From Halobacteriovorax marinus (GTDB taxonomy: Bacteria; Bdellovibrionota; Bacteriovoracia; Bacteriovoracales; Bacteriovoracaceae): a stretch of 64,000 nt of DNA. Under the pieces are notes generated by a model, which saw only the letters and a list, made by a program, of their open reading frames with translations, made no database searches and had not been told where the DNA came from. A program made the position numbers and the translations under genes. The stretch lies in the NCBI GenBank assembly GCA_002163155.1, contig MAAO01000006.1, positions 186,001-250,000 on the forward strand, in the 5' to 3' direction. This document shows, one piece after another, positions 1 through 64,000 of this stretch. Every line of letters begins with the position of its first letter. The first letter of the stretch is position 1.

Positions 1-662
1 AAGTGTATTTTATCTTTTGTTTCGCTACTGTAGTGAATATGAGATTGCGCAGGAGTAGTAAGTTCGATTTTATAATTGTTTATGGAAACATCTTTAGATA
101 TTTTTGTGTAACTTAGAAATTGTCCCTTTTTAAGTATGTGATCTCTACCTTTAGATGTAAAAGAAACCTCTCCCTTAAGGATGGAGACGGTTGATTTACC
201 TTTTAATTTAGAGATTTGAATTGTGGAGTTATTTCCACTTAAATTAATCACTTTATCGCCAATTTTTAATTTCAAACTCTTTGAATCCTTTCCAAGATCC
301 GCGACGATAAAACCTTTTTCTACATTAATTGAATCTTCTTTATTAAATTGATCTAAAGAGATTAAAGTATTTGGACCAATTTTAATGGTTGATCCATTCC
401 TAAGTTTAATACTCGCTTCGGAATTTTTATGGGCGTATATTTGATCTTTATTACCTAAGTAGTCTCCAAAATTTGTATTTATCCAAAATAGAGTAGAGTT
501 GCTCTTGGTTTTTACCGTATTTGTTTTAAATACTACTTCTGCAATGGAATTTGACTGACCCAGTGATGAAATGAATTGATCTTCTATTAAAATATATAAA
601 CTTACAATGAAGCTTAAAAAAGTGAATGGTAAAAGAAAATAGTCAAGTTTTCTATAGTTCAT
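1..662 (-). CDS. FecR-domain membrane-anchored protein (partial, C-terminus beyond window)
   Basis: The reading frame is open from an ATG at 662 to the window edge (about 220 residues). The first 27 residues hold a hydrophobic anchor (FLLPFTFLSFIVSLYILI). A FecR-like beta domain follows, with the order W-x-N-T-N-F-G-D-Y-L, then D-Q-I-Y, then S-I-K-L-R-N-G-S-T-I-K-I-G-P-N-T-L-I-S-L. FecR domains are periplasmic sensing or scaffold modules, often found beside sigma factors, but no sigma-factor gene is visible here. The gene is divergent from the signalling operon that starts at 751, so the two share the 663-750 gap as a promoter region. The domain call is good; the role is unknown. Confidence 0.7.
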   Translation of the reverse strand, partial: MNYRKLDYFLLPFTFLSFIVSLYILIEDQFISSLGQSNSIAEVVFKTNTVKTKSNSTLFWINTNFGDYLGNKDQIYAHKNSEASIKLRNGSTIKIGPNTLISLDQFNKEDSINVEKGFIVADLGKDSKSLKLKIGDKVINLSGNNSTIQISKLKGKSTVSILKGEVSFTSKGRDHILKKGQFLSYTKISKDVSINNYKIELTTPAQSHIHYSSETKDKIH

Positions 663-750
663 ACTAAATCTATGGAGCTTTTGCCCGCCTTTAAATTATC
701 ATAACTTAGAGAGATAATTGTCTTATTAATAATAGTTGAGAGAGGCCAAT

Positions 751-3387
751 TTGAGTAGAAGGGTAGTTTTTCCGCTAAAACTAAAAATACTTGCCATTAT
801 GGCCGCCCTTTTGGGTGGCTCAATATCTATTTATGCTATTTTTGCATTAGATTTATTTAAAAAGGATAAGTCAGCTTATATTTACGGTAATAATAGATCT
901 ACAATAGAGTCCTTCCATCAACAGGTAGACCAATTAATTTCTGGGAACTTTGATAAATTACATGTTCTTAGTCTAATGCCTCAAGCAAAGATTAAAAAAC
1001 TACTTGAATCTTATAATAGCTTTTATCATTTAGATTATAAATCAAAGCTAGATAGAAAAGATCACTTCTATAACATCAATGCTATCGAAGATGAGAATTT
1101 ATCTTTGTCAGAATATAAGAATATTTCTAAAAATTATGAATCAAGATATCGACACAAAAATATTTCTATTCACTATGAGAATGAATTTTCATTCTTAAAA
1201 ATGAGTTATGTAAATGTAGATAATGGTGTTTCAGTAAGTGCTCATATTTCTCTAAATTTATTAAAGCAAATAGCTAGTCAGTTTCCACAATACAGTACCT
1301 ATATATTACAAATGGATGGGGAGCAATTTTGGAATTCTATTAAAACTGATAACGAAACATTTTTCAATGAAATAATAGAGAAGAAAGTTGAAAAGGCCGT
1401 CGTAGAGCTTGGAATACAAGAGCCATACATTGTAGCTTTTAAAATTGATCCAAAGAGAAAATTAATATTTGTCTCAAAAATTAAAAAAAGTGAAGCCTAC
1501 AAAGTAAATGATTACTTAGTTAATAAATCTAAGGTTTTTGGTATTGTCATTCTTTCATTGGCTGGATTTATTGCGCTACTTTTCTCAAGATCATTAACTT
1601 CTCCATTAGAATCTCTCTATAACCTGACCATTAAATTTTCAAAAGGCGAGTTTGGAGAGAAGGTCTTGATTAAATCAAGAGATGAAATAGGTTCACTTGG
1701 AGAGTCATTTAACTTTATGAGTGGAGAGATCGTTCGCTATATGAGTGAAATGGAAGAGAAGGCACGCCTTGAAAATGAAGTGAAAACTGCTAAGTATGTT
1801 CAGTCAAATTATTTCCCAGCAAAAGAGATCTCACTTGAAAGGTCTACTCTTTCTTCTTTTTATACTCCCGCGAGCGAGTGTGGAGGAGATTGGTGGGGAT
1901 ATATGGAATTTGATAATAAGCTTGTCCTTGTTATAGCTGATGCGACTGGGCACGGTGTTCCTGCTGCTTTGTTAACTGCGACTGCTCATTGTTGTATAGA
2001 GAATTTAAAACAAATGACGAGCACAAACAAAGACATTGTTAATTCTCCTGCAAGAATTTTAGAATTTATGAACAAGTCAATTCTTTGCTTAGATGGTAAG
2101 CTGTTGATGACGGCTTTCTGTTGTTTAATTGATTACGATTCAAATACATTAATCTATGCCAATGCGTCTCATAATCCTCCTTTTCATTATAGTAATCCAA
2201 ATGGAGAGGAAGCGACTAAATCACACTTTTCCCCACTTCTAGGTGTAGTGGGACCTCGGTTGGGTCATAAAACTGATGGGGAATATATTGATGAACGTAT
2301 CTCTATAAATGATCGTGAAAAAATAATACTTTTTACAGATGGTATCTTAGAATCTCAAAATAGTGATGAAAAAGAATATGGTCAAAGAAGATTTTTTAAA
2401 TCACTAATTAAAAATACACTTAAAGAAAATGCCGATTTTAAAAAATCTATCATCGATGATGCTTATGAGTTTTATGGAAAGACACCAATAAATGATGATA
2501 TTACTTTTGTTTCAGTTGAAATTATAAAAAAAACTAAAAAGATTTCTATAGATATTAATGATGATGAATTAAAAAGCGAAGTCACGAGTATGCATGACCT
2601 TCCATATTCTATCTCTACTGATGAGTGTCATTCTATTACTACCATTACAGACAGAATGGATAATACGGGAGAGAATTGTTTTCTAATCTCAAGCTTGAGT
2701 GATGAGGATAATATATTAAAAGTATTAAAAACATCGAGTCTAAATCATTTAATAGGTCGAAATGCTAAGAAAATGAAATTAGAAATAGTGAATAACTTAA
2801 AGCAAATGTTCGCTCCAAAAGGTCTCTCTAACTATATAAATTGCTCGAAGAATATAGCTCACTTAGTGTTATCAAAAAATGACTTTTCAAAAGTAAATTC
2901 AATCTTAGATAAATTTAATTATGATCATTGTTTTCAAAGTCCTGTAGATTATTTGAAAATCATTTCTAATGAGTTGCTAACAAATGCTATTTACCATTCC
3001 GGAAGCGGCGAAGATTTTATAAAGAGATCTCAAATGGATAGAAACATATCTCCTATATTGTCTGAGGAAGAGGCTATAGTGTTTACTGTAGGTAGCGATG
3101 AAAACTATATTGCAATTTCCGTTAAAGATTCTACAGGAAGATTAAAACGTAGTGATATTGTGAATAATCTTGTTAGAAGCTTTGAATCAAAGCAACATGA
3201 AAATAAAGAAGGTGGAGCCGGTCTTGGTCTCTACTTGGCTTATTCTTATTCAAATCAATTTATTGTTAACACGATTGATGGGAAATCAAGTGAAGTCATT
3301 TGCATAATAGATGTAAATAAAAGATTAAAAGCTTATAAAGAGAGGATTACCTCTTTTCATTATTTTGAACAAAAGGGCAATACATGA
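751..3387 (+). CDS. Membrane SpoIIE-type PP2C phosphatase with HAMP and C-terminal RsbW-like ATPase domain
   Basis: I prefer the TTG at 751 (878 aa) because GAGAGAGG lies just upstream; a TTG at 736 is also in frame. There is a transmembrane helix near residues 10-32, an extracytoplasmic region of about 230 residues, a second helix near 265-283 and a HAMP segment (SLTSPLESLYNL...DEIGSLGESF). The PP2C/SpoIIE domain (about 345-590) carries ECGGDWWG and IADATGHGVPAALL, with aspartates for metal binding. The last 150 residues look like a GHKL anti-sigma ATPase: N-box NELLTNAIYH, VKDSTGRL and GGAGLGLYLAY. The protein therefore seems to combine the phosphatase and kinase roles of a partner-switching system. 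It overlaps the STAS gene by 4 bp (ATGA). Targets are not identifiable here. Confidence 0.85.
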   Translation: MSRRVVFPLKLKILAIMAALLGGSISIYAIFALDLFKKDKSAYIYGNNRSTIESFHQQVDQLISGNFDKLHVLSLMPQAKIKKLLESYNSFYHLDYKSKLDRKDHFYNINAIEDENLSLSEYKNISKNYESRYRHKNISIHYENEFSFLKMSYVNVDNGVSVSAHISLNLLKQIASQFPQYSTYILQMDGEQFWNSIKTDNETFFNEIIEKKVEKAVVELGIQEPYIVAFKIDPKRKLIFVSKIKKSEAYKVNDYLVNKSKVFGIVILSLAGFIALLFSRSLTSPLESLYNLTIKFSKGEFGEKVLIKSRDEIGSLGESFNFMSGEIVRYMSEMEEKARLENEVKTAKYVQSNYFPAKEISLERSTLSSFYTPASECGGDWWGYMEFDNKLVLVIADATGHGVPAALLTATAHCCIENLKQMTSTNKDIVNSPARILEFMNKSILCLDGKLLMTAFCCLIDYDSNTLIYANASHNPPFHYSNPNGEEATKSHFSPLLGVVGPRLGHKTDGEYIDERISINDREKIILFTDGILESQNSDEKEYGQRRFFKSLIKNTLKENADFKKSIIDDAYEFYGKTPINDDITFVSVEIIKKTKKISIDINDDELKSEVTSMHDLPYSISTDECHSITTITDRMDNTGENCFLISSLSDEDNILKVLKTSSLNHLIGRNAKKMKLEIVNNLKQMFAPKGLSNYINCSKNIAHLVLSKNDFSKVNSILDKFNYDHCFQSPVDYLKIISNELLTNAIYHSGSGEDFIKRSQMDRNISPILSEEEAIVFTVGSDENYIAISVKDSTGRLKRSDIVNNLVRSFESKQHENKEGGAGLGLYLAYSYSNQFIVNTIDGKSSEVICIIDVNKRLKAYKERITSFHYFEQKGNT

Positions 3388-3851
3388 GTGATAAACTCAC
3401 TACTAAGTACGATATAGATGGAGATACAGCCATCGTTTATTTTAAAGGCATGATTGATGAGGATTCAGAATTTGAGACGATAAAGGGATTGTCTAATAAA
3501 ACTTATATTTTTGACTTTGATGAAGTTTCTTTAATCAATTCTTGTGGCATAAGGGAGTGGGTGAACTTTTTAGAAACTATCCCGAAAGATGTCTCATTAA
3601 CTTACAGAAATTGCAGGCAAATTATAATAGAACAAATCAATATGGTTCATGGTTTTATTAGAACAGGAGCTTGTGTTGAATCATTCTATGCTCCTTACTA
3701 TTGTGAGAGCTGTGACGAAGAGTTTAAGGTTCATTTAAAATCAGTTGATGTCAAAGATTCAAAAGCTCCTGTCGTAACTTGTTCCAAGTGTCAGAAATCG
3801 GAATTAGAATTTGATGCAATAGAGCAGCAGTATTTTCAATTTATAAAGTAG
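3384..3851 (+). CDS. STAS-like anti-sigma antagonist with C-terminal zinc ribbon
   Basis: 155 aa, translationally coupled to the phosphatase gene by an ATGA overlap. Residues 1-90 fit a STAS fold. The segment SLINSCGIREW matches the usual DSSG phosphorylation loop with D replaced by N and the second S by C; Ser53 would be the phospho-acceptor. Cys107, Cys110, Cys133 and Cys136 form two CxxC pairs typical of a zinc ribbon, an unusual appendage. Context suggests it is the substrate of the upstream phosphatase/kinase. The STAS call is by motif and neighbourhood; sequence similarity is modest. Confidence 0.65.
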   Translation: MSDKLTTKYDIDGDTAIVYFKGMIDEDSEFETIKGLSNKTYIFDFDEVSLINSCGIREWVNFLETIPKDVSLTYRNCRQIIIEQINMVHGFIRTGACVESFYAPYYCESCDEEFKVHLKSVDVKDSKAPVVTCSKCQKSELEFDAIEQQYFQFIK

Positions 3852-3861
3852 AGAGCTATAT

Positions 3862-5412
3862 ATGAGTAATCATTTAGAATTATTAAACCAGTTATTTGAG
3901 CCAATTGTTCTTGTAGACAAGGATCAGAGAATTGTTCACTATAATCATAATTTTACTACCTTTTCTAAGTTATCTCCTCGAAAGTTAAAAAAAATAGAAA
4001 AGTTTTCAGATGTTTTTATAAGCGTAGATAAGAAAATTGATTTAGTTAAAATATTTTCTGAAGCGACTTCTGAGAATAAGACAGTCCTAAGTATGGAAGG
4101 TGAAGTTCAGTTTTCAGACTCTTTGGAATCTTATGTTGTAGTGGTGAAAATAATTCCTGTTAAAAGTAATGAGGACTTTCAATATTTAATTTGCTTAAAT
4201 GATTTATCAATTGAAAAAAATATTTTTGATAAATATAAAGTACAAGTTTCCGAATTAAAAAATTCCTACAAACAGCTTGTTCATGCTGATAAATTAAAAA
4301 GTATTGGAGAGCTGACTGCCGGGATTTCTCATGAGATCAGTAACCCTCTTACCATTGCATCTGGCAGTACAGAACTCTTAGAGATCTTTCTAGAAAGTGG
4401 CGATGTTGCAGGTAATATAGATGAAATTCGTGAAGCTATAGAAAATATTCAATCCTCACTTCTTCGCATTAATAAAATAACTTTAAATATGAAGAAGTTT
4501 GTCTATAAAGATGATGAAAAGAAAGAATATGTAAATCTTAATAGCGTACTTAATTCTTCTTTGGAGCTTGTTGGTCCTTCTTTTGCTCAACAGGCCGTTG
4601 AACTAAAGTTTGAGAGCAGTAAGGAAGATGTTATTGCGTATGCTAATGAGTTAAGAATTGAGCAAGTGTTAGTCAATCTATTAAAGAATGCACTTGATGC
4701 TGTCGTTTTAGCTAATCCTGAAAAAAGGAGAGTAACCCTCTCATTAGATACATCCAATGATGGAGAAGCTATTTTTATTAAGGTTCTAGATAATGGATCA
4801 GGGGTTGAAGGGTCTATAACAGATCAAATATTTAATCCATTTTTCACCACAAAGGAAGTAGGTAGTGGAACAGGAATGGGCCTCTCTCTATCTTCACAAA
4901 TCATAGAGTCTCATCAAGGAACCATAATTCATCAGGACAATATTGGTGCTGGAAGTATCTTTACTATTGAGCTGCCTGGTGTAGAGCTAAGTAGCTATTT
5001 GGAGAATGAATCTACAATATCAAACTTAGATGCTATTTCTGAATTGAAAATATTAGTTATAGACAATGAAATAAGTGTGTTGAATTTATTTAGCTCCCTT
5101 TTTCAGGATGAATCTATTTCAATCATAGGATCTACTAGGCCTTTGGAGGCTTTAAATATTTTAGATAAGCTAGATGTTGATGTCGTTATTGCTGATTATA
5201 ATATGCCGGAAATGAATGGTTCTGAGCTAGCAAAAATAATTAGAGATAAAGGGAATGATGTTCCAATAGTATATTTAACATCTGAAGACTTTAAACAGAA
5301 ATTTCTTGATGATAAAAAGAAACTTAATATTTCCAGCGTAATTATTAAACCTTTTACTAAACAATCAATTCTAGATTCATTAAATCTATCCATAGGGGAT
5401 AGTAATGAATAA
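3862..5412 (+). CDS. Soluble hybrid histidine kinase (PAS-HisKA-HATPase-REC)
   Basis: 516 aa with no transmembrane segment, so it should be cytoplasmic. A PAS-like domain covers about 5-120. The HisKA box is GELTAGISHEISNPLT with phospho-acceptor His157. The ATPase domain has N-box VNLLKNALDA (271-280), DNGSG (310-314) and GSGTGMGLSLS (335-344). A receiver domain fills 395-510 with Asp445 in VVIADYNMPEMNG and Lys497 in IIKPF. It starts 10 bp after the STAS gene and overlaps the following receiver gene by 8 bp, so the phosphoryl group probably passes to its own receiver or to that separate one. Confidence 0.9.
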   Translation: MSNHLELLNQLFEPIVLVDKDQRIVHYNHNFTTFSKLSPRKLKKIEKFSDVFISVDKKIDLVKIFSEATSENKTVLSMEGEVQFSDSLESYVVVVKIIPVKSNEDFQYLICLNDLSIEKNIFDKYKVQVSELKNSYKQLVHADKLKSIGELTAGISHEISNPLTIASGSTELLEIFLESGDVAGNIDEIREAIENIQSSLLRINKITLNMKKFVYKDDEKKEYVNLNSVLNSSLELVGPSFAQQAVELKFESSKEDVIAYANELRIEQVLVNLLKNALDAVVLANPEKRRVTLSLDTSNDGEAIFIKVLDNGSGVEGSITDQIFNPFFTTKEVGSGTGMGLSLSSQIIESHQGTIIHQDNIGAGSIFTIELPGVELSSYLENESTISNLDAISELKILVIDNEISVLNLFSSLFQDESISIIGSTRPLEALNILDKLDVDVVIADYNMPEMNGSELAKIIRDKGNDVPIVYLTSEDFKQKFLDDKKKLNISSVIIKPFTKQSILDSLNLSIGDSNE

Positions 5413-5794
5413 ATATAGCGTCCTAGTTGTTGATGATGAAGAAAAAATCTGTAAGATTGTTCGGATTTTTTTAAATCTATCTCCAAAAATTGGTAATGTT
5501 GTAATAGCTAAAGATGCTATTGAGGCCATGTTAAAATTGAATAATCAAGAATTTGATTTAATCATTGTCGACAAATCTATGCCTAATAAAACTGGTTTGG
5601 AATTTATAGAGAATTTACGTAAATCTCTAAAACATAGTAGTACCAAAGTACTACTTATTTCGGGTTGTCTTACCAAAGATGATACACTCATTGCCATGAA
5701 GCTTGGCGTCAAAGACATACTAGTGAAGCCCTTTAATAGACAAAGATTAATGGAAAAAGTTAGTCTCTTGATTAATTTATCTTCTAATAGTTAG
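5405..5794 (+). CDS. Single-domain response regulator
   Basis: 129 aa receiver with no output domain. The acidic pocket is VVDDEE near residue 10, the phospho-acceptor is Asp56 in LIIVDKSMPNKTG, and the conserved lysine is in ILVKPF. Its start overlaps the hybrid kinase gene by 8 bp, so the pair is co-translated. With no DNA-binding part it must act through protein contact or as a phosphorelay intermediate. Confidence 0.88.
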   Translation: MNKYSVLVVDDEEKICKIVRIFLNLSPKIGNVVIAKDAIEAMLKLNNQEFDLIIVDKSMPNKTGLEFIENLRKSLKHSSTKVLLISGCLTKDDTLIAMKLGVKDILVKPFNRQRLMEKVSLLINLSSNS

Positions 5795-5823
5795 TAAAAC
5801 TCAATTACATAATAGGATATTAA

Positions 5824-6441
5824 ATGACTAAACAAGTTTTAAGCCATCGAGATTTAAAAAAGGCTGAAACTAGATCGCATCTTGTATTGATGGCACATGA
5901 ATTATTTATGAAGCATGGAGTCTCAGAGATTGGAATGAGAAAACTTGCTCAAGTGTCAGGGCTTGGACTAGGAACTTACTATAATTATTTTAAAACGAAA
6001 GATGAAATAGTATTTGCCATAAGTGGTGAATTATTCTCAAAAGCGTTTAAAAAGAAGTTAAAACCAAAAGAGGGAAGTTCGGTCGACGAGAATTTAACGG
6101 CCATTGTATTAGGAATATTAAAATCTCTGAATAAAGATTCTGAAATAATTCTACAGCTAGTACAAATTATTTCAAATCCAAATCACTACTTAGATAAAAG
6201 CTCTGAAGGTCGGAAATTTACGGAAAAATTTGTTGAGAGTTACTCCTCAATGATTCTAGATATATTACCAAGAGAGTCAGTAAGGTCTGACTCTTCCCAA
6301 GTTGACTTCGGAAGGTTATGTTGGCATCAATTGATGATTTTTATCTATATGTGGTTTATGGATAGCTCAAAAGGGCATAAGTCTACAAAAGTATTTATTG
6401 AAAATACTCATAAAGTCCTATGTTACGGAATAGTTAAATAG
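5824..6441 (+). CDS. TetR-family transcriptional regulator
   Basis: 205 aa. The N-terminal helix-turn-helix is typical of TetR (ETRSHLVLMAHELFMKHG, then GMRKLAQVSGLGLGTYYNYF). The C-terminal part is alpha-helical and of unknown ligand specificity. It starts 30 bp after the receiver gene on the same strand and probably ends the signalling operon. No palindrome that would mark an operator is obvious in the short gap upstream. Confidence 0.85.
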   Translation: MTKQVLSHRDLKKAETRSHLVLMAHELFMKHGVSEIGMRKLAQVSGLGLGTYYNYFKTKDEIVFAISGELFSKAFKKKLKPKEGSSVDENLTAIVLGILKSLNKDSEIILQLVQIISNPNHYLDKSSEGRKFTEKFVESYSSMILDILPRESVRSDSSQVDFGRLCWHQLMIFIYMWFMDSSKGHKSTKVFIENTHKVLCYGIVK

Positions 6442-6454
6442 TTAGACTCTTTTT

Positions 6455-6865
6455 CTACGAAGCTTTCTTTCTTACCTCGGCTACTTTGTCTTGAATGATC
6501 TCTCCGATAACTTTAAAATCGATAGGTTTTGTGAAAAAATTTTTTGCTCCGGCATCCTTTGCTTCATCCATATATTGTCTAGAGCCATAAGCTGAGGCGA
6601 TATAAATTTCTATGTCCGGATAACGTTCAGAAACAACTTTGCAAAGAGATATTCCATCCATTTCGGGCATATTGATATCAGTAAATAAAATTATGATCTT
6701 TATCTCATCGTGTTTTAATTCTAGAAAGTCTAATAACTCTATACCATTTAAAAAATCATTTACAAAAATGTCACCAGTTCGGATCATTTTTTTGAAAGTC
6801 ATTTTAAATAGTAGATGAAAATCTTTTTCATCATCTACAACAGCAATATTTATTGGTAATGTCAT
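6455..6865 (-). CDS. Single-domain response regulator
   Basis: 136 aa receiver: VVDDEKD acidic pocket, phospho-acceptor Asp63 in FTDINMPEMDG and Lys in FFTKPID. No effector domain. The start ATG is preceded by AGGAGG, a strong ribosome site, and overlaps the kinase stop by 4 bp. It is the likely partner of the kinase at 6862-8439. Confidence 0.9.
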   Translation of the reverse strand: MTLPINIAVVDDEKDFHLLFKMTFKKMIRTGDIFVNDFLNGIELLDFLELKHDEIKIIILFTDINMPEMDGISLCKVVSERYPDIEIYIASAYGSRQYMDEAKDAGAKNFFTKPIDFKVIGEIIQDKVAEVRKKAS

Positions 6866-8439
6866 ACGTCCTCCTGAGATAGCTTGTTTGATATAGTAAT
6901 TGAGACTTCAGTGAAATCATTTACAATTGAATTTACAATTAATTCTCCATTATGAGCTATTGCTACATCGTTCACCATCGACATACCAAGCCCTGTTCCT
7001 GAACCTGTAGGTTTCGTCGTAAAGAATGGTTCTAGTACTTTTTCCTTTAGCTTTTGATCAATTCCGATTCCATTATCTTTTATTTTTATTACAGTGAAGG
7101 ATTCGTTCTTGGTAAGGCTAACCTCCAAAATAGCAGAAAATTTTGTTCCTTTTTCAATTTGTTTTCTTTCTTGCATGGCATAGAAAGAATTGTCGATGAT
7201 ATTTATGAGAGATCTTTCTAAATCATCTGGGTAGCAATTGATGACAATATTTTCTTGATAGTTTTTTATAATTTCGACATCAATGGGGTTCTTTTTAGCT
7301 CTCATTGCATGAAAGCAGAGATTAACAGATTGATCAATTAGAGACTCTATTAGTTTCTGTGAAATCTTAGATTTATCAGATCTTGATTGAGAAAGCATAC
7401 TTTTGATAATATTGTCAGCCCTTTTACAATTGTCCATAATGATTCTACTCGACATCTTTACATCATTAATGTCGTCGATGAAGAACTCTAAATCATTATC
7501 AGTATAATCACGCTCTTTTAGTTTTAAGTTAAAGCTTTCAACATCTTGTGTGAAGTTTGAAACGATAAGTGCAGAATTTTGAATTAAATTTAAAGGATTT
7601 TTTATTTCATGGGCAATTCCAGCTGCTAAGCTCCCTAGAGAGGCTAGTTTTTCTTGAGAAACTAGTTTAGCCTGGAATCTTTTCATATCTTTTAAGGTGC
7701 TTGATAGCTTCTCTGTCTTGTTTTCAACCAGTTCTTCGAGGTTCAGATTCATTTCTTCGAGTTCTCGTTTAGAGTCTAAAAGGTCTCTAATTAGTTCAGT
7801 AAACGAGTCGGAAAGCTCTTTCGTCTCTAAAATTCTATGTTCTTGTGGGATTTTTACAGACAGGTCATGTGACTTTAATATTTCTTTTATTTGCTCATTC
7901 AGTCCATTTATAGGGACAACAACTTCTTCGCTAAGTTTTCTTCCTGCGAACATAAAGAAAATTGAAATACAAATTAGTGTAGAGAAGGAGAAAAGTAATT
8001 CATTTTTGATTGTGGCACTTAGCTCACTACTAGATCTTTTAATTACGACCTTTCCGAAATTCTTTCCCGAGGAGTCAATTGAAGTTTGAGTTATGATATA
8101 TGAGTACTCTAGTTTTACCTTTGTAGACTCTTTAAGTTTATCAAGTATTGGTTTACCTTTACTGGCAAAAAGTTTTCCAGAGGAATCCCATACTTCTATA
8201 CTTATGTAGTCATTTTTAAAATCAAAAGTATTTGTTAGTGAATTAAAATCTTCAACAGATTCAAATAGCAAGGTTGCTTGTAAGTTATTTGCAATTATTT
8301 TTGAAGTTTCAAAATGTTGTTTTTCAAAGTAAGTGATGAGCTTATTTATTTTTAATCCCTCTATAACAAATCCAATAAGTGCGATCGTTGAAATAATCAC
8401 AACCAACCAGAAATTTATGATTTCCTTTAACTCTTTCAA
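6862..8439 (-). CDS. Membrane sensor histidine kinase with CHASE8-like periplasmic domain
   Basis: 525 aa, starting at a TTG preceded by GAGGTG. TM helices lie near 9-30 and 148-166. The extracytoplasmic part between them (about 45-145) contains NNLQATLLFES..D, then ISIEVWDSSGKLFASKG, the pattern of CHASE8 domains as in the diguanylate cyclase YfiN/TpbB. A linker and coiled coil (to about 260) lead to the HisKA box LASLGSLAAGIAHEIKNPL with His277, then an ATPase domain with DNSFYAM, KDNGIGI and GSGTGLGMSMV. It is abutted upstream by a YfiR-like gene and downstream by a receiver, which suggests control by YfiR in the periplasm. The kinase call is firm; the CHASE8 assignment is by eye. Confidence 0.88.
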   Translation of the reverse strand: MKELKEIINFWLVVIISTIALIGFVIEGLKINKLITYFEKQHFETSKIIANNLQATLLFESVEDFNSLTNTFDFKNDYISIEVWDSSGKLFASKGKPILDKLKESTKVKLEYSYIITQTSIDSSGKNFGKVVIKRSSSELSATIKNELLFSFSTLICISIFFMFAGRKLSEEVVVPINGLNEQIKEILKSHDLSVKIPQEHRILETKELSDSFTELIRDLLDSKRELEEMNLNLEELVENKTEKLSSTLKDMKRFQAKLVSQEKLASLGSLAAGIAHEIKNPLNLIQNSALIVSNFTQDVESFNLKLKERDYTDNDLEFFIDDINDVKMSSRIIMDNCKRADNIIKSMLSQSRSDKSKISQKLIESLIDQSVNLCFHAMRAKKNPIDVEIIKNYQENIVINCYPDDLERSLINIIDNSFYAMQERKQIEKGTKFSAILEVSLTKNESFTVIKIKDNGIGIDQKLKEKVLEPFFTTKPTGSGTGLGMSMVNDVAIAHNGELIVNSIVNDFTEVSITISNKLSQEDV

Positions 8440-8922
8440 TTAAAACACCTCATCAGCTAAGCGTAGAACTTTTGAACTTAATTGGATTTTAAAAGTTTCC
8501 ATCAGAGTTTTATTTGCATCAAACTTTATTTTGTTTCCTTTTGTCTTTAGAATGATCATTGCCAAAGGTTTATTGATTCCCTTCTTAGATACTATGAGTA
8601 CTTTTTGATTCAATAAATATTTCTTAATGTCTGTAATATCTTTCAAATCTAAATTGTTCCCAAGATAAAGTAGGGAGCACTTTTTATAACTCTCTTTGAC
8701 TTGTAATATATTCAACTTGCCGTTACTAAAGTTTGATCCATCTAATTTTTTATGCAATATCTCATAAATGTCCGAATTGTTTTTAATGCAAATTGAATAG
8801 GAGTTACTTTCTTGTTTAATTGGTAGAAAAAACATTAGACGATATATAAAGGCAGCTTCAATAGTAGTAATTGAAGAAGCACAAATATTTACAGAAAATA
8901 AAAGAATTATGAAATAGCGCAC
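8440..8922 (-). CDS. YfiR-like (DUF4154) periplasmic regulator
   Basis: 160 aa with a GTG start and a short Sec signal (FIILLFSVNICASS). The order of conserved features fits YfiR/DUF4154: an early A-A-F-I-Y-R-L-M-F-F-L-P segment, a C-S-L-L-Y-L-G strand near the middle, a KVLIVSKKG strand, then KIKFDANK and SSKVLRLA at the C-terminus. In Pseudomonas, YfiR binds the periplasmic part of YfiN and inhibits it. Here the next gene is a histidine kinase with a CHASE8-like sensor, so by inference YfiR controls kinase activity. The stop codon abuts the kinase TTG start. Confidence 0.7.
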   Translation of the reverse strand: MRYFIILLFSVNICASSITTIEAAFIYRLMFFLPIKQESNSYSICIKNNSDIYEILHKKLDGSNFSNGKLNILQVKESYKKCSLLYLGNNLDLKDITDIKKYLLNQKVLIVSKKGINKPLAMIILKTKGNKIKFDANKTLMETFKIQLSSKVLRLADEVF

Positions 8923-9156
8923 TATCCCTGCCGTTAAAATTATTCACATACAAAGTGGTTGAGTTTTCTCACTATATATAAATTATACTGGCCATGTTCC
9001 ATACTCTATAATGGTTTTAATTTCCTTGGCATTTAGCTATTAGACGAAGACATTTTGTTACTTAGATTTCAAGGACTTGCTATCTTAATTGAAATGTAAA
9101 CTATAGCTTTTTTAGATTTAACCATAATTTTAATAGGTAATTTCTTCTAGATTAAT

Positions 9157-9870
9157 TTAGAAGTTGGCGATCAAACTTGTAGTGTATTTATAATCCTGCT
9201 TTGTGTGATCTTTTTCTGGTTGGTTATCATAATTCCAGAGGTATGCCATTTTAAATGAAAATACCTTATTTAAAGTAACTGATATTGAAGGTTCTATATT
9301 CATCAGATACTTATCGGAGTTTGAAAAATTAGGGATCCATTCAATCCATAATTTCGAAGAAACAGTACTATTCAAAGTTTTGTTTCCTTCTAGATAAGCT
9401 CTACCTTTCGACTCTTTTACTTTCGTCCTTTCATTATCAGATTTATTTTCAATAGTATATCTGTAACCAATTTCAGCAAATAGCTTTGTAGTGTCTGACT
9501 CAATGAAACTGTGTTTCGTTCCCATATCTGAGTTGTATCTTCTCGAAAACCCTGAGAATCTGTTAGCTTCAATTGTTTCTCCTAAAAATAACGAATTCTT
9601 TTTAGATACATTCAGATCGTAACGAAGATTTATGTCCCACTTTTCTAAGTTCCGAACCTTTTCTGATTCTCCATATGTATAAGAACCTTTAAGAGTAATT
9701 TCGTGTACTGACCATTTTACTAAATTTTTTGATTTTAAGAAAAATGTTTTTGAATCTGTGTTTCCACCTGTAGAAATAAGAGATAATTCATCTTCTGAAG
9801 AAAAATTAGCTTGAATATTGTTTAAGAAGAAAAAAATTAATAAAATACGATTAAATTTATAAATATTCAA
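9157..9870 (-). CDS. DUF481-family outer-membrane beta-barrel protein
   Basis: 237 aa with a signal peptide (ILLIFFFLNNIQANFSS). The mature part has alternating strands typical of DUF481 (YdiY-like): SLISTGGNTDSKT near the start, KWDINLRYDL, ETIEANRFSGFSRRYNS in the middle and a final strand ending YTTSLIANF, an aromatic C-terminus used in outer-membrane insertion. Function unknown. It stands alone between 60-230 bp gaps. Confidence 0.65.
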   Translation of the reverse strand: MNIYKFNRILLIFFFLNNIQANFSSEDELSLISTGGNTDSKTFFLKSKNLVKWSVHEITLKGSYTYGESEKVRNLEKWDINLRYDLNVSKKNSLFLGETIEANRFSGFSRRYNSDMGTKHSFIESDTTKLFAEIGYRYTIENKSDNERTKVKESKGRAYLEGNKTLNSTVSSKLWIEWIPNFSNSDKYLMNIEPSISVTLNKVFSFKMAYLWNYDNQPEKDHTKQDYKYTTSLIANF

Positions 9871-9932
9871 TTTCTAGCCTTTTTAAGTTTGATCTCTTGA
9901 GATTTAATTTTAATATAAAAAGGCAGTTCGAG

Positions 9933-10979
9933 TCAATAAGTGATACTGGCTCCTAAGTTTACGCCCCAGTATCCTTTCTTTGGAACATGATCAATTTGTG
10001 CATTTATCTTCAAAATTGATAAATTGAATTGTTGTCCAATAAACCATCTAAACCAAAATGGCGATGGACCATTAGTTGTACCTAGATCTAATGATCCCTC
10101 TGCACTAACTCCAGCTATGTCTGTACTAATTGTTGTAGTACTACTTGCAATACTTGTAGCCTTACCAGTGTTTATATCGGCTCCTATCCCTAGATAAGTA
10201 GTGAAGAAGTACATCCATTGAAGACTCGTTGAAAGTTCAAAAGGGATGGATAGAGTTTCCATCTCTACCCCCGCAAGGTTAGTTCCTGTTATTGATGCTG
10301 TTCCGATTGCAGTCGTTTGAGAAAGTGATGCTGCAACTTTTAATTTAAGAAGCATATCGTGAGTCTCGAATCCTGTCGTAAAGTAGAGTCCTTGCCAATG
10401 GAGACCACCAAAGTGAATAAGTTCTGCTCCAGGATGAAGTTTATACCTTAAGAAGAATGCAAACGATCGGGATAAAAGTGTAAATGATCCGTCTTCAGAA
10501 ACTGAGTCTAGCTTTCCTACGTGTACAAAGATATCAGTCTTCTTAGGCTCCCATGGGCCGATACTCTTAAAGGGAAGAAAACTTAAATCTAAACCAAAGG
10601 TAAAGCCTAATTGAAAGGAAGCTCCTCTCAGACGCTTGGCTTCGACTGTCCCGTTAAGAATGTCACTTGTAGTATTATTTCCAACATCTACACCGACACC
10701 CACACTATATTTTAAGAAAGCATATTCTACATCATTAGCATAATCACTCGTTCCCTTTCCGGACATGACGTTTGCATTGGCCATTCCCTTTAGGTAAGAG
10801 CTTTGATCCGCGTCTGGCAATTCTTTGTTAACATCATTTTCAAGAGTATCTAATAATGCATCTACTTCTACGATTTGCGCTGCATTTAAAACCCCGTATT
10901 GTCGATTCGTTATTTTAAAAGGACCAGCAATAGTATGAACTTGGAAGAATAAGAATATAATTATTGTTCTAGAAATCAT
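9933..10979 (-). CDS. Secreted/outer-membrane protein of unknown function
   Basis: 348 aa with an N-terminal signal peptide (IIIFLFFQVHTIAG). After a helical stretch (about 30-70) the protein is rich in glycine, threonine and alternating strand residues and ends ...KGYWGVNLGASITY, consistent with an outer-membrane beta barrel. I do not recognise a family. It lies upstream of the DUF481 gene on the same strand with a 62 bp gap, so the two could be co-transcribed. Confidence 0.6.
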   Translation of the reverse strand: MISRTIIIFLFFQVHTIAGPFKITNRQYGVLNAAQIVEVDALLDTLENDVNKELPDADQSSYLKGMANANVMSGKGTSDYANDVEYAFLKYSVGVGVDVGNNTTSDILNGTVEAKRLRGASFQLGFTFGLDLSFLPFKSIGPWEPKKTDIFVHVGKLDSVSEDGSFTLLSRSFAFFLRYKLHPGAELIHFGGLHWQGLYFTTGFETHDMLLKLKVAASLSQTTAIGTASITGTNLAGVEMETLSIPFELSTSLQWMYFFTTYLGIGADINTGKATSIASSTTTISTDIAGVSAEGSLDLGTTNGPSPFWFRWFIGQQFNLSILKINAQIDHVPKKGYWGVNLGASITY

Positions 10980-11144
10980 CTATGAATTCTCTCAAGAAAT
11001 TAGACTTATTTCCTTTTAAGAAATAATTAATCTTCTTACTTTGCAGAGGTAGGCAAAATTATACTTTAATATGCAAAATTCTATGTAATTGTTAATAACC
11101 TCGGAAATTGTTCAGGAATATGGTTTAATACTCTAGAGGTTTAT

Positions 11145-11672
11145 ATGAGTCGAAAACTATTTTTCATGTTTATTCTTTTAGGGTTATCTTCTTGTCAAAG
11201 GTCTAGTCAGATTTCAATTGACCAATTCTGTAGTGATCTAAATATCTTACTCATACAAAGAAATGTTGTTACTTCTAATATTCTGAATATATCAACCACT
11301 AGGACAGAGAGTGGAGGACCTTATATTCCTCAAATGGTGACTAATTGTAGTGATGTTAAGTGTGATATTAAGCCACTTACATGTACTGGTATTGGATGTA
11401 GTCGTGTTAATAAGAAAAGAGAACCTATTTTAAAGTACCAGCCAAATCATCCTGATTCTATGAAAAATGGATATGTAGCTTATCCAGATATTAATCTTGC
11501 AGAAGAGAAACTTAAGTTGGACAAGATTGAACTTGCTATTAATTATTTAATGAAGAGTATGCCTATGAAATACGATTTCTTTTTCTCCAAAGAAAGTAAA
11601 AAGTATTTTACAAAATACCCAATGTTAAATCATCAAATGAATTTTAGAAAACTTATTAAAACAGGTCGGTGA
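11145..11672 (+). CDS. Small lipoprotein with cysteine-rich centre
   Basis: 175 aa. The N-terminus has a lipoprotein signal with lipobox LSSC (lipidated Cys17). The central region holds five cysteines within about 25 residues (NCSDVKCDIK...CTGIGC), which could form disulfides in the periplasm. No family recognised. It is followed after 7 bp by an acetyltransferase gene on the same strand. Confidence 0.6.
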   Translation: MSRKLFFMFILLGLSSCQRSSQISIDQFCSDLNILLIQRNVVTSNILNISTTRTESGGPYIPQMVTNCSDVKCDIKPLTCTGIGCSRVNKKREPILKYQPNHPDSMKNGYVAYPDINLAEEKLKLDKIELAINYLMKSMPMKYDFFFSKESKKYFTKYPMLNHQMNFRKLIKTGR

Positions 11673-11679
11673 GATAGTT

Positions 11680-12234
11680 ATGGAAAAACAATTTTTATCA
11701 GAGTTGATAGTCGGAGAGAGGATTTCTCTCAAAAGACACACTGTAGATTTGGCACAAAAAATGTTTGATTATGTTGTTGAGGACAGAGAGAGACTTGCTC
11801 AATTTCTACCATGGCCAAAATTTATTAATACAGTACAAGATGAAATAGATTTCATAAGAAAATGCGGTTCTGATTGGGATGACTTTATAGGATCTTACTA
11901 TGGTATCTATAGAAATAGTGATGATGAATATATGGGAAACATTTCATCATTTTCTCATAATTGGAATCATCACAATTGCGAGATTGGTTATTGGATTCTC
12001 GGAAAGTTTGAGGGACAGGGTTATATGTCTGACGCCGTCAAACTTATGGAAAAAACTCTATTTGAAGTAGGCTTCAATCGTATTGTTATTCGCTTTGATA
12101 CGCATAATGCAAAGTCAGGTTCAATTCCTAAGAGATTAAGCTACACGTATGAAGGAACCCTGAGAAAGGTCATGAGAGTCAATAATGTATTTAGAGACCT
12201 AGAGGTCTACTCAAAACTACATTCTGAATCCTAG
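11680..12234 (+). CDS. GNAT-family N-acetyltransferase (RimJ/RimL type)
   Basis: 184 aa. The order of conserved segments is that of RimJ/RimL-like GNAT enzymes: GERISLKRHTVDLA at the start, NCEIGYWILGKFEGQGYMSDA (motif A, acetyl-CoA loop), FNRIVIRFDTHNAKS and SYTYEGTLRKVMRVNNVFRDLEVYS at the end. It should transfer acetyl from acetyl-CoA to an N-terminal or small-molecule amine; the substrate cannot be told from sequence. Confidence 0.85.
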   Translation: MEKQFLSELIVGERISLKRHTVDLAQKMFDYVVEDRERLAQFLPWPKFINTVQDEIDFIRKCGSDWDDFIGSYYGIYRNSDDEYMGNISSFSHNWNHHNCEIGYWILGKFEGQGYMSDAVKLMEKTLFEVGFNRIVIRFDTHNAKSGSIPKRLSYTYEGTLRKVMRVNNVFRDLEVYSKLHSES

Positions 12235-12239
12235 TAGTC

Positions 12240-12752
12240 TTAGAAAAATCGTCTATATTCCTCCCTGTAATCACTAAAATCTTTTATGGGAACAGAGAAG
12301 TTTGCTATTGTTGGATGTTCTACAATTAAAAATTCTTGATATGGCATTCGAACTAAATCAGTGTGTGTTCCACCATTAAAGTACATCTCTTGATCTTTTT
12401 GAAAGTGGCTTGAGAGATAAATAGGCATATTGTATAAACCTCCAAAAGGTGGTGTGGCGCCCACTTCGCAATCGTTGAAATATTCTTCCAAGTCTGATTC
12501 TCTAAGCATTTTTACTTGCCCTGTTTCTAGTTCATCCTTTAATGTTCCCAGGTGTACTAATTCATCAGAGGGAAGGATAACAAAAGATTTTCTCTTATTT
12601 ATTTCAAAGACAAGAACCTTTGCTAATTGAGTAGGAGGACACTTGGCCGTAGATAGGTTCTCTAGCGACCTCTCTGTTGGTGAATGTTCTATGACTTGAA
12701 AATGATACTTACTATCTTCTAGATATGATTTGATTTTATTAGGAACAGACAT
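12240..12752 (-). CDS. YbaK/ProX-type aminoacyl-tRNA deacylase-like protein
   Basis: 170 aa from the ATG at 12752, which has AAGGAG seven bases upstream; a longer in-frame start at 12776 lacks this. The YbaK fold is seen in YHFQVIEHSPTERS, LAKVLVFEI, FVILPSDELVHLGTLKDEL, CEVGATPPFG and MYFNGGTHTDLVRM. Enzymes of this family hydrolyse mischarged aminoacyl-tRNA in trans. It converges with the acetyltransferase gene, with only 5 bp between stop codons. Confidence 0.8.
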   Translation of the reverse strand: MSVPNKIKSYLEDSKYHFQVIEHSPTERSLENLSTAKCPPTQLAKVLVFEINKRKSFVILPSDELVHLGTLKDELETGQVKMLRESDLEEYFNDCEVGATPPFGGLYNMPIYLSSHFQKDQEMYFNGGTHTDLVRMPYQEFLIVEHPTIANFSVPIKDFSDYREEYRRFF

Positions 12753-12908
12753 CACATACTCCTTATAAAGATTCATTAGACATTATATCATTTAAGCACT
12801 TATTTATAAAGCTGGAGAGACTAAACCAAATACACTGTAATATTTTTAACTAAATTTAAAGTACTGTAATGAGCCTCTTACCTAAACGTAAGCATAAGAT
12901 TGAGGAGG

Positions 12909-13739
12909 CTATTTCTTTTCTACTTTCTTACTTTTTACGAAATCTGCATCGTAAAAATTAGCCAATGTGGGGTTAAATGAAAGAAAAATTGCAAATAATC
13001 TACTACTTTGTTTTAACTTTTCAATACGAGTTAACATTTCTTTATTTACCTCGGTCAGTTTGCTTTTAATTTCATTCAGGCTATATCCATCTTCTTGTAT
13101 TGCTTTAAATTCAGCTCTTAATTTTTTAAATCTCTTTCTCTCTAACACTAGGAGCTTAGGCTTTATGGTTATCGGCTCTTTCTTTTTTAAGGCGCTGTCT
13201 ACTTGGTCTTTGAGATGCTTTTTGTGAACTTTTCTAGTGAGATCTTCCATCTTTTCAATTGCAGTAGAAAGGTACTTTAAATTAATTTGTCTCTCTATAG
13301 TTGAGAGTAGAGTATCTGGATTTAAATTATGACCCATGGTAAATTTAAAATAGTTATCTCTACTTTGAAGAATTAATTTACTACTGCGGGTAGATAGATT
13401 AGATGATTCCAAAAGATCATTTACAGACTTTATTAAAACATAGCGATCTTTGGCACCATACTTTTTGATCATTAATTTTTTTAGCTTAAATGTTCCAAGG
13501 GCCCCAACGGCAATAAGAAGTATATTTCCAGTTGATGAGAATTGGTGACTTGAATAGATATCTTTTTGGAGGTCTATTATGCAATTGTCATATGTATCGA
13601 AACTTTGAATGTATTGTTTACAAGTTTTATCCAATTGTTCTTCATCTATTAATTTCTTTACTGAAAATATGAGAGCCGCCTCAGCTGCAACATTTGCTGA
13701 ATACGAAGTAAATTCATTTCCCATTTTGTCTAGAGGCAC
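12909..13739 (-). CDS. Hypothetical protein with helical/coiled-coil C-terminal half
   Basis: 276 aa. A hydrophobic segment (ILLIAVGALGTF, about 73-84) may be a single membrane span; the rest is lysine/leucine/glutamate-rich and probably coiled coil (about 150-255). No family recognised. It follows the 123 aa membrane protein gene on the same strand after 33 bp and probably shares its transcript. Confidence 0.5.
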   Translation of the reverse strand: MPLDKMGNEFTSYSANVAAEAALIFSVKKLIDEEQLDKTCKQYIQSFDTYDNCIIDLQKDIYSSHQFSSTGNILLIAVGALGTFKLKKLMIKKYGAKDRYVLIKSVNDLLESSNLSTRSSKLILQSRDNYFKFTMGHNLNPDTLLSTIERQINLKYLSTAIEKMEDLTRKVHKKHLKDQVDSALKKKEPITIKPKLLVLERKRFKKLRAEFKAIQEDGYSLNEIKSKLTEVNKEMLTRIEKLKQSSRLFAIFLSFNPTLANFYDADFVKSKKVEKK

Positions 13740-13772
13740 TAGCTTGGCATATTCAGTAGAGCTTAAAATGAT

Positions 13773-14144
13773 TCAATTGTAGAACTCATCATTAACGTCC
13801 AGAGCATCTAAATGAGAAAACATTTTATTTTGTAATACAAAAGGAGGAACTTTTTTTGAAAGAATTGAGTATTGAAATATCAGAGAGAGAACTACTGATA
13901 TTACACCTATAGAGTAACTGGCTTTCTTTCGTTTTAATATCTTGCCTTTGTTAACAAACATTTTCAAAATAAACCAAGAGGCGAGAGAAGAGAATAGAAA
14001 AATTGGAATGACTTTAATCGGCACCAATAGGAAGCTTCCTTGAACTCCTATGCCTCCCTGGAGAATGAATACAGCATTCCATAAAATTAGAAGCGTTAGA
14101 GTTAAAACGACAAAAATAGTGTATTTGAGTATATTTAGTAGCAT
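13773..14144 (-). CDS. Small multi-pass membrane protein, unknown function
   Basis: 123 aa with three likely transmembrane helices: about 7-30 (YTIFVVLTLTLLILWNAVFI), 38-63 (SFLLVPIKVIPIFLFSS...) and 78-97 (YSIGVISVVLSLIFQYSI). No recognisable motif. It is the promoter-proximal gene of a two-gene unit with 12909-13739. Confidence 0.5.
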   Translation of the reverse strand: MLLNILKYTIFVVLTLTLLILWNAVFILQGGIGVQGSFLLVPIKVIPIFLFSSLASWFILKMFVNKGKILKRKKASYSIGVISVVLSLIFQYSILSKKVPPFVLQNKMFSHLDALDVNDEFYN

Positions 14145-14311
14145 GATTTATCTTTTCCTCTTAATTCTTAGCAAACTAATCGGACTAAAAGGATATTTTA
14201 TTGAATAGGCTGTTCTGCAAGCTTATTACTTCTCTGTATCTATTCGAATGTCTTTTAAGAGCTAAAGGATAAACCCTTAATTTAAATCGATAAATATCCG
14301 ATTCTATTTAT

Positions 14312-15184
14312 ATGAGAAAGCAGTTGAAATACTTGATGTTTTTGTTTGTATTAGTTGGATGTGCATCTAATCCTGTGCGTGAACCGGCATCATTCAAAAT
14401 TACAGAAAGTTGTAGAGAAGTCATAACTCACTTTCAAGATAGATATATTTTGGGGCTCAAAGAGTCTCAGCTTCTAAGTAGTGAGTTAATTCCATTAAAT
14501 AATAGAAATATAAGTGAGACTGAGCGCTCGATGAAATTCAACGTAATTGAAGGAGAACTTGAAGGGATAAAGAGATCATCTGGTTCAACTAAGCCCGAAT
14601 TTTTAATTCTTGAGGGCGGAATTAAAGTTGTTTGGAAAGAACATAAGAAAATAAAGTTAGCAAATTATAGAGCTGAAGTCTTAGCCTATGAGTTGAACGA
14701 TTTATGGGGGATAGGTCTTGTTCCAGAAACTGTAGAGAGAACTATTGAAGGTAAGGTTGGATCTCTACAATTGTTTAAAGAATCTATCACTGGGCCACTG
14801 CTAGATTTTAAAATAAGAAATGAAATGTCTGCAGAGGCCATTGCGAAAGTTAAACACAACTTAAAGAAACAATCGCTTTTCGATTATTTAATAGAGAATA
14901 ATGATAGAAATAAGAATAACTATCTTTTTACAATTGAAGGTGATTTATATTCAATTGATAATGCGGCCAGCTTTACTGGAATTGGAAACTATAGGAAAAG
15001 CTTTATAGAAAGAGAGAATGATATAAGGGGCTTCCTAAATACTAATGAGGGTGAAGAAGTCTTTCAAAGCATTGTTTCAAATTATAATAATTCATTTAAA
15101 AATCAAATAATTCTATATATTGGTAAAAAAGACGCTAATAAATTCTTTGAGCGGATTGAGAGAATAATTCAAATAAAGAATTAA
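14312..15184 (+). CDS. Lipoprotein with PI3K/HipA-like kinase fold (SCO1664-like)
   Basis: 290 aa with lipobox LVGC (Cys17), so it should be exported and lipid-anchored. The rest resembles small PI3/PI4-kinase-like or HipA-like domains: IKVVWKEHKK (candidate ATP lysine 105 or 109), NYRAEVLAYEL (Glu122), GLVPETVERTIEGKVGSLQ, then a catalytic-loop pattern ENNDRNKNN (Asp198, Asn203) and a metal-binding pattern SIDNAASF (Asp216). The spacing fits an active kinase, yet the signal sequence places it outside the cytoplasm where ATP is scarce. The fold is inferred by eye. It converges with a TetR gene, overlapping 4 bp at the stops. Confidence 0.6.
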   Translation: MRKQLKYLMFLFVLVGCASNPVREPASFKITESCREVITHFQDRYILGLKESQLLSSELIPLNNRNISETERSMKFNVIEGELEGIKRSSGSTKPEFLILEGGIKVVWKEHKKIKLANYRAEVLAYELNDLWGIGLVPETVERTIEGKVGSLQLFKESITGPLLDFKIRNEMSAEAIAKVKHNLKKQSLFDYLIENNDRNKNNYLFTIEGDLYSIDNAASFTGIGNYRKSFIERENDIRGFLNTNEGEEVFQSIVSNYNNSFKNQIILYIGKKDANKFFERIERIIQIKN

Positions 15185-15717
15185 GATGGTGGAAGATACT
15201 CCCTAAATATCGATTTTAGTTCTTTTCTCGAGAGGTTCTCGTGGAATAATTCTACACCTATCATGAGAGAGTAGAGTATGTGACCATGGCGTTTAGCCTC
15301 GTCTTTATTCTTGTAAATATCTTCAAGTAGATCGATGAGGTATTGGAACCTTTCTTTATATACCTTCTCTACAAATTCACCAATAGATCTTTCTTGATGT
15401 CCCCACATATTAATTTCTATTTCTAGTCGACTTTCATCTTTCATGCCTTCAATACACTTTTCAATTAATCTGGCGAGTTTCTCTTTAGATGTTCCACCGT
15501 GATTTGCATCTTTTATAAACTCACTTGTGAAGAGCTCTCTCCAATATGAGAGTAGACGTTGATCAAATTCTTGTTTTGACTTAAACCAATGGTAGAAAGA
15601 TCCTTTGGTCAGATTGAGCTCTGCACATAATCTACTTATTTTAAGTGAGCTCCTACCTGAACGATCTAAGAGTCTTAGTCCCTTATTTAACCATTGCTCT
15701 TCTGTATTTTCAGTCAC
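15181..15717 (-). CDS. TetR-family repressor of the adjacent divergent operon
   Basis: 178 aa from a GTG at 15717, with AGGA seven bases upstream. The HTH region is SRLCAELNLTKGSFYHWFKSKQEFD, a classic TetR signature; the C-terminal half resembles the TetR_C domain of YcdC/AcuR-like members. It is divergent from a flavin split-barrel gene, and the 99 bp gap between them holds two near-perfect 16 bp palindromes, so autoregulation and control of the neighbour are likely. Confidence 0.85.
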   Translation of the reverse strand: MTENTEEQWLNKGLRLLDRSGRSSLKISRLCAELNLTKGSFYHWFKSKQEFDQRLLSYWRELFTSEFIKDANHGGTSKEKLARLIEKCIEGMKDESRLEIEINMWGHQERSIGEFVEKVYKERFQYLIDLLEDIYKNKDEAKRHGHILYSLMIGVELFHENLSRKELKSIFREYLPPS

Positions 15718-15747
15718 TTAATGTCCTGTTGTGTTAATTTCTTGTTT

Positions 15748-15763
15748 CATACCTTGAGGTATG
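15748..15763. promoter_or_regulatory. TetR operator candidate 1
   Basis: CATACCT-TG-AGGTATG: perfect 7 bp inverted repeat with a 2 bp centre. It lies between the divergent TetR and split-barrel genes. The second copy is exactly its reverse complement. Confidence 0.7.
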
Positions 15764-15779
15764 TTACATTGATGTCTTG

Positions 15780-15795
15780 CATACCTCAAGGTATG
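15780..15795. promoter_or_regulatory. TetR operator candidate 2
   Basis: CATACCT-CA-AGGTATG, 32 bp centre to centre from the first site (about three helical turns, so on the same DNA face). It lies just upstream of the AAGGAG and GTG start of the split-barrel gene, where bound repressor would block transcription. Confidence 0.7.
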
Positions 15796-15816
15796 TTTGC
15801 TGGAAAAGGAGCTGTT

Positions 15817-16281
15817 GTGAAAGATTTTAGGAACATCAAAGATCTTATAAAAAATAGTATGTACTGTTCTATATCTACAATTACCAAGGATGGACTCCCT
15901 CATTCATCTCCCATAGGAAGTGTCTTTCTAGAGAATGAAGAAGGTGGATATTTTATAGAGATGTTCACTAAAAGTATGATTGATAAAAGTAAAGAGAAGG
16001 CCTGCATAATGGCGGTGAATACCTCTCTCTTCTTCTGGCTTATATCTTTGATAAAGGGAAGGTTTAATACTCATCCTGCAACTAGGTTACTAGTTACCTT
16101 AGGAGAAAAAAGAAAAATAACAGAAATTGAAAGGGCCCACTTTCAAAAAAAAGTGAAACCTTTCAAGTGGCTCAAAGGTTATAAGCATATGTGGTCAACA
16201 GCAAATTATGTCCGCACGTTCACAGTAGATAAAGTTATTCCAGTATCAATTGGAAAAATGACTAAACAACTGGAGCAATAA
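15817..16281 (+). CDS. Pyridoxamine 5'-phosphate oxidase-family (FMN split-barrel) protein
   Basis: 154 aa from the GTG at 15817, which follows AAGGAG at 15806-15811; an ATG at 15772 is in frame but would place an operator palindrome inside the gene. The sequence fits the split-barrel fold of flavin-binding oxidoreductases: MYCSISTITKDGLPHSSPIG near the start, then strands through GYFIEMFTKS and later PATRLLVTLGEKRKI. It probably binds FMN or F420-like cofactor; the substrate is unknown. The next gene starts 1 bp after its stop. Confidence 0.7.
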   Translation: MKDFRNIKDLIKNSMYCSISTITKDGLPHSSPIGSVFLENEEGGYFIEMFTKSMIDKSKEKACIMAVNTSLFFWLISLIKGRFNTHPATRLLVTLGEKRKITEIERAHFQKKVKPFKWLKGYKHMWSTANYVRTFTVDKVIPVSIGKMTKQLEQ

Positions 16282-16282
16282 G

Positions 16283-16786
16283 ATGAAGATGCATTATTCA
16301 TTACCAAATATTTCAGTTTTAAATAGTGAAAATGAAAAATACGATTATATAGATTGCTTTGAAGGTGAGTTGTTAAATTCTAATATTCAAATTTCAGATG
16401 TTGCAGCTTCATTTTTTAAGTCCTCTCCTAAATGGGTAGAACAACTATTTCGCCTTCGCCATGCTATCGTCAGGCATATTGGATTAAAGACCGAAATGTT
16501 AAATATTGATAAGGACTTAGGAGTCATCAAGGAAGGCGATAAAATTGGTTTCTTTAAAGTTTATAAAGTTTTAGAGAATGAAATCATGATGGGTGAAAAT
16601 GATTCCCATTTAAATTTTAAGTGCTCAATTCTAATAACTAGAGGTGAAAAGACACAATTGTCAGTGACTACTGCAGTGACTTTTAATAATAGATTTGGAA
16701 GAGTTTACTTCATGCTTATCAAGACTTTTCATAAGCTTATCGTTGGGGTTATGATGAAGAATGTTCTCAGAGATTTGAATAGGTAA
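16283..16786 (+). CDS. DUF2867-family protein
   Basis: 167 aa. The pattern YDYIDCFEGEL...ASFFKSSPKWVEQLFRLRHAIVRHIGLK is characteristic of DUF2867, small proteins of unknown function often found beside TetR regulators and reductases. It begins 1 bp after the split-barrel gene, so both should be under the same TetR control. Confidence 0.65.
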   Translation: MKMHYSLPNISVLNSENEKYDYIDCFEGELLNSNIQISDVAASFFKSSPKWVEQLFRLRHAIVRHIGLKTEMLNIDKDLGVIKEGDKIGFFKVYKVLENEIMMGENDSHLNFKCSILITRGEKTQLSVTTAVTFNNRFGRVYFMLIKTFHKLIVGVMMKNVLRDLNR

Positions 16787-16801
16787 AAAAATATATAATA
16801 A

Positions 16802-16833
16802 TGGCGGGAGCGTAAAGACACGATACCCACCTT
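16802..16833 (-). repeat. tRNA-Asp 3'-end fragment, copy C
   Basis: TGGCGGGAGCG on the plus strand is identical to the last 11 bases of the tRNA-Asp gene (acceptor stem plus CCA, minus strand). The next 21 bases match copy B (29 of 32 overall) and look like a decayed T-arm. No full tRNA can be folded here. Confidence 0.65.
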
Positions 16834-16846
16834 AACTTTTTATCTA

Positions 16847-18700
16847 TTATTTTATAATACATCCAGGAAAATTATCAACAGATTTTCCTATATGATCCTT
16901 ACCAAAGTTATATTCAGATCTTTTATTTTCGTCTTTTAAAAAGACTGGTGCATGGTAGGCATCTGTTAGAGTTTGATCTATTTCACCTTTTAAAACATAG
17001 AACTTATCCCAGTTGGTACAATAAACTGAAGTTGCCACACTTAACGAGGTATTAAATGAACTCTCTGGATTGGCCAGGTTATAGAGCTTATTCCACGGAG
17101 AGCTTTCTTCAACGGGCGTCATATTAGTTTGTCCAATACGATTTTTCTCAGCGATTTCTTTCCAAAAACTGATTTTATCATCGTAGCCAGTTAGACGAAT
17201 GAATATTTGTTGACCGAAAACACTCTCGCCACCTTGTCTTGTAATATACATAATTTCTTCGCAGCCAGAGGCCTTAAGAACTAATGTCGGGTGTAGGTCT
17301 GACCAACCTCCGGCAGAGTAGATATCTTCTCTGAAAGGGACAACGCCTTCGCTATTGTCTTCCTCATCAAACCAACCAATTGCTCTTAAGGTAGGAAATA
17401 TTCCTAAGAATTTTTTAAAGTATCTTTTCTTCTTAACAATCGAAGGACTTAGGATATTTCCATCGGCAATTCGCTGAAGATTTGAAAGTCCAGGCTCAGC
17501 TGGAGAAGTTCCAAGTACTTCAAACCAAACTCCACCTTCGATGGGCTGAAACTTACTACTCTTTGCATCGTTAGGAAATAACTGATCGATATTAGATTTA
17601 ATCTCAAAGAGATCTTCGGATTTTCCCCAATAACCATATTTTAACTCTGAGTTAAAATCGAGAGAAAAGCTTTCAACATCTTTTGCCTCATTCTCTTCAT
17701 ATCTCTGAAGTAGATTCTTGTATCTAATGGCCGCATCTCCCACAACAAGAGAAGTTGTTGGAAAGGCCTTAAGTCCACTTCCTACTTTTTCAAAGATCAT
17801 TCTTTCGGGAAACTTTCTCTCGAGAGTAACGGTTCTTGTGCGGAATCTCGGTCCACTTTTTCCATGGTTTCTGATTCTTCGCTCAACCGTTGGAGCTTGA
17901 TAATATGCATCGAGTGAGGCGTGGAGGAGGTCCTTACAAATCGGCTTGGCCTTAACAATTTCAGACCATTCCTTATTAAAAGAAACATCGCTACAAGTAT
18001 TTAAAAACTTCTTCATTTTTGTATTTACTTTATCTGCGCCATATCCTGCATAAAAATCGGCGACTCTTCCAAAAATAATACCTAGGAATTTAAAATCAAC
18101 TAGGCCTTGTCGGTAGAAGATACTCTTATCGCTTTTGGCATCAAAAGATCCAAAGACTTCTAAACTTTCTGCAAGTTGCGCCTTATGAAAAGAAAAATTT
18201 CTTCTAAGGCCTTTGGCCACTTCTGTATTTAGGAGAGGACCATAATCACCAAGAATATCGAAAAACTCTGGCAGGTCTTTGGCAATTTTTACGGCCGATT
18301 TAAGTTTATGTATGAAACCACCGTCACCCAATCCTGTTATATTACCAGCTAGGCGCATGATAGTGGGAGACTTAGCATCTTCAGTATAGAGGTAGAGAAT
18401 ATGGGGAACCATAGATTTAAATAATAGTCCAAGTTCCTTATTCTTTTCAACTTCATTAGAGGAAAGGTTTGTATTTCTAGAGAGGGCATCTAAGAAAAAA
18501 ATTGTAATAGATGCTGAACTACCTCCGGCGGCAGCAGCGGGCAGGCCTTTGTTTTCGGTTATTCTCGAAAGTGCCGACCAATGGGCAGGCGCCAATTCTC
18601 CATTACCACGAATTCCTGTGCAATAGTTCGCCGCTACAATATTCTGGGATAATGTAGCGCTTAGTAAAAGAGCCGAAATTATTAGTCTTAGTTTAGTCAT
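16847..18700 (-). CDS. Secreted protein, possibly patatin-like phospholipase
   Basis: 617 aa with a Sec signal (LIISALLLSATLSQNIVAA). The mature N-terminus reads TGIRGNGELAPAHWSAL, then LPAAAAGGSSASITIF. This resembles a patatin oxyanion loop followed by the nucleophile elbow (G-S-S-A-S with candidate Ser62), but the usual final Gly of GxSxG is Ser and I cannot place the catalytic Asp with confidence (a DGG occurs near 125). The long C-terminal part is unrecognised. It lies 33 bp downstream of another secreted protein gene, between tRNA-fragment copies C and B. Confidence 0.55.
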   Translation of the reverse strand: MTKLRLIISALLLSATLSQNIVAANYCTGIRGNGELAPAHWSALSRITENKGLPAAAAGGSSASITIFFLDALSRNTNLSSNEVEKNKELGLLFKSMVPHILYLYTEDAKSPTIMRLAGNITGLGDGGFIHKLKSAVKIAKDLPEFFDILGDYGPLLNTEVAKGLRRNFSFHKAQLAESLEVFGSFDAKSDKSIFYRQGLVDFKFLGIIFGRVADFYAGYGADKVNTKMKKFLNTCSDVSFNKEWSEIVKAKPICKDLLHASLDAYYQAPTVERRIRNHGKSGPRFRTRTVTLERKFPERMIFEKVGSGLKAFPTTSLVVGDAAIRYKNLLQRYEENEAKDVESFSLDFNSELKYGYWGKSEDLFEIKSNIDQLFPNDAKSSKFQPIEGGVWFEVLGTSPAEPGLSNLQRIADGNILSPSIVKKKRYFKKFLGIFPTLRAIGWFDEEDNSEGVVPFREDIYSAGGWSDLHPTLVLKASGCEEIMYITRQGGESVFGQQIFIRLTGYDDKISFWKEIAEKNRIGQTNMTPVEESSPWNKLYNLANPESSFNTSLSVATSVYCTNWDKFYVLKGEIDQTLTDAYHAPVFLKDENKRSEYNFGKDHIGKSVDNFPGCIIK

Positions 18701-18733
18701 AACTTTTCCTAAATAGAATTACATTTTATAGTT

Positions 18734-19510
18734 TTATTCTTCAGTATATTTTGAAGGTGAAATATTAAATTCAAGAGATTCATGGACTTTGTTGGGAATT
18801 GCTTTACTTCCTTCATCAAAAACAGCTTCGATAGTTGTTTTGTTTTTTAGGTCTCTTTTTGTCTCTTTTTTTAATTGTCCTGGATATGTCGTTGTGCCAT
18901 CAAATGTGTATTCATTTTCTGTTCTTTGAGTATCTTTGGTATAAGATAAAATTTTGTTTTCATTATCCCACGAAATATATAGATTTCCTTTTTCTCTTAA
19001 TTTATTGAAAAACTTTTCTAAGTTTAAGGCGTACTCCTTTATATTGTGAGAATAAATATTTTTTGATACGGACACAGTACACTTTACTGGAATCCCTTTT
19101 TTCACATTATCTTCAATTGGCTCAGCATTATTTATAAGACCTATATAAGTCATATTTTTTGGGGGTTCTATCAGTTCTACTCTTGTTTTGGTTACAGTCT
19201 CTTCAAATGTATATAAATCATCTTTAACTTCTATTAACTTTACTTGGCGATAATCCTTATAGTCGCAAAGAAATGAACCATCGAATAAAATTTCACCGTC
19301 TGATTTAAGGTTAATGGCTTTATCTATTTCATATCCACTGAAGGCATGCTGAGTTAATTGTTGAGCTTCAGTATTTGAAAAAATATTTAATGGAAGAGAA
19401 GCTATCACTTCTTCAAGTAATGAATCGTTTGCTTTAGAGCAGATTTCACCAGCAGCAGAGCTAAACATTACAAGACTGATAATAAGTAGTTTTTGTATTA
19501 CTTTCGTCAT
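18734..19510 (-). CDS. Secreted protein of unknown function
   Basis: 258 aa with a signal peptide (LLIISLVMFSSAAGEIC). The mature part is rich in lysine, glutamate and threonine and looks beta-rich (KLIEVKDDLYTFEETVTKT..., KKETKRDLKNKTTIEAVF). No family recognised. It is first of two genes with the 617 aa secreted protein, both lying between two tRNA-Asp 3' fragments. Confidence 0.55.
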   Translation of the reverse strand: MTKVIQKLLIISLVMFSSAAGEICSKANDSLLEEVIASLPLNIFSNTEAQQLTQHAFSGYEIDKAINLKSDGEILFDGSFLCDYKDYRQVKLIEVKDDLYTFEETVTKTRVELIEPPKNMTYIGLINNAEPIEDNVKKGIPVKCTVSVSKNIYSHNIKEYALNLEKFFNKLREKGNLYISWDNENKILSYTKDTQRTENEYTFDGTTTYPGQLKKETKRDLKNKTTIEAVFDEGSKAIPNKVHESLEFNISPSKYTEE

Positions 19511-19690
19511 TTCGATCCTTTTGTTTTCTTATATTTAAGCAATATCAGTGCCATGTTATGCTAGGTAAATGTTCATTATTGTGAGATTTCTTAGTTAGAA
19601 TCTGATGTTTTTTATAAAACTGTCTAGATTTTTGACAGTTATGCAAATCAGATGGGTGAGGTTTTGGAGTATGGTACGGAGAGAATTAAG

Positions 19691-19789
19691 AAAAAAGGCG
19701 AAAAAAAAGAGAGTGGGTTAAACTCTCTAAATGATCTAATCATCCGAAGATGCTTTGAATTTGAATTGTAAACAGAAATGGCGGGAGCG
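19691..19789. repeat. Direct repeat of tRNA-Asp downstream flank, copy 1
   Basis: About 100 bp closely matching 20767-20867: poly-A, GGCG, terminator hairpin, a CATCCGAAGATG core, TTGAATTTGAATTGTA and TGGCGGGAGCG. Only scattered substitutions separate the two copies, so the duplication is fairly recent. Confidence 0.8.
19701..19728 (-). terminator. Rho-independent terminator after LytTR gene
   Basis: On the minus strand AGAGAGT / ACTCTCT form a 7 bp stem with loop TTAACCC, followed by eight T. It is a copy of the terminator that follows tRNA-Asp. Confidence 0.65.
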
Positions 19790-19810
19790 TAAAGACCCGA
19801 TACCCGCGTT
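19779..19810 (-). repeat. tRNA-Asp 3'-end fragment, copy B
   Basis: Acceptor-stem 3' strand plus CCA (11 bp identical to the tRNA gene) followed by a decayed T-arm that matches copy C. Unlike copy C it keeps the full downstream flank of the tRNA. Confidence 0.7.
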
Positions 19811-19822
19811 GTAGGATCTTTC

Positions 19823-20641
19823 TTAATTTAAGAGCGTTTCTTTTAGTCTCTTTTGATTGGATCTAGATACTTTAAGTGTATCTCCATTATCTAGCTTAAG
19901 CTCCCACAGGTTCTTATTTTCGATAGATTTAATTTTCTCTAATTTTACAATTGTACTTCTATGTATTTGAATAAACTGCAATGGATTGAGATGTTCAGTT
20001 AAATACTTAATGGAGTAGTCTACAATAAACTCTGATTCATTAGTTTTAGCAAATGTGCAGTGATCCTTGCTTTCAAAGTAGTTTATATCCGCTACTGCAA
20101 TGATTTGAGTCTTGTTTCCAATTTTGCTACTAATTTTTTCTAGATACTGAATTTCGGTTTTTCTTTCTTTTAAATTTTTATTAATACGTACCAAGTCTTC
20201 ATTTTCAGACATCTTCAACTTGAATGAATAGAAGTAGATAAATGCTAATGAAATGAATAAACCAACTAGTATTACAAAAGGTACTTCACCATATCTAGTA
20301 GGTTCATTAAGAATCTTAGCTTTAATTAGTTGACCTAGAATCGCCCCGGGAACTAACCCTAGAAAGCAAATAATAAGCTCGGTTTTTTGGTTGAACTCTA
20401 ATTGTATCTTCTTTCTACTTTCTAAATATTGATAAGTTTTATCGGCAATATAGTATGAGAAATATATAAAGGATGAGATAGATAAGGCGTATCCAAGGCA
20501 AATTTTTAAAACTGTGAAATAGTTAGCGTTTGCGTTAGGCAGGGATGCTATAAAGAACACGAGGGAAATAAGAATGGGCCACTTAAAAAAAAGCGTGACT
20601 TGTTTGAACTTCGATTTATTTTCACTTTGGCTTAATTGCAT
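19823..20641 (-). CDS. Membrane-anchored LytTR-type DNA-binding regulator
   Basis: 272 aa. Four likely transmembrane helices occupy about 15-150 (ILISLVFFIASLP, ILVGLFISLAFIYFYSF and two between), followed by a short coiled coil. Residues 172-270 are a LytTR domain: IIAVADINYFESKDHC, YLTEHLNPLQFIQIHRSTIV and LDNGDTLKVSRSNQKRLKETL. Such proteins bind DNA directly while held in the membrane. There is no receiver or kinase. The gene sits between tRNA-Asp and the tRNA fragment copy B, as if carried by an integration or duplication. Confidence 0.8.
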   Translation of the reverse strand: MQLSQSENKSKFKQVTLFFKWPILISLVFFIASLPNANANYFTVLKICLGYALSISSFIYFSYYIADKTYQYLESRKKIQLEFNQKTELIICFLGLVPGAILGQLIKAKILNEPTRYGEVPFVILVGLFISLAFIYFYSFKLKMSENEDLVRINKNLKERKTEIQYLEKISSKIGNKTQIIAVADINYFESKDHCTFAKTNESEFIVDYSIKYLTEHLNPLQFIQIHRSTIVKLEKIKSIENKNLWELKLDNGDTLKVSRSNQKRLKETLLN

Positions 20642-20766
20642 TTCTTTCTCCTATTAGAAAATTAGCACAATCTTATCTTTGTGAAAAATGATCCTAAAAT
20701 CAAAGAGTTGCTTCTGTGTGGTCGGTTTTTTTAACTGAATGGTAGTCAATGAGTGTTCTTAGTGGA

Positions 20767-20867
20767 AAAAAAGGCGAAAAAAAAGAGAGTGGGTTAAACT
20801 CTCTAAATTATCTAGCCATCCGAAGATGATTTGAATTTGAATTGTAGTACAAAAAATGGCGGGAGCG
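20767..20867. repeat. Direct repeat of tRNA-Asp downstream flank, copy 2
   Basis: The presumed parental copy: it directly continues the intact tRNA-Asp gene and contains its terminator. It matches 19691-19789. Confidence 0.8.
20777..20804 (-). terminator. Rho-independent terminator of tRNA-Asp
   Basis: A 7 bp stem (AGAGAGT/ACTCTCT) with loop TTAACCC followed by T8 on the minus strand, about 55 bp after the tRNA 3' end. Confidence 0.7.
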
Positions 20868-20933
20868 AAGGGACTCGAACCCTCGGCCTTCTGCGTGACA
20901 GGCAGACGTTATAACCAACTTAACTACGCCCCC
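20857..20933 (-). tRNA. tRNA-Asp (GTC)
   Basis: 77 nt on the minus strand. Acceptor GGGGGCG pairs with CGCTCCC (one G-T), discriminator G and encoded CCA. The anticodon stem TCTGC/GCAGA closes the loop CTGTCAC with anticodon GTC. The T-arm is GAGGG-TTCGAGT-CCCTT. The D-arm segment TAGTTAAGTTGGTTA is standard. It folds as a complete tRNA and is closely similar to E. coli tRNA-Asp around the anticodon. Confidence 0.97.
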
Positions 20934-20996
20934 GCATTTCTGTTTGATCAATATAAGTATTTACACCATCACCGTCAATAGCAAATTGAGTTTATT

Positions 20997-21875
20997 TTAA
21001 GAAAATTGTGCAGATACAAATATTTTTATTGAAATGATGATCAAGAGCACTGCGAAAAGCTTCTTCGAAGTGGCCGGTTTCACGATTTGTACCCATTTTA
21101 CACCTAATTTAGATGATAAACTGGAACCAATGAAGAGAGCAAAGACGATTGAGAAGTTTACAAAACCTACCTGTCCCATTTCTAAAATCTCATAATTAAA
21201 CACAAAAACTGGGGTGGGTTGAATGAGGTAAGTGACCATTCCTGCAAATGTTCCTGCCACCATGCAGACATTTGAGTAAGCAGAGAGGAAGCGAAAGGGA
21301 ATGTGGAGAATAGTTATAAAGAGAGGAACTAGAACAGCTCCTCCGCCTAGACCAGTCATTCCTGCTACAAGGCCACCAATTAGACCTACAGTAATACTGA
21401 TGACTTTAGACTTAGCATCTGTCGTTGGTGACCAGTCATCGCTAGGAACGTCTTTAAGCTTTACGAGAAGGGTTCTTATGGCGATGGCAAAGACAAATAT
21501 ACTGAATATAAGCTTTATAGTCTTTGGGGGAAGAAGCAGGGTAACTTTTCCTCCAAGGACAACGCCAATCACCATGGCAATACCAATGGGAATGAGGAAA
21601 GAGAAGTTGGGCCTAATGCCTGCTTTCATGAAATTGATCGTATTTATGATTGAATTAAAGAAAATGAGAGTAAGTGAAGTGGCAATAACGGCTTGCGGTG
21701 GAAGAAATGAAAAGAATGTATAAAGAGTGGGGACTATGAGTATTCCTCCTCCTACACCAAAGAAAGATGAAAAGATCCCAACAAAAATTCCAGTAACTAT
21801 TAATCCAAGAAATATCATAGATTTGAAGTTTAGCGAGCCATTTTCAAGATGTACAGTTGCCACATGCTTATTCAT
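20997..21875 (-). CDS. TauE/SafE-family membrane exporter
   Basis: 292 aa from the ATG at 21875; a longer frame (to 21992) would run into the divergent SDR gene. About eight transmembrane helices with the duplicated TauE motifs: GIFSSFFGVGGGILIVPTL in the first half and GLVAGMTGLGGGAVLVPLF in the second. Members export sulfite, sulfoacetate or other organic anions; the substrate here is unknown. It has 31 bp to the divergent SDR gene, so the promoters probably overlap. Confidence 0.85.
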   Translation of the reverse strand: MNKHVATVHLENGSLNFKSMIFLGLIVTGIFVGIFSSFFGVGGGILIVPTLYTFFSFLPPQAVIATSLTLIFFNSIINTINFMKAGIRPNFSFLIPIGIAMVIGVVLGGKVTLLLPPKTIKLIFSIFVFAIAIRTLLVKLKDVPSDDWSPTTDAKSKVISITVGLIGGLVAGMTGLGGGAVLVPLFITILHIPFRFLSAYSNVCMVAGTFAGMVTYLIQPTPVFVFNYEILEMGQVGFVNFSIVFALFIGSSLSSKLGVKWVQIVKPATSKKLFAVLLIIISIKIFVSAQFS

Positions 21876-21906
21876 CGTTAAAATAGACTTAAAAAAGGAT
21901 AAGTAA

Positions 21907-22650
21907 ATGAAAGTTTTCATCACAGGTGGAACGACAGGTCTTGGATGGTCAGTCGCTAAGGAATATTTAAATGAAGGGCATGATGTTGCCATTTGTGGAC
22001 GTGATCTTGGAAAAATAGAAGATAATGCCCTAACTAAGTATGAAAAGCTTAAGGCCTATAAAGTTGATGTGACTAATCGTGAACAAATCATTTCAGCAGT
22101 AAATGAATTTTCCAACGGCAAACTTGATTTGATGCTCGCGTGTGCAGGAAGAAGTGTTGGGAGCAAAACTAAAACTCCTAATTTTGAGGCCTCAAGAGAC
22201 GTTATCAATATTAATGTCATTGGCGTTTTAAATACTTTTGAAGCGGCACTTGGAAATATGATCCAAAATAAGTCTGGTCATCTAGCGGCCATTGCCAGCG
22301 TTGCTGGATTAGTGGGGCTACCAGGAGCTTCTTCTTATTCTGCTTCAAAAGCAGCAGTTTTGAAATTGTGTGAATCTTATACTCTGGACTTAAAACATGT
22401 GAATATTGATGTGACATGTATTGCTCCTGGATTTGTAGATACGCCTTTAACAAGAAAGAATGATCATGGTATGCCATGGCTTATGGAAGCGGATGTTGCT
22501 GCTAAGAAAATAAAAAATGCTCTAGATAAGAAGAAAGTTCTTTTTATTTTTCCATGGCAAATGAAAACTCTGATGTATTTCTTAGATAGAATGCCACGTT
22601 GGATGTATAGAATGTTTATGCAAATGCCTTTCGCAAATTATAGTAAGTAG
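21907..22650 (+). CDS. Short-chain dehydrogenase/reductase
   Basis: 247 aa Rossmann-fold enzyme. Cofactor loop TGGTTGLG (residues 6-13), CAGRS equivalent of NAG, catalytic Ser in SVAGL and the YSASKAA motif (Tyr-x3-Lys). The pattern ICGRD after the second strand suggests NADP(H). The C-terminus (WQMKTLMYFLDRMPRWMYRMF) is hydrophobic and basic, as in membrane-associated SDRs acting on lipids or retinoid-like substrates. A lipoprotein gene follows after 6 bp. Confidence 0.88.
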   Translation: MKVFITGGTTGLGWSVAKEYLNEGHDVAICGRDLGKIEDNALTKYEKLKAYKVDVTNREQIISAVNEFSNGKLDLMLACAGRSVGSKTKTPNFEASRDVININVIGVLNTFEAALGNMIQNKSGHLAAIASVAGLVGLPGASSYSASKAAVLKLCESYTLDLKHVNIDVTCIAPGFVDTPLTRKNDHGMPWLMEADVAAKKIKNALDKKKVLFIFPWQMKTLMYFLDRMPRWMYRMFMQMPFANYSK

Positions 22651-22656
22651 GGAATT

Positions 22657-22947
22657 ATGAAAAAAATAATAGTACTTATATCGTTACTTTTTCTAATGGC
22701 CTGTCAAAAAGAAGAAGTCAAAACTCAATCGGTACAGAAGTCAGACAAATATGACTTTGCAAAGAAAGTTAACTCTCACTCTCAAAAACTCACTGATGAC
22801 TTCTCTGATTTGAAGAAGAAAGAGGATGAGGCCTGTGATACAGAAGAAGAAATTACTAAGAAGTTAGCTAAGCCTAAGCAAGAAGTTTTTCAATTACAGG
22901 GTGGAGATAGTGGTTGTGATGTAGAGGGTGAAGAAAAATCTCATTAG
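22657..22947 (+). CDS. Small lipoprotein
   Basis: 96 aa. Signal with lipobox LMAC (Cys16), then a charged, lysine/glutamate-rich helical region and a C-terminal pair of cysteines (CDTEEE, GCDVEGE). No family recognised. Its stop overlaps the end of the convergent phospholipase D-like gene by 4 bp. Confidence 0.55.
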   Translation: MKKIIVLISLLFLMACQKEEVKTQSVQKSDKYDFAKKVNSHSQKLTDDFSDLKKKEDEACDTEEEITKKLAKPKQEVFQLQGGDSGCDVEGEEKSH

Positions 22948-25082
22948 AACCTTCGTTCTAACTGGTCCTTCGCTTTTAATATTTTCGTAGCAATAGCGTT
23001 AATGAGAGAAGAGATATCTTTAGAAATCGAATCTTTCCCAATTCTCGCTTCAAAATTTTCTACATCTAAGTCCATGGTTTGACTTCTATCATTCCAGGAT
23101 ACAAGAAAGTTCGTTTCGAAAGAACGAATGGCCCTTTCATCGTAAATTTGCGCTCCGAATTCTCTAAAGCTACCTTGTAAGGTTTCTGGATTGAGATTCG
23201 ACGAACCTCCAAGTAGAACAAGACCATCTACCGAAGTGATCTTTCTATGATTTTCTTGATGATAATTTATCTCGACACCGTTTGGAAAAACAGCAAGGCT
23301 AGAAAAGCTCTTTCTGGCTTTTATTTCTATACCGTAGATTTTTAATTCACGTAAGAAAATAGTGTTGGGAAGTCCATTCATACCAAAGTTACTATTATGA
23401 TCAGCCAAGATTTTAATTTTTAAATCTGGCATTTCGATTTTTCTTTTGATCAAAGCATTAATAATATAAGGATCATATAAGAAGAGTTGTTCCATATAGA
23501 TATGTGACTTAGCTTGCTTGATCATATCAATGAGAATATTTCTAGTGTTTTTTACTTTTCCATCGACATCAGCCTCTGCCATTCTTATTGTTTGATTTCC
23601 TACATGTGGATAGTGCTTACGAGTGATTTTAAAGGACTCAATGATACTTTCTTTAATAGGTAAGTATCTCTTATTATCAAATCCTTCTTCTTGAAGAAAA
23701 AATTGTTTTAATTCTTCAGGATCTTCTGTAAGAGCAGCTTTTATGTCATCTAGATATGAATTTTGAACCATTGCGGCTGCTGGACCATGGACCCAGATTG
23801 CATTGTCGTAGTAGTAACCTCCTGAGTGATCAGTCCAGTTTTTTGAACCGAAGTACGCTTGAGGGTTTTCAGAATTTCCATCGATAACAATGACTTTAGA
23901 GTGGTCAACCTTGGATTCATAATACGTATTTTTCTTTTCAACAATTTTAAAAGTTTCACTTGTTCGTGGTATTGATTTTGTTAAGCTAAATGGTATCCCA
24001 GGAGGATGTCTTTGAATGTTAGACTGTAAAAGATAGACTGATTTATTTAGATCTTTTTCATTTTCTATTCTACTTTTAATATATTTAAAAATAGGCATGA
24101 GCTCTTCTTTCATATTGTAGTTGTTTGCAAAGTCATGAAGAATAAGAACTTTAAACTTAGAGTTAACTGCCATTTTTAGTTTTACTTGATCAAGAAGATA
24201 TTCTGCAATTGTGGCCCCAATTGTTCCTCCGAAGAGAAAGATATCAATTAAGATTGATTCACGAGAATCAGAAATCATGTCTCTAATTTTTATAAATATA
24301 GGATCACTTTTAAAGGCAATGTGTCCGCTGGCAAATTTATTTGAAGGCATATGAATATATTCAGAACTAAAATCTAGTACTCCGCCGTTAAAGATTGCTC
24401 TCTCGTTGTACCATTGAATTCTTTCTTCGGAGTGGTTATTCTCACTAATTAGTTCCACATGATTTCCTGGAATAAATCCGGAAAAACTTAAAGTGTAGGG
24501 GGTGATCGTGCTAGTCTTTGGAAGTGTATAGGAAAGAGCGTCTGTTTCGATGATTGCTGTAGTAAAGGTATTTAATTCTTTTAAACCTGTAATAAGAGTC
24601 GCTTTTTGAGTAAAATCTTCTTTTAGAACTTCTAAAATATTATTTGCACTTATATCATCGCGATGATGAATTTCCTTTGCGAGTTTTTTTGCTTCAAGAA
24701 TAGTAGTCTTTAATGATAGGGGGGATTGGATGGCATCCCTTAGTATAAATGACTTGTAAATCATTATGAAATTAAGGGTCTCAATTAATTTTTTATTATT
24801 CGGCTCTATTACTTTCCAATGAATGAGAGGTCTTAAAAATTTAGAAGGTAATACGCCTGAAAGATTCTCTACTAGGTAAGCGACATCTTTTTTCTTAGAA
24901 ATATCCAATTTAAGTATGTTTTTTTTGAATTCCCCAAGTAGAGCAAACTGGGACTTTCCGAAAACGGATGAGTAATAGTTACGATAAAGGTTTTTGGCTT
25001 CAATTCTCTCTTGGATATTAAAGCTTTGGGAAAATACTTGTAACGTTATTGTAAAAGTAAAGATTGAAAGAAATATCTTCAT
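22944..25082 (-). CDS. Secreted phospholipase D-superfamily protein
   Basis: 712 aa with a Sec signal (IFLSIFTFTITLQVFSQS). It has the two HxKxxxxD motifs of the PLD superfamily: HSKVIVID near residue 391, followed by FGSKNW, and HRKITSVD near 609, followed by GGSSNLN. Both Ser/Asn-rich motif tails needed for a full active site are present, so it is probably active on phosphodiester bonds (phospholipid, cardiolipin-type or nucleic acid) outside the cytoplasm. About 190 residues before the first PLD half are unrecognised. It overlaps the upstream 431 aa gene by 4 bp and is co-translated with it. Confidence 0.82.
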   Translation of the reverse strand: MKIFLSIFTFTITLQVFSQSFNIQERIEAKNLYRNYYSSVFGKSQFALLGEFKKNILKLDISKKKDVAYLVENLSGVLPSKFLRPLIHWKVIEPNNKKLIETLNFIMIYKSFILRDAIQSPLSLKTTILEAKKLAKEIHHRDDISANNILEVLKEDFTQKATLITGLKELNTFTTAIIETDALSYTLPKTSTITPYTLSFSGFIPGNHVELISENNHSEERIQWYNERAIFNGGVLDFSSEYIHMPSNKFASGHIAFKSDPIFIKIRDMISDSRESILIDIFLFGGTIGATIAEYLLDQVKLKMAVNSKFKVLILHDFANNYNMKEELMPIFKYIKSRIENEKDLNKSVYLLQSNIQRHPPGIPFSLTKSIPRTSETFKIVEKKNTYYESKVDHSKVIVIDGNSENPQAYFGSKNWTDHSGGYYYDNAIWVHGPAAAMVQNSYLDDIKAALTEDPEELKQFFLQEEGFDNKRYLPIKESIIESFKITRKHYPHVGNQTIRMAEADVDGKVKNTRNILIDMIKQAKSHIYMEQLFLYDPYIINALIKRKIEMPDLKIKILADHNSNFGMNGLPNTIFLRELKIYGIEIKARKSFSSLAVFPNGVEINYHQENHRKITSVDGLVLLGGSSNLNPETLQGSFREFGAQIYDERAIRSFETNFLVSWNDRSQTMDLDVENFEARIGKDSISKDISSLINAIATKILKAKDQLERRF

Positions 25083-26374
25083 CTGGAAACTCCTGAGGTA
25101 TCAAGGTTTCCATAGAAGTGATCTAGTTTTAATGATTTTACAATCTTATCCGCTAAGTCTTCACGGAGCTCTTTTTTAATATTAAACTTCTCTCGACTTC
25201 TGTTTATATGTGTTGGAATACGGCCTTTTAGCAAAACAATGATTTTAGACTTCTTAGAAAATGATTTTTCTTTGAATGAGTAAATGAGTTTTTCAAGTTT
25301 TACTTGCGTTTTAATTGTTGTTGCATGACTTTTGTATTTTCCATGTAGATAAAGATCTCCAGTTTCATAGTGATCTTCTCTATCATCAAAAACATTTCTC
25401 AACCAAGTTCCATTTTTAGGAGAGTTTGAAAGTAGCTTTCCAAAGTTGATTTCAATGCGATCTCTCTTTGGTGACATGTTGTTTAAGTCAAAAGTTTTAT
25501 AGAGGTCAACAGTGATATAATTATTTGATTCACCTTCTTTTTTTCTTAATTGGAACATCTCTACTTTTAAAGTCTTTCCTTCAATATCAAGACCAAGGTC
25601 TGAAAGTTTATTTGCTCTATAGTAACGTCTAAACCTAATGTGACCGTTTAGTGACGAGTTCTTTGGGTCTATCATTGATTTTTTGGGGTTCCATTTAAGA
25701 TCAATTATATTTAACTGAATACTTATAGAACCTCCTGAATATTGATACTTTTCATTCACGTGAGGAATTGGTGTTTCAATAATTGTTTGAATTTGACTCT
25801 TCGATATTTCTTTAAGCTCTTCTTTCAGATTGAGTCTTTTGATATCGACAAGTTGGTTTGAGGATAATTCATTCTCATAAGTAAGATTTTGAATGAACTG
25901 GGGAGTAAAATTCATATCGATTTGAAATTTACCATTCATTACTTCAAAGAGGTATAATGTATTTACGAATTTAGAAATTGAGTTTTCAACGATACTTTTC
26001 TTAAATAGCTCGCTCACTGAACTACTTGAATTTGATTGCTCTTCAAAGGTTTGAATAAATGAATTATGAAGGGCCACATTAGCTTTTCTTCTTAAACCTT
26101 CACTCTCTTTGTCAGTCCAAAATCCTGTAGTCATTTTAAAATTAAGATATTTATTAAATGAATTCGTTAGGAAGTAATCACGATAAGCATCGAACTCTAA
26201 GTGATCTTTGAAACTTGCTATTGTTCTCTTTTTATTGATTTCTTTTTTTTGATCGGCCCAAAATTGATCATAAGGCCCTACAAAGTGATTGAGAGCATAG
26301 ACAACTATAACCATTATAAAAATGACAAGTGGTGACCACGAAATGATGGTTTGTGTTTTGCTTGATAGCTTCAA
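25079..26374 (-). CDS. Membrane-anchored protein of unknown function, partner of PLD-like protein
   Basis: 431 aa with one N-terminal transmembrane helix (about 11-28, SPLVIFIMVIVVYALN) and a large extracytoplasmic part rich in charged residues and predicted strands (YQYSGGSISIQLNIIDLKW, NGHIRFRRYYRAN). No family recognised. It is upstream of the secreted PLD-like gene with a 4 bp stop/start overlap, so the two proteins are probably made together and may work together in the envelope. Confidence 0.6.
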   Translation of the reverse strand: MKLSSKTQTIISWSPLVIFIMVIVVYALNHFVGPYDQFWADQKKEINKKRTIASFKDHLEFDAYRDYFLTNSFNKYLNFKMTTGFWTDKESEGLRRKANVALHNSFIQTFEEQSNSSSSVSELFKKSIVENSISKFVNTLYLFEVMNGKFQIDMNFTPQFIQNLTYENELSSNQLVDIKRLNLKEELKEISKSQIQTIIETPIPHVNEKYQYSGGSISIQLNIIDLKWNPKKSMIDPKNSSLNGHIRFRRYYRANKLSDLGLDIEGKTLKVEMFQLRKKEGESNNYITVDLYKTFDLNNMSPKRDRIEINFGKLLSNSPKNGTWLRNVFDDREDHYETGDLYLHGKYKSHATTIKTQVKLEKLIYSFKEKSFSKKSKIIVLLKGRIPTHINRSREKFNIKKELREDLADKIVKSLKLDHFYGNLDTSGVSR

Positions 26375-26475
26375 AAAGCTCTCCCCTTATTCATAAACTT
26401 ATCGGAGAGCGAGGGTATTTATTTAGAAGAAATTTATATATTTTAATAGTAATTTTAATTACTTAATATAGGTCT

Positions 26476-27012
26476 CTAGTGTTTCATTAGGTAAGCTTGG
26501 TATTCTTCTTCGTAGCTTAGTAAATTCAGATCTTTAATTCTATCCACATAGAGTTTACCGAATAAATGATCTATTTCATGTTGGAAAACCGTCGCTAAGA
26601 AAGCTTCAGCAATGAATTCTTGCTTCTTAGAAAACTCATCTAAGTAATTGATTTTAACTTTTCTAGGTCTTTCCACATATCCTCTAAGTCCAGGGACTGA
26701 TAGACATGCTTCCCAAAAACCTTGTAGCTCCTGGTCTAAGACTTCAATTTTTGGGTTAATAATGGTGAATAGTTTACTTTCCTCTGTCTCAGGGTAGCGA
26801 TTAGAGTCACTTGGTATCTTAATTAGTGTCACTTGCTTGGAAACACCAATTTGTGGAGCGGCAATACCAATTCCTCCACTGTCATTCATCGTATCAAATA
26901 AGTCAGTTAATAAGTGCTTGAATTCAGGTGTACAAATTTCCTCAATAGAAACTTCTTTTGCAACTTCTCTAAGTATTGGATTTCCCATTCTCTTGAGGTC
27001 TTTTACAGACAT
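26476..27012 (-). CDS. def: Peptide deformylase
   Basis: 178 aa, normal length. All three family motifs are present: GGIGIAAPQIG (47-57), EACLSVPG (101-108, metal ligand Cys103) and HEIDH (145-149, metal ligands His145 and His149, catalytic Glu146). Motif 2 normally reads EGCLS; here Gly is replaced by Ala. It removes the formyl group from nascent proteins. No fmt neighbour is present; the gene stands alone and is divergent from the phosphatase gene at 27100. Confidence 0.93.
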   Translation of the reverse strand: MSVKDLKRMGNPILREVAKEVSIEEICTPEFKHLLTDLFDTMNDSGGIGIAAPQIGVSKQVTLIKIPSDSNRYPETEESKLFTIINPKIEVLDQELQGFWEACLSVPGLRGYVERPRKVKINYLDEFSKKQEFIAEAFLATVFQHEIDHLFGKLYVDRIKDLNLLSYEEEYQAYLMKH

Positions 27013-27099
27013 GAATTTCTCCTTAAGTTTGTTTAATTCATAGAATTAAATAATTTAACTGATAAAATATAATAGAGGAAAAGTTGGGGGAGGTCCAAA

Positions 27100-27579
27100 A
27101 TGAAGAAAATATTATTTGTTTGTCTTGGGAATATATGTCGCTCTCCGGTTGCAGAAGCATCATTTAGAAAGAAAGTTGAGGAGAGAGGACTATTAGATAA
27201 AGTCTTAATTGATTCTGCTGGAATTAGTGCGGCTCATTCTGGAGAGTTTGTTGATCACCGAATGGTTGAACATGCAAAAGCAAGAGGTCTTGATTTAAGT
27301 GAGCTACGCTCTAGAAAATTTTCAGAAGAAGATATGTTACACTTTGATTACATCGTTGCTATGGATAAAAGCAATATGAAATCGATTAGATCTTTGGATA
27401 CGAATGATGATTTAGAAAATAAACTCTCTATTATTACTCAATATTGTAGTCGGCATAGTGAAGTTGAAGTTCCTGATCCATATATTGGAGAAGGGGAAGG
27501 TTTTGATAAGGTCTTAAATATTTTAGAAGATGCTACAGAAGGGTTTTTAAATTCAATTGAAAGTGAACTCAAAGAGTGA
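27100..27579 (+). CDS. Low molecular weight protein-tyrosine phosphatase
   Basis: 159 aa. The P-loop is VCLGNICRSPVAEA (Cys8, Arg14) and the general-acid loop is VPDPYIGEGEGF with the DPY motif, both complete, so it should be active on phosphotyrosine or arginine. It has a GGGGGAGG ribosome site. The GreB gene starts within its 3' end, so both are co-transcribed. Confidence 0.92.
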   Translation: MKKILFVCLGNICRSPVAEASFRKKVEERGLLDKVLIDSAGISAAHSGEFVDHRMVEHAKARGLDLSELRSRKFSEEDMLHFDYIVAMDKSNMKSIRSLDTNDDLENKLSIITQYCSRHSEVEVPDPYIGEGEGFDKVLNILEDATEGFLNSIESELKE

Positions 27580-28054
27580 ATTAAATTATATGACTCCGAA
27601 GTGTCATCAGAAGATGTCTGAGGAATTAGAATACCTTCTAAAAGTAGAAAGACCTGAGACAACCAGAGTGATTGCCTGGGCAGCTGGAAATGGTGATCGA
27701 TCTGAGAATGCTGATTATATCTACGGTAAGAAGCGTCTTAGGGAAATTGATCGGCGACTTCGGTTCTTAAAAAAACGTTTGAACAGTTCTAAAATTATAG
27801 ATCCAATAACTATGAACTCAGTGAAAATTCAATTCTCTTCAACTGTACTTGTTGAATACGAAAATGGTGAGCAAAAGCTATTTTCCATTGTTGGTGTAGA
27901 TGAAGTAGATACTGAAAAGGGTCATTTGAGTTGGCGATCTCCTGTGGGGAAAGCCCTATTAGGAAAAGAAGTCGGTGATGTCGTTATGGTAAAAGCTCCT
28001 AAGGGAGAATTTGAATTAGAAGTAGTAGAATTATCTTATAGGGAGATTTCATGA
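27557..28054 (+). CDS. greB: Transcription elongation factor GreB
   Basis: 165 aa. Conserved GreA/GreB layout: an N-terminal coiled coil with VERPETTRVIAWAAGNGDRSENADY (acidic tip DRSENADY) and KKRLREIDRRLRFL diagnostic for GreB, then the C-terminal FKBP-like domain ending GEFELEVVEL. It enters the RNA polymerase secondary channel and stimulates cleavage of backtracked RNA. The start is uncertain: TTG 27557, GTG 27563 or ATG 27590 are in frame, and NYMTP...M alignment favours one of the first two, which overlap the phosphatase gene. Confidence 0.92.
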   Translation: MKVNSKSELNYMTPKCHQKMSEELEYLLKVERPETTRVIAWAAGNGDRSENADYIYGKKRLREIDRRLRFLKKRLNSSKIIDPITMNSVKIQFSSTVLVEYENGEQKLFSIVGVDEVDTEKGHLSWRSPVGKALLGKEVGDVVMVKAPKGEFELEVVELSYREIS

Positions 28055-28431
28055 ATATTAGTTGTCCAGTTTCATTAGGTGAGCTTGTTGATAAGATTTC
28101 AATTTTGAAAATAAAAACAAAAAACATAAATGACGTTACTAAAGTAGCCTATGCTCAAAACGAATTTGATCTATTAATGGAGAAGTTGAATGATCTAAAT
28201 TTAGAGGGAATAACTTCATTTTTAGATGAGCTCATTGGTGTAAATTCAGAACTTTGGAAAATTGAAGATGATATAAGAGATTTAGAGCGACAAAAACTTT
28301 TTGAAAAAGAATTTATTGATTTAGCTCGAGCCGTCTACGTGACAAATGACCGGCGCTTTGCAGTAAAAAATAGAATCAATGAATTCTTTGGATCAGTGGT
28401 CAAAGAAGTCAAATCTTACGAAGAATACTAA
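28051..28431 (+). CDS. DUF6165-like protein
   Basis: 126 aa, overlapping greB by 4 bp. The pattern VSLGELVDKISILKIKTKNI, a central LWKIEDDIRDLE and FIDLARAVYVTNDRRFAVKNRIN, ending in KSYEEY, matches a small family (DUF6165) of unknown function often found near glycan or surface-polysaccharide genes. It is a mostly helical cytoplasmic protein. Confidence 0.65.
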   Translation: MNISCPVSLGELVDKISILKIKTKNINDVTKVAYAQNEFDLLMEKLNDLNLEGITSFLDELIGVNSELWKIEDDIRDLERQKLFEKEFIDLARAVYVTNDRRFAVKNRINEFFGSVVKEVKSYEEY

Positions 28432-28507
28432 CCTTTTCTTCCTTTATAACTTCAACTTTCCTCTTTTTCTATGGTACATTTTCAAGAAAATAATTTAAGA
28501 GGAGAGT

Positions 28508-29299
28508 TTGATGGCAAAGCTATCGCTTGAAGATAAGTATATGCTATACGAATCTTCTGTTCAGAACCATGAATCAGATATTGATTTCATTAATAAAGAA
28601 TATAGAAGAATCTTTAAGAAACTTCCATTATCTCTTAGAGAAGATTTTGGTGGAACTGCCGCCATGGCCTGTGACTGGGTAAAACAATCTGCAAGTCATA
28701 TCGCTTGGGGTGTTGATTTAGACTCTGAGCCTATTAAGTTTGGTAGAGAAAATCACTATAAACGTCTTGATGATGCCGAACAAAATCGAATGAAATATAT
28801 TGAAGGAAATGTTCTAGAAAGTAGGGACTTTAAGGCTGATGTAGTTGTCGCTTTTAACTTTTCATACTTCATTTTCAAAGAGAGAGAGACTTTAGTAAAT
28901 TATTTTAAGAAAGTTAGAGAAGGTTTAAATGACCAGGGAGCCTTCTTTGTTGATCTCTTTGGTGGAACTGATGCCTGTCAAGAGTTGGAAGAAGAAACTG
29001 AGCACGATGATCATACATATTTTTGGGACTGTGACTCATTCAACCCTATAACTTCTGATGTTCAATATTATATTCATTTTAAATATAAGGGACAAAAGTA
29101 CGAAAGGGTATTCTCTTATGATTGGAGAATGTGGGGCTTAAAAGAACTGCAAGATATTATGAAAGAAGCAGGTTTTTCAGAAGTTCTAGCTTACTGGGAA
29201 GGTGAAGACGGTGATGGTGGAGGAGATGGTAATTTCTATCCTTCTAAAATCGAGGAAAATTGTGAGTCTTGGGTGACTTATCTCTGTGCTTTAAAGTAA
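28508..29299 (+). CDS. Class I SAM-dependent methyltransferase
   Basis: 263 aa. Motif I is LREDFGGTAAMACDW, followed by GVDLDSEPI (acidic end of strand 2) and VVVAFNFSYFIF; GAFFVDLFGGTD is motif for strand 5. This arrangement is typical of small-molecule class I methyltransferases. AGAGG lies at the start (28500-28505). The substrate is unknown. A terminator hairpin follows the stop. Confidence 0.8.
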   Translation: MMAKLSLEDKYMLYESSVQNHESDIDFINKEYRRIFKKLPLSLREDFGGTAAMACDWVKQSASHIAWGVDLDSEPIKFGRENHYKRLDDAEQNRMKYIEGNVLESRDFKADVVVAFNFSYFIFKERETLVNYFKKVREGLNDQGAFFVDLFGGTDACQELEEETEHDDHTYFWDCDSFNPITSDVQYYIHFKYKGQKYERVFSYDWRMWGLKELQDIMKEAGFSEVLAYWEGEDGDGGGDGNFYPSKIEENCESWVTYLCALK

Positions 29300-29320
29300 T
29301 TTTAAAATCAAATTAGAAAT

Positions 29321-29350
29321 AAAAAAACCAGCTTAGAGCTGGTTTTTTTT
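29321..29350. terminator. Bidirectional rho-independent terminator
   Basis: AACCAGCT-TAG-AGCTGGTT stem flanked by A7 on the left and T8 on the right, between convergent genes. It serves the methyltransferase gene on the plus strand and the 195 aa gene on the minus strand. Confidence 0.88.
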
Positions 29351-29936
29351 ATTCGTAAATTATATCAATTGTATCGTCATAATCATCATCATAGTCAAGA
29401 TCATCTATTGGGATATACTTTCCAACAATATGATTTCTAATATTATTAATTGTAAAAAGTGTTTCTTTTGATTGGCAGAAAAACTTGGATGAGTTTCCTT
29501 CAGTGATTTCTTTAATTATCACTTCTTTTGAAAGTTCAGTATATTCTTCAAGAGCTTCATTTACATCGTCAACGAACTCATCGAGTGTGTCGCCAAGAGC
29601 AATTTTTGCTTCAATGATCAATTTCTGCGCTCGACCTCTTCCCTTAAACTTTTTAAAATTAGATAGAGTTGCTTCAATGAAGTAAGTTCCTTCGTAAGTG
29701 AAGGCCGCTCCGTAGAGAACGCCTGCAGTTGTGAGCTCTAGATTAAGAGCAATTGTTCCAATAAGAGAGGCTCCTGATGAAGAAAGGGCCCCTGTTGAGA
29801 AGTATAGACCAGTTCTTAAAGGCATAGTGATTGGATCAGTAAGAGTAATGAGTTTAAATTTCTTATATTCTTTTTCACAGTCAGCGAATGTGAAAGTTGA
29901 AAAAAGAAAAAAGAAAATTAAGATGGTCTTTTTCAT
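29349..29936 (-). CDS. Secreted protein of unknown function
   Basis: 195 aa with a signal peptide (ILIFFFLFSTFTFADC). The mature part contains a glycine/serine-rich hydrophobic stretch (GLYFSTGALSSSGASLIGTIAL) and an acidic C-terminal tail (DDLDYDDDYDDTID). No family recognised. Its start overlaps the end of the 129 aa gene by 4 bp, so it is the last gene of the nrdR-nusB operon. Confidence 0.5.
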   Translation of the reverse strand: MKKTILIFFFLFSTFTFADCEKEYKKFKLITLTDPITMPLRTGLYFSTGALSSSGASLIGTIALNLELTTAGVLYGAAFTYEGTYFIEATLSNFKKFKGRGRAQKLIIEAKIALGDTLDEFVDDVNEALEEYTELSKEVIIKEITEGNSSKFFCQSKETLFTINNIRNHIVGKYIPIDDLDYDDDYDDTIDIIYE

Positions 29937-30322
29937 TTTGTTATCTCTTTAGTTGCTGAATATTCAAAAAAATTAAATTTTGAAAACTTCTTTTGAAATT
30001 TCTCTTTTAAATTTTTTTCAAGATTCTCATGGAAAATTAAAATGTTTTTAGCAGTATCTTCTTTTATAAGTGAGATTATGCTCTCCGCTGAAGCAGTGGC
30101 CTGTAGATCCGCTTGCTTATGAATGAGTCCAACCACTAATGAATTTTTAAAGCTTTGCGCTTGAAAGAAACCATTTAATTTAGAGTTGTTTTTTTCAAGA
30201 AGACCATCAGTTAAATAATTAAATTCATCAAAAAAGAGGCTCGATCTTGTAATTTCTTTATCACTTATCCATAAAACCGCAGCATAGGAATTATCAATCT
30301 TTTTTAATAATTCACTATTCAC
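29933..30322 (-). CDS. Hypothetical cytoplasmic protein downstream of nusB
   Basis: 129 aa, no signal peptide or membrane segment. Mixed alpha/beta composition: AAVLWISDKEITRSS, SLVVGLIHKQADLQATA, NILIFHENLEK. It starts 2 bp after the nusB stop codon and overlaps the next gene by 4 bp. Not recognised. Confidence 0.5.
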   Translation of the reverse strand: MNSELLKKIDNSYAAVLWISDKEITRSSLFFDEFNYLTDGLLEKNNSKLNGFFQAQSFKNSLVVGLIHKQADLQATASAESIISLIKEDTAKNILIFHENLEKNLKEKFQKKFSKFNFFEYSATKEITK

Positions 30323-30324
30323 GA

Positions 30325-30798
30325 TTACTTTCCTAGAGAGTCTAGTGTTCCATTAATAAAAGAGTATGAATCTGTTGTCCCATACTTCTTAGCAAGGTTA
30401 ACCATCTCATCGATAACTACGGCCTTAGGAGTCTCTTTATAAAGGAGTATCTCAAAAGCACCAAGCATAAGTAGTGAGTAATCAATTTTCTCAAGTTGAG
30501 TAATTTTTCTCTTATGAAGCTTTGAGCCAACTTTCTCTTCTAGAGCTTCTTTATTCTCAAAGACTCCATTGGAAAGAAGCATGGCAAAGTTTTTAGCATT
30601 TGTTGGTAGTTGATTATTTGGATGTTCAACATCAGGCTCTACGCAAGAGTTTGTAAATTCTTCGATAAATCTTTCGTATTCATCTTTTGGACTTTTTGAA
30701 AGAAGTAATTCTAAAAGTTCTTTTTCTGCATTTAATACTTTATAGACAAGTTTAAATGAAAATTCTCTGGCAATAGTTTTATTGCTGAAGTTGCTCAC
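30325..30798 (-). CDS. nusB: Transcription antitermination factor NusB
   Basis: 157 aa. The all-helical NusB pattern is clear: AREFSFKLVYKV at the N-terminus, then LEKIDYSLLMLGAFEILL and KAVVIDEMVNLAKKYGTTDSYSFINGTLD at the C-terminus. It binds boxA RNA with NusE in rRNA antitermination. The start overlaps the nrdR 3' end by 20 bp, so it is translationally coupled. Confidence 0.92.
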   Translation of the reverse strand: MSNFSNKTIAREFSFKLVYKVLNAEKELLELLLSKSPKDEYERFIEEFTNSCVEPDVEHPNNQLPTNAKNFAMLLSNGVFENKEALEEKVGSKLHKRKITQLEKIDYSLLMLGAFEILLYKETPKAVVIDEMVNLAKKYGTTDSYSFINGTLDSLGK

Positions 30799-31264
30799 GC
30801 TCTACCCCTTTTGAAGCCGTCAGATTTTTTAATAAAGATGAAACAAATCCTTCAATGTCATTGTAGTCCCAGTAGAAGGAAGCAAAGCGAGTGTAGGCAA
30901 CAGGATCTAAATAAAGGAGTTCCTTCATTGTGAGCTCTCCAATAATATGAGTCTTAACTTCTTTAGGATAGTGTTCAAGCATATGGCGCTCAACTCTTTC
31001 CATTAGTTTATCAAGGTCCTCAGTAGAAATGGGTCTCTTCTGACAAGCTTTCTTTAAGCCGCAGAGGATCTTTTCTCTGTTGTAACTCTCTCTTCTTCCA
31101 TCGTGTTTTACAACGGCAGGCATTTGGATTTGGATCTTTTCATAGGTTGTGAAACGATTATCGCAACTTTCACATTTTCTTCTTCTGCGCACACTTACAC
31201 CCTCTGGCATTAAGCGAGAGTCGATGACTTTAGTATCGTTGGCGTGGCAAATTGGGCAATGCAT
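30779..31264 (-). CDS. nrdR: Transcriptional repressor NrdR
   Basis: 161 aa, the family's usual length. N-terminal zinc ribbon MHCPICHANDTKVIDSR...CESCDNRF (CxxC, CxxC) followed by FTTYEKIQI, then an ATP-cone domain (VVKHDGRRESYNREKI). NrdR represses ribonucleotide reductase genes according to ATP/dATP levels. No nrd genes lie in this window. It forms an operon with nusB. Confidence 0.96.
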   Translation of the reverse strand: MHCPICHANDTKVIDSRLMPEGVSVRRRRKCESCDNRFTTYEKIQIQMPAVVKHDGRRESYNREKILCGLKKACQKRPISTEDLDKLMERVERHMLEHYPKEVKTHIIGELTMKELLYLDPVAYTRFASFYWDYNDIEGFVSSLLKNLTASKGVEREQLQQ

Positions 31265-31470
31265 ATAAAATCCTATTAATTAACTCAGATTTTTACTTTT
31301 AATATGGCTTCTTGGCAAGGGTAACTTAACTAAACCGAGTAAAAATGCCAATATTTCATGCCACGCTTTTTCCATACTTTCAGTAGGTTAGCTTAAGTCT
31401 TATGAGAATACTCAGATATTCAATATAATTAGCTAATTGACCGATAAAAGTAGTGGTGAGGAAGACAAGA

Positions 31471-32514
31471 ATGGTTAGAATACAATTGATTACATTTATA
31501 GTGGCGACACTCTTTTTAATTTCATGTGAAGATAAAAAGCTTCAAAATTCTATCGGTGAAAATATAAGTTCAGACCATAGTGGTGTTATCAATAAGGCCA
31601 CTAATAACTTATCCACAATTCCTAGTACTTATGAAGTAACAGATCATATCGAGAGACAGGTATCTGCTCCTAAAACTAAAAACTGTAAAGTGATCGAAGA
31701 GATAGAGGAAGAAGAGGAAGAGGAAGAGGAAGAGATTGTAGAAACCAGCTCGGGGAATGAGCTCTGTGACTATCCTGAACTCGGTAACAGCTGGGTAAGC
31801 AATTGTGAAAAGCTTTTTACCAATTCAAATATTCCAAAAGATGCTCTTGAATATACGATGAAGGCCTTTAAAAATAACTTTGATAAATTTCGAAATAAGA
31901 ATTGTTACTTGTATAAAGGTGGATCTAGTCATTACTCATTAAAAGGGTTATCTAGATCAAAGTTTGAAGATGCCATGAAAGATGGAATTCCCAATAAGTG
32001 TCAAATCGTTATTAACAATACCAAAGAAAAGTTAAGTACCTTTAGAGGGAAGATGTATTATATCGATATTTGCAAAGGGAAGGTTACAGAATCATATTTC
32101 AATATGGGGAGTGGTACTTTTAAAAGCAAGTATGCAAACGTGAATGGAAAGAACTCGACAGTGAAAGGAATTTTTCTAACAGGAACTGGTGATTTTGATT
32201 TTAAGCCAGGCGGTTCTAAATCTAAGGTCAAATACAAGAAGATTAGACAGTACATGAAGAAAACTTACGGAGAGTCAAAGGCCCATGCTGTACAGCTGAT
32301 TGGTTTGCAGTCTACAAATAGTGGAAGTGGTCCTGATAGTAAGTATATGCATATTTCTCCCTATCGATCGAGTTGGGGATGCCCTTCAATTGACAAGGAT
32401 AACTACTGGATGATTAAAGAGCTCGCAAAGAATGGTCCTTCAATGGTTGTTAATTATGGAACAGGTATGCAGGATATAGAAGAAGTAAATAAATGTGGAA
32501 GTAGGAAGAAATAG
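31471..32514 (+). CDS. Lipoprotein with murein L,D-transpeptidase-like catalytic domain
   Basis: 347 aa from the ATG at 31471 with GAGGAAG six bases upstream; a GTG at 31453 is in frame but has no better site. Lipobox LISC gives a lipid-anchored Cys. A glutamate-run linker (10 E within EEIEEEEEEEEEEIVE) precedes the enzyme domain. The C-terminal part carries HISPYRSSWGCPS (His294, Cys304), the YkuD/L,D-transpeptidase catalytic signature, preceded by MYYIDICKGKVTESYFNMG and a VKGIFLTGTGDF strand. It probably forms or edits peptidoglycan cross-links. Confidence 0.82.
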   Translation: MVRIQLITFIVATLFLISCEDKKLQNSIGENISSDHSGVINKATNNLSTIPSTYEVTDHIERQVSAPKTKNCKVIEEIEEEEEEEEEEIVETSSGNELCDYPELGNSWVSNCEKLFTNSNIPKDALEYTMKAFKNNFDKFRNKNCYLYKGGSSHYSLKGLSRSKFEDAMKDGIPNKCQIVINNTKEKLSTFRGKMYYIDICKGKVTESYFNMGSGTFKSKYANVNGKNSTVKGIFLTGTGDFDFKPGGSKSKVKYKKIRQYMKKTYGESKAHAVQLIGLQSTNSGSGPDSKYMHISPYRSSWGCPSIDKDNYWMIKELAKNGPSMVVNYGTGMQDIEEVNKCGSRKK

Positions 32515-32522
32515 GATTTATT

Positions 32523-32885
32523 ATGAAAAAGAAAGTCATTACATTAATTTGCTTCTTCATTTCATCAGGAGTTATGGCAGAAAAATTTTGCTATCAATTT
32601 CAAGTTGAAAAACAAGCAATAGAGAAGTTAGTCTTTAAGACGAGTTCTCAGAAAAATTTCTTTGAAGTCGTCATTAAAACGAAGAAGAAAATGTTTAAAA
32701 ATACTTATTACTGTCATTTAAAACACAGTATTTTAAAGTGCTCTGGAGATGATGATTCGGGATTATTTGAATTTGATAAAAATGAAAGAAGTCTGACTAT
32801 TAGTAATATGACCTTTGGAGAGCCTGACTCTGATTCGTTTAAAGTAACTAAAACGAAAGAAATTACAGGGGAAAGTTGTAAATAA
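32523..32885 (+). CDS. Small secreted protein of unknown function
   Basis: 120 aa with a signal peptide (VITLICFFISSGVMAEKFC). Four cysteines in the mature part could pair in the periplasm. The rest is lysine-rich with predicted strands. It starts 8 bp after the L,D-transpeptidase gene and should be co-transcribed with it. A terminator follows. Confidence 0.55.
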   Translation: MKKKVITLICFFISSGVMAEKFCYQFQVEKQAIEKLVFKTSSQKNFFEVVIKTKKKMFKNTYYCHLKHSILKCSGDDDSGLFEFDKNERSLTISNMTFGEPDSDSFKVTKTKEITGESCK

Positions 32886-32908
32886 AAAAGCTCCAATTAA
32901 GGAGCTTT
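32884..32908. terminator. Rho-independent terminator between 120 aa gene and glyA
   Basis: AAAGCTCC-AATTAA-GGAGCTTT. On the minus strand the stem is followed by T6, giving a good terminator for glyA; it probably also stops the plus-strand transcript. Confidence 0.8.
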
Positions 32909-32935
32909 CTTATAAAAAATAAATTTTTTAAAAAA

Positions 32936-34186
32936 TTAATAAACCGGAAATTCTCTACAAAGAACAAGCACTTCTTCTCTTACTTGATTCAAAATAGCTT
33001 CATCTTCATGATTCTTTAAGGCCTTTGAAATCCAAGCACCAACAAGGTCCATATGTTTTTCAGTTAGACCTCTAGTGGTAATTGCTGGAGTCCCTAGACG
33101 AACACCTGAAGTCACAAAAGGACTTCTCTTATCACCAGGAATCATATTCTTATTACAAGTGATTCCCGCTGCTTCAAGAGCATGTTCAGCTTGTTTACCT
33201 GAAAGGTTAACAGAGTCAGTTTTAACTAGTAGAAGGTGATTGTCAGATCCACCAGAAACAATATCAATCCCTTCACTTTGTAATTTTTCAGCAAGGGCCT
33301 TAGCATTAATAATAACTTGTTTTTGATAATCAATATAACTAGGATCTAGCGCCTCTTTAAATGAAACCGCTTTGGCAGCAATCACATGCTCAAGTGGTCC
33401 ACCTTGAATTCCTGGAAAGACATTGAAGTTAATTTTCTTAGCTAGATCTTCATCATTTGTTAAAATAATTCCACCTCTTGGACCTCTTAGCGTTTTATGA
33501 GTTGTAGAAGTTACAACGTGAGCATGAGGAACTGGGTTAGGGTGAATACCTGCAGCTACAAGGCCTGCAATATGTGCCATATCTACCATGAGGTAGGCGC
33601 CAACTTCATCGGCAATTGATCTAAATTTTTCAAAATCAAGAGTACGAGGATAAGCTGAAGCTCCAGCGATAATCATTTTTGGTTTTTCTTTAAGAGCAAG
33701 TTCTCTCAATGCATCGTAGTCAATAGTTTCAGTTTCCGAATTTAAACCATAAGGAATAATATCAAAAAGTTTACCTGAGAAATTAACCGGAGATCCGTGA
33801 GTTAAATGTCCACCTTCTGCTAGATTCATTCCTAAAACTTTATCCCCAGGAGTTAGAAGAGAGAAGTAGGCTGCCATATTGGCCTGTGAACCAGAGTGAG
33901 GCTGAACGTTTGCGAACTTTGCTCCAAAGAGTTTCTTCACTCTTTCAATTGCAATTTCTTCTACAGTATCAACAAACTCGCAACCACCATAGTAACGTTT
34001 CTTCGGAAGACCTTCTGCGTACTTGTTTGTCAGTACCGTTCCTTGAGCTTCCATTACAGCTTTTGAAGCGTAGTTTTCTGAAGCGATTAATTCCAATCCT
34101 TCTTCTTGTCTTACTCTTTCTTTTTCAATGAGAGCAGCAATTTCTGAATCCATTGAGATAAGCGTCTTTGAGTCTTTGTGAAACAC
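32936..34186 (-). CDS. glyA: Serine hydroxymethyltransferase
   Basis: 416 aa, full length. Characteristic segments: [13 protein letters not shown] near the N-terminus, [13 protein letters not shown], and the PLP-lysine motif [14 protein letters not shown] (Lys forming the Schiff base). It converts serine and tetrahydrofolate to glycine and methylene-tetrahydrofolate. It lies 23 bp downstream of fabF and is probably last in the fatty-acid operon. Confidence 0.98.
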
Positions 34187-34209
34187 GGTCCTTGTCCTTG
34201 GTTGAATAA

Positions 34210-35451
34210 TTATTCAGTATATCTTTTTAAAAGTAGTGAAGAGTTTGTTCCACCAAAACCAAAAGAATTATTCAAAACATATTCTGCTTGAAATTCTTTA
34301 GCTGTATTGGCTACATAATCAAGATCACATTCAGGGTCTTGGTTATCTAGATTTATAGTAGGAGGAAGAACACCTTTATATAGTGCCATAGCACAGAAGA
34401 TTGATTCAATACCACCGGCAGCACCTAGTAAGTGACCTGTCATTGATTTAGTAGATGAAACAAACATTTCATTTGCATGATTTCCAAAAGTTTTCTTAAT
34501 GGCCTTAGTTTCTCCAAGGTCTCCAAGTGGAGTTGAAGTTCCGTGAGCATTAACATAACCAACTTTGTCTGGAGTTATTCCCGCAGATTCAATACACATC
34601 TTCATACATCTGTAAGCTCCATCTCCTTCTGGATGTGGAGCGGTGATATGATGGGCATCACTTGAAGTTCCGTGTCCAACAACTTCAGCATAAATTCTAG
34701 CACCACGCGCTTTTGCTTTATCATAATTTTCTAAAATTAAAACTCCAGCACCTTCTCCAATGACAAATCCATTTCTATCTTTATCGAATGGGCGAGAAGC
34801 TTTTTCTGGCTCATCAACACTCTTTGAAAGCGCCTTCATTGAAATGAATCCACCCATTGGAAGATTAGAAAGTACTGACTCTGCTCCTCCTGTCACCATG
34901 ACGTCTTGACGACCTGACATAATTTCAAAAGCAGAAGCAGAAATGGCGTGCGCAGCTGAAGCACAGGCTGAGGCTATCGTATAATTTACACCTTGTAGGT
35001 TTAACTTAATACTCATGAGGCCAGAGGCCATATTGGGAATAATTGCAGGAATGAAGAATGGAGAAATTCTTCTAGGACCTTTGGCCAAGAAAGTTTCGTA
35101 GCTACTTTCAATCTCTGGGAAACCACCCATTCCTACACCAAGTATAGTTCCAATTCTGCCCGGGTCATAAGAGTGATCAACAAGACCGGCATCTTTCCAA
35201 GCTTCAAAACCTGAATGGAGGGCGAAGTGAATAAATTTATCAAAACGAGGAGCTTCTTTAGCTTCTAGGACATCTTCAGCAATTGCGAAGTTTTTAACTT
35301 CTCCACCAATCTGAACAGCTAGCTTTTCGATATTAGTATTTTCTATTTTCGAAATACCAGGTTTACCTTCAACAATATTTCCCCAGACTTCATCTAGTGA
35401 ATGGCCAAGACCACATATGGCCCCCATTCCCGTAATAACGACTCTGTTCAT
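34210..35451 (-). CDS. fabF: Beta-ketoacyl-ACP synthase II
   Basis: 413 aa. Thiolase-fold condensing enzyme: active-site Cys in ASACASAAH, histidines in [11 protein letters not shown] and [11 protein letters not shown] (Cys-His-His triad of FabF/FabB), C-terminal [12 protein letters not shown]. It elongates acyl-ACP with malonyl-ACP. An intrinsic terminator hairpin separates it from acpP upstream. Confidence 0.97.
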
Positions 35452-35512
35452 TGTGTTTCTCCTGTTTGATTAACACCTACGTTTTTTGAATTTTACACTT
35501 AAAATATAGTGC

Positions 35513-35552
35513 AAAAAAAAAGGGAAGCAAATAGATTGCTTCCCCTTTTTTA
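35513..35552. terminator. Terminator hairpin between acpP and fabF
   Basis: GGGAAGCAA-ATAGA-TTGCTTCCC with T9 on the minus strand and T6 on the plus strand. On the transcript it would stop part of the acpP message before fabF, so acyl carrier protein can be made in excess. Confidence 0.85.
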
Positions 35553-35571
35553 TAAAAAAATTAATTCTTTT

Positions 35572-35796
35572 TTATTTCTTTTTTTCTAAGTAAGTAACGA
35601 TGTCACTAATAGACTTTAGTCCCTCTGCGTCTTCTTCTGGGATCTCTACTCCAAACTCATCTTCCATTTTCATCATTAGCTCAACGATGTCTAGAGAATC
35701 AAGGTTAAGATCGTCTACGAAGCTAGTTCCTGAGTTAATCTTTGCAATATCGATTTTAGTCGCATCACTTACTAGTTTGATTACTTTTTCTTCCAT
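35572..35796 (-). CDS. acpP: Acyl carrier protein
   Basis: 74 aa, acidic, four-helix ACP. The phosphopantetheine attachment serine is in NLDSLDIVELMM, followed by FGVEIPEEDAEG. Typical length. It carries growing acyl chains to FabF/FabG/FabH encoded around it. Confidence 0.97.
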   Translation of the reverse strand: MEEKVIKLVSDATKIDIAKINSGTSFVDDLNLDSLDIVELMMKMEDEFGVEIPEEDAEGLKSISDIVTYLEKKK

Positions 35797-35830
35797 TATT
35801 TACTCCTTATATTTATCTCAAATACTTTAC

Positions 35831-36595
35831 TTAAATATATAATCCACCGTCAATCTTTATCACCTCTCCGGTAATATAAGATGACGCCCTGCTTAGCAAG
35901 AAATTCACAAGGTTAGCGACTTCTTCCACATTTCCAAGACGATTTAGTGGGATCGAGGCAAGATACGCTTCTTTTACCTTTTCATCAAGGCTTTCAGTCA
36001 TATCTGTTTCGATAAAACCTGGACATATTGCGTTACATCTTACATTTCTAGAAGATAGCTCTTTAGCGTAAGACTTCGTAAAGCCTAACATTCCCGCTTT
36101 AGAGGCAGCGTAAGCGATCTGACCAGCATTTCCCATTAAACCAACAACAGAGCTAATATTTACCACAGAAACATTTTCAGCTCTTAGGAAAGTTCTCGAT
36201 AGGGCAGAAGTTACAAGAATTGAACCTTTTAGATTTGTATCAATAGTTTGTGAAATATCTTCTTCTTTTAATCTAAGAACCATTTGGTCTTTAGACATTC
36301 CTGCATTATTTACAAGTCCTGTAATGGCGCCATGCTCTTTTGTAAAAGTATCAATGGCGGTTTTAATTTGACCTGAATTCGTCACATCAAACATAATTGG
36401 AGTAGCATTGCTCGCTCCGGCTGCGATGATTTCTTTTTTTATTTCTTCGGCGATAGCTTCTTTTCCTTCACGAAAGTTAAAAACAACATGAGCGCCTTGA
36501 GCTGCAAGATTAAGAGCTATGGCCTTACCAATTCCTCTCGTTGCACCAGTAATTAAAACTGTCTTGTCTTTTAAGTCTTCAAATTTAGCCATCAT
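35831..36595 (-). CDS. fabG: 3-oxoacyl-ACP reductase
   Basis: 254 aa SDR enzyme: TGATRGIGKA cofactor loop, NNAG, NISSVVG and catalytic YAASKAG, ending GEVIKIDGGLYI as in FabG. Reduces beta-ketoacyl-ACP with NADPH. The start codon overlaps the end of fabD by 4 bp. Confidence 0.96.
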   Translation of the reverse strand: MMAKFEDLKDKTVLITGATRGIGKAIALNLAAQGAHVVFNFREGKEAIAEEIKKEIIAAGASNATPIMFDVTNSGQIKTAIDTFTKEHGAITGLVNNAGMSKDQMVLRLKEEDISQTIDTNLKGSILVTSALSRTFLRAENVSVVNISSVVGLMGNAGQIAYAASKAGMLGFTKSYAKELSSRNVRCNAICPGFIETDMTESLDEKVKEAYLASIPLNRLGNVEEVANLVNFLLSRASSYITGEVIKIDGGLYI

Positions 36596-37545
36596 GATAG
36601 TAGCTCCTTCAATTCATCAAAAGCACCTTCTTTATCAAGAGAGATAACTTTGATACTTCTATTTATTTTTCTAATAAGTCCCATGAGAACACGACCTGGA
36701 CCACACTCGATACAAATTGTTCCGTCAGGAAGATCTTGAATACTTTGAGTCCAAAGTACTGATCCATCAACTTGCTTAAAGAGGTTTTCTTGAATCGTTT
36801 CTGCACTTGTTCCCGCAGCGTATTCCTTGGCATCTACATTTGCCACGTAAGGAAGTTCACTTTCTTTGAATTTAAAATCAGAAAAAGCTGACTTTAAGTT
36901 TAAAGCTGCTGGTTTCATGAGAGAAGAGTGAAAAGGAGCTGAAACATTTAATTCTATCGCTCTATAAGGATCACTCCAATTTTCTTCAAACCACTTAACG
37001 GCCCTATCACAAGCATTTGCTTCTCCAGAGATCACAATTTGTGAGGGCTCATTAAAATTCGCCGGCATGACTTCAGAACCTTCAACACTTGATTCTTTAC
37101 AGGCTTTCTCAATGATGTCCTGAGGAATTTTCATAATAGCAAACATTTTACCTTTCCCAGCAGGAACGGCATCTTGCATGAACTTTCCACGTAGATGAAC
37201 GGCTTTTACTGCATCTTCGAAAGGAAGGGCCTTAGCCGCAACGAGGGCTGCGTATTCACCAACGGAGTGTCCAAGGACACGATCAATCTTAATATTTTTC
37301 TCATCAAGTAACTCTTTTACTTTTTCAAAAAGGGCCACAGAATGACTGAGTATTGCTGGTTGAGTGAACTGAGTTAGCTTGAGATCGTCTTCTGGTCCCT
37401 CAAACATCATTTTACTCAAGTCGAAATCAAGCGCTTCATTTGCTTTTCCAAAAAGCTCATATGCGCTGTGACCTTCTAGAGCTTTTCCCATTCCAACGTA
37501 CTGAGCACCTTGACCAGGAAATAGAAGTGTAACTGATTTTGTCAT
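36592..37545 (-). CDS. fabD: Malonyl-CoA:ACP transacylase
   Basis: 317 aa. Motifs LFPGQGAQYVGM at the start and GHSVGEYAAL with the catalytic serine, then FHSSLMKPA with the catalytic histidine. It loads malonate on ACP. It lies 15 bp after fabH and overlaps fabG. Confidence 0.96.
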   Translation of the reverse strand: MTKSVTLLFPGQGAQYVGMGKALEGHSAYELFGKANEALDFDLSKMMFEGPEDDLKLTQFTQPAILSHSVALFEKVKELLDEKNIKIDRVLGHSVGEYAALVAAKALPFEDAVKAVHLRGKFMQDAVPAGKGKMFAIMKIPQDIIEKACKESSVEGSEVMPANFNEPSQIVISGEANACDRAVKWFEENWSDPYRAIELNVSAPFHSSLMKPAALNLKSAFSDFKFKESELPYVANVDAKEYAAGTSAETIQENLFKQVDGSVLWTQSIQDLPDGTICIECGPGRVLMGLIRKINRSIKVISLDKEGAFDELKELLS

Positions 37546-37560
37546 AACCTATCCTTAGTT

Positions 37561-38559
37561 TTAGTAACGTAGCAGAGTGGCACCTGTTGTCAGTCCTGCA
37601 CCAAAAGCATCAAATAAAACGATATCACCTCTTTTAATTCTTCCATCTTTGATGGCCTCATGAAATGCCATTGGCACTGTAGCGGCAGAGGTATTGGCGT
37701 ACTTATCTATATTGATGATAACTTTTTCAGGATCGATACCCAGAAGTTTTCCTGTCGTTTCGATAATTCGAATATTTGCTTGATGAGGAACTAACCAGTC
37801 CACATCTTCTAGTTTTAAATTTGCTTTCTCTAAAACAGTTCTCGCATTTTGAGCAAGAGTTCTAGTTGCCACTTTAAACATTTCTCTACCTTTCATTTGC
37901 ATGAAGTGAGTTCTATTTTCTAAGTGATCTGTAGTGATAGGGTGAATGGCTCCACCAATTGGTTGATCAAAAAATTCACTACCTGTTCCATCAGCACCAA
38001 GGTGAACAGAGAGAATGTCAGATTCATCGGCATCTTCATTTCTTCCAATGATTGAAACTCCACATCCATCTCCAAAGAGAATGCAAGTTCCTCTGTCTTC
38101 CCAATTTACTTCTCTACTGAGCATTTCTGAGCCTACAACAAGAATATTCTTCATCATTCCTGTTTTAATCATGGCCTGGGCCATATTGATTCCGTAGACA
38201 AATCCCGAACATGCTGCCGCGATATCTAAAGAAGCACAATGATTTGTGATTCCAAGTTTTTGTTGTAGAACAACTGCTGTGTTTGGAAGTTTATAATCAG
38301 GTGTAACTGAACCAAAGAGAATCATATCGATATCATTGGGTTCAAGGTTGGCGTCTTTTAAAGCATCTAAAGTTGCATTATAGGCCATATCACTTGGGAA
38401 TTCCCCACCTTCAGTATTTGAAATTCTTCTTTCTCTAATACCTGTTCTATCAAAAATCCATTCGTCATTAGTCTCAACCATTTTTGAAAGGTCAGTATTA
38501 GTAAGGATTTTTTCAGGAACAAACATTCCTGTTCCCTTAATTTTAACTTTGTATTCCAT
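37561..38559 (-). CDS. fabH: Beta-ketoacyl-ACP synthase III
   Basis: 332 aa. Catalytic Cys in DIAAACSGFVYG, His in VPHQANIRI and Asn in KYANTSAATV: the FabH Cys-His-Asn triad. It starts fatty-acid synthesis from an acyl-CoA. plsX, usual between rpmF and fabH in many bacteria, is missing; a hairpin occupies that gap. Confidence 0.97.
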   Translation of the reverse strand: MEYKVKIKGTGMFVPEKILTNTDLSKMVETNDEWIFDRTGIRERRISNTEGGEFPSDMAYNATLDALKDANLEPNDIDMILFGSVTPDYKLPNTAVVLQQKLGITNHCASLDIAAACSGFVYGINMAQAMIKTGMMKNILVVGSEMLSREVNWEDRGTCILFGDGCGVSIIGRNEDADESDILSVHLGADGTGSEFFDQPIGGAIHPITTDHLENRTHFMQMKGREMFKVATRTLAQNARTVLEKANLKLEDVDWLVPHQANIRIIETTGKLLGIDPEKVIINIDKYANTSAATVPMAFHEAIKDGRIKRGDIVLFDAFGAGLTTGATLLRY

Positions 38560-38583
38560 TATATCTCTCCGGATGTGCGGACC

Positions 38584-38636
38584 AAAAAAAAGGGTCTTAA
38601 ATTCATTTGATTTCTCAATTGAATCTAATACCCTTT
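38584..38636 (-). terminator. Hairpin terminator/attenuator between rpmF and fabH
   Basis: Two arms of about 16 bp (AAGGGTCTTAAATTCA and its near complement, 14 of 16 positions) with an inner stem, followed by T7 on the minus strand. It separates yceD-rpmF from the fab genes, so the ribosomal part can be expressed separately. Confidence 0.65.
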
Positions 38637-38671
38637 GGAATTCTAACTAATTTTTTTAGATAGACAAGAAA

Positions 38672-38881
38672 TTACTCTGCAGTCTCTTCTTCTCTGTCGG
38701 CTTTTGTTGCAAAGATCTTTTGACCTTTCCAGTAACCAGATGGAGAAATACATCCCTTCTTAGTCATTTCGCCAGTAGTGTTATCAGACACAACAACGTT
38801 GTGTGCGTATAGCTTGTGTGTTTGACCAGCTCTTCTTAAGCCTTTTTTAGAAACACTGGTTTTCTTCTTTGGTACTGCCAT
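38672..38881 (-). CDS. rpmF: 50S ribosomal protein L32
   Basis: 69 aa. MAVPKKKTSVSKKGLRRAG is the diagnostic N-terminus of L32, followed by the hydrophobic strand YAHNVVV. Only one cysteine (KKGCISPSG), so no zinc site. The C-terminus is about ten residues longer than usual and acidic (ADREEETAE). Confidence 0.95.
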   Translation of the reverse strand: MAVPKKKTSVSKKGLRRAGQTHKLYAHNVVVSDNTTGEMTKKGCISPSGYWKGQKIFATKADREEETAE

Positions 38882-38988
38882 TTTCTACTCCAGATATATA
38901 ACTTTAACTTCATTATTTTAATTAATAAGGGGAAATAAATACTCTATTTTCCCTAGTTTATCAAGCGTTTTAACAACTACAATAGTGA

Positions 38989-39555
38989 TTATTGGGCCCC
39001 GTGTCCACAATCATTGTGATTTAAGTCACTTCCACATTTTGTGCATAAACCCTTACATTCTTCACTGTGGAGCGGGTAAGGGTTGATTTTCAAAAATAGG
39101 TGCTCATGAACAGCTTTCTTCACATGGCATTTGCCTCTATCGTGAAAATAGACCTCTAGTTCAGAATTGTCGGCCCAGATTGAAAGAGTTTCATCTAAAT
39201 CTTCATCGTCTTCAAACTTGTTAGTGATAAAGACTGATTCGAAATCGCTGGCAACTGACTCTGCCGCAGGGGCGAGGCATTTGATGCATGGAGTTAGGTA
39301 GTTTCCTGAGAAAACTCCTCTTACTATAAGACCTTCGCCATAGCTTGGGATTTCTTTTCTTTTAATCCTTAGGCTGACAGTCATTTTTCTACTTTCTGGA
39401 CTTTTTTCTTTTTCTTCAAGGTTTTCTTCAAGTTCAGCAAGTAGGTCACTTACCCAAGAGCATGATTTATCGAGATGGTATTCTCTTTCTTCATCAATAA
39501 AACTCTCGACTTTGATAAACTCATCTAAATTGTCTTTTTCATTTGTTTGAACCAT
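38989..39555 (-). CDS. yceD: YceD/DUF177-family protein with C-terminal zinc cluster
   Basis: 188 aa. The position upstream of rpmF and the pattern RGVFSGNYLTPCIKCLAPA (strand plus CxxC) fit DUF177, proteins linked to 23S rRNA metabolism. The C-terminus carries CKGLCTKCGSDLN (CxxxCxxC) and DCGHG, the family's usual zinc cluster. Acidic overall. Confidence 0.85.
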   Translation of the reverse strand: MVQTNEKDNLDEFIKVESFIDEEREYHLDKSCSWVSDLLAELEENLEEKEKSPESRKMTVSLRIKRKEIPSYGEGLIVRGVFSGNYLTPCIKCLAPAAESVASDFESVFITNKFEDDEDLDETLSIWADNSELEVYFHDRGKCHVKKAVHEHLFLKINPYPLHSEECKGLCTKCGSDLNHNDCGHGAQ

Positions 39556-39619
39556 TATAACCTCATAAGAAAATATACCTTCGGCTTGTAACTTATAAGA
39601 AGTTAAAAGTACACGGTAT

Positions 39620-40135
39620 ATGTCTTTTTTTCAGAGCGTGGTGAATGTGATTATAGCTATTTGTGGATTTATGGGGGCGGGGAAGAGCTCATTTTTAAAA
39701 ATTTACCCCGAGGTCACTGGAATTGATTTAGACCTATTTATTGAGGGCCGTATTGGCGCTTTGGGTGATTTCATAAGAAAGGAAGGGTGGCACGCCTTTA
39801 GAGATGAGGAGTCGAAATCTCTTCGAGCTGCCCTTGAGCAAATCGGTACCAATGGCATACTGTCTCTCGGCGGAGGCACACTTGATAAGAAAGAAAATCT
39901 TGAGTTCTTAAAAGCCTCAGGTGTTAAAATCCTGTACCTCGAAATCGATTTTGAAACGGCCATGACTAGGATTAGTGGCGACGAAAATAGGCCGCAATTA
40001 GATAAGAGCCGTGAGGACCTAAGTGAACTCTTTACTGAGAGGGCGTCTCTCTTTGATCAAGCCTGTGATTTAAAGCTAACTGGTACTGTGGAAGCCTGGC
40101 CCACTAGTTGGAGTCTCTTAAAATCTATTATGTAG
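39620..40135 (+). CDS. Shikimate kinase-like protein
   Basis: 171 aa P-loop kinase: Walker A GFMGAGKSS, then IDLDLFIEGRIG, the shikimate-kinase segment FRDEESKSL and LGGGTL. The length fits AroK. It would phosphorylate shikimate at O3 in chorismate synthesis. The start could be ATG 39620 or GTG 39641; no strong ribosome site decides. It is divergent from yceD with 64 bp between. No other aro genes are nearby. Confidence 0.8.
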   Translation: MSFFQSVVNVIIAICGFMGAGKSSFLKIYPEVTGIDLDLFIEGRIGALGDFIRKEGWHAFRDEESKSLRAALEQIGTNGILSLGGGTLDKKENLEFLKASGVKILYLEIDFETAMTRISGDENRPQLDKSREDLSELFTERASLFDQACDLKLTGTVEAWPTSWSLLKSIM

Positions 40136-40202
40136 CTTGAAATTAGACGTATCGTGTAAAGACAGTCATAATATTTAGATATTCGATCACAGGAGAGACT
40201 AA

Positions 40203-41663
40203 ATGAAGTCCAACAATTTGTCAGTTGCGTTATTACTAGAAGATTTAGAATTAGCGAAAGAGTTTTCTGACATTTTCCGTGAATTGGGCGTAGTTCCTCA
40301 TTTCTACGAAGACCTGGATTCATTTTGGAGTGGAACTCTAGAAGTCTTACCAACCTTATCTGTGGTCGATGTTAAGAAAATGCATGAAGGTTCATTACTC
40401 TTAAAGAATCATCCATTTGTAAAAAATGAACAGATGCCCATGGCCTTCTTCTTTAAAAGCACTTCAGCTCCACTATTGCATTCTACTTATGATTTTTTCA
40501 ATATGGGAACAATTTTACATGGTGCAAATTATAGGGGCCAAGTAAAATCGATTCTAAAGAGATTAAATAAGCTTCTCGCATATGAACAAGAAATAAATAA
40601 ACATCAAATTGAAAAAGTGAAACTGAATTCTCAAGTCAGAAGCTTGATTGAAGTTTCTGAAGTTTATAAAGAGGATCATTTCTATGATCTCTATTTAAAG
40701 AAAATGTTTAATCAATTTGAGTCTCAAAAAAATAGAGCAGTAGATTTTTTCGAAGCCTGTGAAAATGTTTTTTCTGATTTAGAAGATGTTATAGAATTTT
40801 CCTATCTTGAGTTAAGTGCAAACGGGCAAAGAATGATTTCTCCCGAGAGCCATTCAATGAAATTCGTCTCAATTCCTTCTCTCTTTCTAGGAAGAACATG
40901 TAAAGACGGTATAGAGGAATTTGCTCAAAATATGGGATCTCAAGTCGCTGTCGAATTGTTAGGCGGAGAGGTCATGTCCTTAAATATTAAAGGCAGAATG
41001 TCTCATCCTGAACTCATCATTTATTTAAAGCTAAATGATGTTCAACTTGCAGAGAGATTCGATTGGATGAGTTTTGAGAACTATTTAAATGGAATTTATG
41101 CTTCATTTAATGAAAGTGGAAAAGCAGTTATAAAAAGAGAAGCAAGGTTTCTCTCTCCTTGGGAGACATTCTCAATTTTTGATAAACAAATAAAAATGGC
41201 TTCACAAGGCGATATTAAAAATCAAATGGCCCTTGTGGATATAGATCTCTCAGACCTTATTGCAACTGTTCGAATGGGAGAGTGTGGAGAATTTGCTTGG
41301 AAAGACTTCTTTCAAGATTTCATTACAAGAATTACAAGCTCTGCCACATGTGAGCTTAAATTTATTTCAATGGGTGTAAGTAACATTGGAGTTGTTTGCG
41401 ATTACGATCATATTAATAAAGTCTTACCTCAACTGAAGAATGTAGCAGTACGTTTTTCTTATTGGAGATATTTCGAAAAATCTGATGCACTTTTAACTAA
41501 GAGTTTAAAGCCAGAAGTTAAAATGATTCCAGCTTCTCCGGAAGCTTATCTCTTGCATGTTGAAGATGTTAAATTTTCTGCTCTTGATGATTTAGAGTCC
41601 CATGCTATTAAAATGAAAACTAAAGAGATTGTATGGGGAAAGGCCCCAGAGAGGACTTTATAG
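40203..41663 (+). CDS. Hypothetical protein with possible degenerate receiver-like N-terminus
   Basis: 486 aa, soluble. The first 130 residues read like a receiver fold without its acidic pocket: NLSVALLLEDLELAKEFSDIF, VVPHFYEDLD, TLSVVDVKKM, QMPMAFFFKSTSA and ILKRLNKLL. A coiled coil (about 125-150) leads to an unrecognised region. The ribosome site is AGGAGAG (40191-40197) before ATG 40203. The alanine racemase gene follows after 3 bp, so they share a transcript. Confidence 0.55.
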   Translation: MKSNNLSVALLLEDLELAKEFSDIFRELGVVPHFYEDLDSFWSGTLEVLPTLSVVDVKKMHEGSLLLKNHPFVKNEQMPMAFFFKSTSAPLLHSTYDFFNMGTILHGANYRGQVKSILKRLNKLLAYEQEINKHQIEKVKLNSQVRSLIEVSEVYKEDHFYDLYLKKMFNQFESQKNRAVDFFEACENVFSDLEDVIEFSYLELSANGQRMISPESHSMKFVSIPSLFLGRTCKDGIEEFAQNMGSQVAVELLGGEVMSLNIKGRMSHPELIIYLKLNDVQLAERFDWMSFENYLNGIYASFNESGKAVIKREARFLSPWETFSIFDKQIKMASQGDIKNQMALVDIDLSDLIATVRMGECGEFAWKDFFQDFITRITSSATCELKFISMGVSNIGVVCDYDHINKVLPQLKNVAVRFSYWRYFEKSDALLTKSLKPEVKMIPASPEAYLLHVEDVKFSALDDLESHAIKMKTKEIVWGKAPERTL

Positions 41664-41666
41664 TTT

Positions 41667-42794
41667 ATGAGATTTCGTTCTCGTCATTTAATTGATTTAG
41701 AAGTATTAGGTAAGAACTTTAAAAAATTAAAAACTCTTTGTCCCAATAATAAATTTATCTTTATGGTAAAAGCAGATGCTTACGGGCATGGGGTTATTCC
41801 TATCGTAAGACACTCTGTAACTGAACTCGGAATCACAGAGTTTGGATGTGCCTCATTAGGTGAGGCGCTGCTCTTAAGAGATGAGCTCTTTGATCTTGAA
41901 TTTGAACTCTATGTTTTTTCTGACGTGCAGCTTGATCTAGAAGAGTGTGCGGAGATTTATTTAAATAGAAGAATTATTCCCGTTATTTCAAATAATGAGG
42001 ATTTAGATAATATTCTTGAAAATACTGCTTTTAAAAGGTTTCCTATTTTTCTAAAATTCAATACTGGAATGAATCGATTAGGCTTAGATATGCTAGACGT
42101 GGATTCCATAACTAGTAAGTTAAAGGAAAAAGGTAGAAAATCTATCCACCATTTGATGACTCATTTTTCTTCTTCTTCTCTTTCAATGAAAAAAAATAAA
42201 AAAAATATTGCACAAAGAGAAAATTTTTCAAAAATTAAGGAAGCATTCACTAGTGCGGGAATTGAAATTGAAAATTCGTCTATTTCTAATTCAGGTGCCA
42301 TCGAGCAAAAAGTAGGACTAGAGGAAACTCATGTCAGACCTGGTCTTATTCTGTATGGCCCAAGCTCGCTTCTTCCTCAATATTCCTACTTGGGGCATTG
42401 GACTGGAGAAATCATCTCTAGGTTAGAGACCTATATTATTCGTTTCTTTAATGTGAAAAAGGGGCAACCAATTGGTTACGGAGCAACACCATGTCCTGAT
42501 GATGGTGTTGTAGCTATCATAGCCTTGGGGTACGGAGACGGTTTTTCTACTCGGTACATTGGAGCTCGCTTAAAGCATAAAGGAAAAATAGGTGTTGTAG
42601 CTGGACGAGTAAATATGGATATGGCACAAATATTCTTTAAAAAAGGAGAAGTTCCTGATTTAGAAGTAGGTGAGCTATTTACTGTCTGGGATAATGACTT
42701 AGAAGGCTTTCAAAAATTCTCTATTGAAACAAAAACGATTCCATATGAAGTGTTTATTCATCTCACAAATAGAGTCCCAAAAATTTACTGTTAA
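41667..42794 (+). CDS. alr: Alanine racemase
   Basis: 375 aa, normal length. PLP lysine in FMVKADAYGHG, substrate-side segments HVRPGLILYGP and GYGDGF, and VAGRVNMDM near the C-terminus. The N-terminal half forms the TIM barrel and the rest the beta domain with the catalytic tyrosine. It makes D-alanine for peptidoglycan. Confidence 0.95.
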   Translation: MRFRSRHLIDLEVLGKNFKKLKTLCPNNKFIFMVKADAYGHGVIPIVRHSVTELGITEFGCASLGEALLLRDELFDLEFELYVFSDVQLDLEECAEIYLNRRIIPVISNNEDLDNILENTAFKRFPIFLKFNTGMNRLGLDMLDVDSITSKLKEKGRKSIHHLMTHFSSSSLSMKKNKKNIAQRENFSKIKEAFTSAGIEIENSSISNSGAIEQKVGLEETHVRPGLILYGPSSLLPQYSYLGHWTGEIISRLETYIIRFFNVKKGQPIGYGATPCPDDGVVAIIALGYGDGFSTRYIGARLKHKGKIGVVAGRVNMDMAQIFFKKGEVPDLEVGELFTVWDNDLEGFQKFSIETKTIPYEVFIHLTNRVPKIYC

Positions 42795-43564
42795 GCTATT
42801 TTGTTAAGTTTCTCTTGAAGTTCCTTAAATTCACTTTCAATTTCTTCTGAGTTTAGTTCATCAAGTTCCGAAAGAACTTCTATATGAGCGGCGTTAATCT
42901 TTTGATATTTCTTTTCACCATTGTATTGCTTTACAAGATTATCTCTATGCTTAGAGAGTTCTGAAATTTGTTCATTTAGTTTTATGATCTTATCTTTCAA
43001 TTCAGATAAATCTACGGATCCAGGAGATTCTAAATCAACACTCGCTTTTTCTTTACTTACTTGTAATTCTTTTTCTCTAACATGAAGCTCATCTAAAATA
43101 CTCTTTGTGCTAGAAATAATATCTATTCTCGATTGAATACTTTTTAATTCTTGTCTCTTTTTTAGATCACTACTAATAAAACTTTTGTTGAATTTCTTCT
43201 CACAGAAATCATTGAGATGATTCTTAATATCATCAGCTTGAATTATAAATGTTTTATAGCTTGTTTCATCCAATTTCTCTTTATCAGTAAAAAGAAATGA
43301 GCATGCGCCAATTGATAGAACATTATTGTGTTTTAAGTTTTTTCTTTGATTCTCATCAATTTGTATTCCATTAATTTGCACTGGGTTCGAGGCTCCTAAA
43401 TCTTCAATCTCATATCCATCTTCAATTTGATGAAACTTACAATGGAAACCAGAAACAAGATCATCTTTAAAAATCACATCACAATTTGGCCTTCTGCCAA
43501 ATGTCATTTGATCTTGAAGCTCAAAAACTTCAGATGTGTCTTTATTTATTAGAAAAAATTTCAA
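42791..43564 (-). CDS. FHA-domain protein with coiled coil
   Basis: 257 aa. The N-terminal FHA domain (about 1-95) has FGRRPNCDVIF, SGFHCKF and the Asn in GASNPVQING, i.e. the Arg/Ser/His/Asn core that binds phosphothreonine. Residues 95-255 are strongly helical with heptads (IIKLNEQISELSKHRDNLV). No enzymatic domain. It converges with alr, overlapping 4 bp at the stops. Probably a phospho-dependent scaffold. Confidence 0.85.
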   Translation of the reverse strand: MKFFLINKDTSEVFELQDQMTFGRRPNCDVIFKDDLVSGFHCKFHQIEDGYEIEDLGASNPVQINGIQIDENQRKNLKHNNVLSIGACSFLFTDKEKLDETSYKTFIIQADDIKNHLNDFCEKKFNKSFISSDLKKRQELKSIQSRIDIISSTKSILDELHVREKELQVSKEKASVDLESPGSVDLSELKDKIIKLNEQISELSKHRDNLVKQYNGEKKYQKINAAHIEVLSELDELNSEEIESEFKELQEKLNKIA

Positions 43565-43740
43565 AATTTACCTCTAGAGAGCTAAACAAAAACCCTCTAT
43601 CGAACTAAACGGTTTTTTTTGTAAAAACCTTGAGTATTTATAACGGATTTATTCGCCTAAGACGGACTAATAGTTTAAACTTTTAATAACTTAGGGAACA
43701 TGTGAAGGATTACTTGATCGCATAAGTCGGGGAAGATGTT

Positions 43741-44535
43741 TTGATTTTAAGCAAATTGAAAAAATTTGTAGAAATAATTGGTGCAATGACCATTGAGAAT
43801 ATTAGGGGAATCGGCCAAATTTGGCTATTCGGTCTAAGATTTTTCTATTGGATAGTAAAGCCACCTTTTCGTTTTAAATTACTAAGTGAACAATTCTACT
43901 TCATTGGAAATAAATCTCTCTTTATCATTACGTTAGCCGGTGGTTTTACCGGAATGGTTATGGCCTACCAAACTTACTTTGGTTTTAAATTGATTAATGT
44001 TGATTCATTGGTTGGTTCTGTTGTGGCCATTACGTTAGCAAAAGAATTGGCGCCAGTTCTTACGGGCCTCATTGTCGCTGGAAGAGCAGGTGCTGCTATG
44101 GCAGCTCAAATTGGTACTATGAAAGTTACCGAACAAGTTGATGCCCTTGAAGTCATGGGGATTGATAGTTATCAGTACCTTGCTGTTCCTAGAATTATTG
44201 CTGCTACATTTGCCTTACCAATGCTCAGTATCACTTTTCTCTTTGTGGGAAATATTGGATCAATTGTTGTAGGAACAGTTGCTCTTTTGATTGATGAAAC
44301 AGTTTATATGTCAAAGTTAAGTGAGTTCATGTTCATAGGTGATGTCATGCAAGGGGTTATAAAGGCCACTGTATTTGGTTTTATCATTGCAGTTGTTGGA
44401 ACATACTTTGGATTTAATGTAACTAAGGGCGCTGAAGGAGTGGGGAAGGGAACCAACCTCGCAGTTGTTTGGGGTATGATCTTAGTACTTGTTGTTGATT
44501 ATTTCTTAACAAGCTTTCTCGTGCAGGTGCTTTAA
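43741..44535 (+). CDS. mlaE: MlaE-type ABC transporter permease
   Basis: 264 aa with a TTG start; GGGGAAG sits five bases upstream and no better start exists. The family signature EQVDALEVMGIDSYQYLAVPR is intact. An amphipathic N-terminus and about five transmembrane helices follow. It is the membrane permease of an MCE/Mla lipid transporter acting between inner and outer membranes. Overlaps the ATPase gene by 1 bp. Confidence 0.93.
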   Translation: MILSKLKKFVEIIGAMTIENIRGIGQIWLFGLRFFYWIVKPPFRFKLLSEQFYFIGNKSLFIITLAGGFTGMVMAYQTYFGFKLINVDSLVGSVVAITLAKELAPVLTGLIVAGRAGAAMAAQIGTMKVTEQVDALEVMGIDSYQYLAVPRIIAATFALPMLSITFLFVGNIGSIVVGTVALLIDETVYMSKLSEFMFIGDVMQGVIKATVFGFIIAVVGTYFGFNVTKGAEGVGKGTNLAVVWGMILVLVVDYFLTSFLVQVL

Positions 44536-45287
44536 TGTTAACTTTTGAAGAACCTGCAGTAAGTATAAATAGTATTACGAAAGAATTTGGTGACCACACA
44601 GTTCTAAATAAACTGAGCTTTGATATTCCTCGAAATAAAATCACAACAATTTTAGGATTTTCTGGAGCAGGAAAGTCCACATTATTAAAACTCATTCTAG
44701 GTCTTCACAAACCTGATCAAGGTTCAATTGAAGTTTTAGGGAAAAATCTTTCTAAATTTAGACCTATTGAGTTACGAGAGTTTCGACAAAACTTTGGTAT
44801 GCTTTTTCAATATGCAGCTCTTTTCGATTCTATGACTGCTGTTGAAAATGTTTATTTTCCTTTAAACGAATTTACCAGCCTTTCAATGGAAGAAATGATT
44901 GATAAGGCTAAAAAGTTACTCATTTCAGTTGGGATTAAAGATATCTCCTTTGATAGAATTCCCTCAGAGCTTTCTGGAGGAATGAGAAAGAGAGTGGGTC
45001 TTGCTAGAGGATTAGCGCTCGATCCACTAATAATGCTTTATGATGAACCAACGACAGGTCTTGATCCCATTACAACTAAAATGGTGAACGAACTAATAGT
45101 AGATACAGCTAAGAAGAATAAAGACCGAGGCATGACCTCGATTATTATTTCTCATGATGTAAAAGCTACCCTAAGAATTTCTGACTATGTTGCTTTTTTG
45201 GATCGTGGTAATATTGTTGAATACTTACCTGTTAAAGAATTTGAAAAATCAACAAATCCTCTTGTACAGGAATTTATTAATTTGTGA
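44535..45287 (+). CDS. mlaF: MlaF-type ABC transporter ATPase
   Basis: 250 aa. Walker A GFSGAGKST, Q-loop FQYAALFDSMT, signature LSGGMRKRVGLARGLA, Walker B LIMLYDEPTTGLDP and the H-loop SHDVKAT. Mla-type ATPases carry the SGGMRKR signature seen here. It powers lipid movement with the adjacent permease and MCE protein. Confidence 0.95.
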   Translation: MLTFEEPAVSINSITKEFGDHTVLNKLSFDIPRNKITTILGFSGAGKSTLLKLILGLHKPDQGSIEVLGKNLSKFRPIELREFRQNFGMLFQYAALFDSMTAVENVYFPLNEFTSLSMEEMIDKAKKLLISVGIKDISFDRIPSELSGGMRKRVGLARGLALDPLIMLYDEPTTGLDPITTKMVNELIVDTAKKNKDRGMTSIIISHDVKATLRISDYVAFLDRGNIVEYLPVKEFEKSTNPLVQEFINL

Positions 45288-45299
45288 GAATTTTAAGAT

Positions 45300-46670
45300 A
45301 TGAATGAATTTAAAATTGGTCTTATGGCCATAGCAACCATGAGTATGGTTGTTTTTATGTCCTTAAAAATTACTTCAAACCAGTCTGGTTTTGGAGATTA
45401 TATTACGTATAGGACTATCGTTTCTGATGCCTCTGGTATCTTTCCAAAAACTCCAATTAAAATTGCCGGGATTAATGCTGGTCGAATTCTAAAAATCGAA
45501 CTGCAGGGAAATCAGGCCCTAATAACTTTTGAAGTTCTTGAAGAAGTTAAAATTGTTAAAGATTCAAAACTAAAGGTAAAGACTGTAGGTTTTCTTGGAG
45601 ACAAGTATTTAGAAATAAGCGTTGGTCATTCAGCTGAAAGACTGTCACACAACGGTTTTATTTTGTCTCATGAAGGTGCTGGTGTTGAAAAATTGGTGAA
45701 AGATGCCAGTGACGTTCTAAATGACGTTAAGGTTATGATAAAAACTTTAAAAGAATCTATTTCTCCTGAAGGAGAAGTTTCTCCAGTCAAAAAAATGATG
45801 GATGACTTTGTTGAAGTTGCAGCTAACGCTAAAGCGGCTACTGAAACACTCAAAAAAGTTATCACGGGCAATGAAGAGAAGTTTAATAACCTCATTGCTA
45901 ACTTTGAAAGATTTTCTGAACAACTGGCTTATCATACTGATGATCAAGAACAAAATAGTGCTATGAAAGATGTTAAGTCCATTCTCGGAAGTGCTGATGT
46001 CATGATGAAGGATTTACAAGATCTTGTGGCAGATGTTAGAGAAGGAAAAGGAACAATTGGAAAATTCCTAGTTGAAGAAGATATTGCTGATGAAGTGAAG
46101 CAGACACTATCTAGTGTAAGTAAGCTTGTTGGAAAAGTTAATGATATTAGATCCGAATTAAATGTTTTCATTGGAGCTGGTACAGAAGAGGGAAGTTCTA
46201 CAACTGCAGCTCTTCGAATCTTTCCTTCTCCTGAGAGATTCTATATCCTAGGTGTTTCTTCTTCTGACTTCGGTCCAGATATTGAAAAGGAAACAACTAC
46301 AACAGTTGGTGGTGTGACAACGATTTCGACTGAGAAACTGAGAAAGAAGGATACTTTCAGGTTTGATTTACAAATTGGTCGAAAATTACATAATTGGTAC
46401 TTTAGGGGAGGACTCATAGAGTCTACCGGTGGAATTGGAGTTGATTACGATTTCTTTAACGGTGCTACTAGAGTTACATTTGATGCATTTGATTATAGAA
46501 CAGGCCTTGGTCCTAACTTAAGATTAGCCACAGAAGTTCAGTTGTGGAACGTTTTCTACGGAAAAATTTCCGGAGTAGATTTGGCAACAAATCAACGAGC
46601 TGGAATGTTTAGTCTAGGTCTTAAGTTTAATGATGAAGATATTAAAGGACTGTTAGGTTTTTTCTTATAG
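45300..46670 (+). CDS. mlaD: MlaD-type MCE protein with beta-rich C-terminal domain
   Basis: 456 aa, much longer than E. coli MlaD (about 180). One N-terminal transmembrane helix (KIGLMAIATMSMVVFMSL), one MCE domain (about 34-112: YRTIVSDASGIFPKTPIKIAG, VGFLGDKYLEIS), a long helical region (about 120-300) and a C-terminal part (about 305-456) of alternating strands (FRFDLQIGRKLHNWYFRGG, AGMFSLGLKF) ending in GLLGFFL. The helix could span the periplasm and the strands sit near the outer membrane. No MlaA, MlaB or MlaC gene is adjacent. Confidence 0.88.
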   Translation: MNEFKIGLMAIATMSMVVFMSLKITSNQSGFGDYITYRTIVSDASGIFPKTPIKIAGINAGRILKIELQGNQALITFEVLEEVKIVKDSKLKVKTVGFLGDKYLEISVGHSAERLSHNGFILSHEGAGVEKLVKDASDVLNDVKVMIKTLKESISPEGEVSPVKKMMDDFVEVAANAKAATETLKKVITGNEEKFNNLIANFERFSEQLAYHTDDQEQNSAMKDVKSILGSADVMMKDLQDLVADVREGKGTIGKFLVEEDIADEVKQTLSSVSKLVGKVNDIRSELNVFIGAGTEEGSSTTAALRIFPSPERFYILGVSSSDFGPDIEKETTTTVGGVTTISTEKLRKKDTFRFDLQIGRKLHNWYFRGGLIESTGGIGVDYDFFNGATRVTFDAFDYRTGLGPNLRLATEVQLWNVFYGKISGVDLATNQRAGMFSLGLKFNDEDIKGLLGFFL

Positions 46671-46677
46671 GTAAGTA

Positions 46678-47778
46678 ATGGAAAAGTGTTGGTTAATAAG
46701 AACTAAAAATAAACAAATTCTGGGACCTGTTTCAAAACAGAAAATTCTTGATTTTGTAAAAAAAGGATCGTTAGCTCCTGATGATGAAATTACCAGCGGT
46801 AATGGATACTGGTTTTCTATCAAAGAAAAAACCCTTATTGAGAAATATCTCAATGGAGATATTCCTCAAGGTTTCAATCCTGTTACCGAAGCTCCAAATG
46901 TTTTAACAACAGCTGAAACACAAGGTAATGAGCTTACTGGATCATTGAATCCAAATACGATGCCTAAGAAGGAGAGTGCTCCTGAAGTAGTAGCTGAACC
47001 AGCTCTTACTACAGAGGATGAAGATCAAGTCCCTTCTGAAGACGATTTAGGTTATCCAGATATGGGGGCGAGTAGTGAGAGTTCTGCCAAACCTACTGGA
47101 GATGACTTAGAATATCCAGAAATGGGTGATCTTGAATATCCTAACATGAGTGACGTTGCAACTCCTACCAAGCCTACTCCTGTCCAAGCTCCAGTTAATA
47201 AAGTTGAGGCTCCATCTCCTGTTACTCAGGTAAAGGCCTCTGCCAATGTTGAGACACAAGAGCCTGGAAATGATGAGGAAGGGAAACTTCCTGAAAGTGA
47301 TGACCTTGATTATCCTGATATGGGAATGGAAGCAGCTCCTGCAGCACCTGTCGCTACGGTTGATGAAGATGCTACAGATCCTGGTTTTGACTTCAGTGAA
47401 AGTTCTGCTGATGAATCAGCTAAGGTTAGTGAAGCGGTAGGTGAAAAAACTCAAGATGAGATTATTTTTTCTGAACCACCTCTTGTAAATGAAGATGTAG
47501 CTCCTGATTTTCCTACTGAAGAAGTTTCGGAAGATTCAACTTCTAAAAAAAAAAGTAAAAAACAACTAAAGAAGACAAAGAAGAAAAATCAAAACCAAAG
47601 AAATGATAAATTTCTTCTTTATATATTATTTATCTTGGTTGGAGTCATTCTCTTTGGTGCTTATTATTATTTTACCAATGTTTTAAATTCTGATATCACA
47701 AAAGTAGAAAATCCATTTATCCAAAGCGTTCATGCCCAAGTAGAGCCTAAGGGCTTTGCTAAAAAAAAAACTTTATAG
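46678..47778 (+). CDS. GYF_2-domain transmembrane protein (frame 0 product before A10 run)
   Basis: 366 aa. A GYF_2 domain (1-65: KCWLIRTKNKQILGPVSKQKI...GYWFSIKE), then an acidic proline-rich linker holding four copies of a DDLxYPxMG motif (122-130, 142-150, 151-157 and 208-216), a lysine-rich stretch (289-303), a transmembrane helix (312-333) and a short tail ending KKKTL. The frame stops 6 bp after a run of ten A at 47761-47770. A -1 shift there continues into an open frame to 49019, giving about 780 aa. Follows mlaD after 7 bp. Confidence 0.82.
   Translation: MEKCWLIRTKNKQILGPVSKQKILDFVKKGSLAPDDEITSGNGYWFSIKEKTLIEKYLNGDIPQGFNPVTEAPNVLTTAETQGNELTGSLNPNTMPKKESAPEVVAEPALTTEDEDQVPSEDDLGYPDMGASSESSAKPTGDDLEYPEMGDLEYPNMSDVATPTKPTPVQAPVNKVEAPSPVTQVKASANVETQEPGNDEEGKLPESDDLDYPDMGMEAAPAAPVATVDEDATDPGFDFSESSADESAKVSEAVGEKTQDEIIFSEPPLVNEDVAPDFPTEEVSEDSTSKKKSKKQLKKTKKKNQNQRNDKFLLYILFILVGVILFGAYYYFTNVLNSDITKVENPFIQSVHAQVEPKGFAKKKTL
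47761..47770 (+). other. A10 homopolymer, candidate frameshift or slippage site
   Basis: Ten A in a row, read as AAA AAA AAA A in frame 0. An A-AAA-AAA slippery heptamer is contained in it. A -1 shift, or one extra A in the mRNA, joins the GYF_2 frame to the open frame 47763-49019. The -1 frame has a stop (TAA, 47760-47762) directly before the run and no standard start codon for about 110 codons after it. Confidence 0.6.
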
Positions 47779-49019
47779 AGCTTGAAGAGCTTAAAAATGA
47801 GTTTTATAAAATATCATTTAGAGTCACGGGTAGTGGATTAACCATACTGAAATCATCGACTCAAGCTATTACAGAATGTAAGTATCAAAATGATTTTCAA
47901 CTAAAATTAGCCCTTGTCCTAGCAAAGAGAAATTCTCTATTTAAAGATCAGTTTAAAGAATTTGTAAAAAGATGTAGTTCTAAGTTTAGTGAAAGATCTT
48001 TAGATATACTTCATTACCCTTATCAACAAGGAGAAGACTTTAAAATTGTTAAGAACTATCTTTTTTCTAGAGGTTTTACTAAAACTGAAATCTCTTTGTT
48101 TAAAACTATTTGGAATAAGAAATATGGGAAGTTTTCTGAATTAGAATCAATCTCAAAAATTTTAAAACAGATAAAGGAAGCAAAATCTGAATTAAAAAAA
48201 TATCGTCTCTATAACTTGTTAATAGATATATCTAAAAAAAGTGATTCTGTATTTTTAAAAAAACTATTAGCATCTGTAAGCTATGGGCATATTGGTAATC
48301 GCAGCCTTTTATTGAAGAACTTTAACGAACTTCTTTCAATTAATGAAGTCTTCTATGCACTTGACTTGAATCAACGATTTGTAAGTTATCAAAATATAGA
48401 TTTATATTTTTCTCTAATTAATCAACTCTTCAATTCACTTAGGAACAAAATTGAGGACGAAGAGCTCATTAGAATCTTTGACTCTAACTTTAAATTTTTA
48501 GACTACTCAAAAAAGAAGATTACATATCAGACGGATGATTTGGATTGGGCATTAAATGAGTTACGAGAAAAAATGAATACTTATCGTTATGGTTTAAAGT
48601 TTCCGGCATATTGGATTAAAGAAATTGAAGGACGTACTTCTACTAAAGAAAAAGATGAGTTTATTCGAAAGCAGGAAACCAAAAGGCTTGTTAAACATTT
48701 AAAACCTATAGATATGTGGATTTTTAAATATAATCTTCCAATAGATGAAGTCGAAAGAAAGCTTGTAATTAAAAAACTTCTCAAAAAATATAAAAGTGAT
48801 TTACTATCAAAATATGTGGTACTTGATTTAATTGAAGTGCCAAAAATAAAAAAAATACTTTCTAAGTCTCTTCGTGAATTGGCAAAACCTCGATTTTCTT
48901 TACAGAGGGCGTATTACCATAATAACTTAGAGCTAGGAAAAGAGTCTTCTCTTCTTATTTATAAACTTCTACAGATGGGAGAGGAGAGTGATGAGTTTAT
49001 TTGGTGGTTATTGCTGTGA
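47763..49019 (+). CDS. Downstream part of GYF_2 protein in -1 frame (or separate ORF from TTG 48096)
   Basis: The frame is open from 47763 to the stop at 49017-49019 (418 codons). The first standard start codon inside is TTG at 48096 (307 aa), with no ribosome site near it, while the 110 codons before it look coding (NFIELEELKNEFYKISF, TECKYQNDFQLKLALVLAKR). The product is helical and lysine-rich with no recognised family; it resembles helical-repeat proteins. I read it as the C-terminal half of the preceding protein, reached by frameshift, transcript slippage, or through a genome/assembly error at the A10 run. Confidence 0.6.
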   Translation, partial: KKNFIELEELKNEFYKISFRVTGSGLTILKSSTQAITECKYQNDFQLKLALVLAKRNSLFKDQFKEFVKRCSSKFSERSLDILHYPYQQGEDFKIVKNYLFSRGFTKTEISLFKTIWNKKYGKFSELESISKILKQIKEAKSELKKYRLYNLLIDISKKSDSVFLKKLLASVSYGHIGNRSLLLKNFNELLSINEVFYALDLNQRFVSYQNIDLYFSLINQLFNSLRNKIEDEELIRIFDSNFKFLDYSKKKITYQTDDLDWALNELREKMNTYRYGLKFPAYWIKEIEGRTSTKEKDEFIRKQETKRLVKHLKPIDMWIFKYNLPIDEVERKLVIKKLLKKYKSDLLSKYVVLDLIEVPKIKKILSKSLRELAKPRFSLQRAYYHNNLELGKESSLLIYKLLQMGEESDEFIWWLLL

Positions 49020-49603
49020 ATGAGAAATTATTTGTTTATCCTACTGATACGGTTTGGGGAATTGGAGGAAATATTTTTTCTAAAGTTTGCTATGAGAAAA
49101 TCGCGAATATAAAAGGGCATGCAGAGAAAAAACCATTAAGTGTTATTTTTTGTAGTATTAAAGATATTCGTGAACTTATTGAATTCCCTAAGACTTACTC
49201 TGATAACTGGTTGGAGACTTTCTTCAAGTATGAGTCTACCCTTGGAATTCCTAAGGAATGGTCAAAGAAAGAGTTACCTCAATGGATTTGTGAAGATAGT
49301 CAGTTTCTCACTATTCGCTGCCTAAATTCAAAAGTTATAAAGAATATAATTGATAAGGCAGGAGGACCTATAACTTCAACAAGTTTGAATTTTTCTGGTT
49401 TTCCTCCCATCATTGATGGTGTTGAAGCAAGAGACTTTTATGAAAATCATATCACTGATGAAGTTTTTATTGAAAATCATGAAGCACCTTGTTCAGGAAG
49501 ATCATCAACAATAGTTCTTATTAGTGAAGAGTCACATACGATAGTTAGAGAAGGTCAATATATCAATGAAATCAAAGAACATCTTAAATTACTCTCAACC
49601 TGA
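49016..49603 (+). CDS. Sua5/YrdC-type threonylcarbamoyl-AMP synthase-like protein
   Basis: About 195 aa from the GTG at 49016, whose GTGA overlaps the preceding stop; TTG 49001 is also in frame. Family motifs: FVYPTDTVWGIGGN at the start, HAEKKPLSVIF and GPITSTSLNFSG, with GRSSTIVLI near the end. The single-domain length matches YrdC/TsaC rather than the two-domain Sua5. It makes threonylcarbamoyl-AMP for t6A tRNA modification. It overlaps the next gene's start by 38 bp. Confidence 0.85.
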   Translation: MNEKLFVYPTDTVWGIGGNIFSKVCYEKIANIKGHAEKKPLSVIFCSIKDIRELIEFPKTYSDNWLETFFKYESTLGIPKEWSKKELPQWICEDSQFLTIRCLNSKVIKNIIDKAGGPITSTSLNFSGFPPIIDGVEARDFYENHITDEVFIENHEAPCSGRSSTIVLISEESHTIVREGQYINEIKEHLKLLST

Positions 49604-50135
49604 TTTTTATCGCTTTACTTCTGACAGTGTTGAATTGGCCCGCTTTGTTAATCAATTTATTGGTGGTCGTAAAGTAGAGTCTGTTCTTGATTTATGCTGT
49701 GGTTGTGGAGTTGTAGGTATTGAGTTTGAGTCGCTAAATAAGAATATAGAGAAGTTAACCTTCCTAGAGCTTCAAGTCGATTTTCGTGAACATATATTAG
49801 AGAATACAAAAAATTTAGATTGTGATTTCGAAATTGAGATTTGTGATTTTCAAAGTTATAAGAGCGCTCAACAATATGATTTAATTTTATCTAACCCTCC
49901 TTACTTCGAACTTGGAAGTGGTCGAATAGGTCCCGATAAGAAACGGAATTTATGCCGTCATTTTGAGATAGGAATAAAAGAAAAACTAATCAAGAAAGTT
50001 TTTGAACTTCTGAATGATGGAGGACAGGCTTTTGTGGTTGATCGTGACGATTTATGTAAACTTGATTCACGAATTGAAAAAGTAGGTGAATTAAATAAGG
50101 CCAATCTATTCAGATTTTTTTTGAATATAGATTGA
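49566..50135 (+). CDS. TrmN6-like class I methyltransferase
   Basis: 189 aa. Motif I VLDLCCGCGVVGIEF, the catalytic ILSNPPYFELGSGR (NPPY, N6-adenine type) and an N-terminal PDFYRFTSDSVELARFV that resembles the tRNA1(Val) A37 N6-methyltransferase family. RNA methylation is the best guess. The last 30 bp overlap the convergent DciA-like gene. Confidence 0.75.
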   Translation: MKSKNILNYSQPDFYRFTSDSVELARFVNQFIGGRKVESVLDLCCGCGVVGIEFESLNKNIEKLTFLELQVDFREHILENTKNLDCDFEIEICDFQSYKSAQQYDLILSNPPYFELGSGRIGPDKKRNLCRHFEIGIKEKLIKKVFELLNDGGQAFVVDRDDLCKLDSRIEKVGELNKANLFRFFLNID

Positions 50136-50642
50136 AGTTAAAATTTCTTTTACTTCTGGATCTTCAATTTCTGAAAGTAAATCCATGGCTTCATTTTTTA
50201 ATTTCTTATAGATCGGTGAGTACTTATGAAAAATCTTTTTCTCTTTAAGGTTGTCTTCGGGCTCTGGTTTTACAAAGCTTTTTGAGATATTGACCTGCTT
50301 TTCGAAGTGAACCGTATTATAAATAAAGGTAATTCTATTAACTTTACCTTTAAGTGTAGGGAATTTTGCAATAATTTTCTTCTTAAGTTCTTCTTCTAGA
50401 AACCCAAGTTGCTGTGAAAAAGCTGAATGATTGGTTAGAACCGTTAGATTGTTATTATGGTTTTTTAAAGGAATAGTATACTTTCCAAGCCTATCTCCTA
50501 CAATTTTAGGCCATGCTTGAATTAGGGAAAGAAAGTCAAAAGTGTCCTGCCCAAAGAACTTACCACCAGAGGTTCTAACGCTTCCTGTTGAATTTTGCTC
50601 CAATAGATTGGCTAAACTCTTAAAGTGATTCTTTTTTTTCAT
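50106..50642 (-). CDS. DUF721/DciA-like protein
   Basis: 178 aa from the ATG at 50642 (GGAG upstream). The DUF721 pattern is visible: LIQAWPKIVGDRLGKYTIPLK, LTVLTNHSAFSQQLGFLEEELKKKI. DciA-type proteins load the replicative helicase in bacteria that lack DnaC. A basic N-terminus (KKKNHFKS) fits DNA contact. The C-terminal tail is charged. The final 30 bp overlap the methyltransferase gene end-to-end. Confidence 0.75.
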   Translation of the reverse strand: MKKKNHFKSLANLLEQNSTGSVRTSGGKFFGQDTFDFLSLIQAWPKIVGDRLGKYTIPLKNHNNNLTVLTNHSAFSQQLGFLEEELKKKIIAKFPTLKGKVNRITFIYNTVHFEKQVNISKSFVKPEPEDNLKEKKIFHKYSPIYKKLKNEAMDLLSEIEDPEVKEILTSIYIQKKSE

Positions 50643-50805
50643 GGGCTTAATCTCCAATAAACGGTGGAGATTGGCAAATTTGAATAGAGTTTACTATAAA
50701 ATAAGTTGCTAGATATTGCTAAGTCCTGAAAATCCGAAGAGAACAGTCTAAAAAAATTGTACAAAGAGTTTTCAGTGTATAAAAACTCAAGCATAATGAC
50801 TCTAT

Positions 50806-51465
50806 ATGAAACAGATCATCCTACTATTCTCTCTATTCTTAACTTCTTGTGCAGGCTACCAGTACAAGTACCAAGATAACCCATTTTCTAGTTATGATGT
50901 AAATAGTGTTTCTATTCCAGCTTTTCTTAACAAGTCTCTTGTCCCCAATATCAGTGCAAAATTCACTTCGAGCATTAGTTCTGTTATTTCTCAAGATACA
51001 ACATTAAAGATTTATAGTGGAGATAGTGATCAAGCTGATGCCACTTTGGTGGGAATTATTTCTTCCAGCACTAAGAGAAATGAATTTTTAAGAACTGTAA
51101 AAACGACTTTAATTGATGAGACTTACTCTTCTTCAATTGGTAATAGAAGAGAATTCTATCTCCCTAGTCAAACTAGTTTTAAAGTAAATTTATATTTAAT
51201 CTTAATAAAAAAACCAACCTCATCTGATTTGAAATTAATTCAAAAAGATTTTCTTCCCTTTCTAAATCAGCATCCCAAGGTCGTCTTCACGAAGTCGATA
51301 GATTTAACTGCTAGCTTTAGTAGAGTTTTGAATGCTAACTCTGGGCCAGATGATGGAGGGGTTGTAAATGCAACTAAGAACCGCGAAATTTTAAATAAGT
51401 CAGTTGAAACTATGGCAAATAGTGCTGCTACTGTCTTTAGGGAAACGGTGCTCAATGCCTTCTAG
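50806..51465 (+). CDS. lptE: LptE-like outer-membrane lipoprotein
   Basis: 219 aa with lipobox LTSC (Cys15), followed by AGYQYKYQ as in LptE/RlpB. The pattern SSYDVNSVSIPAFLNKSLVPNISAKFTSSI and a long beta strand region fit LptE, which plugs LptD in LPS assembly. Synteny with a holA-like gene, as in E. coli, supports it. The gene overlaps the holA start by 11 bp. Confidence 0.78.
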   Translation: MKQIILLFSLFLTSCAGYQYKYQDNPFSSYDVNSVSIPAFLNKSLVPNISAKFTSSISSVISQDTTLKIYSGDSDQADATLVGIISSSTKRNEFLRTVKTTLIDETYSSSIGNRREFYLPSQTSFKVNLYLILIKKPTSSDLKLIQKDFLPFLNQHPKVVFTKSIDLTASFSRVLNANSGPDDGGVVNATKNREILNKSVETMANSAATVFRETVLNAF

Positions 51466-52411
51466 TAAATGGTTTCCTTGGGACTTTCAAAAATCGTGTC
51501 CAAATACTATTGATATTAAGAAACCAGGTCTCCACGCAATTCAGTTCTGTGATGAGTTTATCTCGCATATTTTACTAGAGAACTTGCCAAAAGAACTATC
51601 AGAAAATGGGGCGTTATTTAAGGTTAATGCCGCTGATCTCACTCCTGATTGGTTTGAAGAAAAGTTTTTGACCATGTCACTTTTTGGAACACAAGATAGC
51701 TACCTTGTTATTGAATCTCATAATTTAAATGCCAAAACAAAGAAGTGGCTAGAAGAAAACCCTTTTGAGATAACTGATAAATTCTTAATCTTTTCATTTC
51801 CAAAATCCTCAAAGATATTTGATTCTTTTTCAAAGAAGCTTAAAGGTGAGTTCATTAAGATAGAAGCTCCACGCTTTTGGGAAGGGATGCAGCATCTCGA
51901 GTTTATTTGTGATTACTTTGATTTGAGTTTGCCAATGAATGTTAAGAACTATCTTCTACAGTCTTTGGAAAATTCTAGTTACGAATTTTATCAGGCCGCA
52001 AATTTAATTCAACTCTACTTCCCTGGTGGTAGTCACATAAAACTTGAATATATTCAAAAGCTGATTAGGTCTAATAAGCTGGATCACTTTGCTCTAGCAA
52101 GTATGTTTGGAACGAAGAGAAGGGCAGACTTCTTCAATCTTCTCAGCTCAAAAGAATTAGATTTTGAGCAGATGAGATTTCTTTTTAACTTCATGCAGGG
52201 GCATCTCTTTAAAATGATGGATACTAGCTATTGTGACGGTAAGGCAAGACTAAGTAAGTATGATAAAGAAATTCTCTCTCATTCTAAGGCCTGGGGTCGG
52301 GACGAGCTGCAAGTTGAGCTTCATCTCTTTGGCGAGTTAGAAGTAGAAGCAAAGTCAAAGAACCCTCTACTAAAGAATAGACTTCGTTTGGAATATCTAG
52401 CCTCTTTCTAA
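51455..52411 (+). CDS. holA: DNA polymerase III delta subunit-like protein
   Basis: 318 aa from the ATG at 51455, which follows AGGGAAA; a longer frame to 51404 adds 17 residues inside lptE. The three-domain layout of HolA is suggested by an N-terminal alpha/beta part (YLVIESHNLNAKTKKWLEE), FWEGMQHLEFI and a C-terminal helical part ending LLKNRLRLEYLASF. Motifs are weak, so the call leans on synteny lptE-holA-rpsT. It is the clamp-loader subunit. Confidence 0.65.
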   Translation: MPSSKWFPWDFQKSCPNTIDIKKPGLHAIQFCDEFISHILLENLPKELSENGALFKVNAADLTPDWFEEKFLTMSLFGTQDSYLVIESHNLNAKTKKWLEENPFEITDKFLIFSFPKSSKIFDSFSKKLKGEFIKIEAPRFWEGMQHLEFICDYFDLSLPMNVKNYLLQSLENSSYEFYQAANLIQLYFPGGSHIKLEYIQKLIRSNKLDHFALASMFGTKRRADFFNLLSSKELDFEQMRFLFNFMQGHLFKMMDTSYCDGKARLSKYDKEILSHSKAWGRDELQVELHLFGELEVEAKSKNPLLKNRLRLEYLASF

Positions 52412-52442
52412 GTTAAATAAGATATTTATATAGCAGAAACTG

Positions 52443-52466
52443 AAAAAGGAACCTATAAGGTTCCTT
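52443..52466 (-). terminator. Rho-independent terminator of rpsT
   Basis: AAGGAACC-TTATA-GGTTCCTT on the minus strand followed by TTTTT; 26 bp downstream of the rpsT stop. Confidence 0.78.
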
Positions 52467-52492
52467 ATCATATTCAGAATAGTCTTTAAAAA

Positions 52493-52753
52493 TTAAAGGC
52501 TATTAACTTGCTTAGTCAGTCTTGAAGTTGTTCTAGCAGCAGCATTTGGCTTGATAACTCCATGCTTAGAAAGTCTAGCTACAAACTTTTGAACTTTACC
52601 TAATAGGCCAGTTGCAGTTGCTTTGTCATTTTCTTCGATTGCTTTACGAATCGCTTTAACAACATTTTTTGTTGCAGATTTTCTTACAGTATTTCTTTCT
52701 GTTCTAACAATTGTCTGTCTTGCTCTTTTTTTAGCAGATTTGTGGTTTGCCAC
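52493..52753 (-). CDS. rpsT: 30S ribosomal protein S20
   Basis: 86 aa, GTG start with AGGAG seven bases upstream. MANHKSAKKRARQ is the diagnostic start and KHGVIKPNAAARTTSRLTKQV the C-terminal signature. All-helical. Monocistronic, with its own terminator. Confidence 0.97.
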   Translation of the reverse strand: MANHKSAKKRARQTIVRTERNTVRKSATKNVVKAIRKAIEENDKATATGLLGKVQKFVARLSKHGVIKPNAAARTTSRLTKQVNSL

Positions 52754-52809
52754 AAGTCACTCCTACGTTAATTGTATAACTTAATGCACTTCATTAGTTT
52801 TCTATTCAG

Positions 52810-52815
52810 ATTATA
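52810..52815 (-). promoter_or_regulatory. Possible -10 element of rpsT
   Basis: TATAAT on the minus strand, about 57 bp upstream of the rpsT start. No good -35 at the expected distance. Confidence 0.35.
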
Positions 52816-53002
52816 GTTTTTAAAACATCTGCTGGTTATTGGCAAGTTAAAATTCTTCATTTCTTTTGATGCTTTTTACAAAGTGATTAATTTCGGTAGC
52901 TTATTCATAATTTCAAGGGGTTATCTGTTTGTGAAATGGTAACAGCAGGCGTATGATCGTGTGGATTTTTCATAGCTCAATAAACAAAGAAAAGGATTCT
53001 AT

Positions 53003-53854
53003 ATGTCTGAAATTAAAACTATCGGTGTCGTTGGCGCTGGTCAAATGGGGCGAGGAATTGCTCAGGTTGCAGCAATGTCTGATTTTGAAGTGGTTATTTT
53101 TGATATTTCTGAAGGAGGCTTAAATTCCGGACTTCAATTTATTGAAAAACAACTTAAAAGAGGTGTTGATAAAGGTAAGTGGGATGATTCTTTTGTTACC
53201 AAAACACAATCAAAACTAAAGGGTGTAACTTCAATAGCTGACTTAGGTTCTTGTGACCTTATTATTGAAGCAGCTACAGAAAATAAGAAAATTAAATTTG
53301 AGATATTTAGACAAATTGATGAAGTGGCAAAGCCCGGTGCTATTCTTGCTACTAACACTTCCTCAATCTCTATAACTGAAATTGCAGCGGTAACGAAGAG
53401 ACCGGAGTTTGTAGCTGGAATGCACTTTATGAACCCAGTTCCTGTAATGAAATTAGTTGAAACCATAACTGGTCTAGAAACAAGTAGCGATACTATTAAA
53501 ACTGTTGAAGCTGTTTCTGAAAAAATGGGAAAAACGGTAGTTAGAGCAGATGACGTGGCGGGGTTTGCTGTGAATCGAATTCTCATGCCAATGATTAATG
53601 AAGCTTTCTACACTCTCTATGAAGGCGTAGCAGATGCTAAAGGTATTGATAATGCCATGAAGTTAGGTTGTAACCAACCAATGGGTCCATTAGAACTGGC
53701 AGACTTCATAGGCCTCGATACTTGTCTCGCAATTATGGAAGTTCTAAATGAAGGATTAGGTGATACGAAGTATAGACCATGTCCACTTCTTAAAAAATAT
53801 GTAGCAGCTGGTCGTTTTGGACGTAAAGTAGGAAAGGGTGTTTATGAATACTAA
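53003..53854 (+). CDS. 3-hydroxybutyryl-CoA dehydrogenase
   Basis: 283 aa. NAD-binding loop [15 protein letters not shown] at the start, [14 protein letters not shown] and the 3HCDH segment [15 protein letters not shown] with the catalytic His, then [15 protein letters not shown] in the C-terminal domain. It oxidises/reduces acetoacetyl-CoA and 3-hydroxyacyl-CoA. AAAGGA ribosome site. Overlaps the crotonase gene by 11 bp. Confidence 0.93.
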
Positions 53855-54632
53855 TTTTGAAACAATTACTTTTGAGGATCAGGATGATTTTGGAGTTCTT
53901 ACTTTAAACCGTCCCGATAAATTAAACGCCTTAAATCTAAAAGTTCTAAGTGAGTTAAAAGAAATTTTAACTTCATTAAAATCATCTTCTATAAAAGGAA
54001 TGGTTTTTACTGGAGCTGGAGAGAAAGCTTTTATCGCAGGTGCAGATATTGCTGAGATGTCCGACATGACTGTCGAGCAGGCAAAGGAATTTGGCGAGCT
54101 TGGTCAATCAGTGACTTTATTATTTGAAGAGTTACCGTTCCCTGTTATTGCAGCGGTTAATGGATTCGCGCTCGGTGGTGGATGTGAAATGGCCATGAGT
54201 TGCGATTTTATTTATGCTAGTGAAGCTGCTGTTTTTGGTCAACCTGAAGTAAAACTTGGCCTAATACCCGGTTTTGGTGGTACTCAGAGACTAGCAAAAA
54301 TCATTGGTAGAAATTTCGCAAAAGAAATTATTTACTCAGGAAGAAATGTGGCTCTTTCTGAAGCGAAAGAATTAGGACTTGTTGTAAAGAGTTTTGCTAA
54401 TAAAGAAGAGTTAATGGCCGGTGCTTTTAAAACTCTTGGGAAAATATCTCGCAATTCTCCGAAGGCCATAGCAATTTCTAAATCTGTTATGAATGACGGA
54501 AATGACCTCACGGTCTCTTTAGGATTAAAAGTTGAGTTAGAACAATTTAGCGAAATCTTTGGTTCTGAAGATAAGAAAGAAGGATGTCAGGCCTTCGTTG
54601 AAAAAAGAGCAGCAAACTTTACAGGTAAATAA
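53844..54632 (+). CDS. Enoyl-CoA hydratase/isomerase (crotonase family)
   Basis: 262 aa from the ATG at 53844 (GGAAAGGG five bases upstream). Oxyanion loop [14 protein letters not shown] and [15 protein letters not shown], with Glu in [20 protein letters not shown] (both catalytic glutamates, ExxxG). It hydrates crotonyl-CoA-type substrates between the flanking dehydrogenases. Confidence 0.93.
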
Positions 54633-54643
54633 AGGATATTAGT

Positions 54644-55786
54644 ATGAGCGTAATGCATGATTATCAAGAGATTCGTGATTTAGTAGCAAAGTTCACAGAT
54701 AGTGAAGTGGCACCACTAGGGGCCCAAATTGATAGAGAAGGAAAAATTCCTGAAAGCCTTGTTAAGATGCTTGGAGAGAATGGTTTTCTTGGAAGTTATG
54801 TTCCTGAAGAGTACGGTGGAGCCGGAATGGACTACACTTCTTACTCAATCATTGTCGAAGAAATTTCAAGAGGCTGTGCTTCGACTGGTGTTTTAATCTC
54901 TGCTCATACTTCTCTTTGTATTTATCCTATACTTGCCTATGGTAATGAAGAACAAAAGAAAAAGTTTCTTCCAAAGCTCGCTAGTGGTGAGCATATTGGT
55001 TGTTTCTGTTTAAGTGAACCTAATGCTGGTTCTGATGCAGGGTCATTGACAACTTTTGCTGAAGATAAAGGTGATTACTATGAAATCACAGGAACAAAGA
55101 ATTTTATAACAAATGGTAAAGAAGCCAATATTGCCATTGTTTTTGCCAAAACGACGAAAACAGATAATTACAAAGGAATTTCAGTATTTATCGTTGATAC
55201 TAGTGCTGAAGGTTTCGAAGTTATGAAGTGCGAAGATAAACTTGGAATTAGAGGATCTTCAACAGCACAGATTGCCCTTGATAAGGTGAAAGTACCAAAA
55301 GAAAACCTTCTTGGTGTTTACCAAAAAGGTTTCTCCATTGCTATGGGAACTCTTGACGGTGGGAGAATCGGAATTGCTTCTCAGGCCCTAGGTATTGCAG
55401 AAGCAGCTTTCAAATATGCCTTAAGATATTCAAATGAGAGAGTACAATTTGGTAAGCCATTATCAAATCTTCAAGCTATTCAGTTCATGCTTGCTGATAT
55501 GAGTACAAAAATTGCAGCATCAAGACTTCTTATTTTTGAATCTTCACAATTAAAAGATAAAGGGCTCCCATATTCTAAGCAATCAGCACATGCGAAGTTG
55601 TTTGCTTCTGAATCGGCCATGTGGATCACGACAAAAGCGATCCAGATTTGTGGTGGAAATGGTTACACGAAAGAGTATCCAGTAGAAAGATTTTTTCGCG
55701 ATGCAAAGATTACTGAAATTTATGAAGGGACTTCTGAAATTCAGAGAATTGTTATTGCGACGAGTGAGCTTAAAGAAATTCAGTAA
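54644..55786 (+). CDS. Short-chain acyl-CoA dehydrogenase
   Basis: 380 aa FAD enzyme. [14 protein letters not shown] and KNFITNG are the ACAD signatures; RERV-type segment [20 protein letters not shown] and the C-terminal catalytic base in [12 protein letters not shown] (Glu). Typical butyryl-CoA dehydrogenase length. With the two genes upstream it forms an operon for oxidation or reduction of C4 acyl-CoA. Confidence 0.93.
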
Positions 55787-55799
55787 TGCTTGCTGAATT

Positions 55800-55805
55800 T
55801 TGACA
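55800..55805 (+). promoter_or_regulatory. Possible -35 element before histone-like gene
   Basis: TTGACA at 55800-55805 with CATAAA 19 bp downstream (55825-55830) as a weak -10. This would make the histone-like gene independent of the acyl-CoA operon. Confidence 0.3.
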
Positions 55806-55921
55806 ATAATGATACGAATTAAACCATAAATTATTGAATTACGAAGCTCTGCTTGACGCAGGGTTTCTCTTTTATAAATCGGGATGTCGACTTGTTTAAG
55901 AAGATCTTGGAGAATATTGGA

Positions 55922-56860
55922 ATGGCCAAAAAGAAAACGACTAAGAAAGTAGCCAAAAAAGTTGCTAAGAAAGCTCCAGCCAAAAAAGCTGCGAAGAAAA
56001 AAGTTGCTAAGAAGGCTCCAGCTAAGAAAGTTGCTAAAAAAGTTACAAAGAAAGTTGCTAAAAAAGCTCCCGCAAAGAAAGTTGCTAAAAAAGTAGCTAA
56101 GAAAGTTGTAGCTAAAAAAGCTCCCGCAAAGAAAGTTGCTAAGAAAGTAGCTAAGAAAGTTGTAGCTAAAAAAGCTCCAGCTAAAAAAGTAGCTAAGAAA
56201 GTTGTAGCTAAAAAAGCTCCAGCTAAAAAAGTAGCTAAGAAAATTGTAGTTAAGAAAGCTGAACCTGTTAAAAAAGTTAAAGCTGTAAAAAAGATTGAAG
56301 CTAAGAAAGTTGAATCTACTCCAGTTGTTGCTAAGGCAGTAAAAGCACCAAAAGCACCAAAAAAAGTTAAAGCTAAGAAAGTATCAAAAGAAGAAATAAA
56401 GGAAGTTAAAGAGCAAATTACTGAAGAAGTTATTGCTCTTTCTGACGACTTTTCATTGAATGATATTTTTGGTGCTATTAGGTCTTTAGATTTCTTTATT
56501 GACGGTGTTGATGAATGTCTTGAAAAGAGATGTGATAACCCGGTATCTACAGTTGGTTACTGTCGTTTTCATTACATTAAGAATTGGAAAGATATTAAAA
56601 GAAGAAATTCAATTTTAGAAGAAGGTAAACTTCAACTATTCATTGAAGAGCTTTCATCGAAGTACACTCAGAAAAACCTTGAATCAATTCTAGAAGACTT
56701 ATCTAATGAAAAGTCTTTCTTTGGTGTTTTAAAAGAATTAGGTATTGATGCAGGAGAAGTAGACTTTGATTTAAATGATGATTCTGAAGATGCAGACGAT
56801 TCAGATATTGCTTTTGAAAGAAAAGGAAGTAGTGCTAAGAATTACTTAAACGAAGAATAA
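55922..56860 (+). CDS. Histone H1-like lysine-rich protein with C-terminal Cys/His motif
   Basis: 312 aa from the ATG at 55922 (TTGGAG upstream); a TTG at 55853 is in frame but adds a sequence of unrelated character. Residues 1-155 are repeats of AKK, APAKK, VAKK and VVAKK, the composition of histone H1-like bacterial proteins. A globular, acidic C-terminal half follows, with CLEKRCDNPVSTVGYCRFHY (Cys199, Cys204, Cys214, His217), a possible zinc-binding motif. Strong positive and negative halves suggest DNA compaction plus protein contact. Confidence 0.75.
   Translation: MAKKKTTKKVAKKVAKKAPAKKAAKKKVAKKAPAKKVAKKVTKKVAKKAPAKKVAKKVAKKVVAKKAPAKKVAKKVAKKVVAKKAPAKKVAKKVVAKKAPAKKVAKKIVVKKAEPVKKVKAVKKIEAKKVESTPVVAKAVKAPKAPKKVKAKKVSKEEIKEVKEQITEEVIALSDDFSLNDIFGAIRSLDFFIDGVDECLEKRCDNPVSTVGYCRFHYIKNWKDIKRRNSILEEGKLQLFIEELSSKYTQKNLESILEDLSNEKSFFGVLKELGIDAGEVDFDLNDDSEDADDSDIAFERKGSSAKNYLNEE
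55930..56260 (+). repeat. Degenerate in-gene repeats encoding AKK/APAKK units
   Basis: Units such as GCTAAGAAAGTAGCTAAG and AAAGCTCCAGCTAAAAAA recur about ten times. Length variation by recombination is likely between strains. Confidence 0.7.
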
Positions 56861-56884
56861 ATTAATCATTGATATGTTTATAAT

Positions 56885-56913
56885 AAAGGCCTCGATTGAG
56901 GCCTTTTTTTTTT
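56885..56913. terminator. Rho-independent terminator after histone-like gene
   Basis: AAAGGCCTC-GATT-GAGGCCTTT followed by a long T run (to 56913) on the plus strand. Minus-strand reading gives a weaker T run; it also serves the convergent gene 56912-57349. Confidence 0.9.
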
Positions 56914-57349
56914 ACTGATTAAGAAGATTGTCTGCCATTAGGTGGAGACCTATATTTTCTCTCGAAATTTTATAAAAGAATTTGTGTCCTTTAAATTCTG
57001 CTTCAAGCCATTCAGCCTGGTAGTCGCTCCAGTCTTTGCTCGCAAAATAAACATCAAAAAATGAACCAATAGAGTCAACTAAATCATCAAGCATTTTTTC
57101 AGCTTCAGTCGAGTCATCTAGGTCTTTTGAAATAAAATAACTTACTGGAGTGATCTTGTCGTCTTTAGGGCTGACAAGGCTTGTGATAAATAAAAATTCA
57201 TCAGCATAGGTAGATCCATAGACTTCGAAAGTCTTTTCTACGTCATTACACTGACTTTCGTAGACTTCATTCAGAAGATCGCAGACCTTTTTAGTCCACT
57301 CTTTAGGAAGAGCAATAGGTTGAGTAGTCTGTTCTTTTCTCGATAGCAT
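56912..57349 (-). CDS. Hypothetical cytoplasmic protein
   Basis: 145 aa, no signal peptide or membrane segment, acidic. Predicted alpha/beta: WTKKVCDLLNEVYESQC, EFLFITSLVSPKDDKITP, SFFDVYFASKDWSDYQ. I do not recognise a family. Divergent from 57416. Confidence 0.5.
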   Translation of the reverse strand: MLSRKEQTTQPIALPKEWTKKVCDLLNEVYESQCNDVEKTFEVYGSTYADEFLFITSLVSPKDDKITPVSYFISKDLDDSTEAEKMLDDLVDSIGSFFDVYFASKDWSDYQAEWLEAEFKGHKFFYKISRENIGLHLMADNLLNQ

Positions 57350-57415
57350 TTATTACCTCTTTGAAGCTTTGTTATGGGAGATTTACACTATATAGAGGCA
57401 AGGAGCAAGGCTGTT

Positions 57416-57754
57416 ATGAGAACTATATTAATTGGAAATAAGAGAATCAAAGTTATTACTCATCAGAAATTTTCTAGTGAGGACTTATGGGATGAGTGCT
57501 GTTTCGAATTTAGAGAAATAGGACGCAGTGAACTTTCTTTTTCACGGCCTGTAGCTAAACTTACTCTCGATAAATTAGACTACTTAGAAATATTCTTTAA
57601 AATTGCCGGAAAATGGAAGAAATATAAAATTACTGAGCTAGTGCCAGTCTTAGAAGTTGAAGGTCAGACAGAGTATACCAAGGTGAGCTTTGAACTTCCT
57701 AAGAGTCAAAGGCCAGACTTCGAACAAAGTTTTCGCATTGCAAGATGTTGTTAA
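57416..57754 (+). CDS. Hypothetical protein
   Basis: 112 aa from the ATG at 57416, preceded by AAGGAG at 57400-57405; an ATG at 57374 gives 126 aa. The sequence is beta-rich (RTILIGNKRIKVITHQKF, LDYLEIFFKIAGKWKKYKI). Not recognised. It sits between the histone-like region and the thiolase gene. Confidence 0.5.
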   Translation: MRTILIGNKRIKVITHQKFSSEDLWDECCFEFREIGRSELSFSRPVAKLTLDKLDYLEIFFKIAGKWKKYKITELVPVLEVEGQTEYTKVSFELPKSQRPDFEQSFRIARCC

Positions 57755-57827
57755 TCATCCTTAGGCCTTACGAATTCAGTGCTGTATGGTTTAATGACGC
57801 AAAAAATTAATGCGAAAAGGAGACACT

Positions 57828-58994
57828 ATGTCAGTTTATATTCTATCAGGAGCAAGAACACCAAGTGGGAGTTTTCTTGGATCACTTTCTTCAGTTTCAG
57901 CACCAAAGCTTGGGGCAGTTGCTATTAAGGGAGCCGTTTCTAAGGCCAGTATTGATCCTTCTAAAGTAGAAGAAGTATTCATGGGGAATGTTGTGCAAGC
58001 GGGAGTAGGACAAGCTCCTGCAAGACAAGCAGCTATATTCTCAGAATTGTCTGAATCTGTTCCATGTACAACTGTAAACAAAGTTTGCGGCTCAGGATTA
58101 AAAACAATTATCATGGGTGCTCAATCAATTCTATGTGAAGATAATCAGCTTGTTGTTGCAGGCGGTATGGAAAATATGTCACTAGCTCCTCACTTAATCA
58201 TGAACTCTAGAACAGGAGTTTCTAAGTTTGGTGCGGCAGAAATGAAAGATGCTATGCAATGGGATGGGTTATGGGATGTTTATTCTGATCAACCTATGGG
58301 AAATTGTGCAGAAGAGTGTGTAAATAAGTTCAATTTTACAAGAGAACAAATGGACGCCTTTTCAATTGAATCGTTCAAGAGAGCTCAAAATTCTATTAAA
58401 GAGGGTATCTTTAAAGATGAGATCGTTCCTGTCGTAATTAAAAGTAGAAAAGGTGAAACTATAGTTGAAGAAGACGAAGGTCCTCTTAAAGCGAAGTTCG
58501 ATAAAATTCCTACTCTTCGTCCAGCCTTTAAAAAAGATGGAACTATTACTGCGGCAAATGCTTCAACTATCAATGATGGTGCAGCGGCAGTTGTTTTAGC
58601 AGGTGAAGAATACAAGGATCAAGCAAACTTTAAAATTGTTTCATGGGCAGGTCATGCTCAAAATCCTACTTGGTTTACTACAGCGCCAGCAGAGGCAATG
58701 AATAAGTCTCTAACAAAAGCAGGATTAAAAATCGAAGATATTGATTTATTTGAAATAAATGAAGCATTTGCAGTTGTTACAATGGCAGCAATGGAAGAAT
58801 TTAAAATTGACCATAGTAAAGTGAATGTTTTTGGTGGTGGAGTAAGTTTAGGTCACCCAATAGGATGCTCAGGAACTAGAATTGTAGTAACATTAATGAA
58901 TGCTATGGAAAAGAAGAATGCAAAGTATGGCATGGCCGCGATCTGTATTGGTGGTGGAGAAGCATTAAGTTTAATTATTGAAAAATTAAAATAG
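57828..58994 (+). CDS. Acetyl-CoA acetyltransferase (thiolase)
   Basis: 388 aa from the ATG at 57828 with AAAAGGAG five bases upstream. Thiolase signatures: NKVCGSGLKT (nucleophile Cys), NEAFAVV, and GGGVSLGHPIGCSGTRI (His and second Cys). It condenses or cleaves acetoacetyl-CoA, completing the C4 acyl-CoA cycle with genes at 53003-55786. Confidence 0.95.
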   Translation: MSVYILSGARTPSGSFLGSLSSVSAPKLGAVAIKGAVSKASIDPSKVEEVFMGNVVQAGVGQAPARQAAIFSELSESVPCTTVNKVCGSGLKTIIMGAQSILCEDNQLVVAGGMENMSLAPHLIMNSRTGVSKFGAAEMKDAMQWDGLWDVYSDQPMGNCAEECVNKFNFTREQMDAFSIESFKRAQNSIKEGIFKDEIVPVVIKSRKGETIVEEDEGPLKAKFDKIPTLRPAFKKDGTITAANASTINDGAAAVVLAGEEYKDQANFKIVSWAGHAQNPTWFTTAPAEAMNKSLTKAGLKIEDIDLFEINEAFAVVTMAAMEEFKIDHSKVNVFGGGVSLGHPIGCSGTRIVVTLMNAMEKKNAKYGMAAICIGGGEALSLIIEKLK

Positions 58995-59049
58995 CCGAAG
59001 GTATTTTTGGCTAAAATATAAAAACAGCTATAAGACAAAGAGAGAAATA

Positions 59050-60111
59050 ATGACAACGACCGCACGGAAGCAAGTCGCAAAAAAGTCAGGTATGAGATCG
59101 TTCAAACCTGGCGAGCAGATGTTTAATCAAAATGATCCTGCTGATTCGTTGTTTATTATTCAAAAAGGTCAGATACGTTTATATATTCCTAAAGGGCGAG
59201 GTTTTGTAGACCTCGCTATTCTTCGCTCGGGCGAAGTTATTGGTGAGATGGGCTTCTTTGATCAGTCGGCAAAGAGAAGAAGTTGTTCTGCATCTGCTCT
59301 GGTCTCTACAGAAGTCATCGAAATATCTTATAATGCCTTTGGTAAGACAATGGAAGGTTTGAACCCTTGGTTCAAAACTATTATTAATACATTGGCAGAT
59401 CGTTTAAGAAAAACAAATGCAAAAGTAAAAGAACTAGAGTCTAACTCTGTGGGAAGAGCTACGGGTGGAAGTGTAGGGGAATATGTATTCTTTCATACGA
59501 CTGACGTTACAAAATTTCTTTCCATGTTCTTCTTAATTATAAAATCTCATGGGGAAGTTAAAGAAGGAAAAATGGAGATTCATTTAAATAAAATGAAATT
59601 CTATCTCTTTGATGTTTTTAATTTACCAGAAGTGAAATTTGAAGAATTTATGAGACTTTGCACTGAGGGGCATTTTCTTGAATTAGCTGACGATGAAAAA
59701 GGTTTTCCAAAACTCATTCGTGTCTCCCACGTTGAGCAATTTAGAGAGATGGTGGTTTTCTTTAATACTCAAAGGGTAACTGATGACTCTAAGAAAATTA
59801 AAGTTTCTGCTAGATGTGAAGTTTTATTAGGTGCAATTCTTAGACAACTTTCTACTGCAGGAGTTGATAAAGATAAGTGGCAAGCTGATATCTCAACTAT
59901 TTTAAATGACTTTAAACAACAAGGTGTAAATGTTTCTGATGAAGATTTAAGAGATGCTGTCAGTTGTGGTTTATGTGAGGATATCTTAGTTGGAGAAGGA
60001 AATAAACTTACTTCAGTCATTAATTACACTAAACTCAAAAAGCTATTTCCTTCAATACGTATGATGAATGCTGTAACAAAAGTTAATGACACTAAATCTG
60101 GTCATAAATAG
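59050..60111 (+). CDS. Cyclic nucleotide-binding (CAP_ED) domain protein
   Basis: 353 aa. An N-terminal cNMP-binding fold (about 15-130): FKPGEQMFNQNDPADSLFIIQKGQIRL, GEVIGEMGFFDQSAKRRS. The C-terminal 200 residues are helical with no HTH seen; segment LLGAILRQLSTAG may form part of a helical bundle. It may respond to cAMP or c-di-GMP. No family for the C-terminus. Confidence 0.78.
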   Translation: MTTTARKQVAKKSGMRSFKPGEQMFNQNDPADSLFIIQKGQIRLYIPKGRGFVDLAILRSGEVIGEMGFFDQSAKRRSCSASALVSTEVIEISYNAFGKTMEGLNPWFKTIINTLADRLRKTNAKVKELESNSVGRATGGSVGEYVFFHTTDVTKFLSMFFLIIKSHGEVKEGKMEIHLNKMKFYLFDVFNLPEVKFEEFMRLCTEGHFLELADDEKGFPKLIRVSHVEQFREMVVFFNTQRVTDDSKKIKVSARCEVLLGAILRQLSTAGVDKDKWQADISTILNDFKQQGVNVSDEDLRDAVSCGLCEDILVGEGNKLTSVINYTKLKKLFPSIRMMNAVTKVNDTKSGHK

Positions 60112-60129
60112 TTACTAGGCACTTCTTTT

Positions 60130-61578
60130 TTAATTCCCTGATGTTAAATATGTTACATTACAAGTTTGGGCGTTACTGTAAACAGCGTTAGCCGACAATT
60201 TTACAAAGTAACCAGACTGATAATTACCAGGAGTTTTTGGAGCAAAATTACTTGGTGAAGTAATTTTAATATTCTTATTCGAAGTGTATTTAGGATTTCC
60301 TGAAGACTTTTCAAGAGACCAGCTACTCGTGCTTAATTTTACACCATCAATAAAAACATCAATACTACTTTCCTGTGGTTTGTTGGGAATATGACAGTAA
60401 CCGAAGTAGTCCCTTGGCGCCTGATAATCGACTTTTAAGCAGCTTGGATAAATTATCTCAGCAGAACCATTCAATTTTATCACATGACCAGTGTAAGGTT
60501 CTCCTGACGTAGGGAAGTATCTTGTATCTCTATTGTTTTGAATACCTTCGTAAGTGAAGCCACTACTAGAACTTTCGAAAACGGGACTTCCATTATCTCT
60601 TGTTACGACAATTGTACTGGGATCAATCTCTACATTACTTCCAGCAACCGGCCAGTAGTTATATCTGTGTTTTATAACTTGATCAGCTATGACGCTATTT
60701 ACTTGGTCGAAAATACTAGCATAGTTTTCTGCACAGATGTCTGTGAAGTCTGTTTGAATATAACCTTGAGCTGAAGCAATATTTTGCGACATAGTTCGGT
60801 AAACTTTATTGGCCTCAAAGTAACTTTGACAATTATAAGAAGGAGCTATAGTTAGCATTCTCATCATTGAAGAATTTAGTTTTGGAGCGTTTGAGCAAGT
60901 TGAATTATACATTGAGTTTGAATTACGAAGAGAGCCTCCTGCGTATCCGCCTTTTAAACAAAGAAGATCGTGAGAAAGTCCATTTGCGTAATTTATTTTT
61001 TGCGAATTTGTTGCACCATAGTTTCCAGTAACAAAGGAGTTGTCATCCTCATTGGACATAATAATAACGACTGTATAAGAATTTTGTCTAAAAATACCAT
61101 TTGAAATATTTGTTCTTAAAAGATCTCTTGCTCTCTTAGCTCCTGATTCGGAATTTCCTGAAACTGATGGGAAAGAGGAGATGATAGATGCTGCATTACT
61201 CTTATCAATGACTGATACACCTGAGGGAAATGATCCAGCTCTACTGAAGAAGTAGGAGTTAGAGTTTCCTGAGCCAATTAGAGGCGCCATCATAACTTGA
61301 TAGTCAAAACGGTCAGAAATATAGTTAATGACATTATTTAATGCGTTTTTCGTACTACTTGAAATATATTTCGTTGAAGTAGAGTTGTCCCATATAAAAA
61401 GTAAGTCAACTGGAGGTCTAATTTGTGTGAAATCAGAGCATACAAAGGTACTTCCGGTGGCAACTGGTGTTGTTGAAATAGTTGCATTCTTCTTTCCCAC
61501 TCCAAATTGATCTGGATTACAGGACCCAAGCACTAGAGTAATAAGAATAAGAAACCATTTTGTATTATTTTTAATCAT
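60130..61578 (-). CDS. Lipoprotein with VWA-like domain
   Basis: 482 aa, lipobox LGSC (Cys20). A VWA-like N-terminal part follows: PVDLLFIWDNSTSTKYISSS, where DNSTS matches the MIDAS pattern DxSxS, then VVIIMSNEDDNSF as the second strand. The C-terminal half (about 310-480) is beta-rich with cysteines. It would face the periplasm or outside, perhaps mediating adhesion. Confidence 0.68.
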   Translation of the reverse strand: MIKNNTKWFLILITLVLGSCNPDQFGVGKKNATISTTPVATGSTFVCSDFTQIRPPVDLLFIWDNSTSTKYISSSTKNALNNVINYISDRFDYQVMMAPLIGSGNSNSYFFSRAGSFPSGVSVIDKSNAASIISSFPSVSGNSESGAKRARDLLRTNISNGIFRQNSYTVVIIMSNEDDNSFVTGNYGATNSQKINYANGLSHDLLCLKGGYAGGSLRNSNSMYNSTCSNAPKLNSSMMRMLTIAPSYNCQSYFEANKVYRTMSQNIASAQGYIQTDFTDICAENYASIFDQVNSVIADQVIKHRYNYWPVAGSNVEIDPSTIVVTRDNGSPVFESSSSGFTYEGIQNNRDTRYFPTSGEPYTGHVIKLNGSAEIIYPSCLKVDYQAPRDYFGYCHIPNKPQESSIDVFIDGVKLSTSSWSLEKSSGNPKYTSNKNIKITSPSNFAPKTPGNYQSGYFVKLSANAVYSNAQTCNVTYLTSGN

Positions 61579-61747
61579 GCTGACCTCAAAATAATTATAT
61601 ATCGTAACTCCTATCGGTTAGTTTGATTAAAACTTGAGTAGAACTCTAAGACTTAGTGCTAAGTAGGGAAAATTTTTAGCGTATGCCACCACATTTCAAA
61701 GAGTTAAAATGAAATATAGATTAAGTATTTACTCTTGGAGAATAAGA

Positions 61748-62521
61748 ATGACTAGTTGGTATTACGTACAAGGAAAAGACCGTGTTGGCCCAGTTGAAGA
61801 GGTTGAATTAGGGAATCTTCTTCAAAATGGTATCTTAAATTCGGAGAGTTATATTTGGACTAAAGGTTTTGATAACTGGAAGAAGTTTAACGAAGTTTCA
61901 GAACTAGACCATGTATTAAATGCAGCAGGGTCGGTTGATGATGCTTTAGAAGAAGCGGATGAGTCGCTTGATTGGCAGACAGTATCTAAGTCTGAAAAAC
62001 TTTTCATGATTAAAATAGGAATAGATAGAGGATCGGAAGAAGTTGAATATGGTCCTTATAGTTTAAATGAACTTTCTAAAGCTTATAGTGAAAAAAGAAT
62101 CAATGAAAAAACACTTTTGTTTGTTCCTGGTCAAATGCAAGAATGGGGCTTTCTAGCTGACATTCCAGTGTTTGAAGAACTCTTTGATACCCTGCCTCCC
62201 GTTATAGATGAAATAGATAGAAGAAAAAACTCTCGAAAACCATTTGTTGCGCGAATGTTCTTTCATGATGAAGAGAAATTATTTGAAGGAGTCTGTAGAG
62301 ACATTTCAATAGGTGGTCTTCAAATATTAGTTTCTGAATTTCCTGGAAGTGTAGGAGATGATGTCTCAATGAATGTTCATCCTGATAACTCAGACTACTG
62401 CTTTACTGCTAAAGGGCAAATTGTAAGAATTTTAGATGGAGGACAAGGCTTTTCTTTAAGGTTTATGAATCTTACTGAAGAGGCGAAGAGTTCAATTGAT
62501 AATTATGTTAACAGAAACTAG
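61748..62521 (+). CDS. GYF_2-GYF_2-PilZ domain protein
   Basis: 257 aa from the ATG at 61748 (TTGGAG at 61735-61740). Two GYF_2 domains (about 4-50 with WYYVQGKDRVGPVEE and WTKGFDNWKKF; about 100-143 with EYGPYSLNELS) are followed by a PilZ domain (158-255). The c-di-GMP motifs are intact: RKNSR (159-163) and DISIGG (185-190). So it is a likely c-di-GMP receptor with protein-binding modules. The alpha/beta hydrolase-like gene overlaps its end. Confidence 0.85.
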   Translation: MTSWYYVQGKDRVGPVEEVELGNLLQNGILNSESYIWTKGFDNWKKFNEVSELDHVLNAAGSVDDALEEADESLDWQTVSKSEKLFMIKIGIDRGSEEVEYGPYSLNELSKAYSEKRINEKTLLFVPGQMQEWGFLADIPVFEELFDTLPPVIDEIDRRKNSRKPFVARMFFHDEEKLFEGVCRDISIGGLQILVSEFPGSVGDDVSMNVHPDNSDYCFTAKGQIVRILDGGQGFSLRFMNLTEEAKSSIDNYVNRN

Positions 62522-63392
62522 AAAGAAATTTAAATATTTAGAAAAAAATTCTTTTAATATAAAGTCTCACTCTAAAGAAGAAAGTCTCTATGTTAAAGAA
62601 TGGAAGACGACGAAAAATACAAAGATTCGTCATCATTTCGTTATTTTACATGATATTTGTGATCATCACGGCCGTTATGAGCCTCTCGCTGAGAGTTTGT
62701 GGCAACAATTCGATGAAGAAGTTAATATTACATTCATAGATTTCAAGGGACATGGACTTAGTTCTGGTACAAGGTCATATATTGGAAACTTTGACGAATA
62801 TATTGATGATTTACACATGGTTTTAAACGAAGACGAAACTCAAGGTGTTAAGAAGGTCTTAATAGGGCAAGGGCTAGGAGCCCTAGTAGCTCTGTCATAT
62901 ATTGAATCCTATGAACAGACTGCGAAGAATATTATTGGCTCTGTTGTCCTAAGTAATCCTTTGCTTTTTCTGCACCTTGAATTACATAAAGTTCAGGATA
63001 AAGTCCTTAGATCCATAAATAAATATGCAGGTAAATTACGATTTCCTTATCATATTAATGGAAAAAACCTAACAAGTGATAGAGAGAGGTATGAAAGTTA
63101 TAATTCAGATCCCTTGATAAATCACTATATGTCTTTTTCTCTTGTAGAAGAAATTCTTAGAAAAAGTAGACACCTCCTGGATTATTCCTATTTCTTAGAT
63201 ATTCCCCTATTAATGTTATTAAGTAAGAACGATTTCTTGGTCAATTGGTCAAAGAGCTCTCTCTATATAAAAGGAATGCCTAAACATTTGGCATACGAGT
63301 GTATCTATTCTCATTGCCTACATGATCTCTTTAATGAGAAAATAAGAGACAAGGTTTATACAGATATATATAATTGGTTAGAAAAAACCTAA
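62505..63392 (+). CDS. Alpha/beta-hydrolase-fold protein lacking the serine nucleophile
   Basis: 295 aa from the ATG at 62505. The fold is that of monoacylglycerol lipase/lysophospholipase: HDICDHHGRYEPLAESL, DFKGHGLSSG, LMLLSKNDFLV (Asp) and SHCLHDLFNE (His). The nucleophile elbow reads GQGLG (121-125) instead of GxSxG, so the serine is Gly123 (codon GGG at 62871-62873). Probably inactive as a lipase. It overlaps the PilZ gene by 17 bp. Confidence 0.82.
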   Translation: MLTETRKKFKYLEKNSFNIKSHSKEESLYVKEWKTTKNTKIRHHFVILHDICDHHGRYEPLAESLWQQFDEEVNITFIDFKGHGLSSGTRSYIGNFDEYIDDLHMVLNEDETQGVKKVLIGQGLGALVALSYIESYEQTAKNIIGSVVLSNPLLFLHLELHKVQDKVLRSINKYAGKLRFPYHINGKNLTSDRERYESYNSDPLINHYMSFSLVEEILRKSRHLLDYSYFLDIPLLMLLSKNDFLVNWSKSSLYIKGMPKHLAYECIYSHCLHDLFNEKIRDKVYTDIYNWLEKT

Positions 63393-63402
63393 TAGGAAAA
63401 CT

Positions 63403-63915
63403 ATGAAGTCATTAATTTTAATTCTCTCTTTTGCCTTATCTTCTTGCTCTTTTACAAAGAGAAATTTAGTCCAAAGAGATGAATTTGAAATTTATGGAGG
63501 ATCTGCTCACGGGAAAAGTTGGGACGATTCTCTGACTCTGAAAAGAGCATCATGGTATCTTGAAATGACGATGGCCTTTGATTTACTAGTGACAGAAATT
63601 GATGATTCTTCTGAGTTCTTTAATTGGTTTTCAACAAGTGAAAAGGTTGCAATTAATAAATGTAAGAAAAGTTATCTCGCTATCTATTACTCAAATGATA
63701 ATGATTATATTTCTAAAAAAGACTTCTTAGCTAATGTTAAGAAAAGAGGGCTAGATGAAATTGTTGTTAATGGATTTGTTAGTGCTTTCCGATTACATCA
63801 TCAATATGTACTAAATTCATTTAAATTGTATAAGACATCAGTATTATGTTCTCGAGATACAACTCATAAAGAATTCATTATTGAATTTGCAAATTACCCA
63901 TCAGTTAAAATGTAA
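63403..63915 (+). CDS. Small lipoprotein
   Basis: 170 aa with lipobox LSSC (Cys15). The rest is helical with aromatic residues (DDSSEFFNWFSTSEKVAINKCKKSYLAIYYSND). Not recognised. It starts 10 bp after the hydrolase-like gene and probably belongs to the same operon. Confidence 0.55.
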   Translation: MKSLILILSFALSSCSFTKRNLVQRDEFEIYGGSAHGKSWDDSLTLKRASWYLEMTMAFDLLVTEIDDSSEFFNWFSTSEKVAINKCKKSYLAIYYSNDNDYISKKDFLANVKKRGLDEIVVNGFVSAFRLHHQYVLNSFKLYKTSVLCSRDTTHKEFIIEFANYPSVKM

Positions 63916-64000
63916 TAGCAAAGACTGACTTTAATTTGTGTCATAAGCAGAAAATATTTAAAATATTCACATTTGCTATAAAGTTGTAGTTCTAACTGTC

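Follow-up and report, generated by a model that had tools for sequence, protein, structure and literature searches.

A conserved run of at least nine A residues divides a gene beside mlaEFD in Bacteriovoracaceae and probably marks programmed transcriptional slippage

The gene that follows mlaD in the 64 kb stretch of the Halobacteriovorax marinus genome analysed here (the window) is divided between two reading frames at a run of ten A residues, and the same division, at an uninterrupted run of 9 to 14 A, was found in 76 genomes from 29 genera of the Bacteriovoracaceae-type family when the DNA of each locus was read. The division is genuine, and it is conserved and maintained by selection. With a probability that we place at roughly three in four, the gene is one recoded unit in which some transcripts carry a slip of RNA polymerase at the run, giving a short and a long product, the C-terminal domain (C-domain) of the latter possibly being released.

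Features of the locus are listed in Table 1. The predicted short form consists, in order, of a GYF_2-like domain, an acidic linker with DDLxYPxMG repeats, a basic stretch, one membrane helix and a short tail. An earlier note on this DNA, made from the sequence, had described an A10 run with the stop of a 366-aa ORF just after it and an open -1 frame of 418 codons, and the coordinates confirmed this description. Also as described there, the -1 frame has no early standard start codon (the first ATG, GTG or TTG is at 48096) and is preceded by a stop directly before the run (TAA at 47760-47762). The GYF_2 label given in that note held only as a weak Pfam match, below the cut-off for the isolated domain; matches to GYF_2 (PF14237) at E 0.01 or less were obtained for 16 of 26 relatives, the best at 3.3e-5. 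The note named a single A10 run, and a second is present in the same gene (site 1 in Table 1).

Table 1. Coordinates of features at the split locus, numbered from the first base of the window.
Feature	Position	Strand	Remarks
Upstream operon genes	43741..46670	+	mlaE, ABC ATPase, mlaD
mlaE	43741-44535	+	
ABC ATPase gene	44535-45287	+	taken as mlaF
mlaD	45300-46670	+	
Zero-frame ORF (short form)	46678..47778	+	366 aa; TAG at 47776-47778
GYF_2-like domain	46678..46857	+	Pfam 20.6 bits, cut-off 25.8
Site 1, first A10 run	47545..47554	+	before the membrane helix; in frame in the window gene
Predicted membrane helix FLLYILFILVGVILFGAYY	47611..47667	+	Lys-rich stretch before it
V-H-A-Q, local copy of the V/A-x-A-Q motif	47728..47739	+	proposed signal peptidase I site after A
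Site 2, A10 run at the frame break	47761..47770	+	proposed slip site
-1 frame ORF, C-terminal helical domain	47763..49019	+	418 codons, TGA 49017-49019; reached only via the A run
Sua5/YrdC gene, downstream	49001..49603	+	the C-domain ORF reaches or overlaps it

The 76 split genomes comprised 63 genomes of 26 genera and 13 more that added three genera. Comparison of run length among relatives, which the earlier note had proposed, gave 9 to 14 A at the break in all 76 (12 runs of A9, 53 of A10, seven of A11, three of A12 and one of A14). The downstream frame was -1 in 74 of them, the run almost invariably supplied three AAA codons to the zero frame, which usually reached its stop within about 60 bases. 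In 67 genomes the run was located past the membrane helix and ahead of the C-domain, most often a few codons after a V/A-x-A-Q motif; five genomes had it before the helix, and in one genus four species had it about 70 codons inside the C-domain. G081, G122 and G141 each showed two breaks, one ahead of the helix, where the shift at a run is +1, and one past the helix, where it is -1. In G120 (L117, run at 3058) and G148 (L086, run at 1885), read in gene orientation, the downstream frame was +1 (or -2); these two are either real changes of direction or homopolymer assembly errors, the latter being conceivable for single odd cases because most of the genomes are drafts.

The GYF part was present in 122 of the 129 family genomes, including all 48 genera, and the C-domain was detected in 44 of the 129 by single-sequence search and in 89 by profile; among 369 genomes of the phylum, it was found outside the family once, as a marginal match (E 7.9e-4). 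Identity between C-domain homologues fell to about 20%, and conservation of the domain began with the first codons after the run. The deepest division of the C-domain tree has split forms on either side, and the tree shows about ten switches between the split and the fused state. Programmed transcriptional realignment is recognised, among other things, by a run of at least 9 A or T at the break and by retention of run and frame relation among diverged homologues, and both were noted here.

Relatives with other arrangements of the gene serve as natural controls for the run. The one-frame homologue of the whole fusion that the earlier note had suggested searching for was found in 15 genomes, in proteins of about 590-825 aa, and a junction run of at least 9 A was kept in 11 of the 15; slippage in the fusions with a run would yield the short form instead. 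The case that the note had named as refuting a joint product, in which the two halves are separate genes with starts of their own, was encountered only in a few relatives (G030, G075, G108, G109 and G014), where the C-domain is a separate gene with its own apparent signal peptide, and none of these has a junction run. In eleven species of one genus the protein ends in KPLPV just past the helix, and neither a C-domain nor a junction run was detected in these species.

The A runs of this gene are more than chance would give. Runs of exactly ten A number 18 in 4.55 Mb (16 contigs, both strands), and two of these are in this gene, 216 bp apart; they are also the only sense-strand runs of at least 9 A inside an ORF of at least 90 aa in the window. 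Expected numbers of runs of at least 9 A were obtained by synonymous codon shuffling, and all such counts are to be read by genus (29) and not by genome, since related genomes are not independent. Among the zero-frame ORFs (63 sequences), 90 runs were seen as opposed to 51.4 +/- 4.9 after shuffling, and with the junction left out the count was 27 for 24.8 expected. The excess is thus located at the junction. One-frame fusion ORFs likewise held 28 runs versus 14.7 expected, while C-domain ORFs held 5 versus 14.6 and 190 kb of neighbouring ORFs held only 6 versus 8.7. Site 1 was considered as a second slip site conserved throughout the family and was not borne out overall, there being no excess of runs outside the junction. 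Frame breaks in the site 1 region were noted in eight relatives, instead of or besides the break at the later run.

Judged from the sequences, programmed slippage is most likely the explanation of the split, and slippage in transcription is more likely than slippage on the ribosome. Efficient slippage of bacterial RNA polymerase is reported at runs of 9 A or T, near the length of the 9-10 bp hybrid (PMC5009743). The main alternative, which we consider unlikely although it deserves more weight than the others, is that programmed -1 ribosomal frameshifting gives rise to the long form without any essential role of RNA polymerase slippage. The run does contain A_AAA_AAA in the zero frame, a heptamer of the X_XXY_YYZ type that is already known as a bacterial shift site (PMC3711429). 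However, such a heptamer would do with fewer A residues, yet no run shorter than 9 A was seen and A_AAA_AAG with fewer A was never used; had the heptamer sufficed, about 27% of sites should have runs of at least 9 A, whereas every site has one. Neither of the usual stimulators was apparent. No RNA structure was found downstream in a test that covered folds other than pseudoknots (mean fold z -0.23 downstream versus 0.10 in the control), and Shine-Dalgarno-like sequences showed no clear enrichment (16% versus 0-13% in controls). The direction of the shift among orthologues, a GeneTack criterion, bears on both explanations. One dominant direction is regarded by the GeneTack authors as a mark of ribosomal frameshifting (PMC3711429), and the 74 of 76 genomes with a -1 shift therefore favour the ribosome and count against transcriptional slippage. 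Movement of the run within the gene, the two genomes with the other direction and the +1 breaks at a second A run in three genomes point the other way. Transcriptional slippage was favoured on the strength of the missing structure and the lack of a clear Shine-Dalgarno-like signal, the published threshold of 9 A or T and the precedent of tssM with its A11 run, the single dominant direction being noted as contrary.

Phase variation, by which the length of the run would shift during DNA replication and turn the long form on or off between cells, appears very improbable. Homopolymer runs are typical of such loci, and fused and split states do alternate between related species. Random switching should nevertheless produce both out-of-frame states about equally, as opposed to the 74 genomes with -1 and two with +1 observed, and phase variation was rejected on these frame statistics. 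Moreover, runs of 9, 10, 11, 12 and 14 A all keep the same -1 relation, which indicates that run length changes at the flanks by substitution and not by insertion or deletion.

Still less probable is that the two halves are separate genes, with the C-domain made from a non-standard start of its own or by coupling after the TAG. The five relatives with a separate C-domain gene and signal peptide conform to such an arrangement; in the split genomes, by contrast, the C-domain frame lacks a signal peptide and often lacks a start near the junction, although it is conserved from the first codons past the run. The existence of one-frame fusions also argues against separate genes, and the A run would have no purpose. 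Except in those five relatives, separate genes were rejected. The remaining two of the four options listed in the earlier note, sequencing error and a recent frameshift mutation in a decaying gene, have a negligible probability even though homopolymers are error-prone and single odd cases (G120, G148) may be errors, for the same break in 76 separately assembled genomes of 29 genera, 74 of them in the same direction, with a conserved downstream protein and on both sides of the deepest split in the C-domain tree, led to rejection of error and pseudogene alike and supported the other two options, programmed frameshifting and transcript slippage.

Under transcriptional slippage, RNA polymerase would add one A, or omit two, on the run in a fraction of transcripts. 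The unslipped mRNA would encode the 366-aa protein (GYF domain, linker and membrane helix); from the slipped mRNA a protein of about 780 aa would be translated, whose C-terminal domain would be mostly helical and lie outside the inner membrane. An N-in topology was inferred for the membrane helix from the Lys-rich stretch and the positive-inside rule. Small residues at -3 and -1 follow the hydrophobic segment, as V-H-A before Q in the window gene and as V/A-x-A-Q in most relatives, and the motif resembles the ends of the signal peptides of separate C-domain genes; about 20 residues separate V-H-A-Q from the helix, a longer distance than is usual for signal peptides. Since the separate genes carry signal-peptide-like starts with ends of this kind, the C-domain is most likely periplasmic and is possibly released by signal peptidase, as far as the motif and the relatives can indicate. 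The V/A-x-A-Q between helix and run would then be a signal peptidase I site from which the C-domain is freed into the periplasm, and slippage would determine the quantity of periplasmic domain relative to GYF membrane protein next to the MlaEFD lipid transporter.

A broader reading is offered tentatively, at somewhat less than even odds for its parts taken jointly. Throughout the family, slipping of RNA polymerase in a core chromosomal gene would serve to set a protein ratio, and this built-in control would be coupled to protein export; with the run just past the signal peptidase site, slippage would decide how often the periplasmic domain is made and released near the Mla transporter; and the slip site would move and the split swap with fusion in evolution while the two-product outcome was kept.

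The fold of the C-domain, predicted at high confidence (pLDDT 91.9), is mostly helical with a short beta hairpin. No Pfam family common to its members was found, nor was a PDB sequence match below E 0.03 or a Foldseek match at E 0.001 or less. The best structural match by VIA, a 14-3-3 protein (Z 7.0, 4.2 A over 123 residues), is of a generic helical kind, and weak or missing matches are no proof of a new fold. Position in the operon suggests that this gene may contribute to lipid transport. The possibility that the C-domain has replaced MlaC was also weighed. Pfam MlaC (PF05494) was not found in the window genome and occurred in 17 of the 129 family genomes, 12 of them in genus g14, which has no C-domain, and another being G032. 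Absence of MlaC from most C-domain genomes and its presence mostly in a genus without the C-domain may be suggestive, a pattern that does not amount to independent evidence. Replacement was not accepted, since MlaC and C-domain are both present in G011, G102 and G110 and g14 is a single genus, and since in the two inspected among the MlaC loci (L185, L184 and the others of L175-L186) MlaC was away from mlaEFD, beside a gene for an outer-membrane protein that by eye looked to be of TolC type. The idea is kept only as a lead.

A second junction of similar appearance was noted in the same genome outside the window, where a pyruvate kinase ORF ends at an A10 run (G000:C1:511643; L122 1244-1253) and the -1 frame continues into a ferredoxin-like domain (CASCQRCVQICPH), whose first cysteine motif is not preceded by a standard start. 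In G001-G004, the four other members of the genus, a single ORF of about 560 aa encodes both pyruvate kinase and ferredoxin-like domain, and A10 is again present where they join; the corresponding locus of G017 looks split at A11. This junction supports the view that slippage at A10 may be put to use in this group.

Few cases of transcriptional slippage are known in cellular, non-mobile genes, and in a 2005 survey that covered 108 genomes, one group of genes other than IS elements showed conserved slippage (PMC1088944). On sequence evidence, the present gene is unusually widespread for a slippage gene of the known type, its putative slip run having been kept through deep divergence. If slippage is true, it would determine the proportion between membrane-anchored GYF protein and a long form with a periplasmic domain, and selection on protein ratios set in this way becomes directly testable, as the run is deeply conserved and fused, separate and domain-lost relatives provide controls. 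Split genes of this kind are easily mistaken for pseudogenes or for two genes. The literature searched, in which subscription papers mostly did not figure, contained no mention of this gene and no account of slippage in the family.

The window resembles the mla operon (mlaFEDCB) of proteobacteria in that the gene comes after mlaE, an ABC ATPase gene and mlaD, and its products would have cytoplasmic and periplasmic parts, as have MlaB and MlaC; no sequence similarity to either protein was found. With regard to slippage, the dnaX genes of Thermus thermophilus and of Chlorobi, which slip at 9-10 A (PMC3711429, PMC5009743), share with the window gene a long A run in a conserved chromosomal gene and short and long products, and differ in gene and purpose. 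The long form of Thermus dnaX needs no frame change, and slippage there gives the shorter product, as it would in the one-frame fusions, whereas the window gene needs slippage for its long form. Homopolymer slippage extends the product in the Shigella type III secretion genes spa13 and mxiE and in IS transposases with A9 slippage (PMC5009743, PMC1088944); those are plasmid or mobile genes as opposed to a core chromosomal gene of the family. A further parallel is transcriptional slippage at A runs of about 11 in tssM1 of Citrobacter rodentium and tssM3 of Yersinia pseudotuberculosis, where an A11 run gives products of two lengths whose ratio matters (PMC4256274). Both there and here, the run lies just before a stop in the gene for an inner-membrane protein, and of the two products (predicted ones in the present gene) the longer has an additional periplasmic domain; slippage at tssM lengthens the product in one species and shortens it in the other. 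The proteins are unrelated, and tssM sites are known in two species whereas the run described here is kept in 29 genera. In addition, the present protein has a V/A-x-A-Q motif between helix and run, which points to release of its extra domain; slippage is inferred here, whereas in tssM it was measured.
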